From: Spirochaetota bacterium
GTDB taxonomy: Bacteria > Spirochaetota > Spirochaetia > DTKZ01
Reading direction: 5' to 3'
Assembly (NCBI GenBank): GCA_026418195.1
Contig: JAOABU010000092.1
Location: forward strand, 1 to 53,089
Length of the DNA stretch: 53,089 nt
Positions 1-53,089 of the stretch are shown here, piece after piece. The translations under genes and the position numbers were made by a program. The first letter of the stretch is position 1, and every line of letters begins with the position of its first letter. Below the pieces are notes generated by a model, which saw only the letters and a program-made list of their open reading frames with translations, had not been told where the DNA came from and ran no database searches.

Positions 1-290
1 TTCTTTCCTCCTCATCTATCCTCCCCCTTTTCGTCTTTATTCCCTCCTTCCTTAGTATTGATTGTGAGTGTCTTTTTCTAGGTTAAAAAATTTTCTGTTC
101 CACTGGAATAAGTATAATGGAATCAATCTATCCCTTTCAAATCGTATCCGGTTGTTGCTTCTTTGCTTAGGTCAGTGAGCGTTGAGGGGTATGGCGGTTA
201 ACTCCTTTTCAAATCATGTAGAACATGCATATATTCAGTACATTCTCATGTTCTCCTGCATTTCATGCATATAACCGCCTCGCTCCAGTA
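1..290. other. Non-coding stretch with a large palindrome
   Basis: I see no plausible gene here. The only structure is the imperfect palindrome at 193-279, listed separately. It lies just beyond the 3' end of the decayed recombinase on the minus strand. Confidence 0.6.
193..279. repeat. Imperfect palindrome with nested arms, attC-like shape
   Basis: Outer arms GGCGGTTA (193-200) and TAACCGCC (272-279) are perfect complements. Inner arms AGAACATG (220-227) and CATGTTCT (247-254) are also perfect, around a 19-nt loop. The two stems are separated by unpaired stretches. This two-stem fold of about 87 bp, 12 bp beyond the 3' end of a tyrosine recombinase remnant, resembles a folded single-strand recombination site. 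The R-box consensus of integron attC sites is matched only with mismatches, so the recombination role is inference. Confidence 0.45.
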
Positions 291-1153
291 TTATTTCACC
301 CCCCCGTACAGTTCATCCAACGGGCTCCGGATATTACGGATATCTCGGTTGCTTACATGGGTATAGATTTCTGTTGTGCGGGAACTTTTGTGTCCTAAAA
401 GTTCCTGAATGTACCGCAGATCCGTCCCATCCTCCAGTAAATGGGCGGCAAAACTGTGACGCAAGGAATGGATGCTTACCTTCTTTTTAATTCCTGCACG
501 CTCTGCAGCATTGTAAAATATAGCCTGGGCACTTCGAATAGAAAGATGGGTATTGATATCTGCACCGGGGAACAGCTACTCGCGAAGCAGGTGCTGGGAA
601 CGATAGTTCCGGTATTCTTCTGACAGTGTCCGAGAAAGCATGACGAATCGATCTTTTTTTCCTTTCCCCTCCCGGATATGGATCAGGTTACGTTGGAAGT
701 CCAGGTGTTTTACTCTCAAGGTAACCACCTCGCTCACCCGAAGGCCAGTGGAATAGACTGAAACAACGCGCGCAATCCACTGATGATATGGGCCATAGTG
801 CTTCTATCTAGATGACCAGTAATACTCTGAAGCTTCTCCAGATACAGAACGATATCCCCTCTCCTTACCTGCACCGGTGGAATTCCCGTTCGTTGCAGAA
901 ATAAACGTACTTGCCGAACATACGAGATAATTGTCCTTCTATTGTATCCTTTAAGCTTCAGTTCCCGGATCATAGCAGATATAAAGGGCTCTACACTCGG
1001 GTCCGCCCCTGTATCCAGTTTGTGCAGCTTCGAAAATTGTTGCGTCTGCTCCAGTACCTGGGTGCAAGTAAAGTTCCCTGTAGAGTAGAGCTCGTTGAGC
1101 AAAAGATCAATGGTGTGGTGTGTATCCGGGATCGTCCATATCCGTTCTTTCAT
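291..1153 (-). pseudogene. Decayed tyrosine recombinase (XerC/D-like)
   Basis: The N-terminal part (1153 to about 760) encodes a SAM-like core-binding domain containing MIRELKLKGYNRRTI and SYVRQVRLFL. The reading frame then breaks. Catalytic-domain pieces follow in another frame: YSTGLRVSEVV with the first catalytic Arg, GKGKKDR, HSLRHSF with the HxxR box, LLGHKSS with the second His, and TTEIYTHV with the nucleophile Tyr. The segment normally linking the two domains is missing at about 755-770, and an in-frame TAG at 576-578 sits where WLFPG is expected, so it looks like Trp to stop. The last codons read [13 protein letters not shown]. There is no extra helix between the catalytic boxes, so it is not an integron integrase. 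The protein cannot be active as encoded. Confidence 0.8.
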
Positions 1154-1168
1154 GATTACACTTTAAGC

Positions 1169-1462
1169 ATGAAGGAATTCGTATCCCCTTGTGGATTCCT
1201 CTGTGATAGATGCAATTGTTTTCGTACCTTCTGCCAAGGCTGCTATGCTGTGCAAGGTTCGACGTTTTGGGCGAAAGAAGCTATACCCGAAAAAATCTGT
1301 CTTCTCTATGAGTGTGCGATCCTCACCCATACATACAAGAACTGTGGGCAATGTCCAAACCTTCCATGTGAAAAGTTTACGAGTTTAAAAGATCCATCCA
1401 TCACGGAGGAGCAACATCGAATATCGATTCGAGAACGGGTTGCAAGACTGAGAGAATTCTGA
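1169..1462 (+). CDS. DUF3795-type cysteine-rich protein
   Basis: A 97-residue cytoplasmic protein with ten cysteines arranged as CGFLCDRC, FCQGC, CLLYEC and CGQCPNLPC. This order, and the acidic KDPS stretch after the last cluster, match the DUF3795 family, small proteins assumed to bind metal or Fe-S; their function is unknown. The ATG at 1169 was chosen because the Cys-rich domain starts there and a TACACT -10-like box (1157-1162) ends 6 nt upstream. A longer upstream frame would run through the recombinase remnant. It is divergent from that remnant, with 15 bp between the start codons. Confidence 0.7.
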   Translation: MKEFVSPCGFLCDRCNCFRTFCQGCYAVQGSTFWAKEAIPEKICLLYECAILTHTYKNCGQCPNLPCEKFTSLKDPSITEEQHRISIRERVARLREF

Positions 1463-1496
1463 TTTTTGTTCTCTACGATAGAACGTCTTTATATCT

Positions 1497-2666
1497 TTAT
1501 ACTCGAATCGAAATGATCGTCACGTCGTCGGAGTAGTCTTCTTCCTTCTTGTAGTAGCTTTTGAATAGGGTATAGATGTCGCGGTTCAGGTTATCGCTTT
1601 GCTGAAGAGACTGGAGCATCAACTTCACTTCGTCGTCGGCTATTTTGAAGTGTTCTTTTTCGGATTCGATCAGACCATCCGTGAAGAACACGATGGTGTC
1701 CCCTCTTTCCAGGAAAAAACTGTCTTCGGTGTATTGAATCGATGGGTCGAATCCCATGGCGGTGCTTGGGGTATAGACGGAGAGGCATTCGGTACCGCGG
1801 AGAATGTATACGGGTAGATGTCCTGCGTTGGATACGGTGAGTTTCATCAGGTCCAGGTCCAGAATGACTCCAAGGAAGGTGACGAGAACATCCGGTGTAG
1901 TGCTGAGGGATGCGCAGATCCTTGTATTGAGATGATTCACCAAGTCCGAAATCAAGATTTTGGAGGACTTGGTGCATTTTGTTGCATCAGTGGAAAGGAC
2001 CTTCAACATAGCCGTGATGAAGGCGGGTTTGATCCCGTGTCCTGTGACGTCGGCTAGTAGGATCAGCGCTTTATGTTCCCCTAATTTGAAGATGTCGAAG
2101 AAATCGCCGCTGCAGCGGCTGCCTGGCGCCGGTTCATAGGTAACGTCGATCTTGAACCCTTCGAAGCGGGGGAACTCTGAAGCGATGAGGTTCCGCTGAA
2201 ACTCGCTCGCGATTTCGATCTGATTCTGGATTTCTTTCAGGTACGCCTGGTTTCTCTTTCTCAACAAGAATAGTTCATACGCGCTTTTAATCTCTGAAGC
2301 GAGGTGTTCGGCGCTCCAGGGTTTGAAGATCAAGGAGAAGATGGAAGCGGATACGGCCTTCTGTATTTCCGGTAAATCTCCGTACGCAGTGAGAAGCATG
2401 AGAACTACATCCGGGTAATGCGTGTTGATGTACACCAGAAGATCACTCCCCTTGATGCCCGGCATTCGTAAGTCGGATATGACGAGAAACGTCGATTCTT
2501 CGAACTCTTGTAGCTTTTCGATACATTCGTCTGCGGATTGAGCGGTAATGATGTTGAAAGTATGGGGATGGAGACTCAATACGAGTTCCCGTCTTAAGGC
2601 GGACAGAACCTGTGGTTCATCGTCCACGATCAGAATATTCCAATTCTTTGATGGTGTGGATCGCAT
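1497..2666 (-). CDS. Response regulator with PP2C/SpoIIE serine phosphatase output
   Basis: Residues 10-130 form a receiver domain: acidic pair DDE at 15-17, phosphoacceptor D65 in VISDLRMPG, and Lys in IFKPW near 110. A short helical linker follows. Residues about 165-389 form a PP2C/SpoIIE phosphatase with SGDFFDIF, LADVTGHG, FFTDGLIES and the terminal SDDVT metal-binding motif. The layout matches RsbU/RssB-like regulators that dephosphorylate a phosphoserine anti-anti-sigma factor; no such partner lies in the window. The gene is divergent from a histidine kinase 62 bp away, the natural candidate for its phosphodonor. The promoter is TTGACA/TACATT just upstream. Confidence 0.85.
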   Translation of the reverse strand: MRSTPSKNWNILIVDDEPQVLSALRRELVLSLHPHTFNIITAQSADECIEKLQEFEESTFLVISDLRMPGIKGSDLLVYINTHYPDVVLMLLTAYGDLPEIQKAVSASIFSLIFKPWSAEHLASEIKSAYELFLLRKRNQAYLKEIQNQIEIASEFQRNLIASEFPRFEGFKIDVTYEPAPGSRCSGDFFDIFKLGEHKALILLADVTGHGIKPAFITAMLKVLSTDATKCTKSSKILISDLVNHLNTRICASLSTTPDVLVTFLGVILDLDLMKLTVSNAGHLPVYILRGTECLSVYTPSTAMGFDPSIQYTEDSFFLERGDTIVFFTDGLIESEKEHFKIADDEVKLMLQSLQQSDNLNRDIYTLFKSYYKKEEDYSDDVTIISIRV

Positions 2667-2678
2667 TCGTTACGATAT

Positions 2679-2707
2679 AATGTAGTTACCTGGATTGGGG
2701 TTGTCAA
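2679..2707 (-). promoter_or_regulatory. Promoter of the PP2C response regulator
   Basis: Reading the minus strand, TTGACA (2707-2702), a 17-nt spacer, then TACATT (2684-2679). Transcription would start about 5 nt before the ATG at 2666, so almost no leader. The same bases hold TTGTCA on the plus strand ahead of the kinase gene, so the two genes may share control. Confidence 0.6.
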
Positions 2708-2728
2708 CTTTTTTATTGAGGAGGTTAT

Positions 2729-4588
2729 TTGGATTATCTCGTATTCTCCTTCCTTTCACCTATAGCGACCGTTCTTCTCCTGGTTACGTTCCTCTCCATC
2801 TGGCGGTTCAGGCACATACTCCAAGGGAGAACGCTCCTATGGTATCTGGGGCTGGTGGTGGCTCTCCTTCTCTCGAACACGGCGGAACTTTTTTCCAGTA
2901 CCCGCGAGGGAACCTTATTCTGGGGTAGGATGCAACACGTGTTTCTCGCCTTTGTCCCGGTGGCATGGGTAGCTTTCTCCCTGCGGTATGCGGGGTTTGA
3001 TCATCTTGTTTCATTCAAAAAATTGTACCCCATCACCATCGTTCCTTTTCTCACCGTGTTCATCGTGCTCACCAATGGCACGTACCACCGGTTCTTCTGG
3101 AAAGAAGTCCTTTTCTTCCAGGTAGAAGGATTCTTGACGTTCAAAGCGCAGTACGGTCCGTTCTTTTGGATCTATGGAGCGTACACGTATCTACTGATCT
3201 ATGCGGGAGTGTTTCTGATTCTCCGCTCGTACTTGGGGAGTAAGAAGACCTACCGTAACCAATCCCTCTGGGTGGTTCATGGGGTACTCTTCCCGATCCC
3301 GTTCAACCTCATCTACGTATTCCGGCTTTTGCCTTTCTTGAGGAAGGATTTCACCTCTGTATCCTTCGCCCTGGCGGGAATTTGTTTTTTCATCGGAGTA
3401 TTCAAACATCACCTTTTACGGGTGGTACCCATCGCGAGGAACACCATCGTGGAGGATATGGACCGAGCGATCCTGGTAGTGGATAAGGATCGATGCATCG
3501 TGGATTTCAACCGGAGGGCTCGGAAACTCTTTGCCCTGGAGGACAGGGATTTGGGTGCGATGCTCTGCACCCATCCCATCCTGTCTACGTGGATCCCGCA
3601 GCAAATCCTCCAGAACCCCATCCTCTGGGAAACCTGTTTCGAACGCAAGTACGGGGATGAATACTACGGTATTTCCATCGATCCCGTGCGCAACTCGTCG
3701 GGAACCACGGTTGGTACCTTGATCACCTTCTCGAATATCACGGATCGTGTAACGTATATAAAAGAGAAAATGAAGCTGTTGAAGGAATTGGAACGGATCA
3801 ATCAAGAGTTGAAAACGGTTCAACTACAACTACTCCAGCAGGAAAAACTAGCGGCCATTGGCCAGCTGGCAGCAGGCATTGCCCATGAAATCAACAATCC
3901 TCTGGCATACCTGAAGAGCAATTTTTATGTGATCAGACAGTATCTGGAACGGATTCGGGAATTGCAAGGAAAGCAAGAACGGTTCGGAGCTTTGCTCGAT
4001 GAGGCACGGCGAACGTTATCGGAATCGGAGGAAGGGTTCCATCGGATCACGAACATCATTCGAGATCTGTTGACTTTTTCAAGAAGGAGTTTGGAGGATG
4101 AAGTTAAACCGTACGACCTGAACGAGGGTGTGGAGACTGCACTCCGATTAGCTTCCAGTGAATACAAGCATTCCATCGTGGTGGAGAGAGAAAAAACGGA
4201 ACTCCCTCTCGTTCCTTGCCGGGGGGAAGAAATCAATCAGGTGATCCTGATCCTCCTTTCCAATGCCATACACGCGGTGCAGGAAGGGTTGGAACGAAAC
4301 CTGATTCAAAAGGGAGAGGGAAAGATTGTTGTACGGACAAGAACAGTAGACAAAGGAGTCCTGTTCGAAATCGAGAACAATGGTCCGCCGATCCCTGAGA
4401 ACCACCGATCCAGGCTCTTTGAACCTTTCTTCACCACGAAGCCCGAAGGGAAGGGAACAGGGTTAGGCCTCAGCATCGCGCGGGAAATCATCGTGAATCG
4501 ACACGGAGGGAATCTTACGTTCGAAAGTGGAAAGACTACCAAGTTTCGGTTCGTATTGCCGATGATAGGAGCGAACTATGCTCAATAG
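2729..4588 (+). CDS. 7TM-PAS sensor histidine kinase
   Basis: A 619-residue membrane kinase. Residues 1-220 hold about seven hydrophobic helices, like the 7TM N-terminal region of bacterial sensor kinases. A PAS-like domain follows (about 225-335; ILVVDKDRCIVDFN). HisKA has H386 in GIAHEINNPL. The ATPase domain has an N box (LLSNAIHA), ENNGPP, the F box FEPFFTTKPEG and the G2 box GTGLGLS. TTG at 2729 is used because GAGGAGG precedes it and the first helix begins there; no ATG fits better. It is divergent from the PP2C response regulator and probably phosphorylates it. The downstream hydrolase overlaps its last 11 bases. Confidence 0.85.
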   Translation: MDYLVFSFLSPIATVLLLVTFLSIWRFRHILQGRTLLWYLGLVVALLLSNTAELFSSTREGTLFWGRMQHVFLAFVPVAWVAFSLRYAGFDHLVSFKKLYPITIVPFLTVFIVLTNGTYHRFFWKEVLFFQVEGFLTFKAQYGPFFWIYGAYTYLLIYAGVFLILRSYLGSKKTYRNQSLWVVHGVLFPIPFNLIYVFRLLPFLRKDFTSVSFALAGICFFIGVFKHHLLRVVPIARNTIVEDMDRAILVVDKDRCIVDFNRRARKLFALEDRDLGAMLCTHPILSTWIPQQILQNPILWETCFERKYGDEYYGISIDPVRNSSGTTVGTLITFSNITDRVTYIKEKMKLLKELERINQELKTVQLQLLQQEKLAAIGQLAAGIAHEINNPLAYLKSNFYVIRQYLERIRELQGKQERFGALLDEARRTLSESEEGFHRITNIIRDLLTFSRRSLEDEVKPYDLNEGVETALRLASSEYKHSIVVEREKTELPLVPCRGEEINQVILILLSNAIHAVQEGLERNLIQKGEGKIVVRTRTVDKGVLFEIENNGPPIPENHRSRLFEPFFTTKPEGKGTGLGLSIAREIIVNRHGGNLTFESGKTTKFRFVLPMIGANYAQ

Positions 4589-5717
4589 AACGAAATCCTT
4601 TCGGGAGAAGGTGGATCTCGACAAAGGATTCCCAAATCTTCTATCCTCCATTTCCAGGTACCCCTGCGGGAAAACAATCGAGAAACGAGGCGCTGAACAA
4701 GGTGGTAGCTCCCAGCGGGTGACTCCTGTCTGGATCGTATGCGGTTTTATCGCCCTCATGGTACTTTTGGGGGTTGGACCTATAGGAGCAGATCAAGGAA
4801 TGACGAATCCCTTCAAGGACGTGACGAGCAAAGATCTTGTGAAGGATGTGATCGAGCACCCTGCGTTCAAGGGGTTTGGTCGACTGCTCTTTCCGTGGGA
4901 CGATCGGGAGTATGATCCGAATCTGACCATGCAGCAGGTACGTTTTCTGTTGCCTTTCCATACCCATGTCCATGTGGGCATCGTGATCGAATCGCTGAAT
5001 CGGATGATAGCGGATGTCCGAGCGGGGAACTCTGTGTTCTATCGATTCTACACGGCACGGGATATGCAGGAAGATCCTTCTAAGCACCACTCGGGACTCT
5101 TTTTCTTTCGGGGGAACCCCCGAGCTCCCTTTGCGGTCGTCTGTCCGGGAGGAGGGTTCCTGTACGTCGGCTCTTTGCACGAAGGGTTCCCCTACGCGCA
5201 CGCGATCAGCCGGAAGGGCTACAACGCCTTCGTGCTGAAGTATCGGACGGGGAGTGAGCGAAAAGCGACAGAGGACCTGGCAGCGGCCCTTTCCTATATC
5301 ATAAGGAACTCGGAGGCTTTTTCTGTAGCAAGGGATTCCTATTCCCTCTGGGGTAGTTCTGCGGGAGCGAGGATGGTGGCGAATATTGGGACTCGAGGAG
5401 TGCAATACTTTGGAGGGGATCCAATTCACAAACCCGCGACAATCGTAATGGCCTATACGGGTCATACAGAGTATTCGGCACAGGATCCTCCTACCTTTGC
5501 TGTGGTGGGAGAGAACGATCGGATTGCCTATCCGGTAACCATGGAAGGGCGTATCCGGGGGATGCAAGAGATTGGCATCGATGCGACACTACGAATCTAT
5601 CCGGGTTTAGGACATGGGTTTGGACTTGGAATTGGCACTCCTGCAGAAGGCTGGATAGAGGAGGCCATTAGGTTCTGGGAAACGCACATGACTGGTACGC
5701 TTCGACCTGGAAAGTGA
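4578..5717 (+). CDS. Exported or membrane-anchored alpha/beta hydrolase (esterase-like)
   Basis: A basic N-terminus is followed by a hydrophobic segment (about residues 51-68, then a possible cut after GADQG), so the enzyme faces the outside. The alpha/beta hydrolase core has the oxyanion stretch CPGGGF, nucleophile S261 in the elbow GSSAG, acid D in GENDR and catalytic His in GLGHGFG. Overall it resembles acetyl-xylan esterase or BD-FAE type deacylases. The start at 4578 overlaps the kinase by 11 bp. A GTG at 4719, just before the hydrophobic segment, would give a more ordinary signal peptide. The substrate is unknown. Position behind the kinase suggests co-transcription. Confidence 0.7.
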   Translation: MLNRTKSFREKVDLDKGFPNLLSSISRYPCGKTIEKRGAEQGGSSQRVTPVWIVCGFIALMVLLGVGPIGADQGMTNPFKDVTSKDLVKDVIEHPAFKGFGRLLFPWDDREYDPNLTMQQVRFLLPFHTHVHVGIVIESLNRMIADVRAGNSVFYRFYTARDMQEDPSKHHSGLFFFRGNPRAPFAVVCPGGGFLYVGSLHEGFPYAHAISRKGYNAFVLKYRTGSERKATEDLAAALSYIIRNSEAFSVARDSYSLWGSSAGARMVANIGTRGVQYFGGDPIHKPATIVMAYTGHTEYSAQDPPTFAVVGENDRIAYPVTMEGRIRGMQEIGIDATLRIYPGLGHGFGLGIGTPAEGWIEEAIRFWETHMTGTLRPGK

Positions 5718-5922
5718 ATCCGTCCCGAAGTATTTTGAATCCATCGGTAATGAATTTCTTGTCTAATTCTCCAAATGCAGAGCGCGAAATTAACTTTGCG
5801 TATTCCTATAAGATCTCGTCCCTGACCGTGGTGACATAATTTATCCGTATACATCGAACGATTTTGTTGGTATACTGTCTAAATACATTACCTATACGTT
5901 CTGTGCCTTACTAACATCCTTC

Positions 5923-5952
5923 CACCTCATAGAACCTGTAGGCTATGAGGTG
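5923..5952 (+). promoter_or_regulatory. RNA hairpin hiding a Shine-Dalgarno
   Basis: CACCTCATAG (5923-5932) and CTATGAGGTG (5943-5952) are perfect 10-bp complements around a 10-nt loop. The 3' arm carries GAGGTG, the only ribosome-binding sequence before the ATG at 5956, and the 5' arm is its exact anti-SD. As RNA, the stem would block initiation of the radical SAM operon unless melted by temperature, a ligand or a protein. There is no U-tract, so it is not a terminator. Confidence 0.55.
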
Positions 5953-5955
5953 CTT

Positions 5956-7155
5956 ATGTGCAAGAAAACCAGAATGATCTTTCCCCAATTAGTGAAGTCC
6001 TTCCTATCCAATTATTGCATCCTGAAGGTGAAACCTACATTGAGTCTATTCCTCCTGCGGTACCTGCGGAAGTTTCGGGTAATGAACCTCGGGGGTACCT
6101 TGATCCTCCATTCCCATCTTCCCCCTTTGAACAGTAAGGCGTATACCCGGTTCGTGAAAGAACACTTGTTAGGAAAGACGGAGGGGCCTTCCCATGCGCA
6201 GATCGGGTTGACCAACGCTTGCCCACAGAACTGCAGATACTGTTACAATAAGAATCGAAAGGGCACGCCGATGGATACCGAAACGATCATCCGCTTGATC
6301 CGGGACTTGAAAGAGATGGGGATGATCTGGCTCGGATTTACTGGTGGCGAACCCCTCCTAAACAAAGAAATCGTAAGGATCACGGAGAGTGCCGGAACAA
6401 CTGTGGCATTGAAGTTGTTCACCACAGGTTGCACGTTGACGCGAGAACTTGCAAAGGACTTGCAAAGGGCGGGATTGCAGTACGTGAGTATAAGTCTGGA
6501 TCACTGGGAGGAAAGGAAACACGATGAAGCGCGGGGGTACTCCGGCGCCTTTCGGACAGCTTTAAAAGCGATCGAACTATTCAAGGAAACGACTGATCTA
6601 CATGTGAGTGTATCTTCGGTGATATCCTGGGAAATGATCCATAGTGGGCAGGTGGAGGAGTTTTTACAATTCCTCATCCGGTTGAATGTTCAGGAAGCCT
6701 GGTTGAGCGAGGTGAAACCGGCTGTCCCTGTGTATTGGGACCCTAAAACGCTATTTACCGAGGCAGACCGACGGTACCTGTGCGGACTTCAGGACAGATA
6801 CAACAAAGATCATAAAATCACGGTCAATTATCTCGGTCATTTCGAGGGAAGAGAGAATTTTGGTTGCAACGCGGGGCACAAGATGGTGTACATAGACGCG
6901 TTCGGAGAGGTGAGTCCTTGCGTGTTCACCCCCATGACCTTCGGGAACGTGCAGGAAACTCCGGTGAAAGAGCTTTTTCATCGTATGAAACAACAGTTCC
7001 CCTCGGAGGAAAGCTGCTTCATCCATCGGAACTATCCATTGTTTCAAAAGTACATGCATGGAGGAGCCATCGTTACCGAAGAAGATTCCTATGCGTTGAT
7101 GCGGGAAGTTCGGTTCGGCCCGTTCTCCCAGTTTTCCAAATTGTATTACGGATGA
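5956..7155 (+). CDS. Radical SAM protein with SPASM-like C-terminus
   Basis: A 399-residue enzyme. CPQNCRYC at about residues 89-96 is the CxxxCxxC motif that binds the SAM-cleaving [4Fe-4S] cluster. FTGGEPLL is the GGE motif contacting SAM. The C-terminal region has FGCNAG, VSPC and CFI, like auxiliary-cluster (SPASM-type) domains of enzymes that modify peptides or cofactors. ATG 5956 was chosen; a GTG at 5950 lies inside the hairpin arm. It opens a four-gene operon with ATGA or near-ATGA junctions. Its substrate cannot be read from the sequence; no small precursor peptide gene is visible nearby. Confidence 0.75.
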   Translation: MCKKTRMIFPQLVKSFLSNYCILKVKPTLSLFLLRYLRKFRVMNLGGTLILHSHLPPLNSKAYTRFVKEHLLGKTEGPSHAQIGLTNACPQNCRYCYNKNRKGTPMDTETIIRLIRDLKEMGMIWLGFTGGEPLLNKEIVRITESAGTTVALKLFTTGCTLTRELAKDLQRAGLQYVSISLDHWEERKHDEARGYSGAFRTALKAIELFKETTDLHVSVSSVISWEMIHSGQVEEFLQFLIRLNVQEAWLSEVKPAVPVYWDPKTLFTEADRRYLCGLQDRYNKDHKITVNYLGHFEGRENFGCNAGHKMVYIDAFGEVSPCVFTPMTFGNVQETPVKELFHRMKQQFPSEESCFIHRNYPLFQKYMHGGAIVTEEDSYALMREVRFGPFSQFSKLYYG

Positions 7156-7166
7156 AAGGAACAGGA

Positions 7167-7571
7167 ATGAAAGCGTATCGAATCGTTTCGTTAGGGATGG
7201 CGATCCTCTTCGCCCTTGTTGGGGGTGTGTTTCTTATCTTCCCAGGCAAAGTGCTGGAATTATTCAATTTGCTATCCCATCGTATCAGCATGGAGCCTGC
7301 ACCCGTCATAGGTTCTTCCTTCTATCTCATCCTCGCTGTTTCTTACATGTACCTAGTAACTCTTCTGGCTTTCCGCATGTACCAATATCCAGAGGATCCT
7401 TCCTTTCCCCTGTTTTTGATGCACGCTAAGCTGGTAAGCGCGGTGGTGTCCTTTGGATTCTTCATCCTAAGGCAATCCTATTTAATCTTCCTAGTGAATG
7501 GCCTCGTGGATGGTGCGATCGGCCTCTTTACCTTGTATCTCTACCGTATCGTACGGAAGAAAGGATCATGA
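7167..7571 (+). CDS. Small four-helix membrane protein
   Basis: A 134-residue protein of about four transmembrane helices (roughly residues 5-27, 48-70, 82-100, 105-125) with a basic C-terminal tail (RKKGS). I do not recognise the family. ATG 7167 is preceded by AAAGGA at good spacing. An ATG at 7152 overlapping the previous stop is possible but has no ribosome-binding site. It lies between the radical SAM enzyme and the ATC-hydrolase-like protein, overlapping the latter by 4 bp, so it probably anchors or serves that pathway. Confidence 0.6.
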   Translation: MKAYRIVSLGMAILFALVGGVFLIFPGKVLELFNLLSHRISMEPAPVIGSSFYLILAVSYMYLVTLLAFRMYQYPEDPSFPLFLMHAKLVSAVVSFGFFILRQSYLIFLVNGLVDGAIGLFTLYLYRIVRKKGS

Positions 7572-8113
7572 AGCCGATACTGTTCCTGTGCCGATGGTAC
7601 ATTCCTGTATGTTTCAAGAAACGGAAGCTTCGAGAATTGTTCGAACTTACGGCGGACGCGTTTCAGTGTGAACTACCTCCCCTTCGAAGTTTTGGGTACG
7701 AGGAGTGCTTGCAGGAATATGCCCGGTTCAGTGCCATCAACGCAGGGGAGGTGCTAACGCGACCGGCTGAGATCGAGTCGATAAAATCTAGATTGTACCG
7801 AAACGCTTTCCAAATGGGGGAATCCCTCAGAAAGAGTCTCGGGATAAAGAAGATGAACGATCTTTTATGGGTTAGTAAGATCCTGTACCGAATTCTCCGG
7901 ATCCAGTGCACGACGAATCAACAAGGTGAATGGATCATCAAAAAATGTTTCTTCAGTTCTTACTATTCACCGGGGGTGTGTCGCATTCTTTCCTCGCTAG
8001 ACGAGGGAATGGCAGCCGGACTTTCGGGCGGGGGGAGGCTCACGTTTCACGAGCGGATCACCGATGGGGAGCCCTGTTGCCGAGCGACCTTCCAAAGGGC
8101 GGGTGAAGCATGA
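7568..8113 (+). CDS. ATC-hydrolase-like cysteine protein
   Basis: A 181-residue soluble protein. The C-terminal half has spaced cysteines and a GGGRLTFHERITDGEPCC segment. This pattern recalls L-2-amino-thiazoline-4-carboxylic acid hydrolase-like proteins, a poorly characterised family often found beside redox or radical enzymes. The resemblance is from memory of the pattern and is tentative. ATGA overlaps at both ends tie it to its neighbours, implying coupled translation and a shared pathway. Confidence 0.5.
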   Translation: MKPILFLCRWYIPVCFKKRKLRELFELTADAFQCELPPLRSFGYEECLQEYARFSAINAGEVLTRPAEIESIKSRLYRNAFQMGESLRKSLGIKKMNDLLWVSKILYRILRIQCTTNQQGEWIIKKCFFSSYYSPGVCRILSSLDEGMAAGLSGGGRLTFHERITDGEPCCRATFQRAGEA

Positions 8114-9423
8114 AGAATAAAAAGCAAAGGAAGAAAAGAGCAATCGTAGTCGGAAGTGGAGCAGGTGGGGCTACCGTTGCCCGTGAACTGCAGGGGGATT
8201 TCGAGGTTACTATCCTTGAAGCAGGCAAAGAGTTTAGGCCCTTTTCATTCCCTGTAACTTTCCTGGAACATCTCCGATCATTCGGACTGTTCTTCGACGA
8301 GAGGGAAATCCAATGGGTATTCCCCGCGATGAAGGTCCGAAGGACTTCCAAAAACATGGTGTTGGTGAATGGAATTGGTACCGGAGGTACGACACCCATA
8401 GCTACGGGTAATGCGATTCGTCTTGACGAGGAATTGAAGAGGTTGGGGATAGACCTCGATCCGGAGTTCCACGAGCTCTCTCAGGAACTTCCCATTTCAA
8501 CCGAGCATGAGCATCATTGGAATCCCACGACCAAGTACCTGTTCCAGCTATGTAAAGACCTTGGATTAGATCCTCAACCTACTCCAAAGATGGGAACCTA
8601 CGCTCAGTGTCGCCATTGCGGCCGCTGTGTGTTCGGGTGTCCTTATGGAATCAAATGGGACAGCAGACGATTTCTTCACGATGCACTTGCAAAAGGAGCC
8701 CAGCTTCATACAGGGCAGAGGGTTGAACGGATCGTGATACAGGACGCTCGAGCGCAGGGAGTCATTGCAGGGAATCGATTCGCTTCGCAGTTCTACCCTG
8801 CCGATCTGATCGTGCTATCCGCCGGAGGATTAGGGACCCCCGAAATACTGGAGCGCTCGGGAATCCCTTGCCAACCTCGACTTTTCGTGGACCCTGTTCT
8901 GTGTGTAGCTGCAGAATGGGGGGAAGCGAACCAACATACAGAGCTCGCCATGCCTTTTTACTTCCAGCAGGATCGATTCATGGTGTCCCCCTATTTCGAT
9001 TATCTAAGTTTCTTCTTCAATAAAAGTTGGCGTAAACCTGCATCCCGGATCGTAAGTTGGATGATCAAATTGTCCGACAGGAATGAAGGAACGATCTATG
9101 GGAGGAAGGTACATAAGGGGCTTACTGAGCCGGATCAAAGGTCTCTTACAGAAGGGATGGACCTCTGCCTTGAATTGTTCGGAAAGATGGGTGTACAGAG
9201 GGACGAGGTATTCCTGGGAACCCTCAATGCTGGGCATCCGGGGGGGATGCTACCCTTAACAGAAAAGGAAGCTGTCTCGCTCCGGCCTGCTGGATTACCC
9301 GAAAATGTGTACGTTGCCGATGCTACCCTTCTGCCAAAATCTCCAGGCGGTCCGCCGATTCTTACCATCATGGCTTTGGCGAAAAAGATAAGCATTGTGA
9401 TTCAGTCTCGGTGCAACTCATAA
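8110..9423 (+). CDS. GMC-family FAD oxidoreductase with a cysteine cluster
   Basis: A 437-residue flavoenzyme. The dinucleotide-binding loop GSGAGGATVARE sits near residues 15-26, and the GMC-type C-terminus shows VADATLLPKSPGGPP. An insertion near residues 167-178 reads CRHCGRCVFGCPYG, four cysteines in ferredoxin-like spacing, seen in GMC relatives of anaerobes that probably carry an Fe-S cluster. The usual C-terminal His-Asn pair of glucose-methanol-choline oxidases is not obvious. It may oxidise an alcohol or act as a dehydrogenase on the radical SAM pathway product. Last gene of its operon. Confidence 0.7.
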   Translation: MKNKKQRKKRAIVVGSGAGGATVARELQGDFEVTILEAGKEFRPFSFPVTFLEHLRSFGLFFDEREIQWVFPAMKVRRTSKNMVLVNGIGTGGTTPIATGNAIRLDEELKRLGIDLDPEFHELSQELPISTEHEHHWNPTTKYLFQLCKDLGLDPQPTPKMGTYAQCRHCGRCVFGCPYGIKWDSRRFLHDALAKGAQLHTGQRVERIVIQDARAQGVIAGNRFASQFYPADLIVLSAGGLGTPEILERSGIPCQPRLFVDPVLCVAAEWGEANQHTELAMPFYFQQDRFMVSPYFDYLSFFFNKSWRKPASRIVSWMIKLSDRNEGTIYGRKVHKGLTEPDQRSLTEGMDLCLELFGKMGVQRDEVFLGTLNAGHPGGMLPLTEKEAVSLRPAGLPENVYVADATLLPKSPGGPPILTIMALAKKISIVIQSRCNS

Positions 9424-10192
9424 AAACGATACACTGGAACGCTTCTGGAAGCAGAATGAGGTTGAAGGCTTTGAACCTGCCAGGATAAAGGAGGAACACA
9501 AGGAACGGAACCTTGTACGGACAGCCAGAGGAGAGTATGAGGCCGAGGTTACTGGTATCTTGCGGTTCACCGCCGAACGTAGGGAGGATTTCCCTCTCGT
9601 AGGAGACTGGGTGTCGATCACCGTATACGAGGGTGGGCTTGCCATCATCCATCGGATTTTTCCCAGATTTTCCCTGCTTAAACGGAAGGCTGTCGGAAAG
9701 GTCGGAGAAGTCCAGGTGATGGCTGCAAATATTGATTACGCATTCCTGATCCAAGCGGCAGACAGAGATTTTAACCTGAACAGGCTGGAGCGATACCTCA
9801 CCATCTGCAATACTTCCCAGGTCCCATCCTGGTCTTGAGTGAGATCGATCAGATCGAGACAGATGAACTGTCAGATCTGATGGAGAGAATCCAACCAATA
9901 AGGAATGTCACTGGACACGGCTTGGACACCCTACGAAGCAGAATCGAAACGATCAGCCAGCATTCGAGGAAAGGTCGGTATATTACCAGTCACCGGGCGC
10001 TAGCGTTTGGCCGGAGATTGCAGATTCAAAGATTGCTCCCATACGAATGAAATAGGTTGTGCTGTCCTGGAGGCGTTACAGAGGAGTGAAATAGACGAAG
10101 AAGCCTACCGCAATTATCTATATTTCGAATCTAGCCTTGCAGAAATACGGCGAACAACCGGAAGGTTGGTTCTCGAGTTGACGTATTCCTAA
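9411..10192 (+). pseudogene. rsgA: rsgA (ribosome-associated GTPase) remnant
   Basis: Pieces of RsgA run in order but in shifting frames. The GTG at 9411 begins QLIKTIHWNA; FWKQNEVEGFEPARIKEEHK follows after a frameshift; then the OB-fold (FPLVGDWVSITVYE) and DYAFLIQAADRDFNLNRLERYL. Another shift precedes LVLSEIDQI. NVTGHGLDTLRSRI is followed directly by SRKGRYITSHR, so the P-loop (normally GxSGVGKS) is gone. A second deletion removes the DTPG region before the zinc knuckle CRFKDCSHTNEIGC. The product cannot bind GTP. RsgA is non-essential in many bacteria and a second intact copy may exist elsewhere. Confidence 0.85.
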
Positions 10193-10251
10193 TAAATTTT
10201 TTCAAGTTTTTGAAGCAACTCCTCCTTCTTTTCTGTAGATAAGAGCAGAGA

Positions 10252-10268
10252 CACCCTTTGTAAGGGTG
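10252..10268 (+). other. Short hairpin before the giant gene
   Basis: CACCCTT (10252-10258) and AAGGGTG (10262-10268) pair perfectly around a 3-nt loop, 24 nt before the ATG at 10293. It may affect mRNA stability or initiation. No U-tract follows. Confidence 0.35.
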
Positions 10269-10292
10269 CATCTAGGTGGTTTGGAGGAGGAG

Positions 10293-13200
10293 ATGGTAGT
10301 TCGAAGGTTGTGGTACATCTGGGTGGTGCTACTGTTCTGGGGACTAGTTCGTATCCAGAGTTGGGATCGTTCTACTCTGTGGCAGGAACGGAGCAAAATT
10401 AGCAGACAAGAGTTCCTAGTGTTCATGACGGCAACTGAACGCTCTGAAAATCCCGCGCTATGGGGTCAGTCTCTGGAAAAGGTTTTATCCATGCAACCAG
10501 AATGGGAACGAACGTCCTTGCTCGCGGAGTATGAACAACGGTTTAGTCGCTGGATCCAACAGGAATGGGAACGCAACGTACCGAAAGCTCCCCTAGAGGA
10601 TCTTGTTCGTGAGGTAGCTTGGGCAAATCACACATACACGTTAAGGACGGATGAAACAGGAAGAACTCTATTCGATGACAAAGGGGACCCTCTATTCAAA
10701 GGAATGGATGGATTTGAATCGGATGAAATGGCTTGGAAAGGTCAGGTAGAAACGAAACGAGAAGCCCTTCTATCGAAGTGGGAACATCAGGCCCGTATAG
10801 AATGCCAAGAACTCCTCTCTTCCTTCTCTCCTAACCTGAAAGATCTTGCGGAAACGCACCTTTCCGTTTGCTTAGCGGAGTATAAAAAAGGGATCGAACG
10901 GGAGTTCGATCGATTGGTCCAACAGGGTACAACCCGGTTTCTCCAAGGTCGATTACAGGACAATTTTTCTCTTCGTCGGAAGAGCGAGGGAACAACTGCA
11001 GAGGCTGTGGCCGTATCCCTCCTTACAAAGACTGAAGAGGATCTGCGAACTGTGACCCAACGGTTGATTGGAGAGTTGCCTAAGGGAAAGGAAGGATCGA
11101 TCGAGATTCATCTGGATTCTACCCAATGGCAGGAGGAGTTCAAACGGGAATTCGCGCAGGGGATGGCTACCTGGAAACGGGTGGAAGAACGGTTTTTACA
11201 GGAGCGCCTTCTCTGGGAAGAAAAGGCTCAGGCCAGTTACCTGGAATCCGAGAAAGCTTGGGAGAGATCCTTCGAGGAGTTTGGAAAGAGGCGGGAAACC
11301 TGGTTAAAGGAGATGCGTTCTCTATTGGAGATAGGACGAAACGCATGGAAGGAACAGGAGGATTCCTTTCTTAAGGAGTATAAGCGAGAGTTAGAAATAG
11401 TGGGATTTTCGGTAGATAGTGAATTAGGAAAGTTTAAACAAGAAGCGGAGAGTCAGCTATCCATATACAAAAAGAGTCTAGAACTTGTGGAGATGGCAGA
11501 GGAGAATGGAAATCTCATTCAGGATGAGTTAAACCGGTTATCTGTTCGGGTGGATAGCTTGAACAATGAAATCGCCATGTTCCAGTCAGAGGTGTCTTTG
11601 AAAGAGTCGAAAATCGAATCCATTCTTTTACAACTGCCTACCAAGTTTCGTTCCTGTACGGATGCAGACGCGGTAGATTACACGATTCTTGAATATGATT
11701 GGGATACACGAAGATGGTATGGGGCTTTCATCGAGTTCCTAGAACGTTCGGGATATGAACTGATCTGGCTTTCCGGAAGTGATGGATCGGATTATCCATT
11801 CTACGAGCCTGCCGTGAAAGGAGGCATCCCCTGGGCTGCCGTGCGTCTGTTCAATGAAGGAGTTCATCAGGAAGAGTTGTCTTCCCTGCGGATGGAAATC
11901 TGTGCGTTGCAGGATCGAGAGTTGAATCCAAGGATAGCAGAACGGGATGAAATCCAACACCAGAAGATTCCACCTCTACAGCAGGATCTCTTCTATTGGA
12001 TGGGTTCGGGAGGAATTCGGGATCGATTCGAAGCTACGAGGATGGAAGCCGTTCGATCCCTCTATGATCTTGCCTTCGAAGCTTCTCGGTATGGTTCGAA
12101 TCAAGTGAAAGATTCCCCCTTAGACCGAGAGATTGATAGGGTTCGGCAGGTATTGAGTTTGGAAGAAAAGCAGCTTGCTATAGTTCAGGAGGTATTTACG
12201 TATGCGCAGGACTCTAGCTCGAATCGACCTACGGATTCCCAAACCGCGCGATCTTTGGAGCAGGCTCAGGAGCGATTCTCCAAGGCAGAGGAAGAGTACA
12301 GGAACGCATTACATCTGTTGGAAAGACACTTGTCTATAACCATCGGAGCAGCCCAGCAGGAAGCTTCCCGGGCTAAGGAAGAAATGACAAAAGCACTGAA
12401 CGCTCTGAAAGAGGTACAAAAAGCCTACGAGGAAGCTTTGTCTGTGTATCGTTCGGGGAGTATCACGCTCCTCTCTACGTTGATCGACGAGTATGGTCGG
12501 AACATTTCTACCTACTATGGCGATGGGGAAGGAAGCAGGAAGGGAGCGTGGGAACGCTATATAGCAGGAATGGAATACATTCATAGGCAGGAGGTATTCC
12601 AGCAGGCGACCCAAATTATCCGGGATCTGGAAGGGGAAGGGGATTTCGATGAGTTCCCCGATCTAGAGGTTCTTCGTCAAAGAGTGGAGGTGCTTAAAGA
12701 CCTTTTCGTTCCCTGGGATAGCGGGATCGATCCATCTACTTTTGCCCTTCAGTTGACGATGGAAGGGGTATCGAAAGAAAAGGTAGAGACAATACAAGAA
12801 CTTTACCGCTTAGGGATAGAGGGAAATGCCCTAGCCAGATGGAAAGCAGAGGCGGTACTGGAAGGGGTTAAACAGGAAGCATCCCTATCTTTATTCCAAG
12901 CCGAACAGATCCGGCAGTTCCTGCTTCTAGATCCCTTCTGTGCGGAGGAAGGAGCAGAATACCTGAAAGAACTATCCAAAAATGAAAAGGATGCGGAAGC
13001 CTCCTATTGGGTGTCCCGGTTAAGGAAGGAAAAGGAAGCTATATCCTTTATTCTGGATGCGGATTCCGGAGTAGGATGGGAAGCAAAGGAGCTATCTTTA
13101 CTGATTCGTTCCTATGGAGGATGTACGTATCAGGGTGATAGGAATCGGCTACAAGAATTGGAACAGATACTAGAACTGGTGAAGGAGAAAGGCTATCTGG

Positions 13201-16200
13201 ACGTGGAGATCTTGAAAGAGGTGGGAAGCCGATCTCCATTTTCTTGGGAAGGAGCGGAAGCGGAAGGAGTAGGAATTGAAGCGTACAGGCCCGATGGTAC
13301 GGGGGTCTACGGGACAGGTCTCCACGGGATAGATTTAGTGGAACTGTTTTGCGGAAGGGAATGGCTTGACTGGGAAAAGGCTCATATTCAATCCGAGATA
13401 GCTCGAGGGTATGCGCATCTGTCCAGAGTTCTGGCAAAATACGAGCGAAAAGAACTGTCGGATAGAATTCAAGAGGCGATCAAGGGAGTGGATTTTTCTT
13501 CTAGAAATGGATTGACAGCTTTCCTTCTATCCCTTCCGAATCATGAGCGTTTACCTTCCTATTTAATCGAAGCGCTGTCGAGGGTGACTGCCTTATCGAT
13601 TTTTATCCATGGGCAGGATCCTTTCTCCCTTGTGCAGGATATGGTGAATTCCTTCAACGAAAGCGGATCTTTGGATCGCTCAGGTATCGATTACCTCGAG
13701 GACACGAAGGAGGCGGCTAAAAGCCTTTCCCTCGGAGAAACAGTACATGGTTGTTCCTTACCTACCCGTTCTATCATGGGGGACTTGTCTGCGTACCGGA
13801 ACATTCTTCAAATAGCCCTTAGGGTCTTTGCCCAGGAATGGTCGATCCAGGCTCTAACGATGGAAGAAGCCCGTTTTAGAAGGGAGGTGGCGCTGGGAGG
13901 AGAGAGGGAGATCCTGAACTGGGAGCACGCATACGCAAGACTTATGGATGAGATAAAGATTCTTCAGGAAGGAAGGGAACGATACAGGGAACAAGTGCTG
14001 GATCGAAAACGGGAGGAACTGAATCAAGCTAGTCGGTTTGCTGAAGAGAGTAGATTAAGGTACGCAGATGCATTGAAGACGTGTGCCGAGGATTCCAAGG
14101 TGTACGAAGCTCTTCTGTCTGATGCAAACGATGCAAAAGCTAGGTACACGGAAGCCCGGTATGATCGGGATCGAGCAGAAGCGATCTACCAATATGCTTC
14201 CGCGGGGTATGTACTTCCTGGTTTTACACCTGAAGAGCTTCTGGCGGAACGTACCAACAGAGTGGAAGAGCTTCGGTGGGTTTTGAAGAAGTTGAATGAC
14301 CTTCACACCCTAGGACAGGATCCTTTTGCCGAACGAATGGACCCGACCTATAGGGCTGCCATGGTACAGGAACAAACCTGGATGGAATGCATCCAGTACC
14401 TCACGAAAGCAAAGGAAGCAATTCAGAAAGAATCTGCTTCCCTCCAGAGAAAAATCCTTCAAGTAGTGTCCAGTATGGACTACCAAATTCGTAAGGTGTT
14501 CGAGTTTCGACAGTACCGGGAATCTGAAGGGGAGGATCCCCTTTCCTTCATCGTAGATCCTCGCTATGAAGCATCCCATTTCTTCATGGATCTACGAACA
14601 GAGGATGAGGCCTTATTCGCTCAGAGGGTAAACGAGTATTTTGGATGCGAATCGTTAGAAGTATCCCAACGACTCTCCACCGATGTAGTGAACTGGATCA
14701 AAAGGGTTGTAAGCCAGGGGAATACCAAGGAATTGCTTAGGCAATTTGGCCTTGCCTACTATTACGATACGATTGTGCAAGGTGATCTCCAGATCGAAGG
14801 AGCACCTCCCATTGTTTCGAGCTTATTACAGGATCCTAGTTGGAACAAACTCATAGAAGATTATGTAGATCTAGGCCCTGTTTCTATCCCCATCTACGAA
14901 TACTCAGGAGATGATGCTATGCAGGTGGGGTATGAAATCTACTACCCGGAGTATCGTTGGACTGTAGAGGATTATATAGCATCAAAGACTAGGGAGTTCT
15001 ACCAGGGTATTCGAACGAACGGAGAACTTTGGCCATTATATTCCTTCTATAAAATGATGATGGCTACCCACAATATGAAGGTGGGGACTACCTATATCGG
15101 GAAGGATTTAGGGGATCTGGTGTTCTCCCATGTAGACACCTTAGCGGAAAAAAAACAGAAAAGTTATCTGAAATGGTGGAAGTTCTGGACCCATGCGGAA
15201 GGACGGAGGATCCGAGCTCTTCGTCAGGACATTGACCAGGTTCATGATACTGGACAAGGGGAACGGGAAGATTTAGCGCAAAGGATGGAGGCAATTGTGT
15301 CTTTGGAAATGGAGCGGTCTTCCCAACAGGCTCTATTGAACCACATCACCTCCCATGGACAGGACCTAACCCTAGATCGGTTCCTCGCTCTATTGGAAGA
15401 AAAGGCAGGTTCCCCTGTGGATCCCACTTTGGGTCGCACGATTGCAGAACTGTTCCAGACAGTGGATGTAGGACAGAAACAGGAGACTCGTTCTTTTCTT
15501 GAAGCTGTACAGCAGGGGATTCTGTTCCGGATTCAGTACAGTCAAAAGGTAACCCATGATCGTGCAATCCAATTATCCAATGAGAGGAATGCTATCTACG
15601 ATCGTTTCCGTACGCTTTTAGAACAGGTAAGAACCGGAAACATACCCGGCTCTCGTGCAAGAGAAGAACTGGAAAACCTCTTAGAGTCCCTGTTTGGGAA
15701 TCCATCCTTCAGTTGGGATGATCATTATGCCGCGAGCCTCCAATTGGTGGAAACAGTAAAGGCTCCTACCCGAGCAGGTTGGACAATCAAATTAGAGGAA
15801 ATAACCGAGAGGGCTTTGGCAATGTTTCAGGGACGGATGGAAACGATCCAGGATCAGGAACGGTTCCAGGCTCAAAGAGAGTTCTCTCTTCTTAAAGAGA
15901 AACAGCAACAGTGGGAATCGCAGATGGAAACTCTCTTTCGGACCGGAACAGCCCAATGGAAAGAGCATTCAGTACGACTCTATGGGATGCGAAAGAGGTG
16001 GCAGGAAGAGTATGCTGCTGAGTTCGAAGCACGAAAACGTCTTTGGGAGGGAAAGTATGCTCTCCTTGTTCAGAACCGGAAAGAGTGGGTAGAGCTACTC
16101 TGTAGAGAGGCGGTTGCTGCAGCTATCGAAGGCATGGGTAAACTGTATGGAATAGAACGAAGCCGCCTTCTGTCCGAGATCGATCAAGTTCGGATCCCAG

Positions 16201-19200
16201 ACCTATCATTTGAAACGTACGGTACCCCTCAGGACACCTTGTGTAGGATCGTTCAGGATGCCTTTGGTGGACAGGGGATGGATACAGTTTTAATGCAGGC
16301 AGGTTGGATTACAAGTCGAATCGGGAAAGAGAAGCCTATTCTTACAGCCTTTTTACCGAGGTTACGGGACACATCAGAAGCTTTAAAGCAAGCAGAACGG
16401 TTTGCAGAAGGGATTGGAGACGAAATTTATCGGAAAGCAAGCTTAGTGGCAGCGTTGAAAATGGGTAAAATCGTGGAAGATGCGCAGACTGATGTGAAGG
16501 AGAAGATCCTAGAAGCCAACCAGCGGGTGGAAAGGAACGTTACGGACACATTACGAGGTGCGGGGTATCAGCGGGATGGGAAGCTCTTTATCCGGAGAGC
16601 GGTGATCGATGAGACCTTGCTTGGGGGCATTGAACGAGAAACGCAAAAAATAGAGGGGTACCGGTATTTTCAGGCCCCGTATTTTCACGGCAAGGTAGAC
16701 TTGAGTCGTGGGGCACTGGAAGGAAGAAGTGGGGATCACATCCAAGCCATGGTAAAGATGGCTCAGGGAGAACTATCTAGGTACCTGGAACTAATCTTTG
16801 GACGGAAGGGGAATGCAAGCTGGAGCTGGGAAGGGGTGGAAAATCTTAAAGAACTATTTTTAGAAGCAGAGCAAAGGTATCAGAGTTCGGGAGGGTATGA
16901 ACGAAAGGGATTGGATGGGACCTTGTTAAACCAGTCAGACGGCCTCTTTCACTGGCATGTAGGGTTCGTACCCTTAATGGATCCAGGCAACCCTGAAGTG
17001 GTGAAAGAGGAGGGGTATGGAGAGATGGGACGGATCTTTGCCCTCTTTTTCCGCAACCAAGCTCGGCAACAACGGGGACTAGCTAGTTTCGATGTGGCGT
17101 GGTACAGCCGTAAACTCTGGGATGATGATCGGGACAATGATGGGAAGAGCGATGGAGTCCTATCTTCTCCTACGATTCGGAGCTTAACGAACTTGGCTGT
17201 TTCAATAGCTTCGACGACTTGCATGAGTCCCTGGGCAGCTTCTGCATTGAACCTGGTGGATGATGCCCTGTTTACGGCCATGGATGCAGGGAATTGGAGA
17301 ATCCGTTGGGGTGAAGGGATGCAAAACCTGGCAAAACAGGCAGGGTTAGATGTACTTACCATGGGTATCGGACTATCGGGTTCTTCTCTAGATCGAGCCC
17401 TGGATTTTGGGAAAGGGTTTGAAGGAGCTTTGCTAGAAGTGGGGTCGGATCTGGGGATCGCTTCGATGAAAACGATCGCCCAATCGTATGGTACTGGAAC
17501 CATGGAAGCCCTCTGGGCAGGCAAAACAAAAGTGAATCTGGATTGGAACGATGTGGGAAGTACATTAGGAGTCGAACTGGTTCGTACGGGAGTTCAGAGT
17601 GGACTTCAAGCAACCCTTCGAGGGTACGTCGGTCAAACACTATCCCATGGGAACTCCTTGAACGCGTTGGTGGGAAACCTTTCAGCCAATGCGACGGAGT
17701 ACGCTCTTAAGGGTACTACCCAGTTCAATCTTATCAATGCCCGTATGTTCGGGGAAGATGTGTCCGGAGGTCTCCTGGAGTTTACCCTAGGTGGAAAGGG
17801 AGGGCCTTGTTTTGGTCTCGGTCAAGGAGGCACCGATATCAGTCTTGGCATTCTCACTCAAGGTCTCAAAGGTGTGGACGCGTACTACCAAAACTTTCGA
17901 ATGGTGAAAGAAGGGATTCGGGATGATCTCGCCACTGCCATGCGAGTTCTTTACTCCAGCGGCCAAGACGAAGGGCGTCGGTTGTATGAAGAGATTTTGA
18001 ATGGAACGAGCAGAATCGTGCAGGAACAGAATACCGAATATGATGCGTTCACCGAGTGGGATCCGGAAAATCAGGTACGGGTGGTGCGAGTCAATTCCCA
18101 AGGCCTTTATTCGAACGGAGGAAAAAACTCAGACCTAGCATTGGGAGTGGTGTTGAGTCATGAATCTTTTAGGAATGGTTGGGTAGATGGCGAGGATTTC
18201 CAGAAATACGAGACCGAACGAGCAGTGCGAGGTCATATGGCGGTTGCTACCCAAGTAGCGCTATCGTACGGAACAGACGTGCTGGATGAGAAGTTGAAAC
18301 GAGAAGTTGAGCTTTTCAAAGCTACTCTTGCCTCAGGATCCATCCGTGCCCTCCAAACCTACATTGCCCAAGGATATGAGAGCAGCAAGGATTACTGGAA
18401 GCTTCTTCGGGATGGGACACTGATCAATGATGGCAAGGGTCATCTCTTGATGGAAATCCTGAATGACGATGGAACCCAAGGTTGGCAACTGGTTCAGGGG
18501 AGTGAACAGGAACACAGCGTAGCAGCGGGTCTGGTGCACTATCTGGGAAAGGAACGCGCCTTAGCACTTTTGGGGAATGACCCATCTAACATTGATCTTT
18601 ATGACTCCCAAACGCTGAAAGACGTTCTGAAGGTGAGTGACCAGGAAATCCAACTGATGCAGAGGAATCCCTCATACGCAATGAATCGACTGAAGGGAAT
18701 GGGAGCGGCGGAACTGGAAAAGTTGGTGGGGGAGGCACTGATGAAGAGAGCGGGAATTCGATGGGATGCTATAAAGAGAGTTTGGGAAGGAGAGGGGACT
18801 GGTATTCGAATCACAGATTCCATCCTCCCCGGAAATGCAGCCATCCGATCCCTTGGAGGCAAAGAGTACGAACGGTTTTGCATCACTTCCGAGATTGTTC
18901 GACAGGAGGGGGCGTATTCAGTGTGGATGGATGGGAACCCTGGACACGTGGGATCTGGGAATACCAGTATCCTTGTCCGGAAATGGAATCTGGATTCGGG
19001 TAAAGTGGTGCAAACCTATAGAGCTGAGGGATCCTGGAATTCCGTGGATAATAGCTATGGACAGAAGGATTGGAATGGGAATCCCATCGGGGTCCACCAG
19101 CCGTACCAGCTGGTTGGAGGCCCCCTAGTCCAAGGAAACACTCTGGCAGCCGGAGCATTGAATCTCCGATGGGCTCAAAATGATAGCCGAAATTTCAAAG

Positions 19201-19478
19201 AAGTTCTTATCATGTCCGACACGAAAACCATTTCAGGGGAACGGATTCTGTCCAGCGGGTTTGGGGAAGATCATCCGGCTGAAGGGAAATGGTTGGTCCA
19301 CTACACGGGGTATGGAACGAGCGATGGATGTATCGTTTCTGTGGGAGAGGAAAGTATGAAAAAGTTAATGACTGCTCTCAAAGCTATGGGAGCAACTAGA
19401 GGATACGTGATCTCTTCCCGATTGGAGGATCGTAACCGCTTCGTTCAAGGCCCTGGATACAAGAAAGGTAATTGGTGA
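10293..19478 (+). CDS. Giant exported coiled-coil protein (TIGR04388-like C-terminus)
   Basis: A 3,061-residue protein. The start at 10293 follows GGAGGAGGAG directly, and the first residues (RRLWYIWVVLLFWGLV) form a signal anchor. Long stretches rich in Glu, Gln, Arg and Lys (around residues 270-450, 640-730, 1190-1310 and 1830-1950) look like extended coiled coil with regular W-E-x-x repeats. From about residue 2,100 the sequence becomes globular, with NLVDDALFTAMDAGN, LKGTTQFNLINA and GQGGTDISLG, reminiscent of the Leptospira TIGR04388 giant surface proteins. The end has HYTGYGTSDGCI near residue 3,005, like the Ser-x-Gly-Cys segments of murein-acting L,D-transpeptidase-type or phage peptidase domains. 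A structural envelope role is inference. Confidence 0.75.
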   Translation: MVVRRLWYIWVVLLFWGLVRIQSWDRSTLWQERSKISRQEFLVFMTATERSENPALWGQSLEKVLSMQPEWERTSLLAEYEQRFSRWIQQEWERNVPKAPLEDLVREVAWANHTYTLRTDETGRTLFDDKGDPLFKGMDGFESDEMAWKGQVETKREALLSKWEHQARIECQELLSSFSPNLKDLAETHLSVCLAEYKKGIEREFDRLVQQGTTRFLQGRLQDNFSLRRKSEGTTAEAVAVSLLTKTEEDLRTVTQRLIGELPKGKEGSIEIHLDSTQWQEEFKREFAQGMATWKRVEERFLQERLLWEEKAQASYLESEKAWERSFEEFGKRRETWLKEMRSLLEIGRNAWKEQEDSFLKEYKRELEIVGFSVDSELGKFKQEAESQLSIYKKSLELVEMAEENGNLIQDELNRLSVRVDSLNNEIAMFQSEVSLKESKIESILLQLPTKFRSCTDADAVDYTILEYDWDTRRWYGAFIEFLERSGYELIWLSGSDGSDYPFYEPAVKGGIPWAAVRLFNEGVHQEELSSLRMEICALQDRELNPRIAERDEIQHQKIPPLQQDLFYWMGSGGIRDRFEATRMEAVRSLYDLAFEASRYGSNQVKDSPLDREIDRVRQVLSLEEKQLAIVQEVFTYAQDSSSNRPTDSQTARSLEQAQERFSKAEEEYRNALHLLERHLSITIGAAQQEASRAKEEMTKALNALKEVQKAYEEALSVYRSGSITLLSTLIDEYGRNISTYYGDGEGSRKGAWERYIAGMEYIHRQEVFQQATQIIRDLEGEGDFDEFPDLEVLRQRVEVLKDLFVPWDSGIDPSTFALQLTMEGVSKEKVETIQELYRLGIEGNALARWKAEAVLEGVKQEASLSLFQAEQIRQFLLLDPFCAEEGAEYLKELSKNEKDAEASYWVSRLRKEKEAISFILDADSGVGWEAKELSLLIRSYGGCTYQGDRNRLQELEQILELVKEKGYLDVEILKEVGSRSPFSWEGAEAEGVGIEAYRPDGTGVYGTGLHGIDLVELFCGREWLDWEKAHIQSEIARGYAHLSRVLAKYERKELSDRIQEAIKGVDFSSRNGLTAFLLSLPNHERLPSYLIEALSRVTALSIFIHGQDPFSLVQDMVNSFNESGSLDRSGIDYLEDTKEAAKSLSLGETVHGCSLPTRSIMGDLSAYRNILQIALRVFAQEWSIQALTMEEARFRREVALGGEREILNWEHAYARLMDEIKILQEGRERYREQVLDRKREELNQASRFAEESRLRYADALKTCAEDSKVYEALLSDANDAKARYTEARYDRDRAEAIYQYASAGYVLPGFTPEELLAERTNRVEELRWVLKKLNDLHTLGQDPFAERMDPTYRAAMVQEQTWMECIQYLTKAKEAIQKESASLQRKILQVVSSMDYQIRKVFEFRQYRESEGEDPLSFIVDPRYEASHFFMDLRTEDEALFAQRVNEYFGCESLEVSQRLSTDVVNWIKRVVSQGNTKELLRQFGLAYYYDTIVQGDLQIEGAPPIVSSLLQDPSWNKLIEDYVDLGPVSIPIYEYSGDDAMQVGYEIYYPEYRWTVEDYIASKTREFYQGIRTNGELWPLYSFYKMMMATHNMKVGTTYIGKDLGDLVFSHVDTLAEKKQKSYLKWWKFWTHAEGRRIRALRQDIDQVHDTGQGEREDLAQRMEAIVSLEMERSSQQALLNHITSHGQDLTLDRFLALLEEKAGSPVDPTLGRTIAELFQTVDVGQKQETRSFLEAVQQGILFRIQYSQKVTHDRAIQLSNERNAIYDRFRTLLEQVRTGNIPGSRAREELENLLESLFGNPSFSWDDHYAASLQLVETVKAPTRAGWTIKLEEITERALAMFQGRMETIQDQERFQAQREFSLLKEKQQQWESQMETLFRTGTAQWKEHSVRLYGMRKRWQEEYAAEFEARKRLWEGKYALLVQNRKEWVELLCREAVAAAIEGMGKLYGIERSRLLSEIDQVRIPDLSFETYGTPQDTLCRIVQDAFGGQGMDTVLMQAGWITSRIGKEKPILTAFLPRLRDTSEALKQAERFAEGIGDEIYRKASLVAALKMGKIVEDAQTDVKEKILEANQRVERNVTDTLRGAGYQRDGKLFIRRAVIDETLLGGIERETQKIEGYRYFQAPYFHGKVDLSRGALEGRSGDHIQAMVKMAQGELSRYLELIFGRKGNASWSWEGVENLKELFLEAEQRYQSSGGYERKGLDGTLLNQSDGLFHWHVGFVPLMDPGNPEVVKEEGYGEMGRIFALFFRNQARQQRGLASFDVAWYSRKLWDDDRDNDGKSDGVLSSPTIRSLTNLAVSIASTTCMSPWAASALNLVDDALFTAMDAGNWRIRWGEGMQNLAKQAGLDVLTMGIGLSGSSLDRALDFGKGFEGALLEVGSDLGIASMKTIAQSYGTGTMEALWAGKTKVNLDWNDVGSTLGVELVRTGVQSGLQATLRGYVGQTLSHGNSLNALVGNLSANATEYALKGTTQFNLINARMFGEDVSGGLLEFTLGGKGGPCFGLGQGGTDISLGILTQGLKGVDAYYQNFRMVKEGIRDDLATAMRVLYSSGQDEGRRLYEEILNGTSRIVQEQNTEYDAFTEWDPENQVRVVRVNSQGLYSNGGKNSDLALGVVLSHESFRNGWVDGEDFQKYETERAVRGHMAVATQVALSYGTDVLDEKLKREVELFKATLASGSIRALQTYIAQGYESSKDYWKLLRDGTLINDGKGHLLMEILNDDGTQGWQLVQGSEQEHSVAAGLVHYLGKERALALLGNDPSNIDLYDSQTLKDVLKVSDQEIQLMQRNPSYAMNRLKGMGAAELEKLVGEALMKRAGIRWDAIKRVWEGEGTGIRITDSILPGNAAIRSLGGKEYERFCITSEIVRQEGAYSVWMDGNPGHVGSGNTSILVRKWNLDSGKVVQTYRAEGSWNSVDNSYGQKDWNGNPIGVHQPYQLVGGPLVQGNTLAAGALNLRWAQNDSRNFKEVLIMSDTKTISGERILSSGFGEDHPAEGKWLVHYTGYGTSDGCIVSVGEESMKKLMTALKAMGATRGYVISSRLEDRNRFVQGPGYKKGNW

Positions 19479-19512
19479 CCTAACAAGTATTCAGTTTAAA
19501 GGAGGTGCATAT

Positions 19513-20511
19513 ATGAAACGACAAGGGATCGTATGGATACTAGGGGTGATGTTTTTTAGTTTGGTAGGATGTAGTACCATGGAATCTCCGGGGGGAAAGG
19601 GAGCATTCAAACCGCAGTTACTGAACGAGGAGGAACAGAAGCGAGTTTCCAGGTATGGGGAACTAAAAAATGGTCTATTAGTGGATGAATTGCGGACCCC
19701 TCAACGGGATGAACAAACCCTTCGGTTCTCCAATGAGCGGATGAGCTATGAGGGAGTCTTCCTTCTTCGGCATCTAGGCTTGCGGGGTGTATTGGATGAA
19801 GAGGAGTCGGAACAATTCATCCGAGCCGTTTTTGAACGGATACCAACGGATAATCCCAATGGAGCGCCCCTTCGGAACATCGTGATTCCACGATGGTACA
19901 GGGAGGGTTCTCCCCTCATCCTTCAGATCAACACCACTATCATACAGGATAAAGCAAAGACATACCCGGTCATCCTAGTCCTATTGAATGCAAATGGAAC
20001 TGTGATCGATCAGTTTGGCTATAAAGTGGCACAAGAATTACGACCTACGTATACGTACCCTCGATTTGAGAGAAGGAATGGAAACAGATATTTGGAGGCG
20101 GATGGGACGTACCTGTTCATGGTACAGGGGAATGGGTTGGTATCTTCTTCTACCCGCACAAGTGGGGAGCTCCCCTCCCTCGATTCGGCCAAAACGATTC
20201 GAGCAAAACTGAATCTTACGGATTCCTACTTGCGAGACGAGAATCCTAAAAACGATACGATGGTGTTTCCTGTACTCAAAGAGATCTATGAGGATAGGAA
20301 ATCTCAACCCCTGGATAGACTCCATGCGGGGTTACAACTTTTTCTCTTCTATCTCTACCAACAGAAAGATGACGAAGCAGAAGAAATCGCTCAACAACTG
20401 CGGATTTCTACTCTACTGGAACATGAGGGGGTAGTCAGAACGGAAATTCCTTCCATTATTCGGGAAGATCTTCCCTTCATTCTTAAAGTAACTAGGGGGT
20501 TTTACAGATGA
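19513..20511 (+). CDS. Lipoprotein of unknown function
   Basis: A 332-residue protein with a lipoprotein signal: a KR N-terminus, a hydrophobic stretch and the lipobox LVGC with the acylated Cys near residue 20. The mature part looks beta-rich in the middle (VILVLLNANGTVIDQFGY) and helical at the C-terminus. No family is recognised. A near-perfect AAAGGAGGTG ribosome site precedes the ATG. It lies 34 bp after the giant gene and overlaps the next gene by 4 bp, so the three proteins probably form one envelope complex. Confidence 0.7.
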   Translation: MKRQGIVWILGVMFFSLVGCSTMESPGGKGAFKPQLLNEEEQKRVSRYGELKNGLLVDELRTPQRDEQTLRFSNERMSYEGVFLLRHLGLRGVLDEEESEQFIRAVFERIPTDNPNGAPLRNIVIPRWYREGSPLILQINTTIIQDKAKTYPVILVLLNANGTVIDQFGYKVAQELRPTYTYPRFERRNGNRYLEADGTYLFMVQGNGLVSSSTRTSGELPSLDSAKTIRAKLNLTDSYLRDENPKNDTMVFPVLKEIYEDRKSQPLDRLHAGLQLFLFYLYQQKDDEAEEIAQQLRISTLLEHEGVVRTEIPSIIREDLPFILKVTRGFYR

Positions 20512-21368
20512 GGTATGTTCCATTCGCAGTATTGATGATTCTGTTGGTCCTACCGTTTCGTCTTATGGGGGATGATTATAGAGCTCAGTACCTGAACCTC
20601 CTGAACAATCAGCAGTACGAAGAATTGCTCACTTTATTGGGCCAATGGGAAAAGATGGAGCCAACCAACCCGGAACTCTACATAGCCTACTTCAATTACC
20701 ATTTCAATAGAGGACGGCGTTTGATCCAGACGATGGGGCAATCTCCGGATGGCCGGCACCTTGTATACACGAAGCGTGAGTACGATCCAGAACATGCGAA
20801 AGCTGCTTTACGGTATATCGATACAGGGTTGTCCCTAGCGCCAAACCGATTGGATATCCATTTCGGGAAAGTAAGGCTTCTGGCCGAACTAGGGGACCTC
20901 AAAGGTCAGAAAGAGGCTATTGTGACCGTATTGAGGCTGTCTATACAAAATGGAAACCGATGGATGTGGACATCCGGTATCCCCTTGACAGAGGGTGAGG
21001 CAAGTATGTTCGCTGGGATAGAGGAATACTTAGGGGAATGGTTCGATCGCTTTGCCGAAACAGGGTCATACCTGAAAGAGGTAGCGGAACTGGAAACCTC
21101 TCTTTATCCAAAGAATCCTTGGGGGTGGAATATCTTAGCAGGGTACTACCGTGAGGTTGGTGACTTGCCCCAAGTCCTCTCCAGTCTTCTTAAGGCAGAA
21201 GCCCTTGACCCTACGGATGGGGTGGTGATAGCCAATATCGGGCAATGCTATGTGATGTTGAGGGAGAATGAAAAAGCGCTAGAATATTTTAAAAAACTCC
21301 AAACTCATCCTGCTCCGCAACTAAGACAGTATGCTTCCGAATGGATTCAAAACCTTAAGTCAAAATAA
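20508..21368 (+). CDS. Exported TPR-repeat protein
   Basis: A 286-residue protein with an N-terminal signal (VPFAVLMILLVLPFRLMG) and repeated helix pairs of tetratricopeptide type. Examples are YLNLLNNQQYEELLTLL, AALRYIDTGLSLAPN, LSSLLKAEALDPTDG and the final IANIGQCYVMLRENEKALEYF. TPR domains bind partner proteins, so this is probably the assembly or docking partner of the lipoprotein and giant protein before it. The start overlaps the lipoprotein stop as ATGA. A terminator follows. Confidence 0.75.
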   Translation: MRYVPFAVLMILLVLPFRLMGDDYRAQYLNLLNNQQYEELLTLLGQWEKMEPTNPELYIAYFNYHFNRGRRLIQTMGQSPDGRHLVYTKREYDPEHAKAALRYIDTGLSLAPNRLDIHFGKVRLLAELGDLKGQKEAIVTVLRLSIQNGNRWMWTSGIPLTEGEASMFAGIEEYLGEWFDRFAETGSYLKEVAELETSLYPKNPWGWNILAGYYREVGDLPQVLSSLLKAEALDPTDGVVIANIGQCYVMLRENEKALEYFKKLQTHPAPQLRQYASEWIQNLKSK

Positions 21369-21460
21369 CGAACAGGGGTTTTATGCTACAAAGGTGGCGT
21401 TATAGGTTTGGCTACAAGCGTATAGCGGCCTTAAAATGCAGGCTTGATGGATCTGGTGAT

Positions 21461-21492
21461 GGCCGCCGTTATTGGACAGTGGCGGCCTTTCC
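21461..21492 (+). terminator. Rho-independent terminator of the giant-protein operon
   Basis: GGCCGCC (21461-21467) pairs perfectly with GGCGGCC (21481-21487) across a 13-nt loop, followed by TTTCCTCT. It stops the giant-protein operon before the convergent transaldolase gene. A third matching arm, GCGGCC at 21425-21430, could pair with the first arm instead. Confidence 0.6.
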
Positions 21493-21500
21493 TCTCTGAA

Positions 21501-22439
21501 CTATAGCATTCTTTCTACCAGTCCCTTGAGTTTTTGTAAGTCGGATGCGAAAAGTCGAATCCCTTCGGATAGTTTCTCTGTGGCCATGGCATCTTCGTTC
21601 AAGAGCCAGCGGAACGACTTCTCATCCGTGGGGAGCCGCTGGACGTTAGAGGACGACGCGATTGCAGGGGATAACTTCACCTGAAGTACTCCTTCTGTTT
21701 GGGACAGTTCTTCCAGAAGGGCAGGGCTAATCGTTAAAAGATCACAGCCGGCTAATTCCAGGATCTCCCCCATGTTTCTAAAACTCGCCCCCATGATCTC
21801 GGTTGGATATCCGAACTTCTTGAAGTAGTTGTAGATGTTTCGGACAGATTCCACACCGGGATCTTTTTCTGGTGGAATGGAATCCACATTCCACGCTTTT
21901 TTATACCAGTCATGGATCCGACCCACAAAAGGAGAAATAAGGGTAGCGTTTGCTTCCGCACAAGCAGCGGCCTGTACAAGGCTGAAGAGAAGGGTCATGT
22001 TGCAGTGGATCCCCTCCTGTTCCAGTATTCTGGCTGCCTGAATCCCTTCCCAAGTTGATGCGATTTTAATAAGGATCCGCTCTCGTTCGATCCCTCTATC
22101 GTGATACAGGTGGATTAGCTTTCGGGCTCGTTCAATGGTGCCTTCGGTATCGAAAGAAAGTCGGGCATCCACCTCTGTACTTACTCGGCCGGGGATGATT
22201 TTGAGAATCTCTTCTCCAAAGCTTACTGCCAGAAGGTCCAAAACGTGATCGATCCCTTTGGAACCACCATCTCGTACAGCCTTCTCTAAGATGGGTCTGT
22301 ATTCGGGCTGAGAGGCGGCTTTATAAATCAAGGTGGGATTGGTTGTGGAATCCCGGGGGCCATACTTCTTGATCTGTTGAAAATCCCCTGTATCGGCTAC
22401 TACAGTGGTAACCTTCTTTAACTGTTCTAAAAAAGTCAT
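21501..22439 (-). CDS. tal: Transaldolase
   Basis: A 312-residue class I enzyme moving a dihydroxyacetone unit between sugar phosphates in the non-oxidative pentose phosphate pathway. Seen: the N-terminal VVADTGDF with the conserved Asp, STTNPTLI, the Schiff-base Lys K125 in [11 protein letters not shown] and the C-terminal [19 protein letters not shown]. Length and order fit the TalB-like subgroup. The start is the ATG at 22439, with AGGAGGAAAA just upstream; a longer frame to 22583 runs over repeats and is not credible. It is convergent with the TPR gene and divergent from the CoA-transferase operon. Confidence 0.93.
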
Positions 22440-22496
22440 ATTTTCCTCCTGGATAAAACATAGTAATGGCAATGGACAAGGGCAATTGGGTTCTTT

Positions 22497-22526
22497 TTGA
22501 TAGTATTCATCTTGATAGTATTCATC
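22497..22526. repeat. 15-bp tandem duplication
   Basis: TTGATAGTATTCATC occurs twice head to tail (22497-22511 and 22512-22526), 58 bp upstream of the transaldolase start. It may be a pair of regulator sites for transaldolase or a simple slippage duplication. Confidence 0.6.
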
Positions 22527-22576
22527 CAACCAACGAGGCTGTCGAGTGATAGAAGTGGATTCAGAACTAAAAATCT

Positions 22577-22605
22577 TTGACATGCGTGGTAGGTCATGGT
22601 ACGAT
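22577..22605 (+). promoter_or_regulatory. Strong promoter of the CoA-transferase operon
   Basis: A perfect -35 TTGACA (22577-22582), a 17-nt spacer, then TACGAT (22600-22605) as -10. The leader to the ATG at 22709 is about 95 nt and includes a normal ribosome site. Confidence 0.7.
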
Positions 22606-22608
22606 ATA

Positions 22609-22620
22609 TTAATCGATTAA
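22609..22620. promoter_or_regulatory. Palindromic operator TTAATCGATTAA
   Basis: A perfect 12-bp palindrome with a central CG, starting 3 bp after the -10 box so that it covers the expected transcription start. The form fits sites bound by LacI-family repressors. A bound repressor there would block initiation. The regulator gene is not in the window. Confidence 0.5.
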
Positions 22621-22708
22621 GTTTATTCGATGGGTTCGATCCGTGCATTTAGTCAAAGTGCGCCTTCGTGATTGAAAGCACTGCTGCAAGGAACCAGGGG
22701 AGGGAGCC

Positions 22709-24259
22709 ATGAAGAAAGTGATGACAGCTTCCGAGGCTGTCTCCTTGATCCAGGACGAGGATGTGCTGGTAGTTGGGGGGAGCGGAGGAGGAGTTACCGA
22801 ACCTACTACGTTACTTCGGGAACTGGAAGCTCGATTCCTATCTACTTCCCACCCAAGGAATCTGACGCTTGTTCATTCTACGGGAATCGGGGATCGGGAA
22901 AAAACAGGGCTGAACTACTTTGCCCATGAGGGGATGGTGAAAAGAGAGATAGGCGGACATTATGGAATGTCTCCGAAATTGACCCAGATGGTTCTCGATA
23001 ACAAGATAGAAGCGTACAATTTTCCGCAAGGAGTATTTACTCAACTGTATAGAGAAATTGCAGCAGGGCGGCCGGGGGTAATCACGAAGGTAGGGATTGG
23101 AACATACGTGGATCCCCGCTTAGGGGGAGGGAAGTTGAACCCTCGCACTACGGAGGACCTAGTAGAGGTAATCAATCTAGGAGGTGAAGAGTACCTTTGG
23201 TACAAGAGTTTTCATCTGAATGCCGTTTTACTCCGAGGCACTACAGCGGATGAAAAGGGAAACATTTCGATGGAACACGAACCTGCTGTTTTGGATGGAC
23301 CCGCGATGGCCCAGGCAGTGCACAACTGCGGTGGAAAGGTGATCGTGCAGGTGAAACGACTTGCCCGAACAGGAACCCTGGATCCTCGGTTGGTAAAAAT
23401 TCCCGGATTCCTCGTGGATGCCATTGTGGTGGATCCGGAACAGTGGCAGGTTTGTACTCGATTGTTCGATCCTACCCTCTGTGGGGAGATACGATCCCCC
23501 AAGGCAAGCATGGGACCGTTTCCATTGACGGAGCGTAAGGTAATCGCTCGACGGGCGGCATTGGAGCTGAAACCTGGTTCGGTGATCAACCTCGGGTTTG
23601 GGATGCCGGATGGAGTCGCCGCCATTGTGGAGGAAGAGGATTTGGACGAGTTTGTAACCCTTACCATCGAGCAAGGTCTCATCGGAGGGATTCCGCAGGG
23701 AGGAGTAATCTTTGGATGTTCCTCCAACCCAGAAGCGATCATCGATGAACCTTCTCAGTTCGATTTTTACGATGGAGGGGGGTTGGATCTGGCTTGCTTA
23801 GGGGCTGCGGAGATCGATCAAGAGGGAAACGTAAATGTGAGTCGATTTTCTGGTGTACTCACAGGTTGCGGTGGATTCATCAATATTTCCCAGAACGCTA
23901 AATGCGTAGTCTTTTGTGGGACCTTTACGGCTGGAGGACTTCGAGTTGAAGTAGGAAACGGGAGGATCCAGATTGTCCAAGAAGGAAAGTATCGTAAGTT
24001 CGTCCGCAAGGTGGGACATGTGACCTTCAGCGGATCCTATGCAAGGCATAGGAATCAACGGATACTGTATGTGACGGAACGGGCGGTTTTTTCCTTGACC
24101 CCAGAAGGAGTTACTCTAATAGAGATAGCACCAGGAGTAGATCTACAGAAAGACGTTCTGTCACTGATGGATTTTAAGCCCCATATCGCGGATCCTTTGA
24201 AACCAATGGATGGACGAATTTTTCAGGATAGACCGATGGGGTTACGAGAAAAAGAATGA
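22709..24259 (+). CDS. Acyl-CoA:carboxylate CoA-transferase (YdiF/propionate type)
   Basis: A 516-residue single-chain enzyme with both halves of the family I CoA-transferases. Half one has VVGGSGGGVTEP. Half two has INLGFGMPDGVAAI and the catalytic Glu (about E321) in TIEQGLIGG, which forms the glutamyl-CoA thioester. It moves CoA between acyl-CoA and an organic acid such as acetate, propionate or acetoacetate; the exact acid cannot be told. It is first in an operon with an SDR (4-bp overlap) and a 2-hydroxyacid dehydrogenase, behind a strong promoter and operator, suggesting inducible carboxylic or sugar-acid metabolism. Confidence 0.85.
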   Translation: MKKVMTASEAVSLIQDEDVLVVGGSGGGVTEPTTLLRELEARFLSTSHPRNLTLVHSTGIGDREKTGLNYFAHEGMVKREIGGHYGMSPKLTQMVLDNKIEAYNFPQGVFTQLYREIAAGRPGVITKVGIGTYVDPRLGGGKLNPRTTEDLVEVINLGGEEYLWYKSFHLNAVLLRGTTADEKGNISMEHEPAVLDGPAMAQAVHNCGGKVIVQVKRLARTGTLDPRLVKIPGFLVDAIVVDPEQWQVCTRLFDPTLCGEIRSPKASMGPFPLTERKVIARRAALELKPGSVINLGFGMPDGVAAIVEEEDLDEFVTLTIEQGLIGGIPQGGVIFGCSSNPEAIIDEPSQFDFYDGGGLDLACLGAAEIDQEGNVNVSRFSGVLTGCGGFINISQNAKCVVFCGTFTAGGLRVEVGNGRIQIVQEGKYRKFVRKVGHVTFSGSYARHRNQRILYVTERAVFSLTPEGVTLIEIAPGVDLQKDVLSLMDFKPHIADPLKPMDGRIFQDRPMGLREKE

Positions 24260-25059
24260 AGGGCCATAAGCCTCTGTTCGATACCTTACCTAACGCCCTG
24301 AAGCAGTTCGTGCTACAGGGGAAGACCGCCCTCGTTACAGGATCCTACCGAGGGTTAGGATTCGTGATGGCCAAGGCCCTGGCCGAGGTAGGGGCAAGAG
24401 TCGTCGTAAATGGCAGGAACTCTGAGGGGGTTAATAGGGCGGTGGAGGCCCTGTTGAAAGACGGATTCGATGCTCATGGAGTTCCCTTTGATGTAACGGT
24501 AGAGGAAGAGGTGGAGCGGGGGATTGCTAAGATCGAAGAACGAATTGGCAGAATCGATATCCTCGTGAACAATGCGGGCATACAGCGGAGAGTTCCCCTC
24601 ATCGAGACTCCTATGGGCACGTGGGAAGAAGTCCTTCGAACGAATTTGACAGGTCCTTTTCTTACTACCAAAATAGTAGGAAAGCGAATGATCGAACGAA
24701 AAAATGGGAAGATCGTTCACGTATGTTCCCTCGCTTCCTTTGTAGGCAGAAAAGGGATCGGTCCGTATACGGTCGCAAAGGGGGGATTGAAACTGTTGAC
24801 CCAGGCCATGTGCGCGGAATGGGCGGAACACAACATTCAAGTAAATGGAATCGCTCCTGGTTTTTTCCTTACGGATTTAACCCGCCCGCTCCGCGAGGAT
24901 CCGGAGTTCAATGCGTACGTAGAGCATCGAACCCCTTCCCGTCGATGGGGGAATCCTTCGGAGCTGACAGGAGTCCTCCTGTTACTGGTGTCTTCTGCAG
25001 GAGATTTTATCAATGGGCAGGTGATTGTGGTGGACGGGGGGATTTTAGCCGTAATGTGA
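24256..25059 (+). CDS. SDR oxidoreductase, gluconate 5-dehydrogenase-like
   Basis: A 267-residue short-chain dehydrogenase. Cofactor loop TGSYRGLG near residue 30, NNAG, and the catalytic Ser with Y171 and K175 in YTVAKGG. The N-terminus and NNAGIQRRVPL are typical of the gluconate 5-dehydrogenase / KduD branch, which interconverts keto- and hydroxy-sugar acids with NAD(P)H. Translation is coupled to the CoA-transferase (ATGA overlap). With the downstream 2-hydroxyacid dehydrogenase it points to sugar-acid breakdown, in line with the glucuronidase-like enzyme at 41 kb. Confidence 0.8.
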   Translation: MKGHKPLFDTLPNALKQFVLQGKTALVTGSYRGLGFVMAKALAEVGARVVVNGRNSEGVNRAVEALLKDGFDAHGVPFDVTVEEEVERGIAKIEERIGRIDILVNNAGIQRRVPLIETPMGTWEEVLRTNLTGPFLTTKIVGKRMIERKNGKIVHVCSLASFVGRKGIGPYTVAKGGLKLLTQAMCAEWAEHNIQVNGIAPGFFLTDLTRPLREDPEFNAYVEHRTPSRRWGNPSELTGVLLLLVSSAGDFINGQVIVVDGGILAVM

Positions 25060-25082
25060 GTAGTGATAACGGGGGAACTTCC

Positions 25083-26087
25083 ATGAAAACTTCCGTCTTT
25101 ATTTTGAGTGAACGCCCTTACCAACTTGTATTCGGGCCATCGGAACGGAAGGCGATCGAATCGCAGGTATCAGTGAAAGGGGTGTTTCATTCCCGGGAAG
25201 AATCGTTACGACATCCCGATATTCTCCGGGAGGTAGAAATCCTTTTTTCTGGGTGGGGTGGACCAAGAATCGATGAGGAGTTTCTGGAAAAAGCACCTAA
25301 GCTCAAGCTTGTATTGCACGCGGCGGGCTCTGTGCGCCCCATAGTCTCGGATGCTTTCTGGGAACGAGGGATACGGATCTGCAGTGCCTACGGAGCGAAT
25401 GCAATTCCTGTTTCGGAGTTCACCTTCGCCGCCGTGGTGTTTTGTCTGAAACAAGCTTTCTTTTTCCAACGGAAAGTATCGAAGGAACGCAGGTATCAAT
25501 CGGACTTTCCTGGACCGGATGTACCAGGATGCTATGGTACGACGGTGGGGATCGTATCCTTAGGGATGGTGGGAAGACGGGTCTGTCAACTCCTGCGGAA
25601 TCTGGAGGTTCGCATCCTCGCGTATGATCCCTTTGTCCGATCAGAGGATGCAAAGAGTTTGGGGGTAGATTCCCTTTGTTCCTTGGAGGACCTGTTTCGT
25701 TCCTCTCTTGTGGTTTCTCTCCACACCCCCCTTCTCCCTGAAACAGAGGGGATGATTCGATACCACCACCTGTGTTTATTGCAAAAGGGGGCAGGTTTCA
25801 TCAACACCTCCAGGGGTGCGGTGGTGAATGAACCAGAACTGATCCGGTTCCTGCAAGAACGAAAAGATGTGCAGGCTGTACTGGATGTTACACATCCTGA
25901 GCCACCCATCCCTGAGTCTCCCTTGTACGATCTTCCTAACGTATTCCTTACCCCTCATCTAGCTGGTTCGTTGGGAGGGGAATGCCGCCGGATGGGACAG
26001 TACATGGTAGAAGAACTATCCAGGTACCTCAAGGGAGAACCCCTTCAGTGGGAAATTACAAAGGAACGGTTCCTCATCTCTGCTTAG
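25083..26087 (+). CDS. D-isomer-specific 2-hydroxyacid dehydrogenase
   Basis: A 334-residue NAD(P)-dependent enzyme reducing 2-keto acids. The Rossmann loop is GIVSLGMVGR. The catalytic Arg is in INTSRGAVV, and the acid-base His in LTPHLAG. It is close to phosphoglycerate- and glyoxylate-reductase-like members; the substrate is unclear. The start at 25083 is 24 nt after the SDR stop with a G-rich GGGGGA ribosome site. A longer upstream frame overlaps the SDR gene and was rejected. Third gene of the operon; a hairpin follows at the stop codon. Confidence 0.82.
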   Translation: MKTSVFILSERPYQLVFGPSERKAIESQVSVKGVFHSREESLRHPDILREVEILFSGWGGPRIDEEFLEKAPKLKLVLHAAGSVRPIVSDAFWERGIRICSAYGANAIPVSEFTFAAVVFCLKQAFFFQRKVSKERRYQSDFPGPDVPGCYGTTVGIVSLGMVGRRVCQLLRNLEVRILAYDPFVRSEDAKSLGVDSLCSLEDLFRSSLVVSLHTPLLPETEGMIRYHHLCLLQKGAGFINTSRGAVVNEPELIRFLQERKDVQAVLDVTHPEPPIPESPLYDLPNVFLTPHLAGSLGGECRRMGQYMVEELSRYLKGEPLQWEITKERFLISA

Positions 26088-26101
26088 GGTTCACCCCTAA
26101 G
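26083..26101. terminator. Stem-loop between convergent genes
   Basis: CTTAGGG (26083-26089) and CCCTAAG (26095-26101) pair perfectly with a 5-nt loop, overlapping the stop codon of the dehydrogenase. It lacks a clear U-tract and may end transcription or stabilise 3' ends from both sides. Confidence 0.4.
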
Positions 26102-26107
26102 GACAGG

Positions 26108-26386
26108 TTAGAATCTGCGGATATTCCAAATCAGGAAGAATAGGAATATTCCCAGCCCTCCAAGAGCCGCCATCGCCTGGAAAATCAGTAGAATGGACAT
26201 ACCCGCCATGCCTGCGCGAAAGTGTTCAGCCAATAAAAAGGAACCAAGTAAAGACAGGAAGGAGAGTGTCACAAAGCTCAAAACCCCTATTCCTAAACTG
26301 ATAAGGATCACCAGGAGGTTGTACAGAAGGTGGTGTTGTCGGTAGGTATTGGGGAACCATCTGGCAATGGGAGGGGGACGATTCAT
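26108..26386 (-). CDS. Small membrane protein
   Basis: A 92-residue protein with two long hydrophobic segments (about residues 20-52 and 58-88), the first probably spanning twice, and basic ends. No family is recognised. It starts 5 nt after the stop of the NADase-type domain protein, so the two are co-transcribed and may form an envelope pair. Confidence 0.55.
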   Translation of the reverse strand: MNRPPPIARWFPNTYRQHHLLYNLLVILISLGIGVLSFVTLSFLSLLGSFLLAEHFRAGMAGMSILLIFQAMAALGGLGIFLFFLIWNIRRF

Positions 26387-26391
26387 TCGTG

Positions 26392-27357
26392 TTAGGGCCC
26401 TTCCTTCTGCCAGACGTGGAGAGTTCCATCCTGTGCTTGCAGGAAGAGTTTTTCATTCTCTTTTCGGGCTCGAGTGAAAACGAACTCTTCCCCATTCTTC
26501 GCGTTTGACCAGACGGCAAACTCTCCTTTCCCCAGATTCCAGGTACCTGCATCGAAGAGCCTTCCGTGCAGGTAAGACGACCATTGTTGATAGCTGGGTG
26601 GCATCCATTCAATTTGGATGCTTTCCCAGGGTGAACCTTTTTCGACCGTCCATGATCCCCGAATATCCAGTTTTCCTAATCCTTCTGGGCCTGAATAGTT
26701 TGGATCCAATTTCCAAGCTATGTCCGCCAAACAGGTGTCAGGATAATGGGTTCCTTTGTAAACACCGCGAATGGTTAGAATAAGAAAATAGGAAGCCCGA
26801 TCCATCGCTTGTACGGAAGCAAGGAGAGACTCCATCTTTTGCTCAACTCGATCCCAAGCAATGCTGATGGGGATCGACTGTACCTCTGAAGTGTCCTTCA
26901 GTTCGAAAAACCATGGAGAACTCGCTGGCACTGCTTTGAATACAGGACCGAGTTCCGTGATTTTCCCAGGTTCCTGCACTCCCACCCAGATACGCAGTTC
27001 CAGTTTCTTGACTCGATTATTCCGGAGAAACAGGTTCTGATTTTTAGCGTAGCCGTTCACGAGGACTAGTTCCTTGAGACCGGGTTCAATTTCGAACCAT
27101 ACCTCTTCCCCGATGCCATCCCCTTCTGCACCTTCTACCCAGGCAGTGTCTTTCGTTCCGTCGAATAGATTCTTCATGTGGTATTTGCTCCAATCTTCTC
27201 CTTCCTTCAGGTAAGAGGAAGCACCACAGAGGGGCACACCCTTTAAATCGATACAAACCAACTCTCGAGATTCTTCTTCGGCAGTCAGAGGATGGAATTG
27301 CAGGAACATAAGAATGGGAAGGAGAATCTGGATTCTACTGATTTGGTTACATCTCAT
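26392..27357 (-). CDS. Secreted protein with NADase-type glycan-binding domain
   Basis: A 321-residue exported protein; the signal peptide (LLPILMFLQFHPLTAEE) is cut near residue 26. Residues about 50-200 carry a discoidin-like module: LFDGTKDTAWVEG, DGIGEEVWFEIE, VNGYAKNQNLFLRNNR and VKKLELRI. This pattern is known as the NADase-type glycan-binding domain in secreted proteins. The C-terminal half is beta-rich and unassigned, and no catalytic motif is visible. An AAAGGAG ribosome site supports the start. It probably binds polysaccharide on the cell surface or in the periplasm. Confidence 0.65.
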   Translation of the reverse strand: MRCNQISRIQILLPILMFLQFHPLTAEEESRELVCIDLKGVPLCGASSYLKEGEDWSKYHMKNLFDGTKDTAWVEGAEGDGIGEEVWFEIEPGLKELVLVNGYAKNQNLFLRNNRVKKLELRIWVGVQEPGKITELGPVFKAVPASSPWFFELKDTSEVQSIPISIAWDRVEQKMESLLASVQAMDRASYFLILTIRGVYKGTHYPDTCLADIAWKLDPNYSGPEGLGKLDIRGSWTVEKGSPWESIQIEWMPPSYQQWSSYLHGRLFDAGTWNLGKGEFAVWSNAKNGEEFVFTRARKENEKLFLQAQDGTLHVWQKEGP

Positions 27358-27709
27358 ACGAATCTCCTTTTATACAGCCTAATGTATGGACCCCGGAATT
27401 ACAACAGATACACTCCCACTCTCCTAAGCATTCTCCTAACTGGAGAAACTCATATATCTCCCCTACAGATGCACTTCCCTGCTGGATTTGGAAAGTTCGA
27501 GTGCTGAACTTCTCCCCTAAATAGAGGAATATACCATGGGCGAGTTTCTCTTCCTCTCGTAAGTCTTCCAACCCCTCTTCTTCCTGCGTAGAGATTTCGT
27601 TTGCCAAGACAACTTCTAATTCCAAGGCACTCACCCCAGATCCAGACCCCCTGATAGTTCCCTCATTCCCATTTTCTCGTTGTTCTGTGGAACCGAAGGA
27701 AGCTGGCAA
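27347..27709 (-). pseudogene. Fragment of a DUF2202-type protein
   Basis: The frame contains EEEGLEDLREEEKLAHGIFLYL and RTFQ, the conserved first helices of the ferritin-like DUF2202 domain. After GEIYEFLQ the sequence turns into unrelated Cys-rich residues, and there is no ATG or export signal at the other end, where the open frame leads into the start of the GAPOR gene. The gene seems broken at both ends. The best available start is a TTG at 27709. Confidence 0.5.
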
Positions 27710-27732
27710 TTCTTTTTTCTGCGCTTTACAAT
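27703..27732 (+). promoter_or_regulatory. Promoter of the GAPOR-like gene, leaderless type
   Basis: CTGGCA (27703-27708), 18 nt, then TACAAT (27727-27732). The ATG at 27739 comes only 6 nt after the -10 box, at the predicted transcription start. GGAGG at 27733-27737 is too close to the ATG to act as a normal ribosome site. Confidence 0.45.
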
Positions 27733-27738
27733 GGAGGT

Positions 27739-29616
27739 ATGAATCAGTATCAAAAGGTCCTTTTCATCGATGCGGCAAGTGGTTTCTATCGGATGAAGCA
27801 GTATTCTCTGAACGAATACTTTGGCCCTGTGGATTTAGGGTTGCACCTATCAGGAAGACTCTGGTGCGTGAACATCGGTACAGGACTATTGGCGGGTTCG
27901 ATTCTGCCAGGGTCTAACCGCCTTTTCATCAATGGGTTTTCACCCTGTTGGAGGGGATTTTTCATTTCCAGCATGGGAGGAGCGGGCTTAGTGTTCGACA
28001 ACCTGGGGATCAACATGATCTCTATCCTGAATAAAGCTTGTACCCCTTCTATCCTGTACCTTAACCGGAACCATGGGGAGGAGATCACGGTGGAACTGAT
28101 CCCTGTAAACATTCACGAGATCTGGAAACAGGGTCGAGGTGGAGCATACGCTCTTTTGGACTATGCTCTGGAGCGATGCGGCCCAAGGTATCAGGGAGGT
28201 TACCAGGCCCTCGCCATAGGACCTGCGGCTCTGGTATGTGATTTTGCTGGAGTTCTTTCAGCCCCTGTAAAAGAGGGGAAGGCCACAGAGGTAGACGTTT
28301 GGGCAGGTCGAGGTGGCTTCGGTACAAAACTGTTAGCGGATCACGGGATTGCCGCTATCGTGTATGGAGGCACGGTGATCGATGAAGACTTCCGAGATCG
28401 AAAGGTCGCGGATGCATGGTTTGAAGAAAAGTACAAACAGAAGCTGGCGGTAAAGGATTTCGAGGCTACCACTAAATACCGGTTCGATCCAAAATTCCAG
28501 ACTGGAGGTACTTTCGGGGTAAACTATGCCACTATCGGGGGTAGGATTCTCGCTTTCAACTACCGTACCATTTATTGGAAGGAAGAGGAGCGTTTGGCCC
28601 TGCACGAGCGTTTCATCCTAGGTCACTATTTGAAACAATTCAACGAGGAAATCATCCAGGCTAAAAAACAACATACTTGTGGGGAACCCTGCGCAGCGGT
28701 TTGTAAGAAGACTTACGGGGAGTTTAAGAAGGACTACGAACCCTACCAGACTCTGGGCCCCCTTTGCGGCATATTTGATCAGCGAGCAGCAGAAAAATTG
28801 AATCGAAAGTCGGATGCCTCGGGCTTTGATGCTATTTCAGTAGGAGGGGTCTTGGCATGGCTAATGGATTGCCTCGATACGGGAGCTCTCACCCCGGAAG
28901 AGTTAGGCGTCACCCGTACTCCCCACTGGAACCTGCAGGGGTTCGATATTGTGAACGATTCGATGCACAATGCTGAACTCGGGTGCGAGCTGATCGATTC
29001 GATTCTAGAAAAGCGGGGAATAGTAGATTTTTCGGAAGGGGTTCGGAAGTGGGGTAGACGGGTTCGACGCATGAAGGGTATACGGATTCTCGACACCTTC
29101 GTGCATACCGCTAACGGACGAAAGGGATGGATGGTGCCCAATCAGTACTGGACGCCAGGGGTCCTCGCTCCCATGGCCATCATGGGGAAGTACTACATGC
29201 ACTATGGACCGGAGTTTCATCCGCCGAGGAAATTGGGTCAGATCTGTGCAGAACGGTTGAAAAAAGAACTGATTATGGACAATGGGGGAATCTGTCGGTT
29301 CCATCGAGGTTGGGCAGAGGACATGATTCCCGAGATCTTTCAAGCGCTTTATGGAAAGGGAGAGGCGTACCGTTCGGCTATTTCTGTAGCTGCTAGTCGT
29401 ATCAACTCCCGCAACGCTAGTATCTACTGGGAAAGTGAACGGAACATCGACTTCGTACAGACTTTCCTGGAACGGGTGCTTAGCCAGGAAAAGAAGGATA
29501 CCCCAGAGCTTCGCTACTGGGTTGAACAGTTCCAAAAGGATAAACACGAAGCTTCCCTCCAGTACTGGTTCGAAGTCCGGAAGGGGATTGATGAATCGCT
29601 AAGGGATTTTCTTTGA
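27739..29616 (+). CDS. gor: GAPOR-type tungsten oxidoreductase (glyceraldehyde-3-phosphate:ferredoxin)
   Basis: A 625-residue member of the aldehyde ferredoxin oxidoreductase superfamily. It carries marks of the archaeal GAPOR branch: GSILPGSNRLF, ISSMGGAG, TKYRFDP, NTGG-like QTGGTFGVNY, CGEPCAAVCKK (C314, C318, C322, spaced CxxxCxxxC rather than the CxxCxxxC of AOR) and a fourth ligand C519 in CRFHRGW. GAPOR oxidises glyceraldehyde 3-phosphate to 3-phosphoglycerate, reducing ferredoxin with tungstopterin and one [4Fe-4S]. It is best known from Pyrococcus and rare in bacteria. Assignment is from recalled sequence similarity; a GAPOR-like paralogue with another substrate is possible. Cytoplasmic. 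Confidence 0.78.
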   Translation: MNQYQKVLFIDAASGFYRMKQYSLNEYFGPVDLGLHLSGRLWCVNIGTGLLAGSILPGSNRLFINGFSPCWRGFFISSMGGAGLVFDNLGINMISILNKACTPSILYLNRNHGEEITVELIPVNIHEIWKQGRGGAYALLDYALERCGPRYQGGYQALAIGPAALVCDFAGVLSAPVKEGKATEVDVWAGRGGFGTKLLADHGIAAIVYGGTVIDEDFRDRKVADAWFEEKYKQKLAVKDFEATTKYRFDPKFQTGGTFGVNYATIGGRILAFNYRTIYWKEEERLALHERFILGHYLKQFNEEIIQAKKQHTCGEPCAAVCKKTYGEFKKDYEPYQTLGPLCGIFDQRAAEKLNRKSDASGFDAISVGGVLAWLMDCLDTGALTPEELGVTRTPHWNLQGFDIVNDSMHNAELGCELIDSILEKRGIVDFSEGVRKWGRRVRRMKGIRILDTFVHTANGRKGWMVPNQYWTPGVLAPMAIMGKYYMHYGPEFHPPRKLGQICAERLKKELIMDNGGICRFHRGWAEDMIPEIFQALYGKGEAYRSAISVAASRINSRNASIYWESERNIDFVQTFLERVLSQEKKDTPELRYWVEQFQKDKHEASLQYWFEVRKGIDESLRDFL

Positions 29617-29633
29617 GTCTATGCACACGACGA

Positions 29634-29662
29634 TTGTCATTCCTATCTCTTTCTAGTTAAAT
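29634..29662 (+). promoter_or_regulatory. Promoter of the AOR gene, leaderless type
   Basis: TTGTCA (29634-29639), exactly 17 nt, TTAAAT (29657-29662), then 6 nt and the ATG at 29669. There is no ribosome-binding site. The message should begin at the start codon. Confidence 0.6.
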
Positions 29663-29668
29663 GATCTC

Positions 29669-31408
29669 ATGAAAGGCTTTTTTAATAGACTGCTGAACAT
29701 CGATCTCACCTATCGATCCTACCAATATGAATCTATCCCGGATTCTGTGTTCGAAGGATTCCTTGGTGGTAAAGGGCTAGGTACGTATTTGTTGTACCAT
29801 CGCAATCCGGTGGGTGTAGATCCTTTTGCACCAGAGAATCTGTTCATCATCCATGTTGGGCCTGCTACGGGAAGCCGAATCTGGAGCCAATCCCGATTTG
29901 GTGTAGTATCTAAAAGTCCAGCTACGGGTGGGTACGGCGAATCCTACTGTGGGGGCACCCTCGCTCCGAAAATTAAGGGATGTGGGGTAGATGCAGTTCT
30001 CCTTTCCGGTAAGGCAGATCGTCTGACCTTTCTGATCATTACCGAACAGGGAGTCACCTTTCAGGATGCATCTCCCATGGCAGGAAAGGAAACGTATGAA
30101 ACGGAAGAGTACCTTCTTTCCCTCTCTCCTCCTGGAGCGAAGGCTATGGTAATCGGTCCAGCAGGGGAGAATCGGGTAATCTGTGCCTGTATCAAACATG
30201 ACAAGTATCGTAGCCTCGGGCGGGGAGGGCTGGGAGCTGTTTTGGGTTCTAAAAACATCAAAGGAATTTCTTTCAATGGCAGTCAGAAGCCGGAATGGGA
30301 GGATGATGGGCTACTGTTAGAACTCAATCGAAGGGTAGCCCAGAAAGGGAATCAGTCACCCGTTACTAAAAACTACCAGAACTATGGAACCCCTATGCAA
30401 GTGGCAGCTACCAACCAGGCGAGGTGTTTTCCTAATCACTACTGGAAGTCAGGGTATTTCGACAAATGGGAAAATCTATCAGCCGAATACATGCGGACCC
30501 ATTTTGATATCACCCATCATCCCTGTCCCAATTGTTTCCTTAAATGTACCCGCGCTTCTCGAGTAAAGCATGGTCGACATGCAGGACTCACGATCGATGG
30601 TCCTGAGTTCGAAACTATCTATGCCCTCGGAGGGTTGAATGCCTTGGAGAGTTTGGAAGAGGTAGTGTATCTAAATGATCTTTGCGATCGGTTGGGTATC
30701 GACACCATGACAGCGGGGAACCTTTCCGCTTTCACCATTGAAGCGGTCAAAGCAGGCAAGACTGATTTCCCAATTGATTACAATCAACCAGATCGAATGG
30801 CGGATCTGTTCCATTTAATCGCTCGAAGGGAGGGGGTGGGAGAAATCCTTGCTCGGGGGATCCGCTATGCTGCCCGAGAATGGGGATTGGAAGATTTCGC
30901 TATTCATGTGAAGGGATTGGAACCGGCCGGTTTCGATCCTAGGGTGTTGAAAGGCATGGGATTAGCCTATGCAGTATCGGTGAGGGGAGCTTGTCACCTC
31001 CGGGGAACTTTCTACAAGGCAGAACTCTCGGGCCAAATCGATCCTTCCCAGATAGAGGGGAAAGCAAAGCTATTCATCGATTACGAAGACCGAGCAGCTT
31101 TACTCGATTCCATGATTCTTTGTAGGTTTTTTCGGGATTTCTTTCTCTGGGACGAACTATCGATGCTTATAAAGGGAACTACTGGGATGGATCTGGACAA
31201 GGAACGATTGGAAAGAATCGCGAATCGAATTACTCAACTAGCTCGTTCTTACAATCTGAGGGAAGGTCTTGGTCCCGAAACAGATACCCTCCCTCCTCGA
31301 TTCTTTCAGGAGCCTACCCAAGAGGGGGCAGTACTGAGAGAAGAAGAGCTTCAGTACATGTTGAAGGAGTACAATGCCATCCGCAGTTCCCGGGAAAAAG
31401 GAGAGTAG
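29669..31408 (+). CDS. Aldehyde ferredoxin oxidoreductase family protein
   Basis: A 579-residue tungsten/molybdenum enzyme. The N-terminal fold has GGKGLGTYLL and GPATGSR, and the pterin-binding region has KSPATGGYGES, HDKYRSLGRGGLGAVLGSK and GPEFETIYALG. The [4Fe-4S] ligands are C286, C289 and C293 (CPNCFLKC) with C485 in CRFFRD. It is shorter than the GAPOR-like gene before it and belongs to the general AOR group, so it probably oxidises aldehydes with ferredoxin. Two different AOR-family genes in a row, each with its own promoter, suggest separate control. No MoaD-like or tungstate-transport gene is in the window. Confidence 0.82.
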   Translation: MKGFFNRLLNIDLTYRSYQYESIPDSVFEGFLGGKGLGTYLLYHRNPVGVDPFAPENLFIIHVGPATGSRIWSQSRFGVVSKSPATGGYGESYCGGTLAPKIKGCGVDAVLLSGKADRLTFLIITEQGVTFQDASPMAGKETYETEEYLLSLSPPGAKAMVIGPAGENRVICACIKHDKYRSLGRGGLGAVLGSKNIKGISFNGSQKPEWEDDGLLLELNRRVAQKGNQSPVTKNYQNYGTPMQVAATNQARCFPNHYWKSGYFDKWENLSAEYMRTHFDITHHPCPNCFLKCTRASRVKHGRHAGLTIDGPEFETIYALGGLNALESLEEVVYLNDLCDRLGIDTMTAGNLSAFTIEAVKAGKTDFPIDYNQPDRMADLFHLIARREGVGEILARGIRYAAREWGLEDFAIHVKGLEPAGFDPRVLKGMGLAYAVSVRGACHLRGTFYKAELSGQIDPSQIEGKAKLFIDYEDRAALLDSMILCRFFRDFFLWDELSMLIKGTTGMDLDKERLERIANRITQLARSYNLREGLGPETDTLPPRFFQEPTQEGAVLREEELQYMLKEYNAIRSSREKGE

Positions 31409-31485
31409 CAGAGTCCTTTATCCCTTGCGCATTCCAGTTCCTTTCCCGTGGTACCCAGTCGGAACTTGGCTCTCATAGGTAGGGG

Positions 31486-31514
31486 TTTACCGTCCAAGGA
31501 AACCGGGTTATACT
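31486..31514 (+). promoter_or_regulatory. Promoter of the tatA operon
   Basis: TTTACC (31486-31491), 17 nt, TATACT (31509-31514). The start codon at 31546 lies about 25 nt past the predicted transcription start, with AGGAAGG as ribosome site. Confidence 0.6.
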
Positions 31515-31545
31515 TTTTTCTAAATGCTTACCAGGAAGGTATAGT

Positions 31546-31725
31546 ATGAGAATCGGGTACGGTGAGATTCTATTCGTGTTGGGGCTATTCCTGTTACTGT
31601 TCGGCGCTCCCAAGCTTCCTGAGTTAGCCCAGTCTCTTGGCAAGGCCTTCAAGGCCTTTCGCAAGGAGATTCGGGAGCTACGGGAAGAAGTGGAGTTAGA
31701 GAAAGACTCAAAGGACAAACCTTAA
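31546..31725 (+). CDS. tatA: Twin-arginine translocase subunit TatA
   Basis: Only 59 residues, but diagnostic. A short N-terminal membrane helix with a Glu (GYGEILFVLGLFLLLFG), the hinge APKLPELA, an amphipathic helix (LGKAFKAFRKEIRELR) and an acidic/basic tail. TatA forms the pore for folded proteins exported by TatC. No separate TatB is present, so this is a minimal TatA-TatC system. AGGAAGG precedes the ATG, and tatC starts 3 nt after the stop. Confidence 0.9.
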   Translation: MRIGYGEILFVLGLFLLLFGAPKLPELAQSLGKAFKAFRKEIRELREEVELEKDSKDKP

Positions 31726-31728
31726 GCT

Positions 31729-32472
31729 GTGCAGACAGTGAAGGATTCCCAGCAGAAGGAGATGAGATTTCTCGATCATCTGGAAGTGCTCCGAAGAAAG
31801 TTGCTGGTTGCTCTATTCATGTTTTTCATCCTGTTGATCCTGTTCCTTATCTGGAGCGAGCCCATCCTTCACCTCTTCCTTTCTCCAATCCGTAGAATAC
31901 CCATTACTCTGGTTTTCCTCAAACCTGCAGAAAAGTTCATGGCTTACCTGAAGGCATCAGGCTACGGAGCTTTTCTATGCTCCATACCCGTTCTTCTTCT
32001 TCAAGTGGGGAGTTTCGTATTCCCAGCCCTGCGGGGAAAGGAGAGACCCATCTTTATGGGATTGCTGGGAGGAATGCTACTTCTATTCCTAGGAGGGATC
32101 TACTTTGCATACCAGTTCCTGATTCCCTTCCTCTGTACCTTCTTCTATTCCTTCAACCCAGACGATGGAATCCTTCCCTATTGGAGTATAGAAGGGTATG
32201 TGGATTTGGTGTTTTTCACGATTCTGGTGTTTGCAGGAGTGTTTCAGACCCCCCTGTTCCTATTGTTTCTGTTGAAGGTGGGGATCCTTCGATTGGAGAC
32301 ATTGAGGAAGTATCGGAGGCATACCATCGTAGGGATTTTTCTACTGGCAGCCCTTCTCACCCCCCCCGATGTGTTTTCCCAGGTACTTGTAGGAGGAATC
32401 CTCTACCTTCTCTTTGAAATAACCCTTTTCCTAGGAAAATGGATCGTAAAATCAGGAGGATCCGATGGATAG
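31729..32472 (+). CDS. tatC: Twin-arginine translocase subunit TatC
   Basis: A 247-residue protein of six membrane helices that recognises twin-arginine signals. Seen: FLDHLEVLRRKLL at the N-terminus, the periplasmic KPAEKFMAYLK region, and LLTPPDVFSQ before the last helices, all standard TatC marks. It starts at GTG 31729; the ATG at 31762 is less likely because it has no spaced ribosome site and would cut into the conserved N-terminus. It overlaps the next gene, a Tat substrate, by 8 bp, so translocase and cargo are made together. Confidence 0.92.
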   Translation: MQTVKDSQQKEMRFLDHLEVLRRKLLVALFMFFILLILFLIWSEPILHLFLSPIRRIPITLVFLKPAEKFMAYLKASGYGAFLCSIPVLLLQVGSFVFPALRGKERPIFMGLLGGMLLLFLGGIYFAYQFLIPFLCTFFYSFNPDDGILPYWSIEGYVDLVFFTILVFAGVFQTPLFLLFLLKVGILRLETLRKYRRHTIVGIFLLAALLTPPDVFSQVLVGGILYLLFEITLFLGKWIVKSGGSDG

Positions 32473-33382
32473 ACGAGAGTTCTTAAAAAAGTGTGTAATC
32501 TATGGAGCAGCTACCGTAGGAGCTACCCTCTTGCGACCGGTAGAACGGATATTGGCTGCTCCCTCAGATACGACAGTCGACCTTGTGGCTGTAATGGGAG
32601 GGAGGCCATCTGAACTGTTCGATGCCGGGATTGCTGCATTAGGTGGAATGCGATCCTTTGTAAAACCTGGCCAGACCGTAGCAATCAAGCCAAACATCTC
32701 CTGGAGCGCTCCTCCTGAGCGAGGGGCCACTACGAATCCAGAATTGATCCGTCGCATCGTGGAGCACTGCCGAGAAGCTGGGGCAAAACGAGTGTATGTA
32801 TTCGACAACACCATCAGTTCCTGGCAAGCTTGCTACCGAGAAACAGGGGCAGAAGCAGCCGCTAAGGCTGCAGGGGCTCAGATGGCTCCAGCCCATTCCA
32901 CCAGTTACTATCATAAGGCAGTGATTCCTGGAGCAAAAATTCTGAAAGAGGCGCTAGTGCATGAATTGATGCTGGAAGCGGATGTGCTCATCAATGTTCC
33001 TATTCTCAAGCACCACGCTAGTACCCGGATGACGGCGGCATTGAAGAATCTGATGGGAGTGGTGTGGGATCGGCAGTTCTATCACTATTCGGGGTTGAGC
33101 CAGTGTATAGCTGAGTTTCCCTTACTCCGAAAACCTACTCTGAATGTGATCGATGCGTATACGGTAATGACCAGCGGTGGGCCTCAAGGCAGTTCCTATC
33201 GAGCAGCCTTGGAGCTTAGAAAAATGCAGATCCTATCTGTAGATATTGTGGCTGCGGATGCAGCGGCTTCCAGAATTCTAGGACATGCGCCGGAGGATAT
33301 CCAATACATTCCCATTGCGTCGGATCTGCGATTAGGTCGGAAGGATCTCTCGAATTTGAGGGTCCAGCGGATTACCCTCTAG
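32465..33382 (+). CDS. Tat-exported DUF362 protein
   Basis: A 305-residue protein with a textbook twin-arginine signal at the very N-terminus (DRREFLKK, then a mild hydrophobic stretch and ILAAP). The mature part is DUF362: VAIKPNISWSAPP, RRIVEHCREAGAKRVYVFDN, ADVLINVPILKHHASTRMTAALKNLMGV. DUF362 proteins are of unknown activity and are often next to Fe-S proteins. It overlaps tatC and precedes a membrane poly-ferredoxin, suggesting a periplasmic redox unit that needs folded export. Confidence 0.85.
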   Translation: MDRREFLKKCVIYGAATVGATLLRPVERILAAPSDTTVDLVAVMGGRPSELFDAGIAALGGMRSFVKPGQTVAIKPNISWSAPPERGATTNPELIRRIVEHCREAGAKRVYVFDNTISSWQACYRETGAEAAAKAAGAQMAPAHSTSYYHKAVIPGAKILKEALVHELMLEADVLINVPILKHHASTRMTAALKNLMGVVWDRQFYHYSGLSQCIAEFPLLRKPTLNVIDAYTVMTSGGPQGSSYRAALELRKMQILSVDIVAADAAASRILGHAPEDIQYIPIASDLRLGRKDLSNLRVQRITL

Positions 33383-33406
33383 GACGAAGGTGGGGAAGAA
33401 TCAAGC

Positions 33407-35086
33407 ATGGGAATCACCTCAAAAACGGAGGATCCGATAGATAGGGGAAAAGGGAAACCTCCCATCGGTTGGATCCGCAGAATCCTGGGGATGCTGATTC
33501 TTTTTCTCTTTGCCTATGGGTTTCTCGGATGGGGTGCCCTCTCAAAGGGTTTGGCTACTCTAATTTCTAGAACCCAGATAGGTCCATCCCTCCTTAGGAT
33601 CCTGGAGGAGGGGATTGGGAGCGATGCTTTTATCATCGTAATTCTCATCCTGGGAAGCACGGTTCTTTTTGGCCGGTGGTACTGCGCGTTCCTCTGTCCC
33701 CTGGGTACAATCCAACAGATCGCAAGCCCCAGGAGAATGATTCGAGGCGGAAGACTCATTCAGCATCCTGTATGGGACGACCTTATCCGGTACGGATTGT
33801 TGGGGCTAGTAGCCGCTCTTGTGACTGTAACAAGCATTGCGGGGTGGAGTGGATCTATGGTAGTGCTGGATCTACTGGACCCCTATGGTCTTTTCGGACG
33901 GATTCTCCGGGACCTGTTTTTCCCTCTTATCGTGTTTTTAAACTGGCTTCTGTTCCAAGTCTCTCGTTTATTCGAACTGATAGTCCCCCTCCTTTCCTAT
34001 AAACCAGATCTTCCTGTGTTCTTCGCTACCCTCCTCCTAGGCGGTTCCTGGTTCGTGGCGGCTCGGAAACGAGGTCGAATATACTGTGGTTCTTTCTGCC
34101 CTGTAGGCACCGTTCTTGGCCTAGGCGGGAGAGTTTCCTTGTTCCAGATCCAGATGGATGGGAGGGAGTGTACCCGATGTGGCCTTTGCATAAACACTTG
34201 TCCTGTTGGGGCGCTGAATAGAGGATCTTCGGGAGAAATTCACCTCGAGGCAGGGAGATGTGTTCTCTGCATGAATTGTATCGAGGCCTGTCCAGTAGGG
34301 GCCCTACGGTACGGACGAAGAACTGAAGCAGCTAGAGTAGCTTCCTCAGAGGGAGCCTCGTCTACTTATATTCCTTCTCGGCGAGAGTTTTTAGGCAAAG
34401 CAGCTAGGATCTCTAAGGGTCTAGTTGCCTACGTTACCCTTACAGTATTAGGAGGAGTGATTACGTATGGACTTGCCCCTGGTAGATTTCTTTTAAAGAA
34501 ACGTGCCAGTAGCCCATCCCTTCAACCGAATCTACCTTCGACACCTCCGGGATCACAGGGGATTCATCGCTTCACTTCCCTCTGTATTTCCTGTCACCTC
34601 TGTGTTTCTCACTGCCCTACAGGGGTACTTTCTCCCTCCCTATGGGAGTATGGGATGAAGGGACTGTTCCAGCCTGTGATGGACTATCAGAGGGGATTCT
34701 GTGAATACGAGTGTACTCGCTGCGGGGAGGTGTGCCCTACGGGAGCGATCCTACCTCTTTCGGTAGAAGAGAAAAAGACGATACAGATCGGTCGGGTCAA
34801 ATTTGAGCAGGACCGTTGTGTGGTAGTCACTCAGGGAACGATCTGTGGGGCTTGTGCGGAAGTGTGTCCTACCCACGCAGTGGGAATGATTCCCTATCGA
34901 AACAATCTAGATCTTCCTGCTACGGACAACGCCCTCTGTATAGGGTGTGGAAGCTGTGAGCATGCATGTCCCGTTCCCCAGAAGGCTATTTTCGTTGAGG
35001 GGTTGGCTGTACATGGAAACGCAGAGGTACGGAAGCCCTTGCATTCCCTACCACGAGAACCGGAAAAGAAGGGGTTTCCCTTCTAA
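33407..35086 (+). CDS. NapH-like membrane protein fused to a poly-ferredoxin
   Basis: 559 residues. Residues 1-225 hold about five membrane helices with the NapH/FixG-type pairs CAFLCPLG and CGSFCPVG. Two [4Fe-4S] motifs follow (CTRCGLCINTCP, CVLCMNCIEACP). Then comes an internal twin-arginine sequence, SRREFLGK (near residue 324), and a second hydrophobic segment. The C-terminal part has further clusters: CISCHLCVSHCP, CEYECTRCGEVCP, CGACAEVCP, CIGCGSCEHACP. It looks like a membrane quinol or electron conduit joined to a Tat-dependent ferredoxin. Directly after the DUF362 gene; electrons probably pass between the two. Confidence 0.8.
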   Translation: MGITSKTEDPIDRGKGKPPIGWIRRILGMLILFLFAYGFLGWGALSKGLATLISRTQIGPSLLRILEEGIGSDAFIIVILILGSTVLFGRWYCAFLCPLGTIQQIASPRRMIRGGRLIQHPVWDDLIRYGLLGLVAALVTVTSIAGWSGSMVVLDLLDPYGLFGRILRDLFFPLIVFLNWLLFQVSRLFELIVPLLSYKPDLPVFFATLLLGGSWFVAARKRGRIYCGSFCPVGTVLGLGGRVSLFQIQMDGRECTRCGLCINTCPVGALNRGSSGEIHLEAGRCVLCMNCIEACPVGALRYGRRTEAARVASSEGASSTYIPSRREFLGKAARISKGLVAYVTLTVLGGVITYGLAPGRFLLKKRASSPSLQPNLPSTPPGSQGIHRFTSLCISCHLCVSHCPTGVLSPSLWEYGMKGLFQPVMDYQRGFCEYECTRCGEVCPTGAILPLSVEEKKTIQIGRVKFEQDRCVVVTQGTICGACAEVCPTHAVGMIPYRNNLDLPATDNALCIGCGSCEHACPVPQKAIFVEGLAVHGNAEVRKPLHSLPREPEKKGFPF

Positions 35087-35152
35087 CAGTATCAAAAGTC
35101 GAGGGTTTGAAGAAACGACTCTTCTGTGTAGGGGTATTCTTATAATCCGATG

Positions 35153-35181
35153 TTGCATGAAGGAAGAAATGGACGCATAAT
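35153..35181 (+). promoter_or_regulatory. Promoter of the nitroreductase gene, leaderless type
   Basis: TTGCAT (35153-35158), 17 nt, CATAAT (35176-35181), then 6 nt and the ATG at 35188. No ribosome site. A second TATAAT at 35141-35146 has no good -35. Confidence 0.5.
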
Positions 35182-35187
35182 AGGGTC

Positions 35188-35706
35188 ATGGAACTACAGA
35201 ATGTCATCTTTGGTCGTCGGAGTATCCGGCGTTTTATGGCAAAACCGGTTTCAGAAGAATGGATCGAAAAGATCCTAGCATCAGGTTTCTCTGCCCCTTC
35301 TGCGAGCAACAAACAGCCATGGGAGTTCATCGTAGTCACTGAACGATCCCTTCTCGATGAAGTGCCCAATTACCACCAGTATGCGGCTATGTTGCGAGAG
35401 GCTCCTGTGGGAATCGTGTGTTGCGGGAACACGAAGTTCGAGAACCGGATCGATTATCTCCAGCAGGATGTAGCTGCAGCTATCCAGAACATGCTACTCA
35501 CCATCCATGATCTGGGCCTAGGGGGTGTCTGGCTAGGGGTATACCCCGTAAAAGAACGGGTAGAAGGGGTTCGAAAAACCTTTAGCATCCCAGAGGAGGT
35601 CATTCCCGTAGGGATTATCGCATTAGGATTTCCAGCAGAGAATAAACCTCCGCATACTCCAACCCTTCTTCCGGGTCGGGTGCATAGAAACAAGTATACT
35701 TCGTAG
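35188..35706 (+). CDS. Nitroreductase-family flavoprotein
   Basis: A 172-residue FMN oxidoreductase. FGRRSIRRF is the N-terminal FMN-phosphate region. Also seen: SAPSASNKQPWEFIVV, QDVAAAIQNMLLTIHDLGLGGVWLG and the C-terminal GIIALGFPAE. These enzymes usually reduce nitro groups, quinones or enones with NAD(P)H; in anaerobes they may also oxidise thiols or flavins. Expressed from its own promoter after the Fe-S genes. Confidence 0.85.
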   Translation: MELQNVIFGRRSIRRFMAKPVSEEWIEKILASGFSAPSASNKQPWEFIVVTERSLLDEVPNYHQYAAMLREAPVGIVCCGNTKFENRIDYLQQDVAAAIQNMLLTIHDLGLGGVWLGVYPVKERVEGVRKTFSIPEEVIPVGIIALGFPAENKPPHTPTLLPGRVHRNKYTS

Positions 35707-35715
35707 CGTTACCGC

Positions 35716-37845
35716 ATGGTCCCGTTACGGAGAGCCAGAGGTAATCGGATCGTTTCTCTTTTTCTTCCTACCGCTGCCATTGCAGCGTTCTCTATCATTC
35801 TTTCTGCCCTCATTCTCTCGATGCTGTACATCCAGCAGTTCGGGAACATTTTACAAGTCCAGGAGGAAGAACGTATCCGGGGAGCGATTCAGCTTTTTTC
35901 CCAGATCCATTTCGGCAGTGTCCCTGCGTTTCTCTCGATCATGGAGGAAGAACCTGTACAGGATTTTCTGTTTGGAAGAAAAAGCCTTCGAGAACGGGCT
36001 TTGCAAGCGTTGAAGGTTTTGGACCGTTCGTTGATGAACAATGAACTGATAGATTCAATCTATCTGTATAGCACCGTGTCCGGCGTTCTTTCTACCCGTG
36101 CAGGACTGGAACGGGAAGAACCTTCGGATCCCACATTGCAGAGTTTTCTCGAACGTGTAGGGAATGTGGGGTTTCCCCTCTACCGGCTTCGAAAAGTGAT
36201 GGTACGAGGGGAGCTTGCCCCCCGCAATTACTTTACCATCACGTTTGGATCTGTCAGCCAATTGCCCCATCGAATTGGATACGCTCTGGTGGTAAACCTT
36301 TCGGAACGAAAGATTCGTAAAGCCTTGTGGGGACAAACGGTAAGCTCTCTCATGTACATTCTGGACGGAGAGGGACGGTTCCTTTCCCATCCAGAACCCT
36401 CGTTCTTTGGAGGTCTAGCCCAGGAGGATAGCCGCTTTGCTTCCCTAATCAAGGATCCGAACGTAAAGGGTGTTCGGACGGTACAGGATGAAAAAGGAAA
36501 ACGCTGGATTGCTATCTGGATAGACCATCCTGAAATCCATTGGCGGTTCGTTACCCTCGCTTCAGAAGAGTCGCTCTTTGGTCCTATTCTTCGGGTTCGA
36601 AATTGGGCAATCCTATCCTCCTTTGGACTATTGGTCTTTGCAATCTTCGGTTCCTATCTGATTTCTTTACAGGTCAATCGGAAACTACAGCAAAAGCAGA
36701 TGATTCTCAATTTTCTCCGAGAAGAGATCCATCAGGAAGGAAATGAAGTGCAGGGAGAAATGTTCCATAGGGCTTTTCTCTCTCGGTGGAGAAAACCTCT
36801 GGCTATGGCTATTGGGATCTGGGATGGAGAAACTAGGAAGGGGAAAAATCAGGAGATCTTTTCCTTCGTAGAGCTGGTAGAAGAAAAATTGGTAAAGGAA
36901 GGAACGAAAGCAGTTGAAGTGATTGAATTGGGAGAACGCGCTGTCCTCATCTATGGCGGTGGGATAGACGATCCGGAAGAAAGTTTTAGAAAATTGAAGG
37001 TTGATCTGGAGACTACCTATAGAATCGAGTTCGGTGGATACTACATAGAGCGAACTCTTGGTGCGAAGGAACTCCCTCACGGGTATGCGTGCCTACAGAA
37101 ATCGTTTCGCATAGATTATTTGCGAAAGAGGGGAGAGCTCATCCCTGTGCTGCTTGAAGAGAACACTACTCCTGAGGAAAAGGCTTCCCCCGTTTCTCCT
37201 CTCGATCTAAAAGACTTGGAGCAAGCTTTCCGTACCGGAAGCTCTATCGACGCCAAAAAGGTTGTGTCGGGCATAGAGGAATGTCTTCGCAACGCGCGAG
37301 ATCCCGATCTGTTCCGATACATCCGGGCTGCGATTGGATATCGTTTGCCAGAGATCCTGCATGAGGATGCCGAATTACTTCTTCCAGGAGGAGTGAGGGG
37401 TTTTCGAACTTCACTGTCAGAGTGTGATCGTTTGGACGAACTCTGTATGGTCCTTCGCTCGGTGGCAGACAGGTTGCAGGAACGGTCTTCTATTCATCAA
37501 GGTCGGAAAAAGGTGGAGCTTGTAAGACGGGTGAAGACCCTGATCGATCAGCATCTTTCCGACCGCTCCCTAGGAACGGAAAAGATCGCATCCGAAGTAG
37601 GGTTATCCTCTGGATATTTACGGGAACTCTTCAGGAACATGGAAGGGATTTCCCTCATGGAATACATGGGAAGGAAAAGGCTAGAGGTGGCAAAGAACTT
37701 ACTACAAACGTCTGATCTATCGGTTCGGGAGGTGTGCGATCGGGCTGGGTTCTTGAATTATTCTTACTTTATCACGTACTTTAAAAAGAATACCGGATAT
37801 ACACCTAAAGAGTACCGAGACCGTTACCGGAGGGAGAAGGCATGA
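35716..37845 (+). CDS. Membrane-spanning AraC-family regulator
   Basis: A 709-residue one-component sensor. Helix 1 (about 13-37) and helix 2 (about 296-318) flank an extracytoplasmic domain of Cache-like size and pattern. A cytoplasmic linker follows, and residues about 600-709 are a two-HTH AraC domain (LGTEKIASEVGLSSGYLRELF; LSVREVCDRAGFLNYSYFITYFKKNTGYTPKEYR). Such YesN/LytT-like proteins sense an outside ligand and switch on the adjacent sugar transporter. It stands directly upstream of the binding-protein gene. Possible -10 TATACT at 35695. Confidence 0.82.
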   Translation: MVPLRRARGNRIVSLFLPTAAIAAFSIILSALILSMLYIQQFGNILQVQEEERIRGAIQLFSQIHFGSVPAFLSIMEEEPVQDFLFGRKSLRERALQALKVLDRSLMNNELIDSIYLYSTVSGVLSTRAGLEREEPSDPTLQSFLERVGNVGFPLYRLRKVMVRGELAPRNYFTITFGSVSQLPHRIGYALVVNLSERKIRKALWGQTVSSLMYILDGEGRFLSHPEPSFFGGLAQEDSRFASLIKDPNVKGVRTVQDEKGKRWIAIWIDHPEIHWRFVTLASEESLFGPILRVRNWAILSSFGLLVFAIFGSYLISLQVNRKLQQKQMILNFLREEIHQEGNEVQGEMFHRAFLSRWRKPLAMAIGIWDGETRKGKNQEIFSFVELVEEKLVKEGTKAVEVIELGERAVLIYGGGIDDPEESFRKLKVDLETTYRIEFGGYYIERTLGAKELPHGYACLQKSFRIDYLRKRGELIPVLLEENTTPEEKASPVSPLDLKDLEQAFRTGSSIDAKKVVSGIEECLRNARDPDLFRYIRAAIGYRLPEILHEDAELLLPGGVRGFRTSLSECDRLDELCMVLRSVADRLQERSSIHQGRKKVELVRRVKTLIDQHLSDRSLGTEKIASEVGLSSGYLRELFRNMEGISLMEYMGRKRLEVAKNLLQTSDLSVREVCDRAGFLNYSYFITYFKKNTGYTPKEYRDRYRREKA

Positions 37846-37878
37846 GGTGCTTAGAGGAGATTCTCGAGCGGTCATGCC
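37839..37878 (+). terminator. Stem-loop at the end of the regulator gene
   Basis: GGCATGA (37839-37845, containing the stop codon) pairs with TCATGCC (37872-37878). There is no U-tract; it is perhaps a weak terminator or 3'-end stabiliser before the transporter operon. Confidence 0.35.
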
Positions 37879-38039
37879 CTTAGTCGATTCTATCCAAAGA
37901 AGTCCATATTTTACAATCGATGAATCCTTCGAAATCAAAACTTCCTTGCATTTTCGAGATACCCATTGGAAAGGAAAGGGTTTTCAATGAAGGGGATGGC
38001 ACGGATGTGCCGGAACTTCATTCAATGCAGGAGGTTTTT

Positions 38040-39335
38040 ATGAAACGTTCCGTTTGGATCCTGTTCCTATGTCTGCTCCTTGCTGCAGGAGTATGGGCAG
38101 GTGGTAAATCTGAGGGGACTACGGCGCAAAAAGCGGGGCCTGTAACGATCATTTATTACCTGTGGGATGACCCTTCCTTGAAACCCATTGTGGATGCATT
38201 CAATACCGCTCAGAAAGACATTGTAGTGGATGCTCGATACATTCCTTCTCCCGATTACGAGACAAAGATTACTACACTTTTAACAGCCCATGCGGAGATG
38301 GATGCCTACATGCAGAAACGACAATCAGATATGTTCGCACACTTTGGAAATGGGTTTATCGAACCTTTGGATGGGTATCTATCAAAACCGGGTGTGAATC
38401 GCGAGGCGGTGGATTCCTATAAGGATGCAGTGACGATGGATGGAAAAGTGGTTGCGTTTCCCTGGAGAGGGGCTGCGTACTACACCTACTATAACAAGAA
38501 GATATTTGAAAAGGCAGGAATCCCTACCCCCGATGTATACGTGAAGGAGGGTACTTGGACATGGGAGAAGTATGCGGAGGTAGCGAGAAAACTATCTACG
38601 GGAGATGGGACCATCTACGGAACTACTGTATACTTCTGGGGTAGCAACCAGCTCTTCATGGAATCTCAGAGATTGAAGCCCATTATCGATTCAAAGGGTA
38701 AGATCGATTATGACGATCAGATTCACCGATGGTTCAAGCTCCGCAAGTCTTTGGAAGAGGCAAAGGCCATGTGGCCTTTGATCGATATGAAAGTTACCAA
38801 AACTCATTACTCAAAGCAGTTCTACGATGGAAAAGTCGGGATGATTCTTATCGGAGAATGGTTTCCTGGCTTCATGATTTCTGGTAGAGATCAAAATCTT
38901 TTAAAAGGATTCACCTGGAACGATTGGGGTGTAACCCGACTACCCTGCGATTCAAAATCGTACGTCACCCAAGGGAACCCAACGTTCAACCACGTAACCT
39001 CTTACGCTCAGAAGAAAGATCCTGCGTTCAAATTCATTGCATGGATGGGAGGTCCGGAGGGAGCTCAGATTGCTGCGAAAGCGGGGGTTTTGCCTGCTAC
39101 GATTACTCCAGAGGTAAAACAGATTCTTTCCAAAGCGATCCCTGATCCCCAGTCCCTGGAATACTTCACTGAACCCAAGAGGGCTTTCCCCATGTTGATG
39201 ACCCGGTATGGTTCTCGGCTAGAGGCATTCTTGAACGATTTGATGGATGCCTACCTGCTTGGGAAGGTAACCGACGGAGAGTTCGATTCTAAACTTCGTG
39301 CAGGCCTGGAAGAGATCGTAAAAACAACGAATTAG
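38040..39335 (+). CDS. ABC sugar-binding protein (family 1)
   Basis: A 431-residue solute-binding protein that captures sugars outside the membrane. The signal peptide LFLCLLLAAGVWAGGKSEG ends in the A-x-GGKSE form often seen in spirochaetes, with no lipobox Cys. The mature part has ITTLLTAHAEMDAYMQKR, WRGAAYYTYYNKKIFEKAGIP and GKVGMILIGEW, as in family 1 binding proteins. The ATG at 38040 has GGAGG at good distance; a longer upstream frame from 37920 is not supported. First gene of the transporter operon. Confidence 0.85.
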   Translation: MKRSVWILFLCLLLAAGVWAGGKSEGTTAQKAGPVTIIYYLWDDPSLKPIVDAFNTAQKDIVVDARYIPSPDYETKITTLLTAHAEMDAYMQKRQSDMFAHFGNGFIEPLDGYLSKPGVNREAVDSYKDAVTMDGKVVAFPWRGAAYYTYYNKKIFEKAGIPTPDVYVKEGTWTWEKYAEVARKLSTGDGTIYGTTVYFWGSNQLFMESQRLKPIIDSKGKIDYDDQIHRWFKLRKSLEEAKAMWPLIDMKVTKTHYSKQFYDGKVGMILIGEWFPGFMISGRDQNLLKGFTWNDWGVTRLPCDSKSYVTQGNPTFNHVTSYAQKKDPAFKFIAWMGGPEGAQIAAKAGVLPATITPEVKQILSKAIPDPQSLEYFTEPKRAFPMLMTRYGSRLEAFLNDLMDAYLLGKVTDGEFDSKLRAGLEEIVKTTN

Positions 39336-39387
39336 GTATGAGAAAGAGGCCCTCGTTTCTTTGTATGGGGAAGCGGGGGCATCTCCA

Positions 39388-39417
39388 ATTCCTTTGGATC
39401 ATCCGATGATTTGGAAT
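39388..39417 (+). promoter_or_regulatory. Intercistronic hairpin after the binding-protein gene
   Basis: ATTCC (39388-39392) with GGAAT (39413-39417) encloses ATCAT/ATGAT around a CCG loop. It lies in the 104-bp gap between the binding protein and the first permease. Such hairpins commonly protect the upstream mRNA and keep binding protein in excess. Confidence 0.4.
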
Positions 39418-39439
39418 AGCCTCGGATTGGGAGGGTAGC

Positions 39440-40336
39440 GTGGCTTCAAACAAGAATACATCTTGGTGGATTGTTCTGTCATTTCTTCTACCGAGTTTGA
39501 TCGGATTCCTTATCTTTATCCTTGCTCCCATTGGGATGGCTTTCGGAATTTCGTTGACCAACTTTGCTGGCGGACCGAGGTTTCGTTTCGTTGGGCTTGG
39601 AAACTTCATGCAGGCCTTTGGTTCGGATGCCTTTCGGAATAGTTTCCGGATAACGGTAGTGTTTACCGTCTGGACTGTCTTGTTCCAGATCATCCTTGGG
39701 ATGGCGTTTGCCCTCATATTGAACCGAAAGGTGATCCTTCGAACGTTTTTTCGCGGTACCCTGTTTCTACCCAATGTTCTTTCATCGATTGCAGTAGGTC
39801 TGGCATTCATGCTGATCTTCGATCCAAGACGGGGACCCCTGAATCAGCTTCTTCAGTATTGGGGGATCCATCCACCATTATGGCTGAGTGGAGAACATAC
39901 GGCCCTCCTAACTATCATCATCGTAACGGTCTGGCAGAGTTTTGGATACTATATGGTACTGTTCCTAGGGGGGCTCCAGACGATTAACCGTTCCCTCTAC
40001 GAGGCAGCGGAAATCGATGGAGCGGGAGCTGTTCGACGATTCTTATCGGTTACCTTACCAGGTCTTTCTCCGATTCTGTTCTACTCCATTACCATCGCTA
40101 TCATTCGAGCATTCCAGGTGTTCGATCAGGTGTACATCATGACCGGGGGGCAGTTGGGAGGAGGGCCTGCAGGTGCCACTTCGGTATTGGTTTTCGACAT
40201 CTACCGGAATGGATTCGCCCAGTTCCGGTTTGGGTATGCAGCGGCAGAATCAGTGGTGCTATTAGGAGTGGTGTTCGTCATTACCTTCATCCAATACAGG
40301 GGTCAAACGAGGTGGGTAACCTATGATGTCGTTTAG
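39440..40336 (+). CDS. ABC sugar permease, MalF/UgpA type
   Basis: A 298-residue inner-membrane permease with six helices. The EAA loop that contacts the ATPase reads YEAAEIDGAGAVRRF then VTLPGLSP. GTG 39440 is the start, preceded by GGGAGGGT. It forms a pair with the MalG-type permease that overlaps its end by 14 bp. No ATPase gene for this importer is in the window, as in many spirochaetes and Firmicutes where a shared MsmK-like ATPase lies elsewhere. Confidence 0.88.
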   Translation: MASNKNTSWWIVLSFLLPSLIGFLIFILAPIGMAFGISLTNFAGGPRFRFVGLGNFMQAFGSDAFRNSFRITVVFTVWTVLFQIILGMAFALILNRKVILRTFFRGTLFLPNVLSSIAVGLAFMLIFDPRRGPLNQLLQYWGIHPPLWLSGEHTALLTIIIVTVWQSFGYYMVLFLGGLQTINRSLYEAAEIDGAGAVRRFLSVTLPGLSPILFYSITIAIIRAFQVFDQVYIMTGGQLGGGPAGATSVLVFDIYRNGFAQFRFGYAAAESVVLLGVVFVITFIQYRGQTRWVTYDVV

Positions 40337-41159
40337 AGTACGGATCCTGCGCTGGGTAGGGAAACTTTCCCTTTATGCTTCCCTTTTTTTCACTGCCTTT
40401 CTCATCCTGATGCCTCTCATCGTAGTGGTCTCCACGGCATTTAAGCCAGACGATCAGATCTATGAGTTCCCCATGAGGATCATTCCTCGAACTCCCACAT
40501 TGGATAATTTCGTAAAACTAGCACAGAACTTTCCCCGATACATTTGGAACTCTTGCAAGCTCACTCTTTGGATCGTGGTAGTTCAACTCGTTACTGCCAG
40601 CACAGGAGCCTATGCTTTTTCCAAATTGCGATGGAAGGGTAGGGATTTCCTCTTCCTGTTATACATTCTCTCGATGATGGTACCCATTCAGGCCATCATC
40701 ATTCCTCAATTCCTCATCGTGCGCCATGTGGGCTTGTACGACAGCCACTGGGCTTTGGTCCTCACAGGTTCCTTCACAGCTTTTGGCACCTTTCTCATCA
40801 AGCAATACTTTATGACCATACCGGACAGTTATATAGAAGCGGCCCGAATCGATGGGGCTAGCGAGTATGCGATATTCTTGAGAATCATGATTCCCCTGGC
40901 AAAACCCGTGCTAGCCACACAGGTGATTTTTAGTTTTCGGTATTTTTGGAACGACTTTTTCGCTCCCCTCATCTACCTCACCAGTCAGCATTTAAAAACA
41001 TTGCCTCTAGGAATGGCGGACTTCGCAACAGAAACGTACACGTATGTGGGACCCCAGATGGCGGCCTCTTTTATCTCCATTCTACCTGTAATGCTGATCT
41101 TCCTCTTTGCTCAGCGGTACTTCGTGGAAGGAGTGGCAGCGGTAGGGGTAAAGGGATAG
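40323..41159 (+). CDS. ABC sugar permease, MalG/UgpE type
   Basis: A 278-residue permease with six helices. The EAA loop reads IEAARIDGASEYAIF and IMIPLAKP. Together with the upstream permease and binding protein it forms an importer of the carbohydrate-uptake-1 class for oligosaccharides or glycosides. A GH2 enzyme follows 33 bp later, suggesting the imported sugar is a beta-linked glycoside or glucuronide. Confidence 0.88.
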   Translation: MMSFRVRILRWVGKLSLYASLFFTAFLILMPLIVVVSTAFKPDDQIYEFPMRIIPRTPTLDNFVKLAQNFPRYIWNSCKLTLWIVVVQLVTASTGAYAFSKLRWKGRDFLFLLYILSMMVPIQAIIIPQFLIVRHVGLYDSHWALVLTGSFTAFGTFLIKQYFMTIPDSYIEAARIDGASEYAIFLRIMIPLAKPVLATQVIFSFRYFWNDFFAPLIYLTSQHLKTLPLGMADFATETYTYVGPQMAASFISILPVMLIFLFAQRYFVEGVAAVGVKG

Positions 41160-41192
41160 GGAATCAGTAAACAGGAAGGATAGGGTAGAATC

Positions 41193-43013
41193 ATGGTAGA
41201 GAAGACAGAGAATTTTCTGGAAGATATCCATCGAAGGAATTACGAGGATCCTTTTCTTCAACGGATGTGTAGATGGAATTCGTGGGTCGATCCTACGAAT
41301 AGAACTACTGAATCCCTCAATGGGAAGTGGAACTTTGCACCAGACTGGTACGATACCTGTCGGCGGGCTGCCTGGTACAGGGAACGGGTAAAAGATTCGG
41401 AAGGTCATCCTCTTCCTTTGGATTTCGATTGGGAAAGTTGGGAACGAATTCCTGTTCCTTCCTGCTGGAATTTACAAAAACCGGAACTGCTCTATTTCGA
41501 AGGGGCTGGGGTGTATACCCGAACCTTTCGGTATCGACCCTTGCAGGAAGCCGAACGAGTGTTCCTCTATTTTGAAGGGGCAAACTATCGAACCACGGTC
41601 TTTCTTAATGGAATCCACATGGGGACTCACGACGGTGGTTCTACTCCTTTTTCAATGGAAATTACGGATACGATCAGGGAAGAAAATCGGATTGTTGTTT
41701 CCGTTGAAGCTTATAGACGGCCAGAGCGAGTACCAATGGAGAATACCGACTGGTTTAACTATGGAGGCATTTACCGGGATGTGTACCTGCTTAGGCTACC
41801 TCCTCGGTTCATCCGGCATTGGTTTTTACGATTACAAGGGGACGGTTCTTTTTCCACCCTTCTCTTCAATGTGGAGGTAGATGAGGGAAAAGAACCTATA
41901 CCTGTATCCGTGCAATTAAGGATCCCAAAGCTCGGTATTGATGTTCCTATAGTTATTCAGGGTGGAAAGGGGAATGCGTGTATTCCCCTTCGTACAGCGC
42001 CGGAACTCTGGTCGCCCGAACATCCCTATCTCTATCCGGTGGAGATGCTTCTAAAAGAGGAAAAGAAAGGGAATGGTGAAACTCGTAGATGGGATCGGGT
42101 GGAGGATCGGATTGGGTTACGGGAGATACGGGTGGAGGGACAGAATATATTATTGAACGGGAAGCCCGTGTTTCTAAAGGGAGTAAGCCTGCATGAAGAT
42201 CATCTGGAGCTGGGGAAAGCCACTACTCCTGAGATCCTGCGTTCTACTATCCGTCATTTAAGAGAGCTCAACGGAAACTATCTGCGACTCTCCCACTATC
42301 CCCACCATCCGCGTTTTTCCAGAATTGCCGATGAAGAAGGGGTGATGCTGTGGGAAGAGATCCCGGTTTATTGGGCTATCGATTTTACCAATCCCATCAC
42401 GTATCTAGATGCCGAGAATCAGCTATCCGAGTTGATCCTTCGGGATAGGAACCGGGCTAGTGTGATTATTTGGTCAGTAGGGAATGAGAACGCAGATACG
42501 GATCCCAGGTTGTCCTTTATGGGGAAACTATCCCAGAGGGCGCGGGAGCTTGATGGAAGTCGGCCGGTTTCCGCTGCTTGTTTAGTAAACCATGTGAAAC
42601 TAGCTATCGAGGATCGGTTGGCAGCGGATTTGGACATCATCGGATTGAACGAATACTATGGCTGGTACGATCCCGATCTGACCAAACTTAGACAGTTGCT
42701 CAACAATTCCCGACCTACGAAACCCGTTGTAATTTGTGAGTTCGGAGGGGATGCACGGGCGGGGCAGGGGGGAACTGTGGAAGACCTATTCTCCGAGGAA
42801 CGGCAAGCTTGGATCTATCGGGAACAACTGAATATCCTGAGATCTTACCCCTACATCAAAGGATTGAGTCCCTGGATCCTGTACGATTTTCGATGTCCCC
42901 GTAGACTGAACCGGTATCAGGAATCCTTCAATCGGAAAGGGTTGATCGACTCGAATCGTAGTACCAAGAAACAAGCCTTCGCTGTATTGGCAGATTTCTA
43001 TCGATCCCTTTAA
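41193..43013 (+). CDS. Glycoside hydrolase family 2 (beta-glucuronidase/galactosidase type)
   Basis: A 606-residue cytoplasmic enzyme without a signal peptide. N-terminal jelly-roll sugar-binding domain (VYTRTFRY, YFEGANYRTTVFLNG, WFNYGGIYRDVYL), an Ig-like domain, then the TIM barrel with GVSLHEDH, LRLSHYPHHP and acid/base E432 in WSVGNEN. The nucleophile is E516 in ICEFGGDA. The size and NYGGIYRDV fit the beta-glucuronidase (uidA) branch, but galactosidase cannot be excluded. It hydrolyses what the preceding ABC importer brings in. Confidence 0.87.
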   Translation: MVEKTENFLEDIHRRNYEDPFLQRMCRWNSWVDPTNRTTESLNGKWNFAPDWYDTCRRAAWYRERVKDSEGHPLPLDFDWESWERIPVPSCWNLQKPELLYFEGAGVYTRTFRYRPLQEAERVFLYFEGANYRTTVFLNGIHMGTHDGGSTPFSMEITDTIREENRIVVSVEAYRRPERVPMENTDWFNYGGIYRDVYLLRLPPRFIRHWFLRLQGDGSFSTLLFNVEVDEGKEPIPVSVQLRIPKLGIDVPIVIQGGKGNACIPLRTAPELWSPEHPYLYPVEMLLKEEKKGNGETRRWDRVEDRIGLREIRVEGQNILLNGKPVFLKGVSLHEDHLELGKATTPEILRSTIRHLRELNGNYLRLSHYPHHPRFSRIADEEGVMLWEEIPVYWAIDFTNPITYLDAENQLSELILRDRNRASVIIWSVGNENADTDPRLSFMGKLSQRARELDGSRPVSAACLVNHVKLAIEDRLAADLDIIGLNEYYGWYDPDLTKLRQLLNNSRPTKPVVICEFGGDARAGQGGTVEDLFSEERQAWIYREQLNILRSYPYIKGLSPWILYDFRCPRRLNRYQESFNRKGLIDSNRSTKKQAFAVLADFYRSL

Positions 43014-43040
43014 CCGATCCTCTCTTTGGTCGGGACATTC

Positions 43041-43069
43041 TTGCCAGATAGATCGATTTTTCGTATTGT
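43041..43069 (+). promoter_or_regulatory. Promoter of the metal ABC operon, leaderless type
   Basis: TTGCCA (43041-43046), 17 nt, TATTGT (43064-43069), then 7 nt and the ATG at 43077. No ribosome site is visible. Confidence 0.55.
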
Positions 43070-43076
43070 ACCCCTC

Positions 43077-44162
43077 ATGGAGTACACGCTCACCGTACGT
43101 CGAAATGGGGAGGTCCTGTTCCAAAGTGGGGGAAAGTGGCTTCATCCTTTACTAGATCTAGAAGAGGCGATCCAGCGGAACGGATGGAATCCAGCAGATC
43201 TCGATCTGGAAGACAAGATCGTGGGAAAGGCTGCGGCCTTTCTCATTGTCCGAATGGGAATCCCGAGAGTGTCTGCTCACCTGTTGAGTGAACTGGCGGT
43301 TGAGGTGTTTCGGCGCTATGGAGTGTGCTTCCGATGGAATGAGCGTATCCCTCGAATCGCCTGCCAAACAGAACAGATCCTTGCCAACATTGACGATCCC
43401 GAGGAAGCGGCTTTGGTGATCCTTCGTAGAGCTGGAAGGGATCGAGAAATCCCCCTCGTGGTAGAATCCCTCTTCGTATACCGGGAGAATCGGCCCATTT
43501 TGCAGAATCTTACGTTCGCTGCATCTCGAGGAGATCGGGTGGTGATCCGCGGAGCTAATGGTTCGGGAAAGAGCACTCTCTTGCGAGCGATTTTAGGGCT
43601 CCTTCCCATAGAGAAGGGAACCATCCTGATACAAGGAAAACACACGAGGGATCCTGAAGGGATTGGGTACCTGGCACAGGGAGGGGGAGGGATAGATTTA
43701 AACATTTCGGTGGAGGAAGCGGTCGAGGTGGGAACTATCCGATATCGCTGTTCTCAAAGAGAGAGGAAGGAACGAATTCAAAGGGCCCTTTCCATCACTG
43801 GAATGGATACTCTGCGTAAGCGTACCCTTCGCAGCCTGTCTGGTGGGGAACGTAGAAGAACCGAACTATCCCGCCTCTTTGCTCAAGAACCCGCGATCCT
43901 TCTTCTGGATGAACCTACCACGAACCTGGATCCTAAAGCCAAGCAAGAGGTGTTGGAGGTTTTACAACGGTACGCGGAGGATCGAAAAGCGACCATCGTG
44001 ATGGTGAGTCACGAGGAAATCCATTTCCATCTCCCCGGTTGGCGCTACCGTCTTCTTTCCCATGGCAGACTGTACCCTGAAGACTCCCGCACCTATGAAT
44101 CCCAATGGTCGCGCTCCTCTTCAACCCTCGATCTAGCATTTCCGTGTCGGAAGGAGAGTTGA
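43077..44162 (+). CDS. ABC ATPase with N-terminal DUF1893 domain
   Basis: 361 residues. Residues 1-118 are DUF1893 (TM1506-like, deaminase-type fold): LHPLLDLEEA, DKIVGKAAAFLIVRMGI, LLSELAVEVFRRYGV. Residues about 125-340 are a metal-type ABC ATPase: Walker A GANGSGKST at 159-167, Q loop YLAQGG, signature LSGGERRR, Walker B LLLDEPTTNLD, and His switch VSHEE. It powers the following permease. The ATG at 43077 was preferred because the promoter ends 7 nt upstream; a TTG at 43026 is possible. This fusion looks unusual. Confidence 0.8.
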   Translation: MEYTLTVRRNGEVLFQSGGKWLHPLLDLEEAIQRNGWNPADLDLEDKIVGKAAAFLIVRMGIPRVSAHLLSELAVEVFRRYGVCFRWNERIPRIACQTEQILANIDDPEEAALVILRRAGRDREIPLVVESLFVYRENRPILQNLTFAASRGDRVVIRGANGSGKSTLLRAILGLLPIEKGTILIQGKHTRDPEGIGYLAQGGGGIDLNISVEEAVEVGTIRYRCSQRERKERIQRALSITGMDTLRKRTLRSLSGGERRRTELSRLFAQEPAILLLDEPTTNLDPKAKQEVLEVLQRYAEDRKATIVMVSHEEIHFHLPGWRYRLLSHGRLYPEDSRTYESQWSRSSSTLDLAFPCRKES

Positions 44163-45008
44163 GTGAATCTACTCTCTATTCTTTCCTACCCTTCGATTCT
44201 CTTGGGAGGGATAATCCTGTTCGTTTCGGGTCTAGTATTCCCTCTACCCGGAATCTTCATCCTCCGGTTACATCTGATACCCCTTCGGTTCGTGATGATG
44301 CATGGAGCCCTTTTAGGAGGAGCTCTTGCTCTCTGGATGGGAACCAATCCCTTACCACTTGCTCTGGGGGTGAACTTCCTTCTTGTTGGGATTCTGATTC
44401 TCTGGGGAGGATTGATGGGGCAAAACAGTTCCTCACCCCTGGAGGGATCGAAGGTAACTACCTTTCTTATGGTGAGTACCGTTGCTTTAGCATTCCTCGT
44501 TATCTACAAAGCGAACGTTCCTGCAAAGGATACCCTCGCCCTCCTGTGGGGTAGTATTTATGCGTTGGACTCGTTGGATGTTTGGTCTTTTTTAGGAATA
44601 GTAGGATGTAACACCTTTTACCTTCTCGGATGGCATCGGGAGATCCTAGCGGTTCTCTATGATCGGGAAATCGCTCAAACTTCGGGAGTTCGCACTTCGT
44701 TCCATGGAGCCATTATCGTCCTGTTGGCAGGGTTCACCGTTTCCCTATCCATGCGGTTCCTGGGAGCCTTGCTTGTGGATGCGGTGGTTCTCCTTCCTGC
44801 GTTGATTGGATTATCTCTAGGGCGTTCTGTCCGTAGCTCTTTTCGTATCGCTTCCCTGTCGGGTGGAGTAGCTGCTCTGCTAGGATACCTGGTAGGTATT
44901 CTAGTTGACATCCCGGTTAGCTCTTCAGTAACGTTGTGCACAGTAGTTTTGTTTGGATTGTCCTTTGGATTCAGAAAGATTCGAGCTATTCGGAGGAACT
45001 CAGAATGA
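44163..45008 (+). CDS. ABC-3 family metal permease (ZnuB-like)
   Basis: A 281-residue membrane protein with eight or so helices. The central motif HGALLGGALALW, and FLGALLVDAVVLLPALIGLSLGRS near the end, follow the ZnuB/TroC pattern (helix pairs with Gly-Ala-Leu-Leu and Pro-Ala). It starts as GTG on the base after the ATPase stop and overlaps the next gene by 4 bp. It most likely transports zinc or manganese; the ion cannot be told. Confidence 0.82.
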   Translation: MNLLSILSYPSILLGGIILFVSGLVFPLPGIFILRLHLIPLRFVMMHGALLGGALALWMGTNPLPLALGVNFLLVGILILWGGLMGQNSSSPLEGSKVTTFLMVSTVALAFLVIYKANVPAKDTLALLWGSIYALDSLDVWSFLGIVGCNTFYLLGWHREILAVLYDREIAQTSGVRTSFHGAIIVLLAGFTVSLSMRFLGALLVDAVVLLPALIGLSLGRSVRSSFRIASLSGGVAALLGYLVGILVDIPVSSSVTLCTVVLFGLSFGFRKIRAIRRNSE

Positions 45009-45808
45009 AACCGATATGTCGGTATGGGTCATTAAGGGTATCACTGAAATGGAAAGTCTGGGCCATCCTCTGGATCGGCCTTGTGAGTGTGTTTTACCAG
45101 GTTTCTTGGGCGGAAGATCTAATTCTCGCTACTACCAGTTGGACTGCCTCGTTCGTGGAAGCCGCTTTTCCTCATCTGCGGGGGTTCAAGATCGTTACCC
45201 TAGCGGGGACAGATCTTCGACATCCTCCGGAGTATGAACTGAAACCCTCAGACGTGGTGCTTCTGGGGAACTGTACCTATTTTGTTTTCGCAGGTTACGA
45301 AGCGATGATCCCCAAGATCAAGCAGGGAAGCCTCAGGGTGGGGGGAACCCAAGTCCAGATACAGACCGTAAATACCCCTAAGGTGATTCGGGAATCGGTC
45401 CAAAAACTCTCCCAACTATTTGGAACGGAGAAAGAAGCAACCAAGTACATTGAACAGATAGAGCAGTTCTATAGGGATTGGAGGAAAGAGGTGGAGAATA
45501 CCGGTCTCAGCAGTGCTTCTGTAGTGTGTCATGCTTTCCTATCCCCCATTGCCCAGGAATTAGGCTTGAATATTGTAGGAACCTATGGGCCTTCTCCGTT
45601 GGAAGCGGTAAAAATCGCAGAGTTAGCTGGAAAACAACCTCGATTCATTCTGGACAATTGGCACACCGATGCAGGCAAACCTTTGATCCAAGCTTTACCC
45701 GGGACTCCTGTAGTTTCCTTTATAAATTTCCCTGGTAAAGAGGGGACGAGAAGTCTTCTTGACGTTCTGTCTTATAACCGGGATCAGTTAAGAAAGATTG
45801 CCAGGTAG
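45005..45808 (+). CDS. Metal-binding periplasmic protein (ZnuA/TroA-like)
   Basis: 267 residues with a signal peptide (VWAILWIGLVSVFYQVSWAED). Likely metal ligands are His in DLRHPPEYELKPSD, His in VVCHAFLSPIAQELGL, and His/Asp in NWHTDAG. This is the TroA-like three-site arrangement, without the His-rich loop of classic ZnuA. The start at 45005 overlaps the permease stop. With the ATPase and permease it completes a zinc/manganese-type importer. Confidence 0.75.
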   Translation: MKPICRYGSLRVSLKWKVWAILWIGLVSVFYQVSWAEDLILATTSWTASFVEAAFPHLRGFKIVTLAGTDLRHPPEYELKPSDVVLLGNCTYFVFAGYEAMIPKIKQGSLRVGGTQVQIQTVNTPKVIRESVQKLSQLFGTEKEATKYIEQIEQFYRDWRKEVENTGLSSASVVCHAFLSPIAQELGLNIVGTYGPSPLEAVKIAELAGKQPRFILDNWHTDAGKPLIQALPGTPVVSFINFPGKEGTRSLLDVLSYNRDQLRKIAR

Positions 45809-45833
45809 GAAGATTTTATGGACATATAAGAAA

Positions 45834-47294
45834 CTAGGAGTCTCTACGTCCAAAAGAGAGTAAATAGGGAGGCACCTGCATCCACAGGGATCTTCTAGCT
45901 TGCCCTAGTTCCTTCAAGGATTGAGTGCTGGTGCTGTTCATGGTTAATTCTGACCGAGGTCCATACCAAAACTGCTCTGTTTCCAGTAGGATTGTTGCCC
46001 CCGGTTTACCCATTTTAGGGAACCGTTTTTCTACTCTACTGACATACTGCCTGAGAGTTTCGGATGATTGACGTTTTATCCCCAGAAGCGTACCTACCCT
46101 GTAGAGGGTTTTTAGGGAACGACTGACTTCCCGGTAGAGACTACGAAAGGAGGGTTCCATCGCATAAATGGGGGTTTGAGGTACTCCGTTTCTGGACTGG
46201 CCGAATTTTGAGCGATAGTGCCGAAACAGGGAAAGGATCCGATTGAGGAAGATCCGTACATAGGTAGTCAGTTCGTGGAAGAAAAGTTTGAGAACGAGGG
46301 AGAAGGGTTGACCTTCTCCTCGAGTTTGGAAAAGTGTTTGGATAAGCAGTTTCAATAGAAAAACGAGGATTCCCATTCCCAAAACCCCTAAGACACCCAG
46401 GCTGCCCCAACCAAGGAGTTTGGCAATGAGTCCTAACCATGTAGGCTCCCCTATCCCTGCTGGAACATCTCCAACAGCTGCCCCACTAGAGGCAACAGGT
46501 TCTGAAGGACGGGCAAAAGTGAATCCGAGGAGGAACCGTAGGATTCGGATAAGGTATGGTCCCAATGGGGATAAGAAAATGTAGGTTGTTCGATATAGAG
46601 TATCGGCCGAATACGTCAGCAGGGGAACCGATAGGATTGCGATCCCAAGGGTAACGCTTCCCAGTAGGAGAAAGACTCCTACTGAACGCAGAAGGGACTT
46701 AGGATGCTGAAAAGGGTCATTTAGTTCTCTTTTCTTAGCTCGATAGAGAGCTACCAATCCGATCAAAATATACAGCCCAACCGATTGAAATACATAGGGA
46801 TCCTCCATCTTGATTCCCCAGCGTAAGAAGGAGATGAAAAGCATCATTCCTATTCCACCATCAAACCGTAGTAGGAGTTTTGTATGGGACGTATCCATCC
46901 GACTTAAGTATAAACCAAGCGACCAGTGTGCCCCTCCTGAGAACACTATAAGACAAACAGCGTACCCATCCAGAAACCCCATTGATGAAGGGAATCCAAG
47001 CCAACCTACGCTCGCCGAGCTTTGCCAGATCCAACGAATGATCCCTACACTCCAGAAGGTTATTCCAACGAATGAAAGTACAAGGTCTAGAACTCTTCTC
47101 CTACGTACCCGTTGAAGAAGGTTGAAAAGTCCTAACGAAAGAAAGGAAAGGATCAGGAAAAATCCAAAGGGAGGCATTCGCTCCGGAATGGGAAGGAACA
47201 AGAGGGAAACGATCGACCGGAGGGCTATTGCGCTTCCAACAGTACCTAACCAGAGAACCAACGGATCCTGGCGAGGCAGGGAGGAACGAACCAT
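45834..47294 (-). CDS. Membrane protein with DUF4129 C-terminus
   Basis: 486 residues. About nine hydrophobic helices in residues 1-330 are followed by a cytoplasmic tail with LYREVSRSL, GIKRQSSETLRQYVSRV and FWYGPRSE, the pattern of DUF4129. In many bacteria this domain ends MoxR-DUF58 operons, sometimes joined to a transglutaminase, which is absent here. It starts 4 nt after the DUF58 stop. The role, perhaps in envelope assembly or stress, is inference. Confidence 0.7.
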   Translation of the reverse strand: MVRSSLPRQDPLVLWLGTVGSAIALRSIVSLLFLPIPERMPPFGFFLILSFLSLGLFNLLQRVRRRRVLDLVLSFVGITFWSVGIIRWIWQSSASVGWLGFPSSMGFLDGYAVCLIVFSGGAHWSLGLYLSRMDTSHTKLLLRFDGGIGMMLFISFLRWGIKMEDPYVFQSVGLYILIGLVALYRAKKRELNDPFQHPKSLLRSVGVFLLLGSVTLGIAILSVPLLTYSADTLYRTTYIFLSPLGPYLIRILRFLLGFTFARPSEPVASSGAAVGDVPAGIGEPTWLGLIAKLLGWGSLGVLGVLGMGILVFLLKLLIQTLFQTRGEGQPFSLVLKLFFHELTTYVRIFLNRILSLFRHYRSKFGQSRNGVPQTPIYAMEPSFRSLYREVSRSLKTLYRVGTLLGIKRQSSETLRQYVSRVEKRFPKMGKPGATILLETEQFWYGPRSELTMNSTSTQSLKELGQARRSLWMQVPPYLLSFGRRDS

Positions 47295-47298
47295 TCTT

Positions 47299-48462
47299 CT
47301 ACTCCCCTTCTTCCCTTACAGAGAGGATCAGAAGGCGATTCTTTCGGTAAGGGGCGAGATACTGCCTGACCTGTTCTCCTTCCGATCTATGGTAACAGGA
47401 ATAAATGTAACCAGTACCCCAGCGTCCTATTTCATACGCTAAACGGTTGAATCCATCCCAAGAGAAATTAGAATGGGGAAACCGAAGGCGGGCAAGTTTT
47501 TCCAACAACCGTCCAAGGTGTTCATACCCGGACCCCATGGGAAGGAAGGGCTCAGGATCCCCTACGAGTTCTCCATCGGTAACGAACGCAAGGGAAGCTC
47601 CTTGCTTGAAGGATAGGTATGCCCAGGAGGCAACTGTTTCCAGGAGGTTCTCGAAGGCATTTTCCAAATCTGCCCGGGAAAGGATTCCCTGGGATGGATC
47701 AGCGGAACTTATCTTCGATAGGGCTCGAGTGAACCCTTCGACCTTCACGAGCACTAGAATCTTTGCATGGGAGGTGGGTTCGAAAATCTTCTCTTGCACT
47801 GTTCCTATGCGGGCACTTGCTTTCCAGTGGATGAAACGAGCAGGTCGATCTCCTGTGTAGTCCCGGGTTCCGGCGTACCAAGCTGGATCCTCCACAAGAC
47901 CCTTTGCAGGATGGAGGCCAAAGAATTCTTGAAACTGAGAGATGGGACCTTCTATGGGTTTCATTCGAGGATACACGATGATTTCTTCTGGTAAAGGCAA
48001 TGATTGCTTTGTGAGGGACAACCCAAAGGGATCTCCGAAGGCAAGAGAGCAGGACTCCAGGGGGTATACTCCACGCTTTCTTAGGGAAATGTTCCATGAA
48101 CGATGGAATTGAGAGAACGGAGGAATGATACTTTGGCCTTCGATGTGGAAGGGGGCTTCCAAGGAAAAATAAAAAGGAAGAAGCTTCTCATTCCGTATAA
48201 ACAATTCCAAGTGGAGATCTTCACCGGGGAACAACCTAGTTCGGGCCATATGAAGATGCGGAAACACCTTGAACGGGGCAAATCGGGCCCAGAGTATCGA
48301 TCCTACCATCAAAAGGAGGGTGGTTCCGGCTACTGATATCAATCCGATCGATCGGTTCACTAGGGCTACAAAAAAGAGCGCTCCCAGTAGGAGAATGCTC
48401 AGAGGGAATCCGAAGAAACTCGATACGATGTGCTCTTTCTGGTCATTCATTTGGGTATTCAT
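47299..48462 (-). CDS. DUF58 (VWA-like) protein
   Basis: 387 residues with two N-terminal membrane helices. The DUF58 core shows YPRMKPIEG, GTRDYTGDRPARFIHWKASAR and FEPTSHAKILVLV, the typical YxxGDxxRxIxWKxxAR signature. These proteins act with MoxR ATPases, probably as adaptor or chaperone clients. The start overlaps the moxR gene by 20 bp. Cytoplasmic domain on the inner membrane. Confidence 0.85.
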   Translation of the reverse strand: MNTQMNDQKEHIVSSFFGFPLSILLLGALFFVALVNRSIGLISVAGTTLLLMVGSILWARFAPFKVFPHLHMARTRLFPGEDLHLELFIRNEKLLPFYFSLEAPFHIEGQSIIPPFSQFHRSWNISLRKRGVYPLESCSLAFGDPFGLSLTKQSLPLPEEIIVYPRMKPIEGPISQFQEFFGLHPAKGLVEDPAWYAGTRDYTGDRPARFIHWKASARIGTVQEKIFEPTSHAKILVLVKVEGFTRALSKISSADPSQGILSRADLENAFENLLETVASWAYLSFKQGASLAFVTDGELVGDPEPFLPMGSGYEHLGRLLEKLARLRFPHSNFSWDGFNRLAYEIGRWGTGYIYSCYHRSEGEQVRQYLAPYRKNRLLILSVREEGE

Positions 48463-49411
48463 GCTGGGGTAAGGGAACCGGCACAGAACGAAGTACTTCG
48501 TCTAGCACTATCTTTGGAGTTATACCCCGGAGCCGTTCTTCGGGTTTTAGAATCAACCGGTGTAAAAGAACAGGTCCGGAAAGTTCTTGTATATCGTCTG
48601 GTAGTACATAGGATCTACCCTGAAGGAGAGCCCAGGCTTGGGCAGCTTTCAGCAGATTCAAGGTTGCCCGAGGACTTGCCCCATACCGGATTGAGGGGTG
48701 AAGTCGAGTTGCCTGTACGAGGAGACTCAAGTACTCCCGAATCGAAGGAGACACATACACATGGCTTCGTTTCTGCTGTAACTCTACAATCCTTTCTGGG
48801 GTGGTAACGGGAGATAAGGATCGGAGAGGCTCGTTTGTTTGAAATCGTTCTAGAATGAGGGTTTCCTCGAGAGGGGTAGGGTATCCTAGGTCAATTCTCA
48901 TGAGAAACCGATCCAGCTGTGCTTCGGGAAGTGGAAAGGTGCCATCCATTTCAATGGGATTCTGAGTGGCGATGACGAAGAAAGGCCGGGGAAGGGGATA
49001 CGTAACGTTGTCCACAGTAACCTGAAACTCTCCCATGCTCTCGAGAAGACTCGATTGGGTACGAGGAACGGTTCGGTTGATCTCATCGGCCAAAAGCACG
49101 TTCGCCATGACTGGGCCCGGGTGAAAGGAGAATGCTCCTGTCCTCGAGTCGAATACGGAGAAACCCGTTATATCGGAAGGCAGGAGGTCTGGGGTAAATT
49201 GGATCCGTTTGAAGGTACCGTATATGCAATGCGCTAGGGTTTTGCCTATGAGGGTTTTTCCAATACCGGGTACATCTTCTAGGAGAACGTGTCCCTCCGC
49301 TAGCAACGCTGTTACCAGCAGTTCCAGCACCCTGCGCTTCCCTACGATTACCTGTTGCATGTGCTGGATCAATTGCTGAAGCTCGTTCGCTTCCAAAGAA
49401 GAGGAAATCAT
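48443..49411 (-). CDS. MoxR-family AAA+ ATPase
   Basis: 322 residues. Walker A region EDVPGIGKT, Walker B VLLADEINRT, sensor ATQNPIE and the downstream EAQLDRFLM, all standard MoxR marks. MoxR proteins remodel or activate partner proteins, usually the DUF58 neighbours. The start overlaps the winged-HTH gene by 4 bp. Confidence 0.9.
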   Translation of the reverse strand: MISSSLEANELQQLIQHMQQVIVGKRRVLELLVTALLAEGHVLLEDVPGIGKTLIGKTLAHCIYGTFKRIQFTPDLLPSDITGFSVFDSRTGAFSFHPGPVMANVLLADEINRTVPRTQSSLLESMGEFQVTVDNVTYPLPRPFFVIATQNPIEMDGTFPLPEAQLDRFLMRIDLGYPTPLEETLILERFQTNEPLRSLSPVTTPERIVELQQKRSHVYVSPSIREYLSLLVQATRLHPSIRYGASPRATLNLLKAAQAWALLQGRSYVLPDDIQELSGPVLLHRLILKPEERLRGITPKIVLDEVLRSVPVPLPQHEYPNE

Positions 49412-49722
49412 GGTTCTCGCTTAGATACTGAAGGTTTTAAAAGGTTAATCAAATCGATAAGTTTTTTGTCTTGATGAGTTTGATGGCGAAAGGGACGATT
49501 CAGGTTAATAGTATATTCTAATCGTCTTCCTACTTTACGTTTGGTGATGTAATGCTCCTGCTCCAAGTCTGCAAGTATGCGCCATACAGCTCGTTCCGTG
49601 ATCCCTACCTGATGGGCAATTTCCCGAGCGGTAAGATTCGGCTCATGAACAATGAGGCTTAACACAACAGCGTGATTGGTTATAAAAGTCCATGTTCTTA
49701 GCCTGGTTCTTACTTTTCTCAT
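49408..49722 (-). CDS. Winged helix-turn-helix regulator
   Basis: 104 residues. The HTH NLTAREIAHQVGITERAVWRILADLE is followed by a wing (HYITKRKVGRRLEYTINL) and a short helical tail. Closest to small MarR/ArsR-like or archaeal-style regulators. It leads the MoxR operon and is divergent from the small membrane gene at 49898, whose upstream repeats are a likely target. GAGGGG touches the ATG directly, so the ribosome site is not at normal spacing. Confidence 0.75.
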   Translation of the reverse strand: MRKVRTRLRTWTFITNHAVVLSLIVHEPNLTAREIAHQVGITERAVWRILADLEQEHYITKRKVGRRLEYTINLNRPFRHQTHQDKKLIDLINLLKPSVSKREP

Positions 49723-49794
49723 CCCCTCTACCCCATCGATCCAGCGCTGTAGTAATCATACTATTCTATCAGTTAGAAATCAATAAAAACCTAC

Positions 49795-49800
49795 TTGACA
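49795..49800 (+). promoter_or_regulatory. -35 box TTGACA before the heptamer array
   Basis: A consensus -35. At 17 nt lies AAATAT (49818-49823), a poor -10 within the heptamer repeats, so repeat binding would compete with polymerase. Confidence 0.45.
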
Positions 49801-49813
49801 AAGAAGCTTATAT

Positions 49814-49855
49814 CATGAAATATGAAACATGAAAAATAAGTCATGAAATGAAAGT
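49814..49855. repeat. Array of 7-bp direct repeats, CATGAAA
   Basis: CATGAAA occurs at 49814, 49828 and 49842, exactly 14 bp apart. TATGAAA at 49821 fills one 7-bp step, and degenerate units occupy the others. Downstream, CATGATTTAA occurs twice in tandem (49867-49886), ending at the ribosome site. This is a likely multi-site operator or slippage region. Confidence 0.6.
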
Positions 49856-49897
49856 ACATACAATCTCATGATTTAACATGATTTAAGGAGTACTAAG

Positions 49898-50119
49898 ATG
49901 AGCGAAGAAAATGATGTTTCCAAGAAGAAGACTCTGACCAAAACTCAGGCCATGGCAGTGATGGGGATCGGTGGCGGTCTGTTTCTCCTCTCTATCCTTG
50001 TTCCTGTGCAGCAGGGAACAACTCTCTATACAGTAAAGGTTATCGCGGGTATCCTTGGATTCTGCGTCCTGTGTGTGGGTGCTTACCTTCGCCCAGTGAA
50101 TAAGGCAAAGGGATCGTAA
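49898..50119 (+). CDS. Small two-helix membrane protein
   Basis: 73 residues: a charged N-terminus (SEENDVSKKKTLTKTQ), two hydrophobic helices (about 19-36 and 45-63) and a basic tail. The family is not recognised. The ribosome site AAGGAGT is well spaced. It is preceded by the heptamer array and opposite the winged-HTH gene. Confidence 0.6.
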   Translation: MSEENDVSKKKTLTKTQAMAVMGIGGGLFLLSILVPVQQGTTLYTVKVIAGILGFCVLCVGAYLRPVNKAKGS

Positions 50120-50194
50120 GAACGGCTTTAAAACTCCTTATAATCCGAATTCCACTCATTGGTAAAGGATCGGCCTCTTTGAAGAAGGGCACTA

Positions 50195-50223
50195 TTGAGT
50201 AGAGAAAGGAATTTCGGTACATA
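50195..50223 (+). promoter_or_regulatory. Promoter of DAHP synthase, leaderless type
   Basis: TTGAGT (50195-50200), 17 nt, TACATA (50218-50223), then 7 nt and the ATG at 50231. No ribosome site precedes it. Confidence 0.5.
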
Positions 50224-50230
50224 TAGAGGC

Positions 50231-51271
50231 ATGATCAATACCAACGATCTTCGTATCGTTTCCTCGATTCCCCTCGTTCCTCCTAGTCAACTTAAACGGG
50301 AATTCCCTATGACCGAAGAGGCAAACCGTACGGTGGTAGAGGGGCGGGAGGTGATTGGACGGATCATCAAACAGAAGGACCCAAGAGTGTTGGCCATTGT
50401 GGGTCCGTGCTCCATTCATGATCCCGTAGCAGCACTGGATTATGCCCGAAGGTTGATGGAACTTCGAACCAAGATCCTAGATAAAGTGTACGTGGTGATG
50501 CGGGTGTACTTTGAAAAACCGCGTACCGTCCTAGGATGGCGAGGCCTCATATTTGATCCTGGGCTAGATGGTTCGGCTGACATCCCTAGGGGGCTACGCG
50601 AAGCTCGAAGACTTCTGTTAGCTATCAATGAGATGGGACTCCCTGCGGGGAGCGAAATACTGGACCCCATCGTTCCTCAATATATCACTGACCTACTCGC
50701 ATGGGCTTCTATTGGGGCACGGACTACGGAGTCGCAGACCCATAGGGAAATGGCCAGCGGATTGTCCATGCCAGTGGGTTTCAAGAATGGAACCGATGGA
50801 AGTCTGGAATCAGCTATCAATGCCATGACCAGTTCCCTCAATCCCCATAGTTTCATCGGAATTGATCAGGAAGGGATGACTTCGATTCTTCGAACCCGAG
50901 GGAATGATTCTATTCATCTAATCCTGCGGGGCGGCAAGATGGGGCCCAACTACTACGAAGAGAATGTGGAACGGGCAGAGGAGATGCTGAAACGTTCCAA
51001 GCTTCCAGAGGCAATTGTGGTGGATTGTAGCCACATGAACTCAGGGAAAAACCATTCCCGGCAAGCGCGAGTTTTTCACGCGTTTTTAAACCAGCGAATT
51101 CGAGGAAGAAATTCCCTCATCGGGTTCATGTTAGAAAGCAATCTCTTCGAAGGAAGCCAGGAGATTCCAAAAGACCTCTCTAACTTGAAATACGGCGTTT
51201 CCATAACGGATGCCTGTATCGGTTGGGAAGAGACAGAAAAACTGCTCCTGGAAGCGTACAGGGAATTATGA
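50231..51271 (+). CDS. aroF: 3-deoxy-7-phosphoheptulonate (DAHP) synthase, class I
   Basis: 346 residues. It condenses phosphoenolpyruvate with erythrose 4-phosphate, the first step of aromatic amino-acid synthesis. Seen: VGPCSIHDP, RVYFEKPRT, GWRGLIFDP, SEILDP, GARTTESQTHRE, VGFKNGT and VDCSHMNSGKNH, all standard for the AroF/G/H subgroup, with metal-binding Cys and His. AroF, AroG and AroH cannot be told apart here. A TTG at 50195 would add 12 residues but is itself the -35 box, so ATG 50231 was chosen. Transaldolase at 21.5 kb supplies erythrose 4-phosphate. Confidence 0.92.
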   Translation: MINTNDLRIVSSIPLVPPSQLKREFPMTEEANRTVVEGREVIGRIIKQKDPRVLAIVGPCSIHDPVAALDYARRLMELRTKILDKVYVVMRVYFEKPRTVLGWRGLIFDPGLDGSADIPRGLREARRLLLAINEMGLPAGSEILDPIVPQYITDLLAWASIGARTTESQTHREMASGLSMPVGFKNGTDGSLESAINAMTSSLNPHSFIGIDQEGMTSILRTRGNDSIHLILRGGKMGPNYYEENVERAEEMLKRSKLPEAIVVDCSHMNSGKNHSRQARVFHAFLNQRIRGRNSLIGFMLESNLFEGSQEIPKDLSNLKYGVSITDACIGWEETEKLLLEAYREL

Positions 51272-51276
51272 AACCC

Positions 51277-51501
51277 CTACACTCCTGAAATCTCTCCAGG
51301 TTTTATTCCCGCAGGTGGTGTAAGGTCTGCCTGTTGATTCAATGATCCCATGCGGGCAGAGTGAAGCAGAACTTCAGCCTGATGTTTTAGGAATTCCAAG
51401 TTCTCCTCTGCCAATAACGGAGCGATCTGAGCTATTTCTTTCAGTAGGATTTCCTTGCGAGTTTTGGGTGGGGAACATCGTTTCTTTGCAGGGGATGCCA
51501 T
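51277..51501 (-). CDS. Small charged protein of unknown function
   Basis: 74 residues: a basic N-terminus (SPAKKRCSPPKTRK), one amphipathic helical stretch (EILLKEIAQIAPLLAEENLEFLKHQAEVLLHSAR) and a polar tail. No family is recognised. The start at 51501 is supported by TATACT (51514-51509) ending 7 nt upstream. A longer frame from 51588 overlaps the next gene and is unlikely. Convergent with DAHP synthase, with 5 bp between stops. Confidence 0.5.
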   Translation of the reverse strand: MASPAKKRCSPPKTRKEILLKEIAQIAPLLAEENLEFLKHQAEVLLHSARMGSLNQQADLTPPAGIKPGEISGV

Positions 51502-51571
51502 GAAATCAAGTATAACACCATTTTGGGAAAAAAAGTGAAAAAAATTTTTCCTACCCAGCGTAGGAACTCGT

Positions 51572-52000
51572 TTATTTAGGGAGTGCAAACGTGATGGATA
51601 GAGAGGATACCAATGTTGGGATTTGAAAGGGTTCCTGGGAAAGGGAAAACACGGGGGTGAACTCTTGGATCCGGAGAAGTCCGTATGAAGGGAGAGTCTC
51701 CATACTGGTTTCTGAAAAAGGTTTGAAACAGCTTCGAAGTAAACGGTTCCGATAGTAGATTCCTATACTATCGATGGAGAAGGTCATGCGTAAAGGATGT
51801 AGCCAGTGTTGCTTTTCGGGAAAGGTGGTAAGGGACTTCAACGTGAAATGAGCATGGTTATCCAGTACAGGGTGGGGTGATCTAGCGGGGGAGGTGAGCT
51901 TCGGCTCCCGGCCTTGCACAGCAATATCGATTACGGGTATACTATGTAGGCTTCCCACAACTTGTAAAGGTAACAAAAGACACAATATCCACTTTATCAT
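51572..52000 (-). CDS. Secreted protein of unknown function
   Basis: 142 residues with a clear signal peptide (IKWILCLLLPLQVVGSLHS) cut near residue 20. The mature part is rich in Pro, Ser and Leu and no family is recognised. A strong promoter (TTGACA/TAGAAT) lies upstream. Just before the ATG, a four-codon frame (ATG GCA TAT TTA TGA) overlaps it as ATGA and has GGAG upstream, so initiation may be coupled. Confidence 0.5.
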   Translation of the reverse strand: MIKWILCLLLPLQVVGSLHSIPVIDIAVQGREPKLTSPARSPHPVLDNHAHFTLKSLTTFPEKQHWLHPLRMTFSIDSIGIYYRNRLLRSCFKPFSETSMETLPSYGLLRIQEFTPVFSLSQEPFQIPTLVSSLSITFALPK

Positions 52001-52030
52001 AAATATGCCATAAATATTTTATCTCCAATG

Positions 52031-52059
52031 ATTCTACTATAAGGTATCAGTGCTGTCAA
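52031..52059 (-). promoter_or_regulatory. Promoter of the secreted-protein gene
   Basis: On the minus strand TTGACA (52059-52054), 17 nt, TAGAAT (52036-52031). Transcription would start near 52024, leaving a leader of about 24 nt. Confidence 0.65.
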
Positions 52060-52080
52060 GAAAAAATGTAGAAATGAAAG

Positions 52081-52199
52081 AAGGGATTCTAGAAAATAGA
52101 ATACGGCTGTTGTCGACAAACCTTAAGAGTGGAAGAGGGGCTTTCGCCTACGCCTGGAACATCCAACTCTTTTGTAGTCCCGAAATTCTAGAATCCCTT
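52081..52199. repeat. 119-bp element with perfect 14-bp inverted ends
   Basis: AAGGGATTCTAGAA (52081-52094) and TTCTAGAATCCCTT (52186-52199) are exact complements. Inside, a second stem of nine pairs with one bulge joins 52125-52133 to 52162-52171, and TTGTCGACAA (52110-52119) is a palindrome. It starts 6 bp beyond the glnK stop. It could be a miniature inverted-repeat element, or a large structured terminator or RNA for glnK, since T-rich sequence follows on the minus strand. No target-site duplication is seen. Confidence 0.5.
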
Positions 52200-52205
52200 T
52201 ATCGC

Positions 52206-52547
52206 TTATCCTATTGCAGTGGAACCGGTCTCACCGGTTCGTATTCTGATGCATTCTTCCAAAGGAAGGATGAAGATCTTGCCGTCTCCAATCTCTCCTG
52301 TTCGAGCACCGGCAATGATCCCTTCGATGGTAGGTTTTACGTACCCATCGTTTACCGCAATCTCCAACCGTACCTTTTTCAGAAGGTTTACCTCTTCGTC
52401 TACCCCCCGGTAGGACTCATGGTACCCCTTCTGTTGCCCACATCCTAGAGCATTCGTAACAGACATCTTGAAGATTTCTCGCTTGTACAACTCCTGTTTT
52501 ACATCGTTCAGTTTGTATGGCTGAATATACGCAATGATCAGTTTCAT
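52206..52547 (-). CDS. glnK: P-II nitrogen regulator (GlnK-type)
   Basis: 113 residues, the standard P-II length. [19 protein letters not shown] at the start and the C-terminal [23 protein letters not shown], which binds ATP, are clear. The T-loop reads [16 protein letters not shown]. The usual Tyr51 that is uridylylated in enterics is Glu here, so regulation must be by 2-oxoglutarate and ATP/ADP alone or by other means. It follows amtB after 24 nt and would block the ammonium channel. Ribosome site AGGAGGG. Confidence 0.9.
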
Positions 52548-52571
52548 AGTTCCCTCCTAGTTTGATCCTGC

Positions 52572-53089
52572 CTACATATTGGTAAATACCTGGAACCCTG
52601 AGTATGCTTCCATACCATGCTCCCCGATATCGAGGCCCATCAACTCTTCTTCCCTGCTCACTCGGATCCCGACAGTTCGCTTCAGGATGTACCATCCCAA
52701 AAGAGCTACCAGGAATACGAAACTACCTACGCTCACTACTCCTAAAAGCTGCACTCCAAGCTGGTGTAGGCCTCCACCTGAGAATAACCCATTGGACAAG
52801 GCTTCCGCATCGGTACCAATCTTGGCTGCAATTTCTTTGTCTGCGAAGAACCCTACAGCAAGGGTTCCAAAAATTCCATTTACCAAGTGCACAGAGAGAG
52901 CGCCTACGGGATCGTCAATTCGTTTCCGATCTAAGAAAAGCACGGAAACTACAACTAAGATTCCAGCTACCAGTCCAATGACAATTGAGGCTGGAATAGA
53001 GACGAAGGCACAAGGTGCGGTAATAGCGACCAATCCTGCTAACCACCCGTTTAGAATCATGGAAAGATCAGGTTTCCCAAGCAATAACC
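52572..53089 (-). CDS. amtB: Ammonium transporter AmtB, C-terminal part
   Basis: The visible 170 or so residues hold the final helices of an Amt channel. Signature [23 protein letters not shown] includes one of the paired pore His residues. The tail [15 protein letters not shown] is the cytoplasmic C-terminus that docks P-II. The 5' end lies beyond the window edge. It forms an operon with glnK. Confidence 0.92.

Follow-up and report, generated by a model that had tools for sequence, protein, structure and literature searches.

The 53,089-nucleotide stretch of Spirochaetota DNA analysed here (the window) carries a run of four genes, encoding a radical SAM protein (rSAM), a small membrane protein, a protein with weak similarity to ATC hydrolases and a GMC-family flavoprotein, and this arrangement is a recurring system as opposed to a product of chance, since the same four genes are present in the same order at 20 loci, the window included. 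The quartet forms a compact and coherent unit that has no match among curated pathway models, is common to distant lineages and has apparently been exchanged horizontally. The protein families concerned are already known; it is the combination, the alternative front ends with which part of it is associated, and the pathway itself that are absent from the curated models and from the literature found. An initial model-generated reading of the sequence (the first-pass annotation) had recognised no named pathway with this set of genes, a view that stands: none of the four proteins passed the cut-off of an NCBIfam model, no family scored above a curated pathway cut-off, and the literature search revealed no paper describing the four-gene combination.

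The genes are consecutive on the + strand between positions 5950 and 9423, with a 4-base overlap at each of the three junctions, in keeping with the tightly joined unit described initially:

5950..7155, + strand: radical SAM protein (rSAM), with a CPQNCRYC motif, an N-terminal extension and a predicted twitch-like SPASM domain
7152..7571, + strand: small membrane protein of 139 aa, with about four hydrophobic helices and no family match
7568..8113, + strand: ATC-hydrolase-like protein of 181 aa with a predicted V4R/Bet3 fold and invariant C127, C138, D145, R163 and C171
8110..9423, + strand: GMC-family flavoprotein of 437 aa, with the predicted Fe-S motif CRHCGRCVFGCP (C167/C170/C173/C177) and an invariant NAGH376PGG

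The rSAM start was taken as the GTG at 5950; the ATG at 5956, chosen in the first-pass annotation, is equally possible.

Distribution and descent of the quartet

The GMC protein was used as the query over 84,980 species genomes, yielding 64 related loci, 7 of which have all four genes arranged as in the window. Whole-genome searches revealed one extra copy in the window genus, four further quartets in the Clostridia phylum and, in the phylum that contains 'USDV_metabat.161' (the USDV phylum), seven further complete quartets plus one truncated by the end of a contig. The quartets thus belong to three lineages, namely the window genus, the Bacillota and the USDV phylum. One locus, from 'Calditrichales MX18-03' (L005), was counted with the Bacillota and not as a separate phylum because it shares its phylum-mates with the Clostridia locus L052. 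The quartet is present in two of the four genomes of the window genus, the only one in the window's own phylum where close GMC relatives were found, and the rSAM is found in 9 of 82 USDV-phylum genomes. Another operon context for the ATC-like homologues was sought in 399 Clostridia-phylum genomes, which revealed quartets only. Genes flanking the quartets differ almost everywhere, whereas the four proteins diverge in step, their pairwise identities being correlated with r values of 0.87-0.96 (120 pairs). A neighbourhood comparison had been suggested at the outset as the means of recognising a system, and its outcome, the same gene order across lineages in differing surroundings, favours one. 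The carriers include Ca. Formimonas warabiya, which has a species name and a complete chromosome.

Every one of the 20 quartet rSAMs branches apart from the distant relatives in the tree of this protein, and the window genus is nested within the USDV-phylum copies, with support of 97/94 in the ten-row set and 95/96 in the five-row set. This placement inside the copies of another phylum suggests that the window genus acquired the quartet horizontally. The GC content of the quartet equals that of its host, and thus gives no sign of recent transfer. The GMC proteins of the quartets also cluster together (93/99), separately from those of the ligase-reductase operons described below. The idea of a plasmid-borne cassette was rejected, there being no plasmid record with the quartet and only a single plasmid match, to a GMC protein at 28% identity.

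Properties of the encoded proteins

The rSAM matched the Pfam Radical_SAM model at 77.4 bits (cut-off 29.5) and the SPASM model at 30.3 bits (cut-off 21.5), and the cysteines of its CxxxCxxC cluster (C91/C95/C98) are invariant. Its original designation as a SPASM-type enzyme is upheld by the Pfam score but not by the cysteines: the region that follows the radical SAM core contains only three that are invariant (C306, C324 and C356), as opposed to the full SPASM set of about seven that serves two auxiliary clusters, and for this reason the auxiliary domain is predicted to be closer to the twitch type than to a seven-Cys SPASM domain. A conserved N-terminal extension of ~80 residues (HSHLP..NSKAY..RF) is present also in a distant relative of about 26% identity (L097), the neighbouring genes of which encode ACP, ketosynthase, SPT/BioF-like, lipid kinase and OleD/HpnA-like reductase proteins, while other distant relatives (L141, L143, L145 and L146) adjoin paired methyltransferase genes. 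Such contexts, remote as they are, favour small or lipid-like molecules. The contexts of the distant relatives vary from locus to locus. Membership of the AhbD and NirJ families was rejected on the basis of scores below cut-off, as was a role as a defence system, the PADLOC matches consisting only of generic viperin-like radical SAM scores. The small membrane protein has no Pfam match; at one locus (L045) it is fused to the C-terminus of the rSAM in a single reading frame.

The third protein was initially labelled ATC-hydrolase-like, a label that does not extend to its activity. The match to Pfam ATC_hydrolase (PF14196), over residues 72-174, reached 16.6 bits against a cut-off of 28.1, and the predicted fold (pLDDT 95) is V4R/Bet3-like; ATC hydrolase was accordingly rejected as the identity of the protein. 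The model matched TRAPPC3/Bet3, one entry among them with bound palmitate, and the phenol-sensing V4R domains of PoxR and MopR, with a weaker match to H-NOX. These matches are moderate (Foldseek probability 1.00, TM about 0.5, E about 5e-4, 9-19% identity), and as the ATC-like profile gave no significant hit among PDB sequences, the fold search alone was informative. Hydrophobic compounds are the presumed ligands of V4R domains (PMC2253512). A similarity between the HNOB, V4R and ATC hydrolase domains has also been described, the last two sharing a three-Cys cluster (PMC5847659). Across 36 ATC-like sequences from both operon types, C127, C138, C171, D145 and R163 do not vary. Judging from the modelled fold, the protein is probably a hydrophobic-ligand binder, and ligand binding or acyl handling seems a more likely role than thiazoline hydrolysis.

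The GMC protein scored 81.3 bits, above the cut-off, with Pfam GMC_oxred_N, and its catalytic histidine (H376) is invariant. The cysteine cluster noted in the first-pass annotation is indeed present (C-x2-C-x2-C-x3-CP), with all four cysteines invariant in 29 homologues. In the family profile alignment, C167, C173 and C177 correspond to Cys212, Cys218 and Cys222 of the Burkholderia FAD glucose dehydrogenase, which coordinate the [3Fe-4S] cluster of that enzyme (PMC6719666). By homology of position with this genuine Fe-S site, an Fe-S cluster is predicted in the window GMC, where the extra Cys170 could permit a [4Fe-4S] cluster. The best fold matches of the predicted structure (pLDDT 91.5) are the Fe-S fructose and glucose dehydrogenases, with a Foldseek value of 2.5e-24 for fructose dehydrogenase. 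A second catalytic residue of GMC enzymes, located in a C-terminal motif, is usually Asn or His. The window and the other members of its genus have G at this position, most other relatives have N, and Y, L or S occurs occasionally, so that ordinary alcohol oxidation by the window GMC is not assured.

Alternative front ends and possible function

At 35 loci, mostly in Lachnospiraceae/Clostridiales MAGs, many of rumen or gut origin, the ATC-like and GMC genes are preceded not by the rSAM and membrane protein genes but by a gene for a ligase-reductase, in which a thioester-reductase-type NAD_binding_4 domain is fused to an AMP-binding acyl ligase. A polysaccharide-pyruvyl-transferase-like gene precedes this second type of operon in 15 of the 35. 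No locus has both front ends, and the ATC-GMC pair is therefore a reusable core with two alternatives ahead of it. That an acyl-AMP ligase-thioester reductase feeds the core in Lachnospiraceae and relatives suggests that long-chain acyl, aldehyde or alcohol intermediates pass through the core, and acyl chains would be the natural common currency of both front ends. A phytoene desaturase/CrtISO-like flavoprotein gene lies directly upstream of the quartet at L006, L052 and L088, whereas at L089 a single gene intervenes and at L003 there is a short C-terminal remnant. Such a neighbour would fit a hydrophobic substrate. Most quartet genomes without such a gene nearby are also without a close copy elsewhere, and identity between the Clostridia and USDV versions is only about 26%, so that their presence may be coincidental; the gene is an optional partner at best.

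The reading favoured here, to which we give somewhat less than an even chance, is that the quartet encodes a membrane-associated pathway for the biosynthesis or tailoring of a hydrophobic, putatively lipid-like, small molecule. The V4R/Bet3-like protein, on the strength of its fold similarity, would hold a greasy substrate or intermediate in a hydrophobic pocket, its three-Cys cluster perhaps serving as a metal or thioester site. The protein with four transmembrane helices would anchor the rSAM at the membrane, as the fusion in one genome suggests. The rSAM, as its motifs imply, would form the 5'-deoxyadenosyl radical and thereby activate an unreactive C-H bond, with the three-Cys auxiliary cluster serving to bind the substrate or to conduct electrons. 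The GMC flavoprotein would then perform two-electron redox chemistry on the rSAM product and hand on the electrons singly to an acceptor via its own Fe-S cluster, at the site predicted from the glucose dehydrogenase alignment. The unit would thus join radical chemistry, a predicted Fe-S flavoenzyme and a putative ligand-binding protein with a fold resembling that of the eukaryotic TRAPP component Bet3. It is possible, if rather more doubtful, that the quartet represents an undescribed class of radical SAM lipid modification in anaerobes, in which a V4R/Bet3-like acyl-chain carrier and an Fe-S GMC form a redox core that joins either a membrane-bound rSAM or an acyl-AMP ligase-reductase and makes a new class of lipids. 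Should the product be a lipid, the pathway would be a further source of lipid diversity in anaerobes. With two different front ends attached to a single ATC-GMC core, the function is open to test.

Radical SAM enzymes with SPASM domains often mature peptides, and generic matches of the rSAM to RiPP maturases are in line with maturation of a RiPP precursor encoded elsewhere. However, no small ORF was conserved in the flanks of 16 quartets (900 bp upstream, 700 bp downstream), genes for peptidases, RREs or transporters do not recur, and the N-terminal extension of the rSAM is shared with the relative in the fatty-acid-type cluster, rendering this explanation very improbable. As the first-pass annotation had surmised on noting no obvious precursor peptide, the result for these flanks makes a small molecule the more likely substrate. 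The substrate could instead be an aromatic compound, quinone or tetrapyrrole, with the V4R-like protein binding a phenol-, quinone- or porphyrin-type ligand and not an acyl chain. The fold resemblance to the phenol sensors MopR and PoxR, with a weaker one to H-NOX, the rSAM scores against AhbD/NirJ heme-pathway models and the methyltransferase genes beside distant rSAM relatives all point in this direction, but those scores are far below cut-off, none of the genes next to the quartets examined was recognised as belonging to tetrapyrrole or quinone metabolism, and the ligase-reductase sister operon points to carboxylic or acyl substrates. On balance, we consider such a substrate unlikely.

Two further explanations appear rather less probable still, and to a similar degree. 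One is a redox-cofactor pathway akin to those of mycofactocin or PQQ, with a cofactor built by the rSAM/SPASM protein and re-oxidised by the GMC protein, as mycofactocinol is by MftG, which couples mycofactocin oxidation to respiration (PMC11778925). MftG is the best NCBIfam match of the GMC protein (47.4 bits, cut-off 400), and PqqE and mycofactocin models are among the rSAM matches, all far below cut-off (MftC, 55.5 bits against 265). These scores are, however, generic to the superfamilies, the cluster contains no precursor peptide, RRE/PqqD, MftE-like or glycosyltransferase-like gene, and the ATC-GMC core occurs also in ligase-reductase operons without any rSAM. Membership of the mycofactocin system (MftG/MftC) was rejected given the sub-threshold scores and the lack of a precursor ORF. 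The other is a horizontally gained, mobile cassette for catabolism or detoxification of an environmental hydrophobic compound. The patchy distribution (2/4 genomes in the window genus and 9/82 in the USDV phylum), the nested position of the window genus in the rSAM tree and the TetR-like genes close to some copies (L005, L006 and L052) would accord with this, but the surroundings of the quartet show no recurring genes for transport or downstream degradation, its GC content is like that of the host and plasmid records are devoid of it.

Comparison with known systems

The components of the quartet are related to, but also differ from, those of several known systems. The rSAM has the CxxxCxxC core and auxiliary-cluster domain of AhbD, NirJ, PqqE and MoaA-type enzymes, but scores far under all of the equivalog cut-offs, and differs in its distinct conserved N-terminal extension and in having only three auxiliary cysteines. 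The ATC-like protein has weak profile similarity to L-2-amino-thiazoline-4-carboxylate hydrolase (PF14196), although its gene neighbours show no cysteine or thiazoline metabolism. Its predicted fold moderately resembles that of the V4R, Bet3 (TRAPPC3) and MopR/PoxR domains, and it has three conserved cysteines, as reported for V4R and ATC hydrolase domains; at the sequence level, however, it passes none of the curated cut-offs, and it is a stand-alone operon protein, not a sensor or tether. MftG, the mycofactocin dehydrogenase, is likewise a short GMC flavoprotein whose gene accompanies that of a SPASM radical SAM protein, but the mycofactocin precursor and other mft genes are absent from the window cluster. 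Finally, the window GMC has the fold of the large subunits of the FAD glucose and fructose dehydrogenases, to which it is about 12-15% identical and from which it differs in being ~100 residues shorter and in the fourth cysteine of its motif. Genes for a gamma 'hitchhiker' and a cytochrome c subunit are absent from the quartet and were not recognised among its neighbours (partly scanned with family models); instead, the window GMC is accompanied by an rSAM and by the V4R-like protein.

Genes downstream of the quartet

Two features follow the GMC gene in the window:

9420-10195, decayed rsgA (ribosome GTPase), directly 3' of the GMC gene
10266-19478, 3070-residue protein, after the quartet and rsgA

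The reading frame of the window rsgA is broken in places and its P-loop region has been lost; its counterpart in the same genus is intact (L087:7075-8130), and a second, more distant RsgA (32% identity) is encoded elsewhere in the window genome (G000:C111). A Clostridia MAG likewise has rsgA directly 3' of the quartet (L045:9472-10551), as in the window genus, despite the two quartets not being close relatives. The 3070-residue protein matched no Pfam or NCBIfam family above cut-off, and a partial homologue (L087:3-7010) follows the same-genus quartet.

The quartet record entitled 'Calditrichales bacterium MX18-03' (L005) is probably misnamed, since its phylum-mates in the genome collection are the same as those of Clostridia locus L052.

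Relatives of the quartet enzymes in other settings

A second operon type contains the ATC-GMC pair:

L008:3310-9356, ligase-reductase operon, with about 35 similar loci in Lachnospiraceae/Clostridiales

Its gene order is pyruvyl-transferase-like, thioester reductase-acyl-AMP ligase fusion, ATC-like and GMC; no description of this Lachnospiraceae/Clostridiales operon was found, and many examples derive from rumen or gut MAGs.

Another genome of the window's phylum encodes a 34% identical GMC (L096:4237-6848), with FAD-linked oxidase and Fe-S oxidoreductase-like genes nearby. Distant radical SAM relatives at L141, L143, L145, L146 and L147 are adjoined by one or two SAM-methyltransferase genes, a pairing that recurs in two phyla and to which an alpha/beta hydrolase gene is sometimes added.
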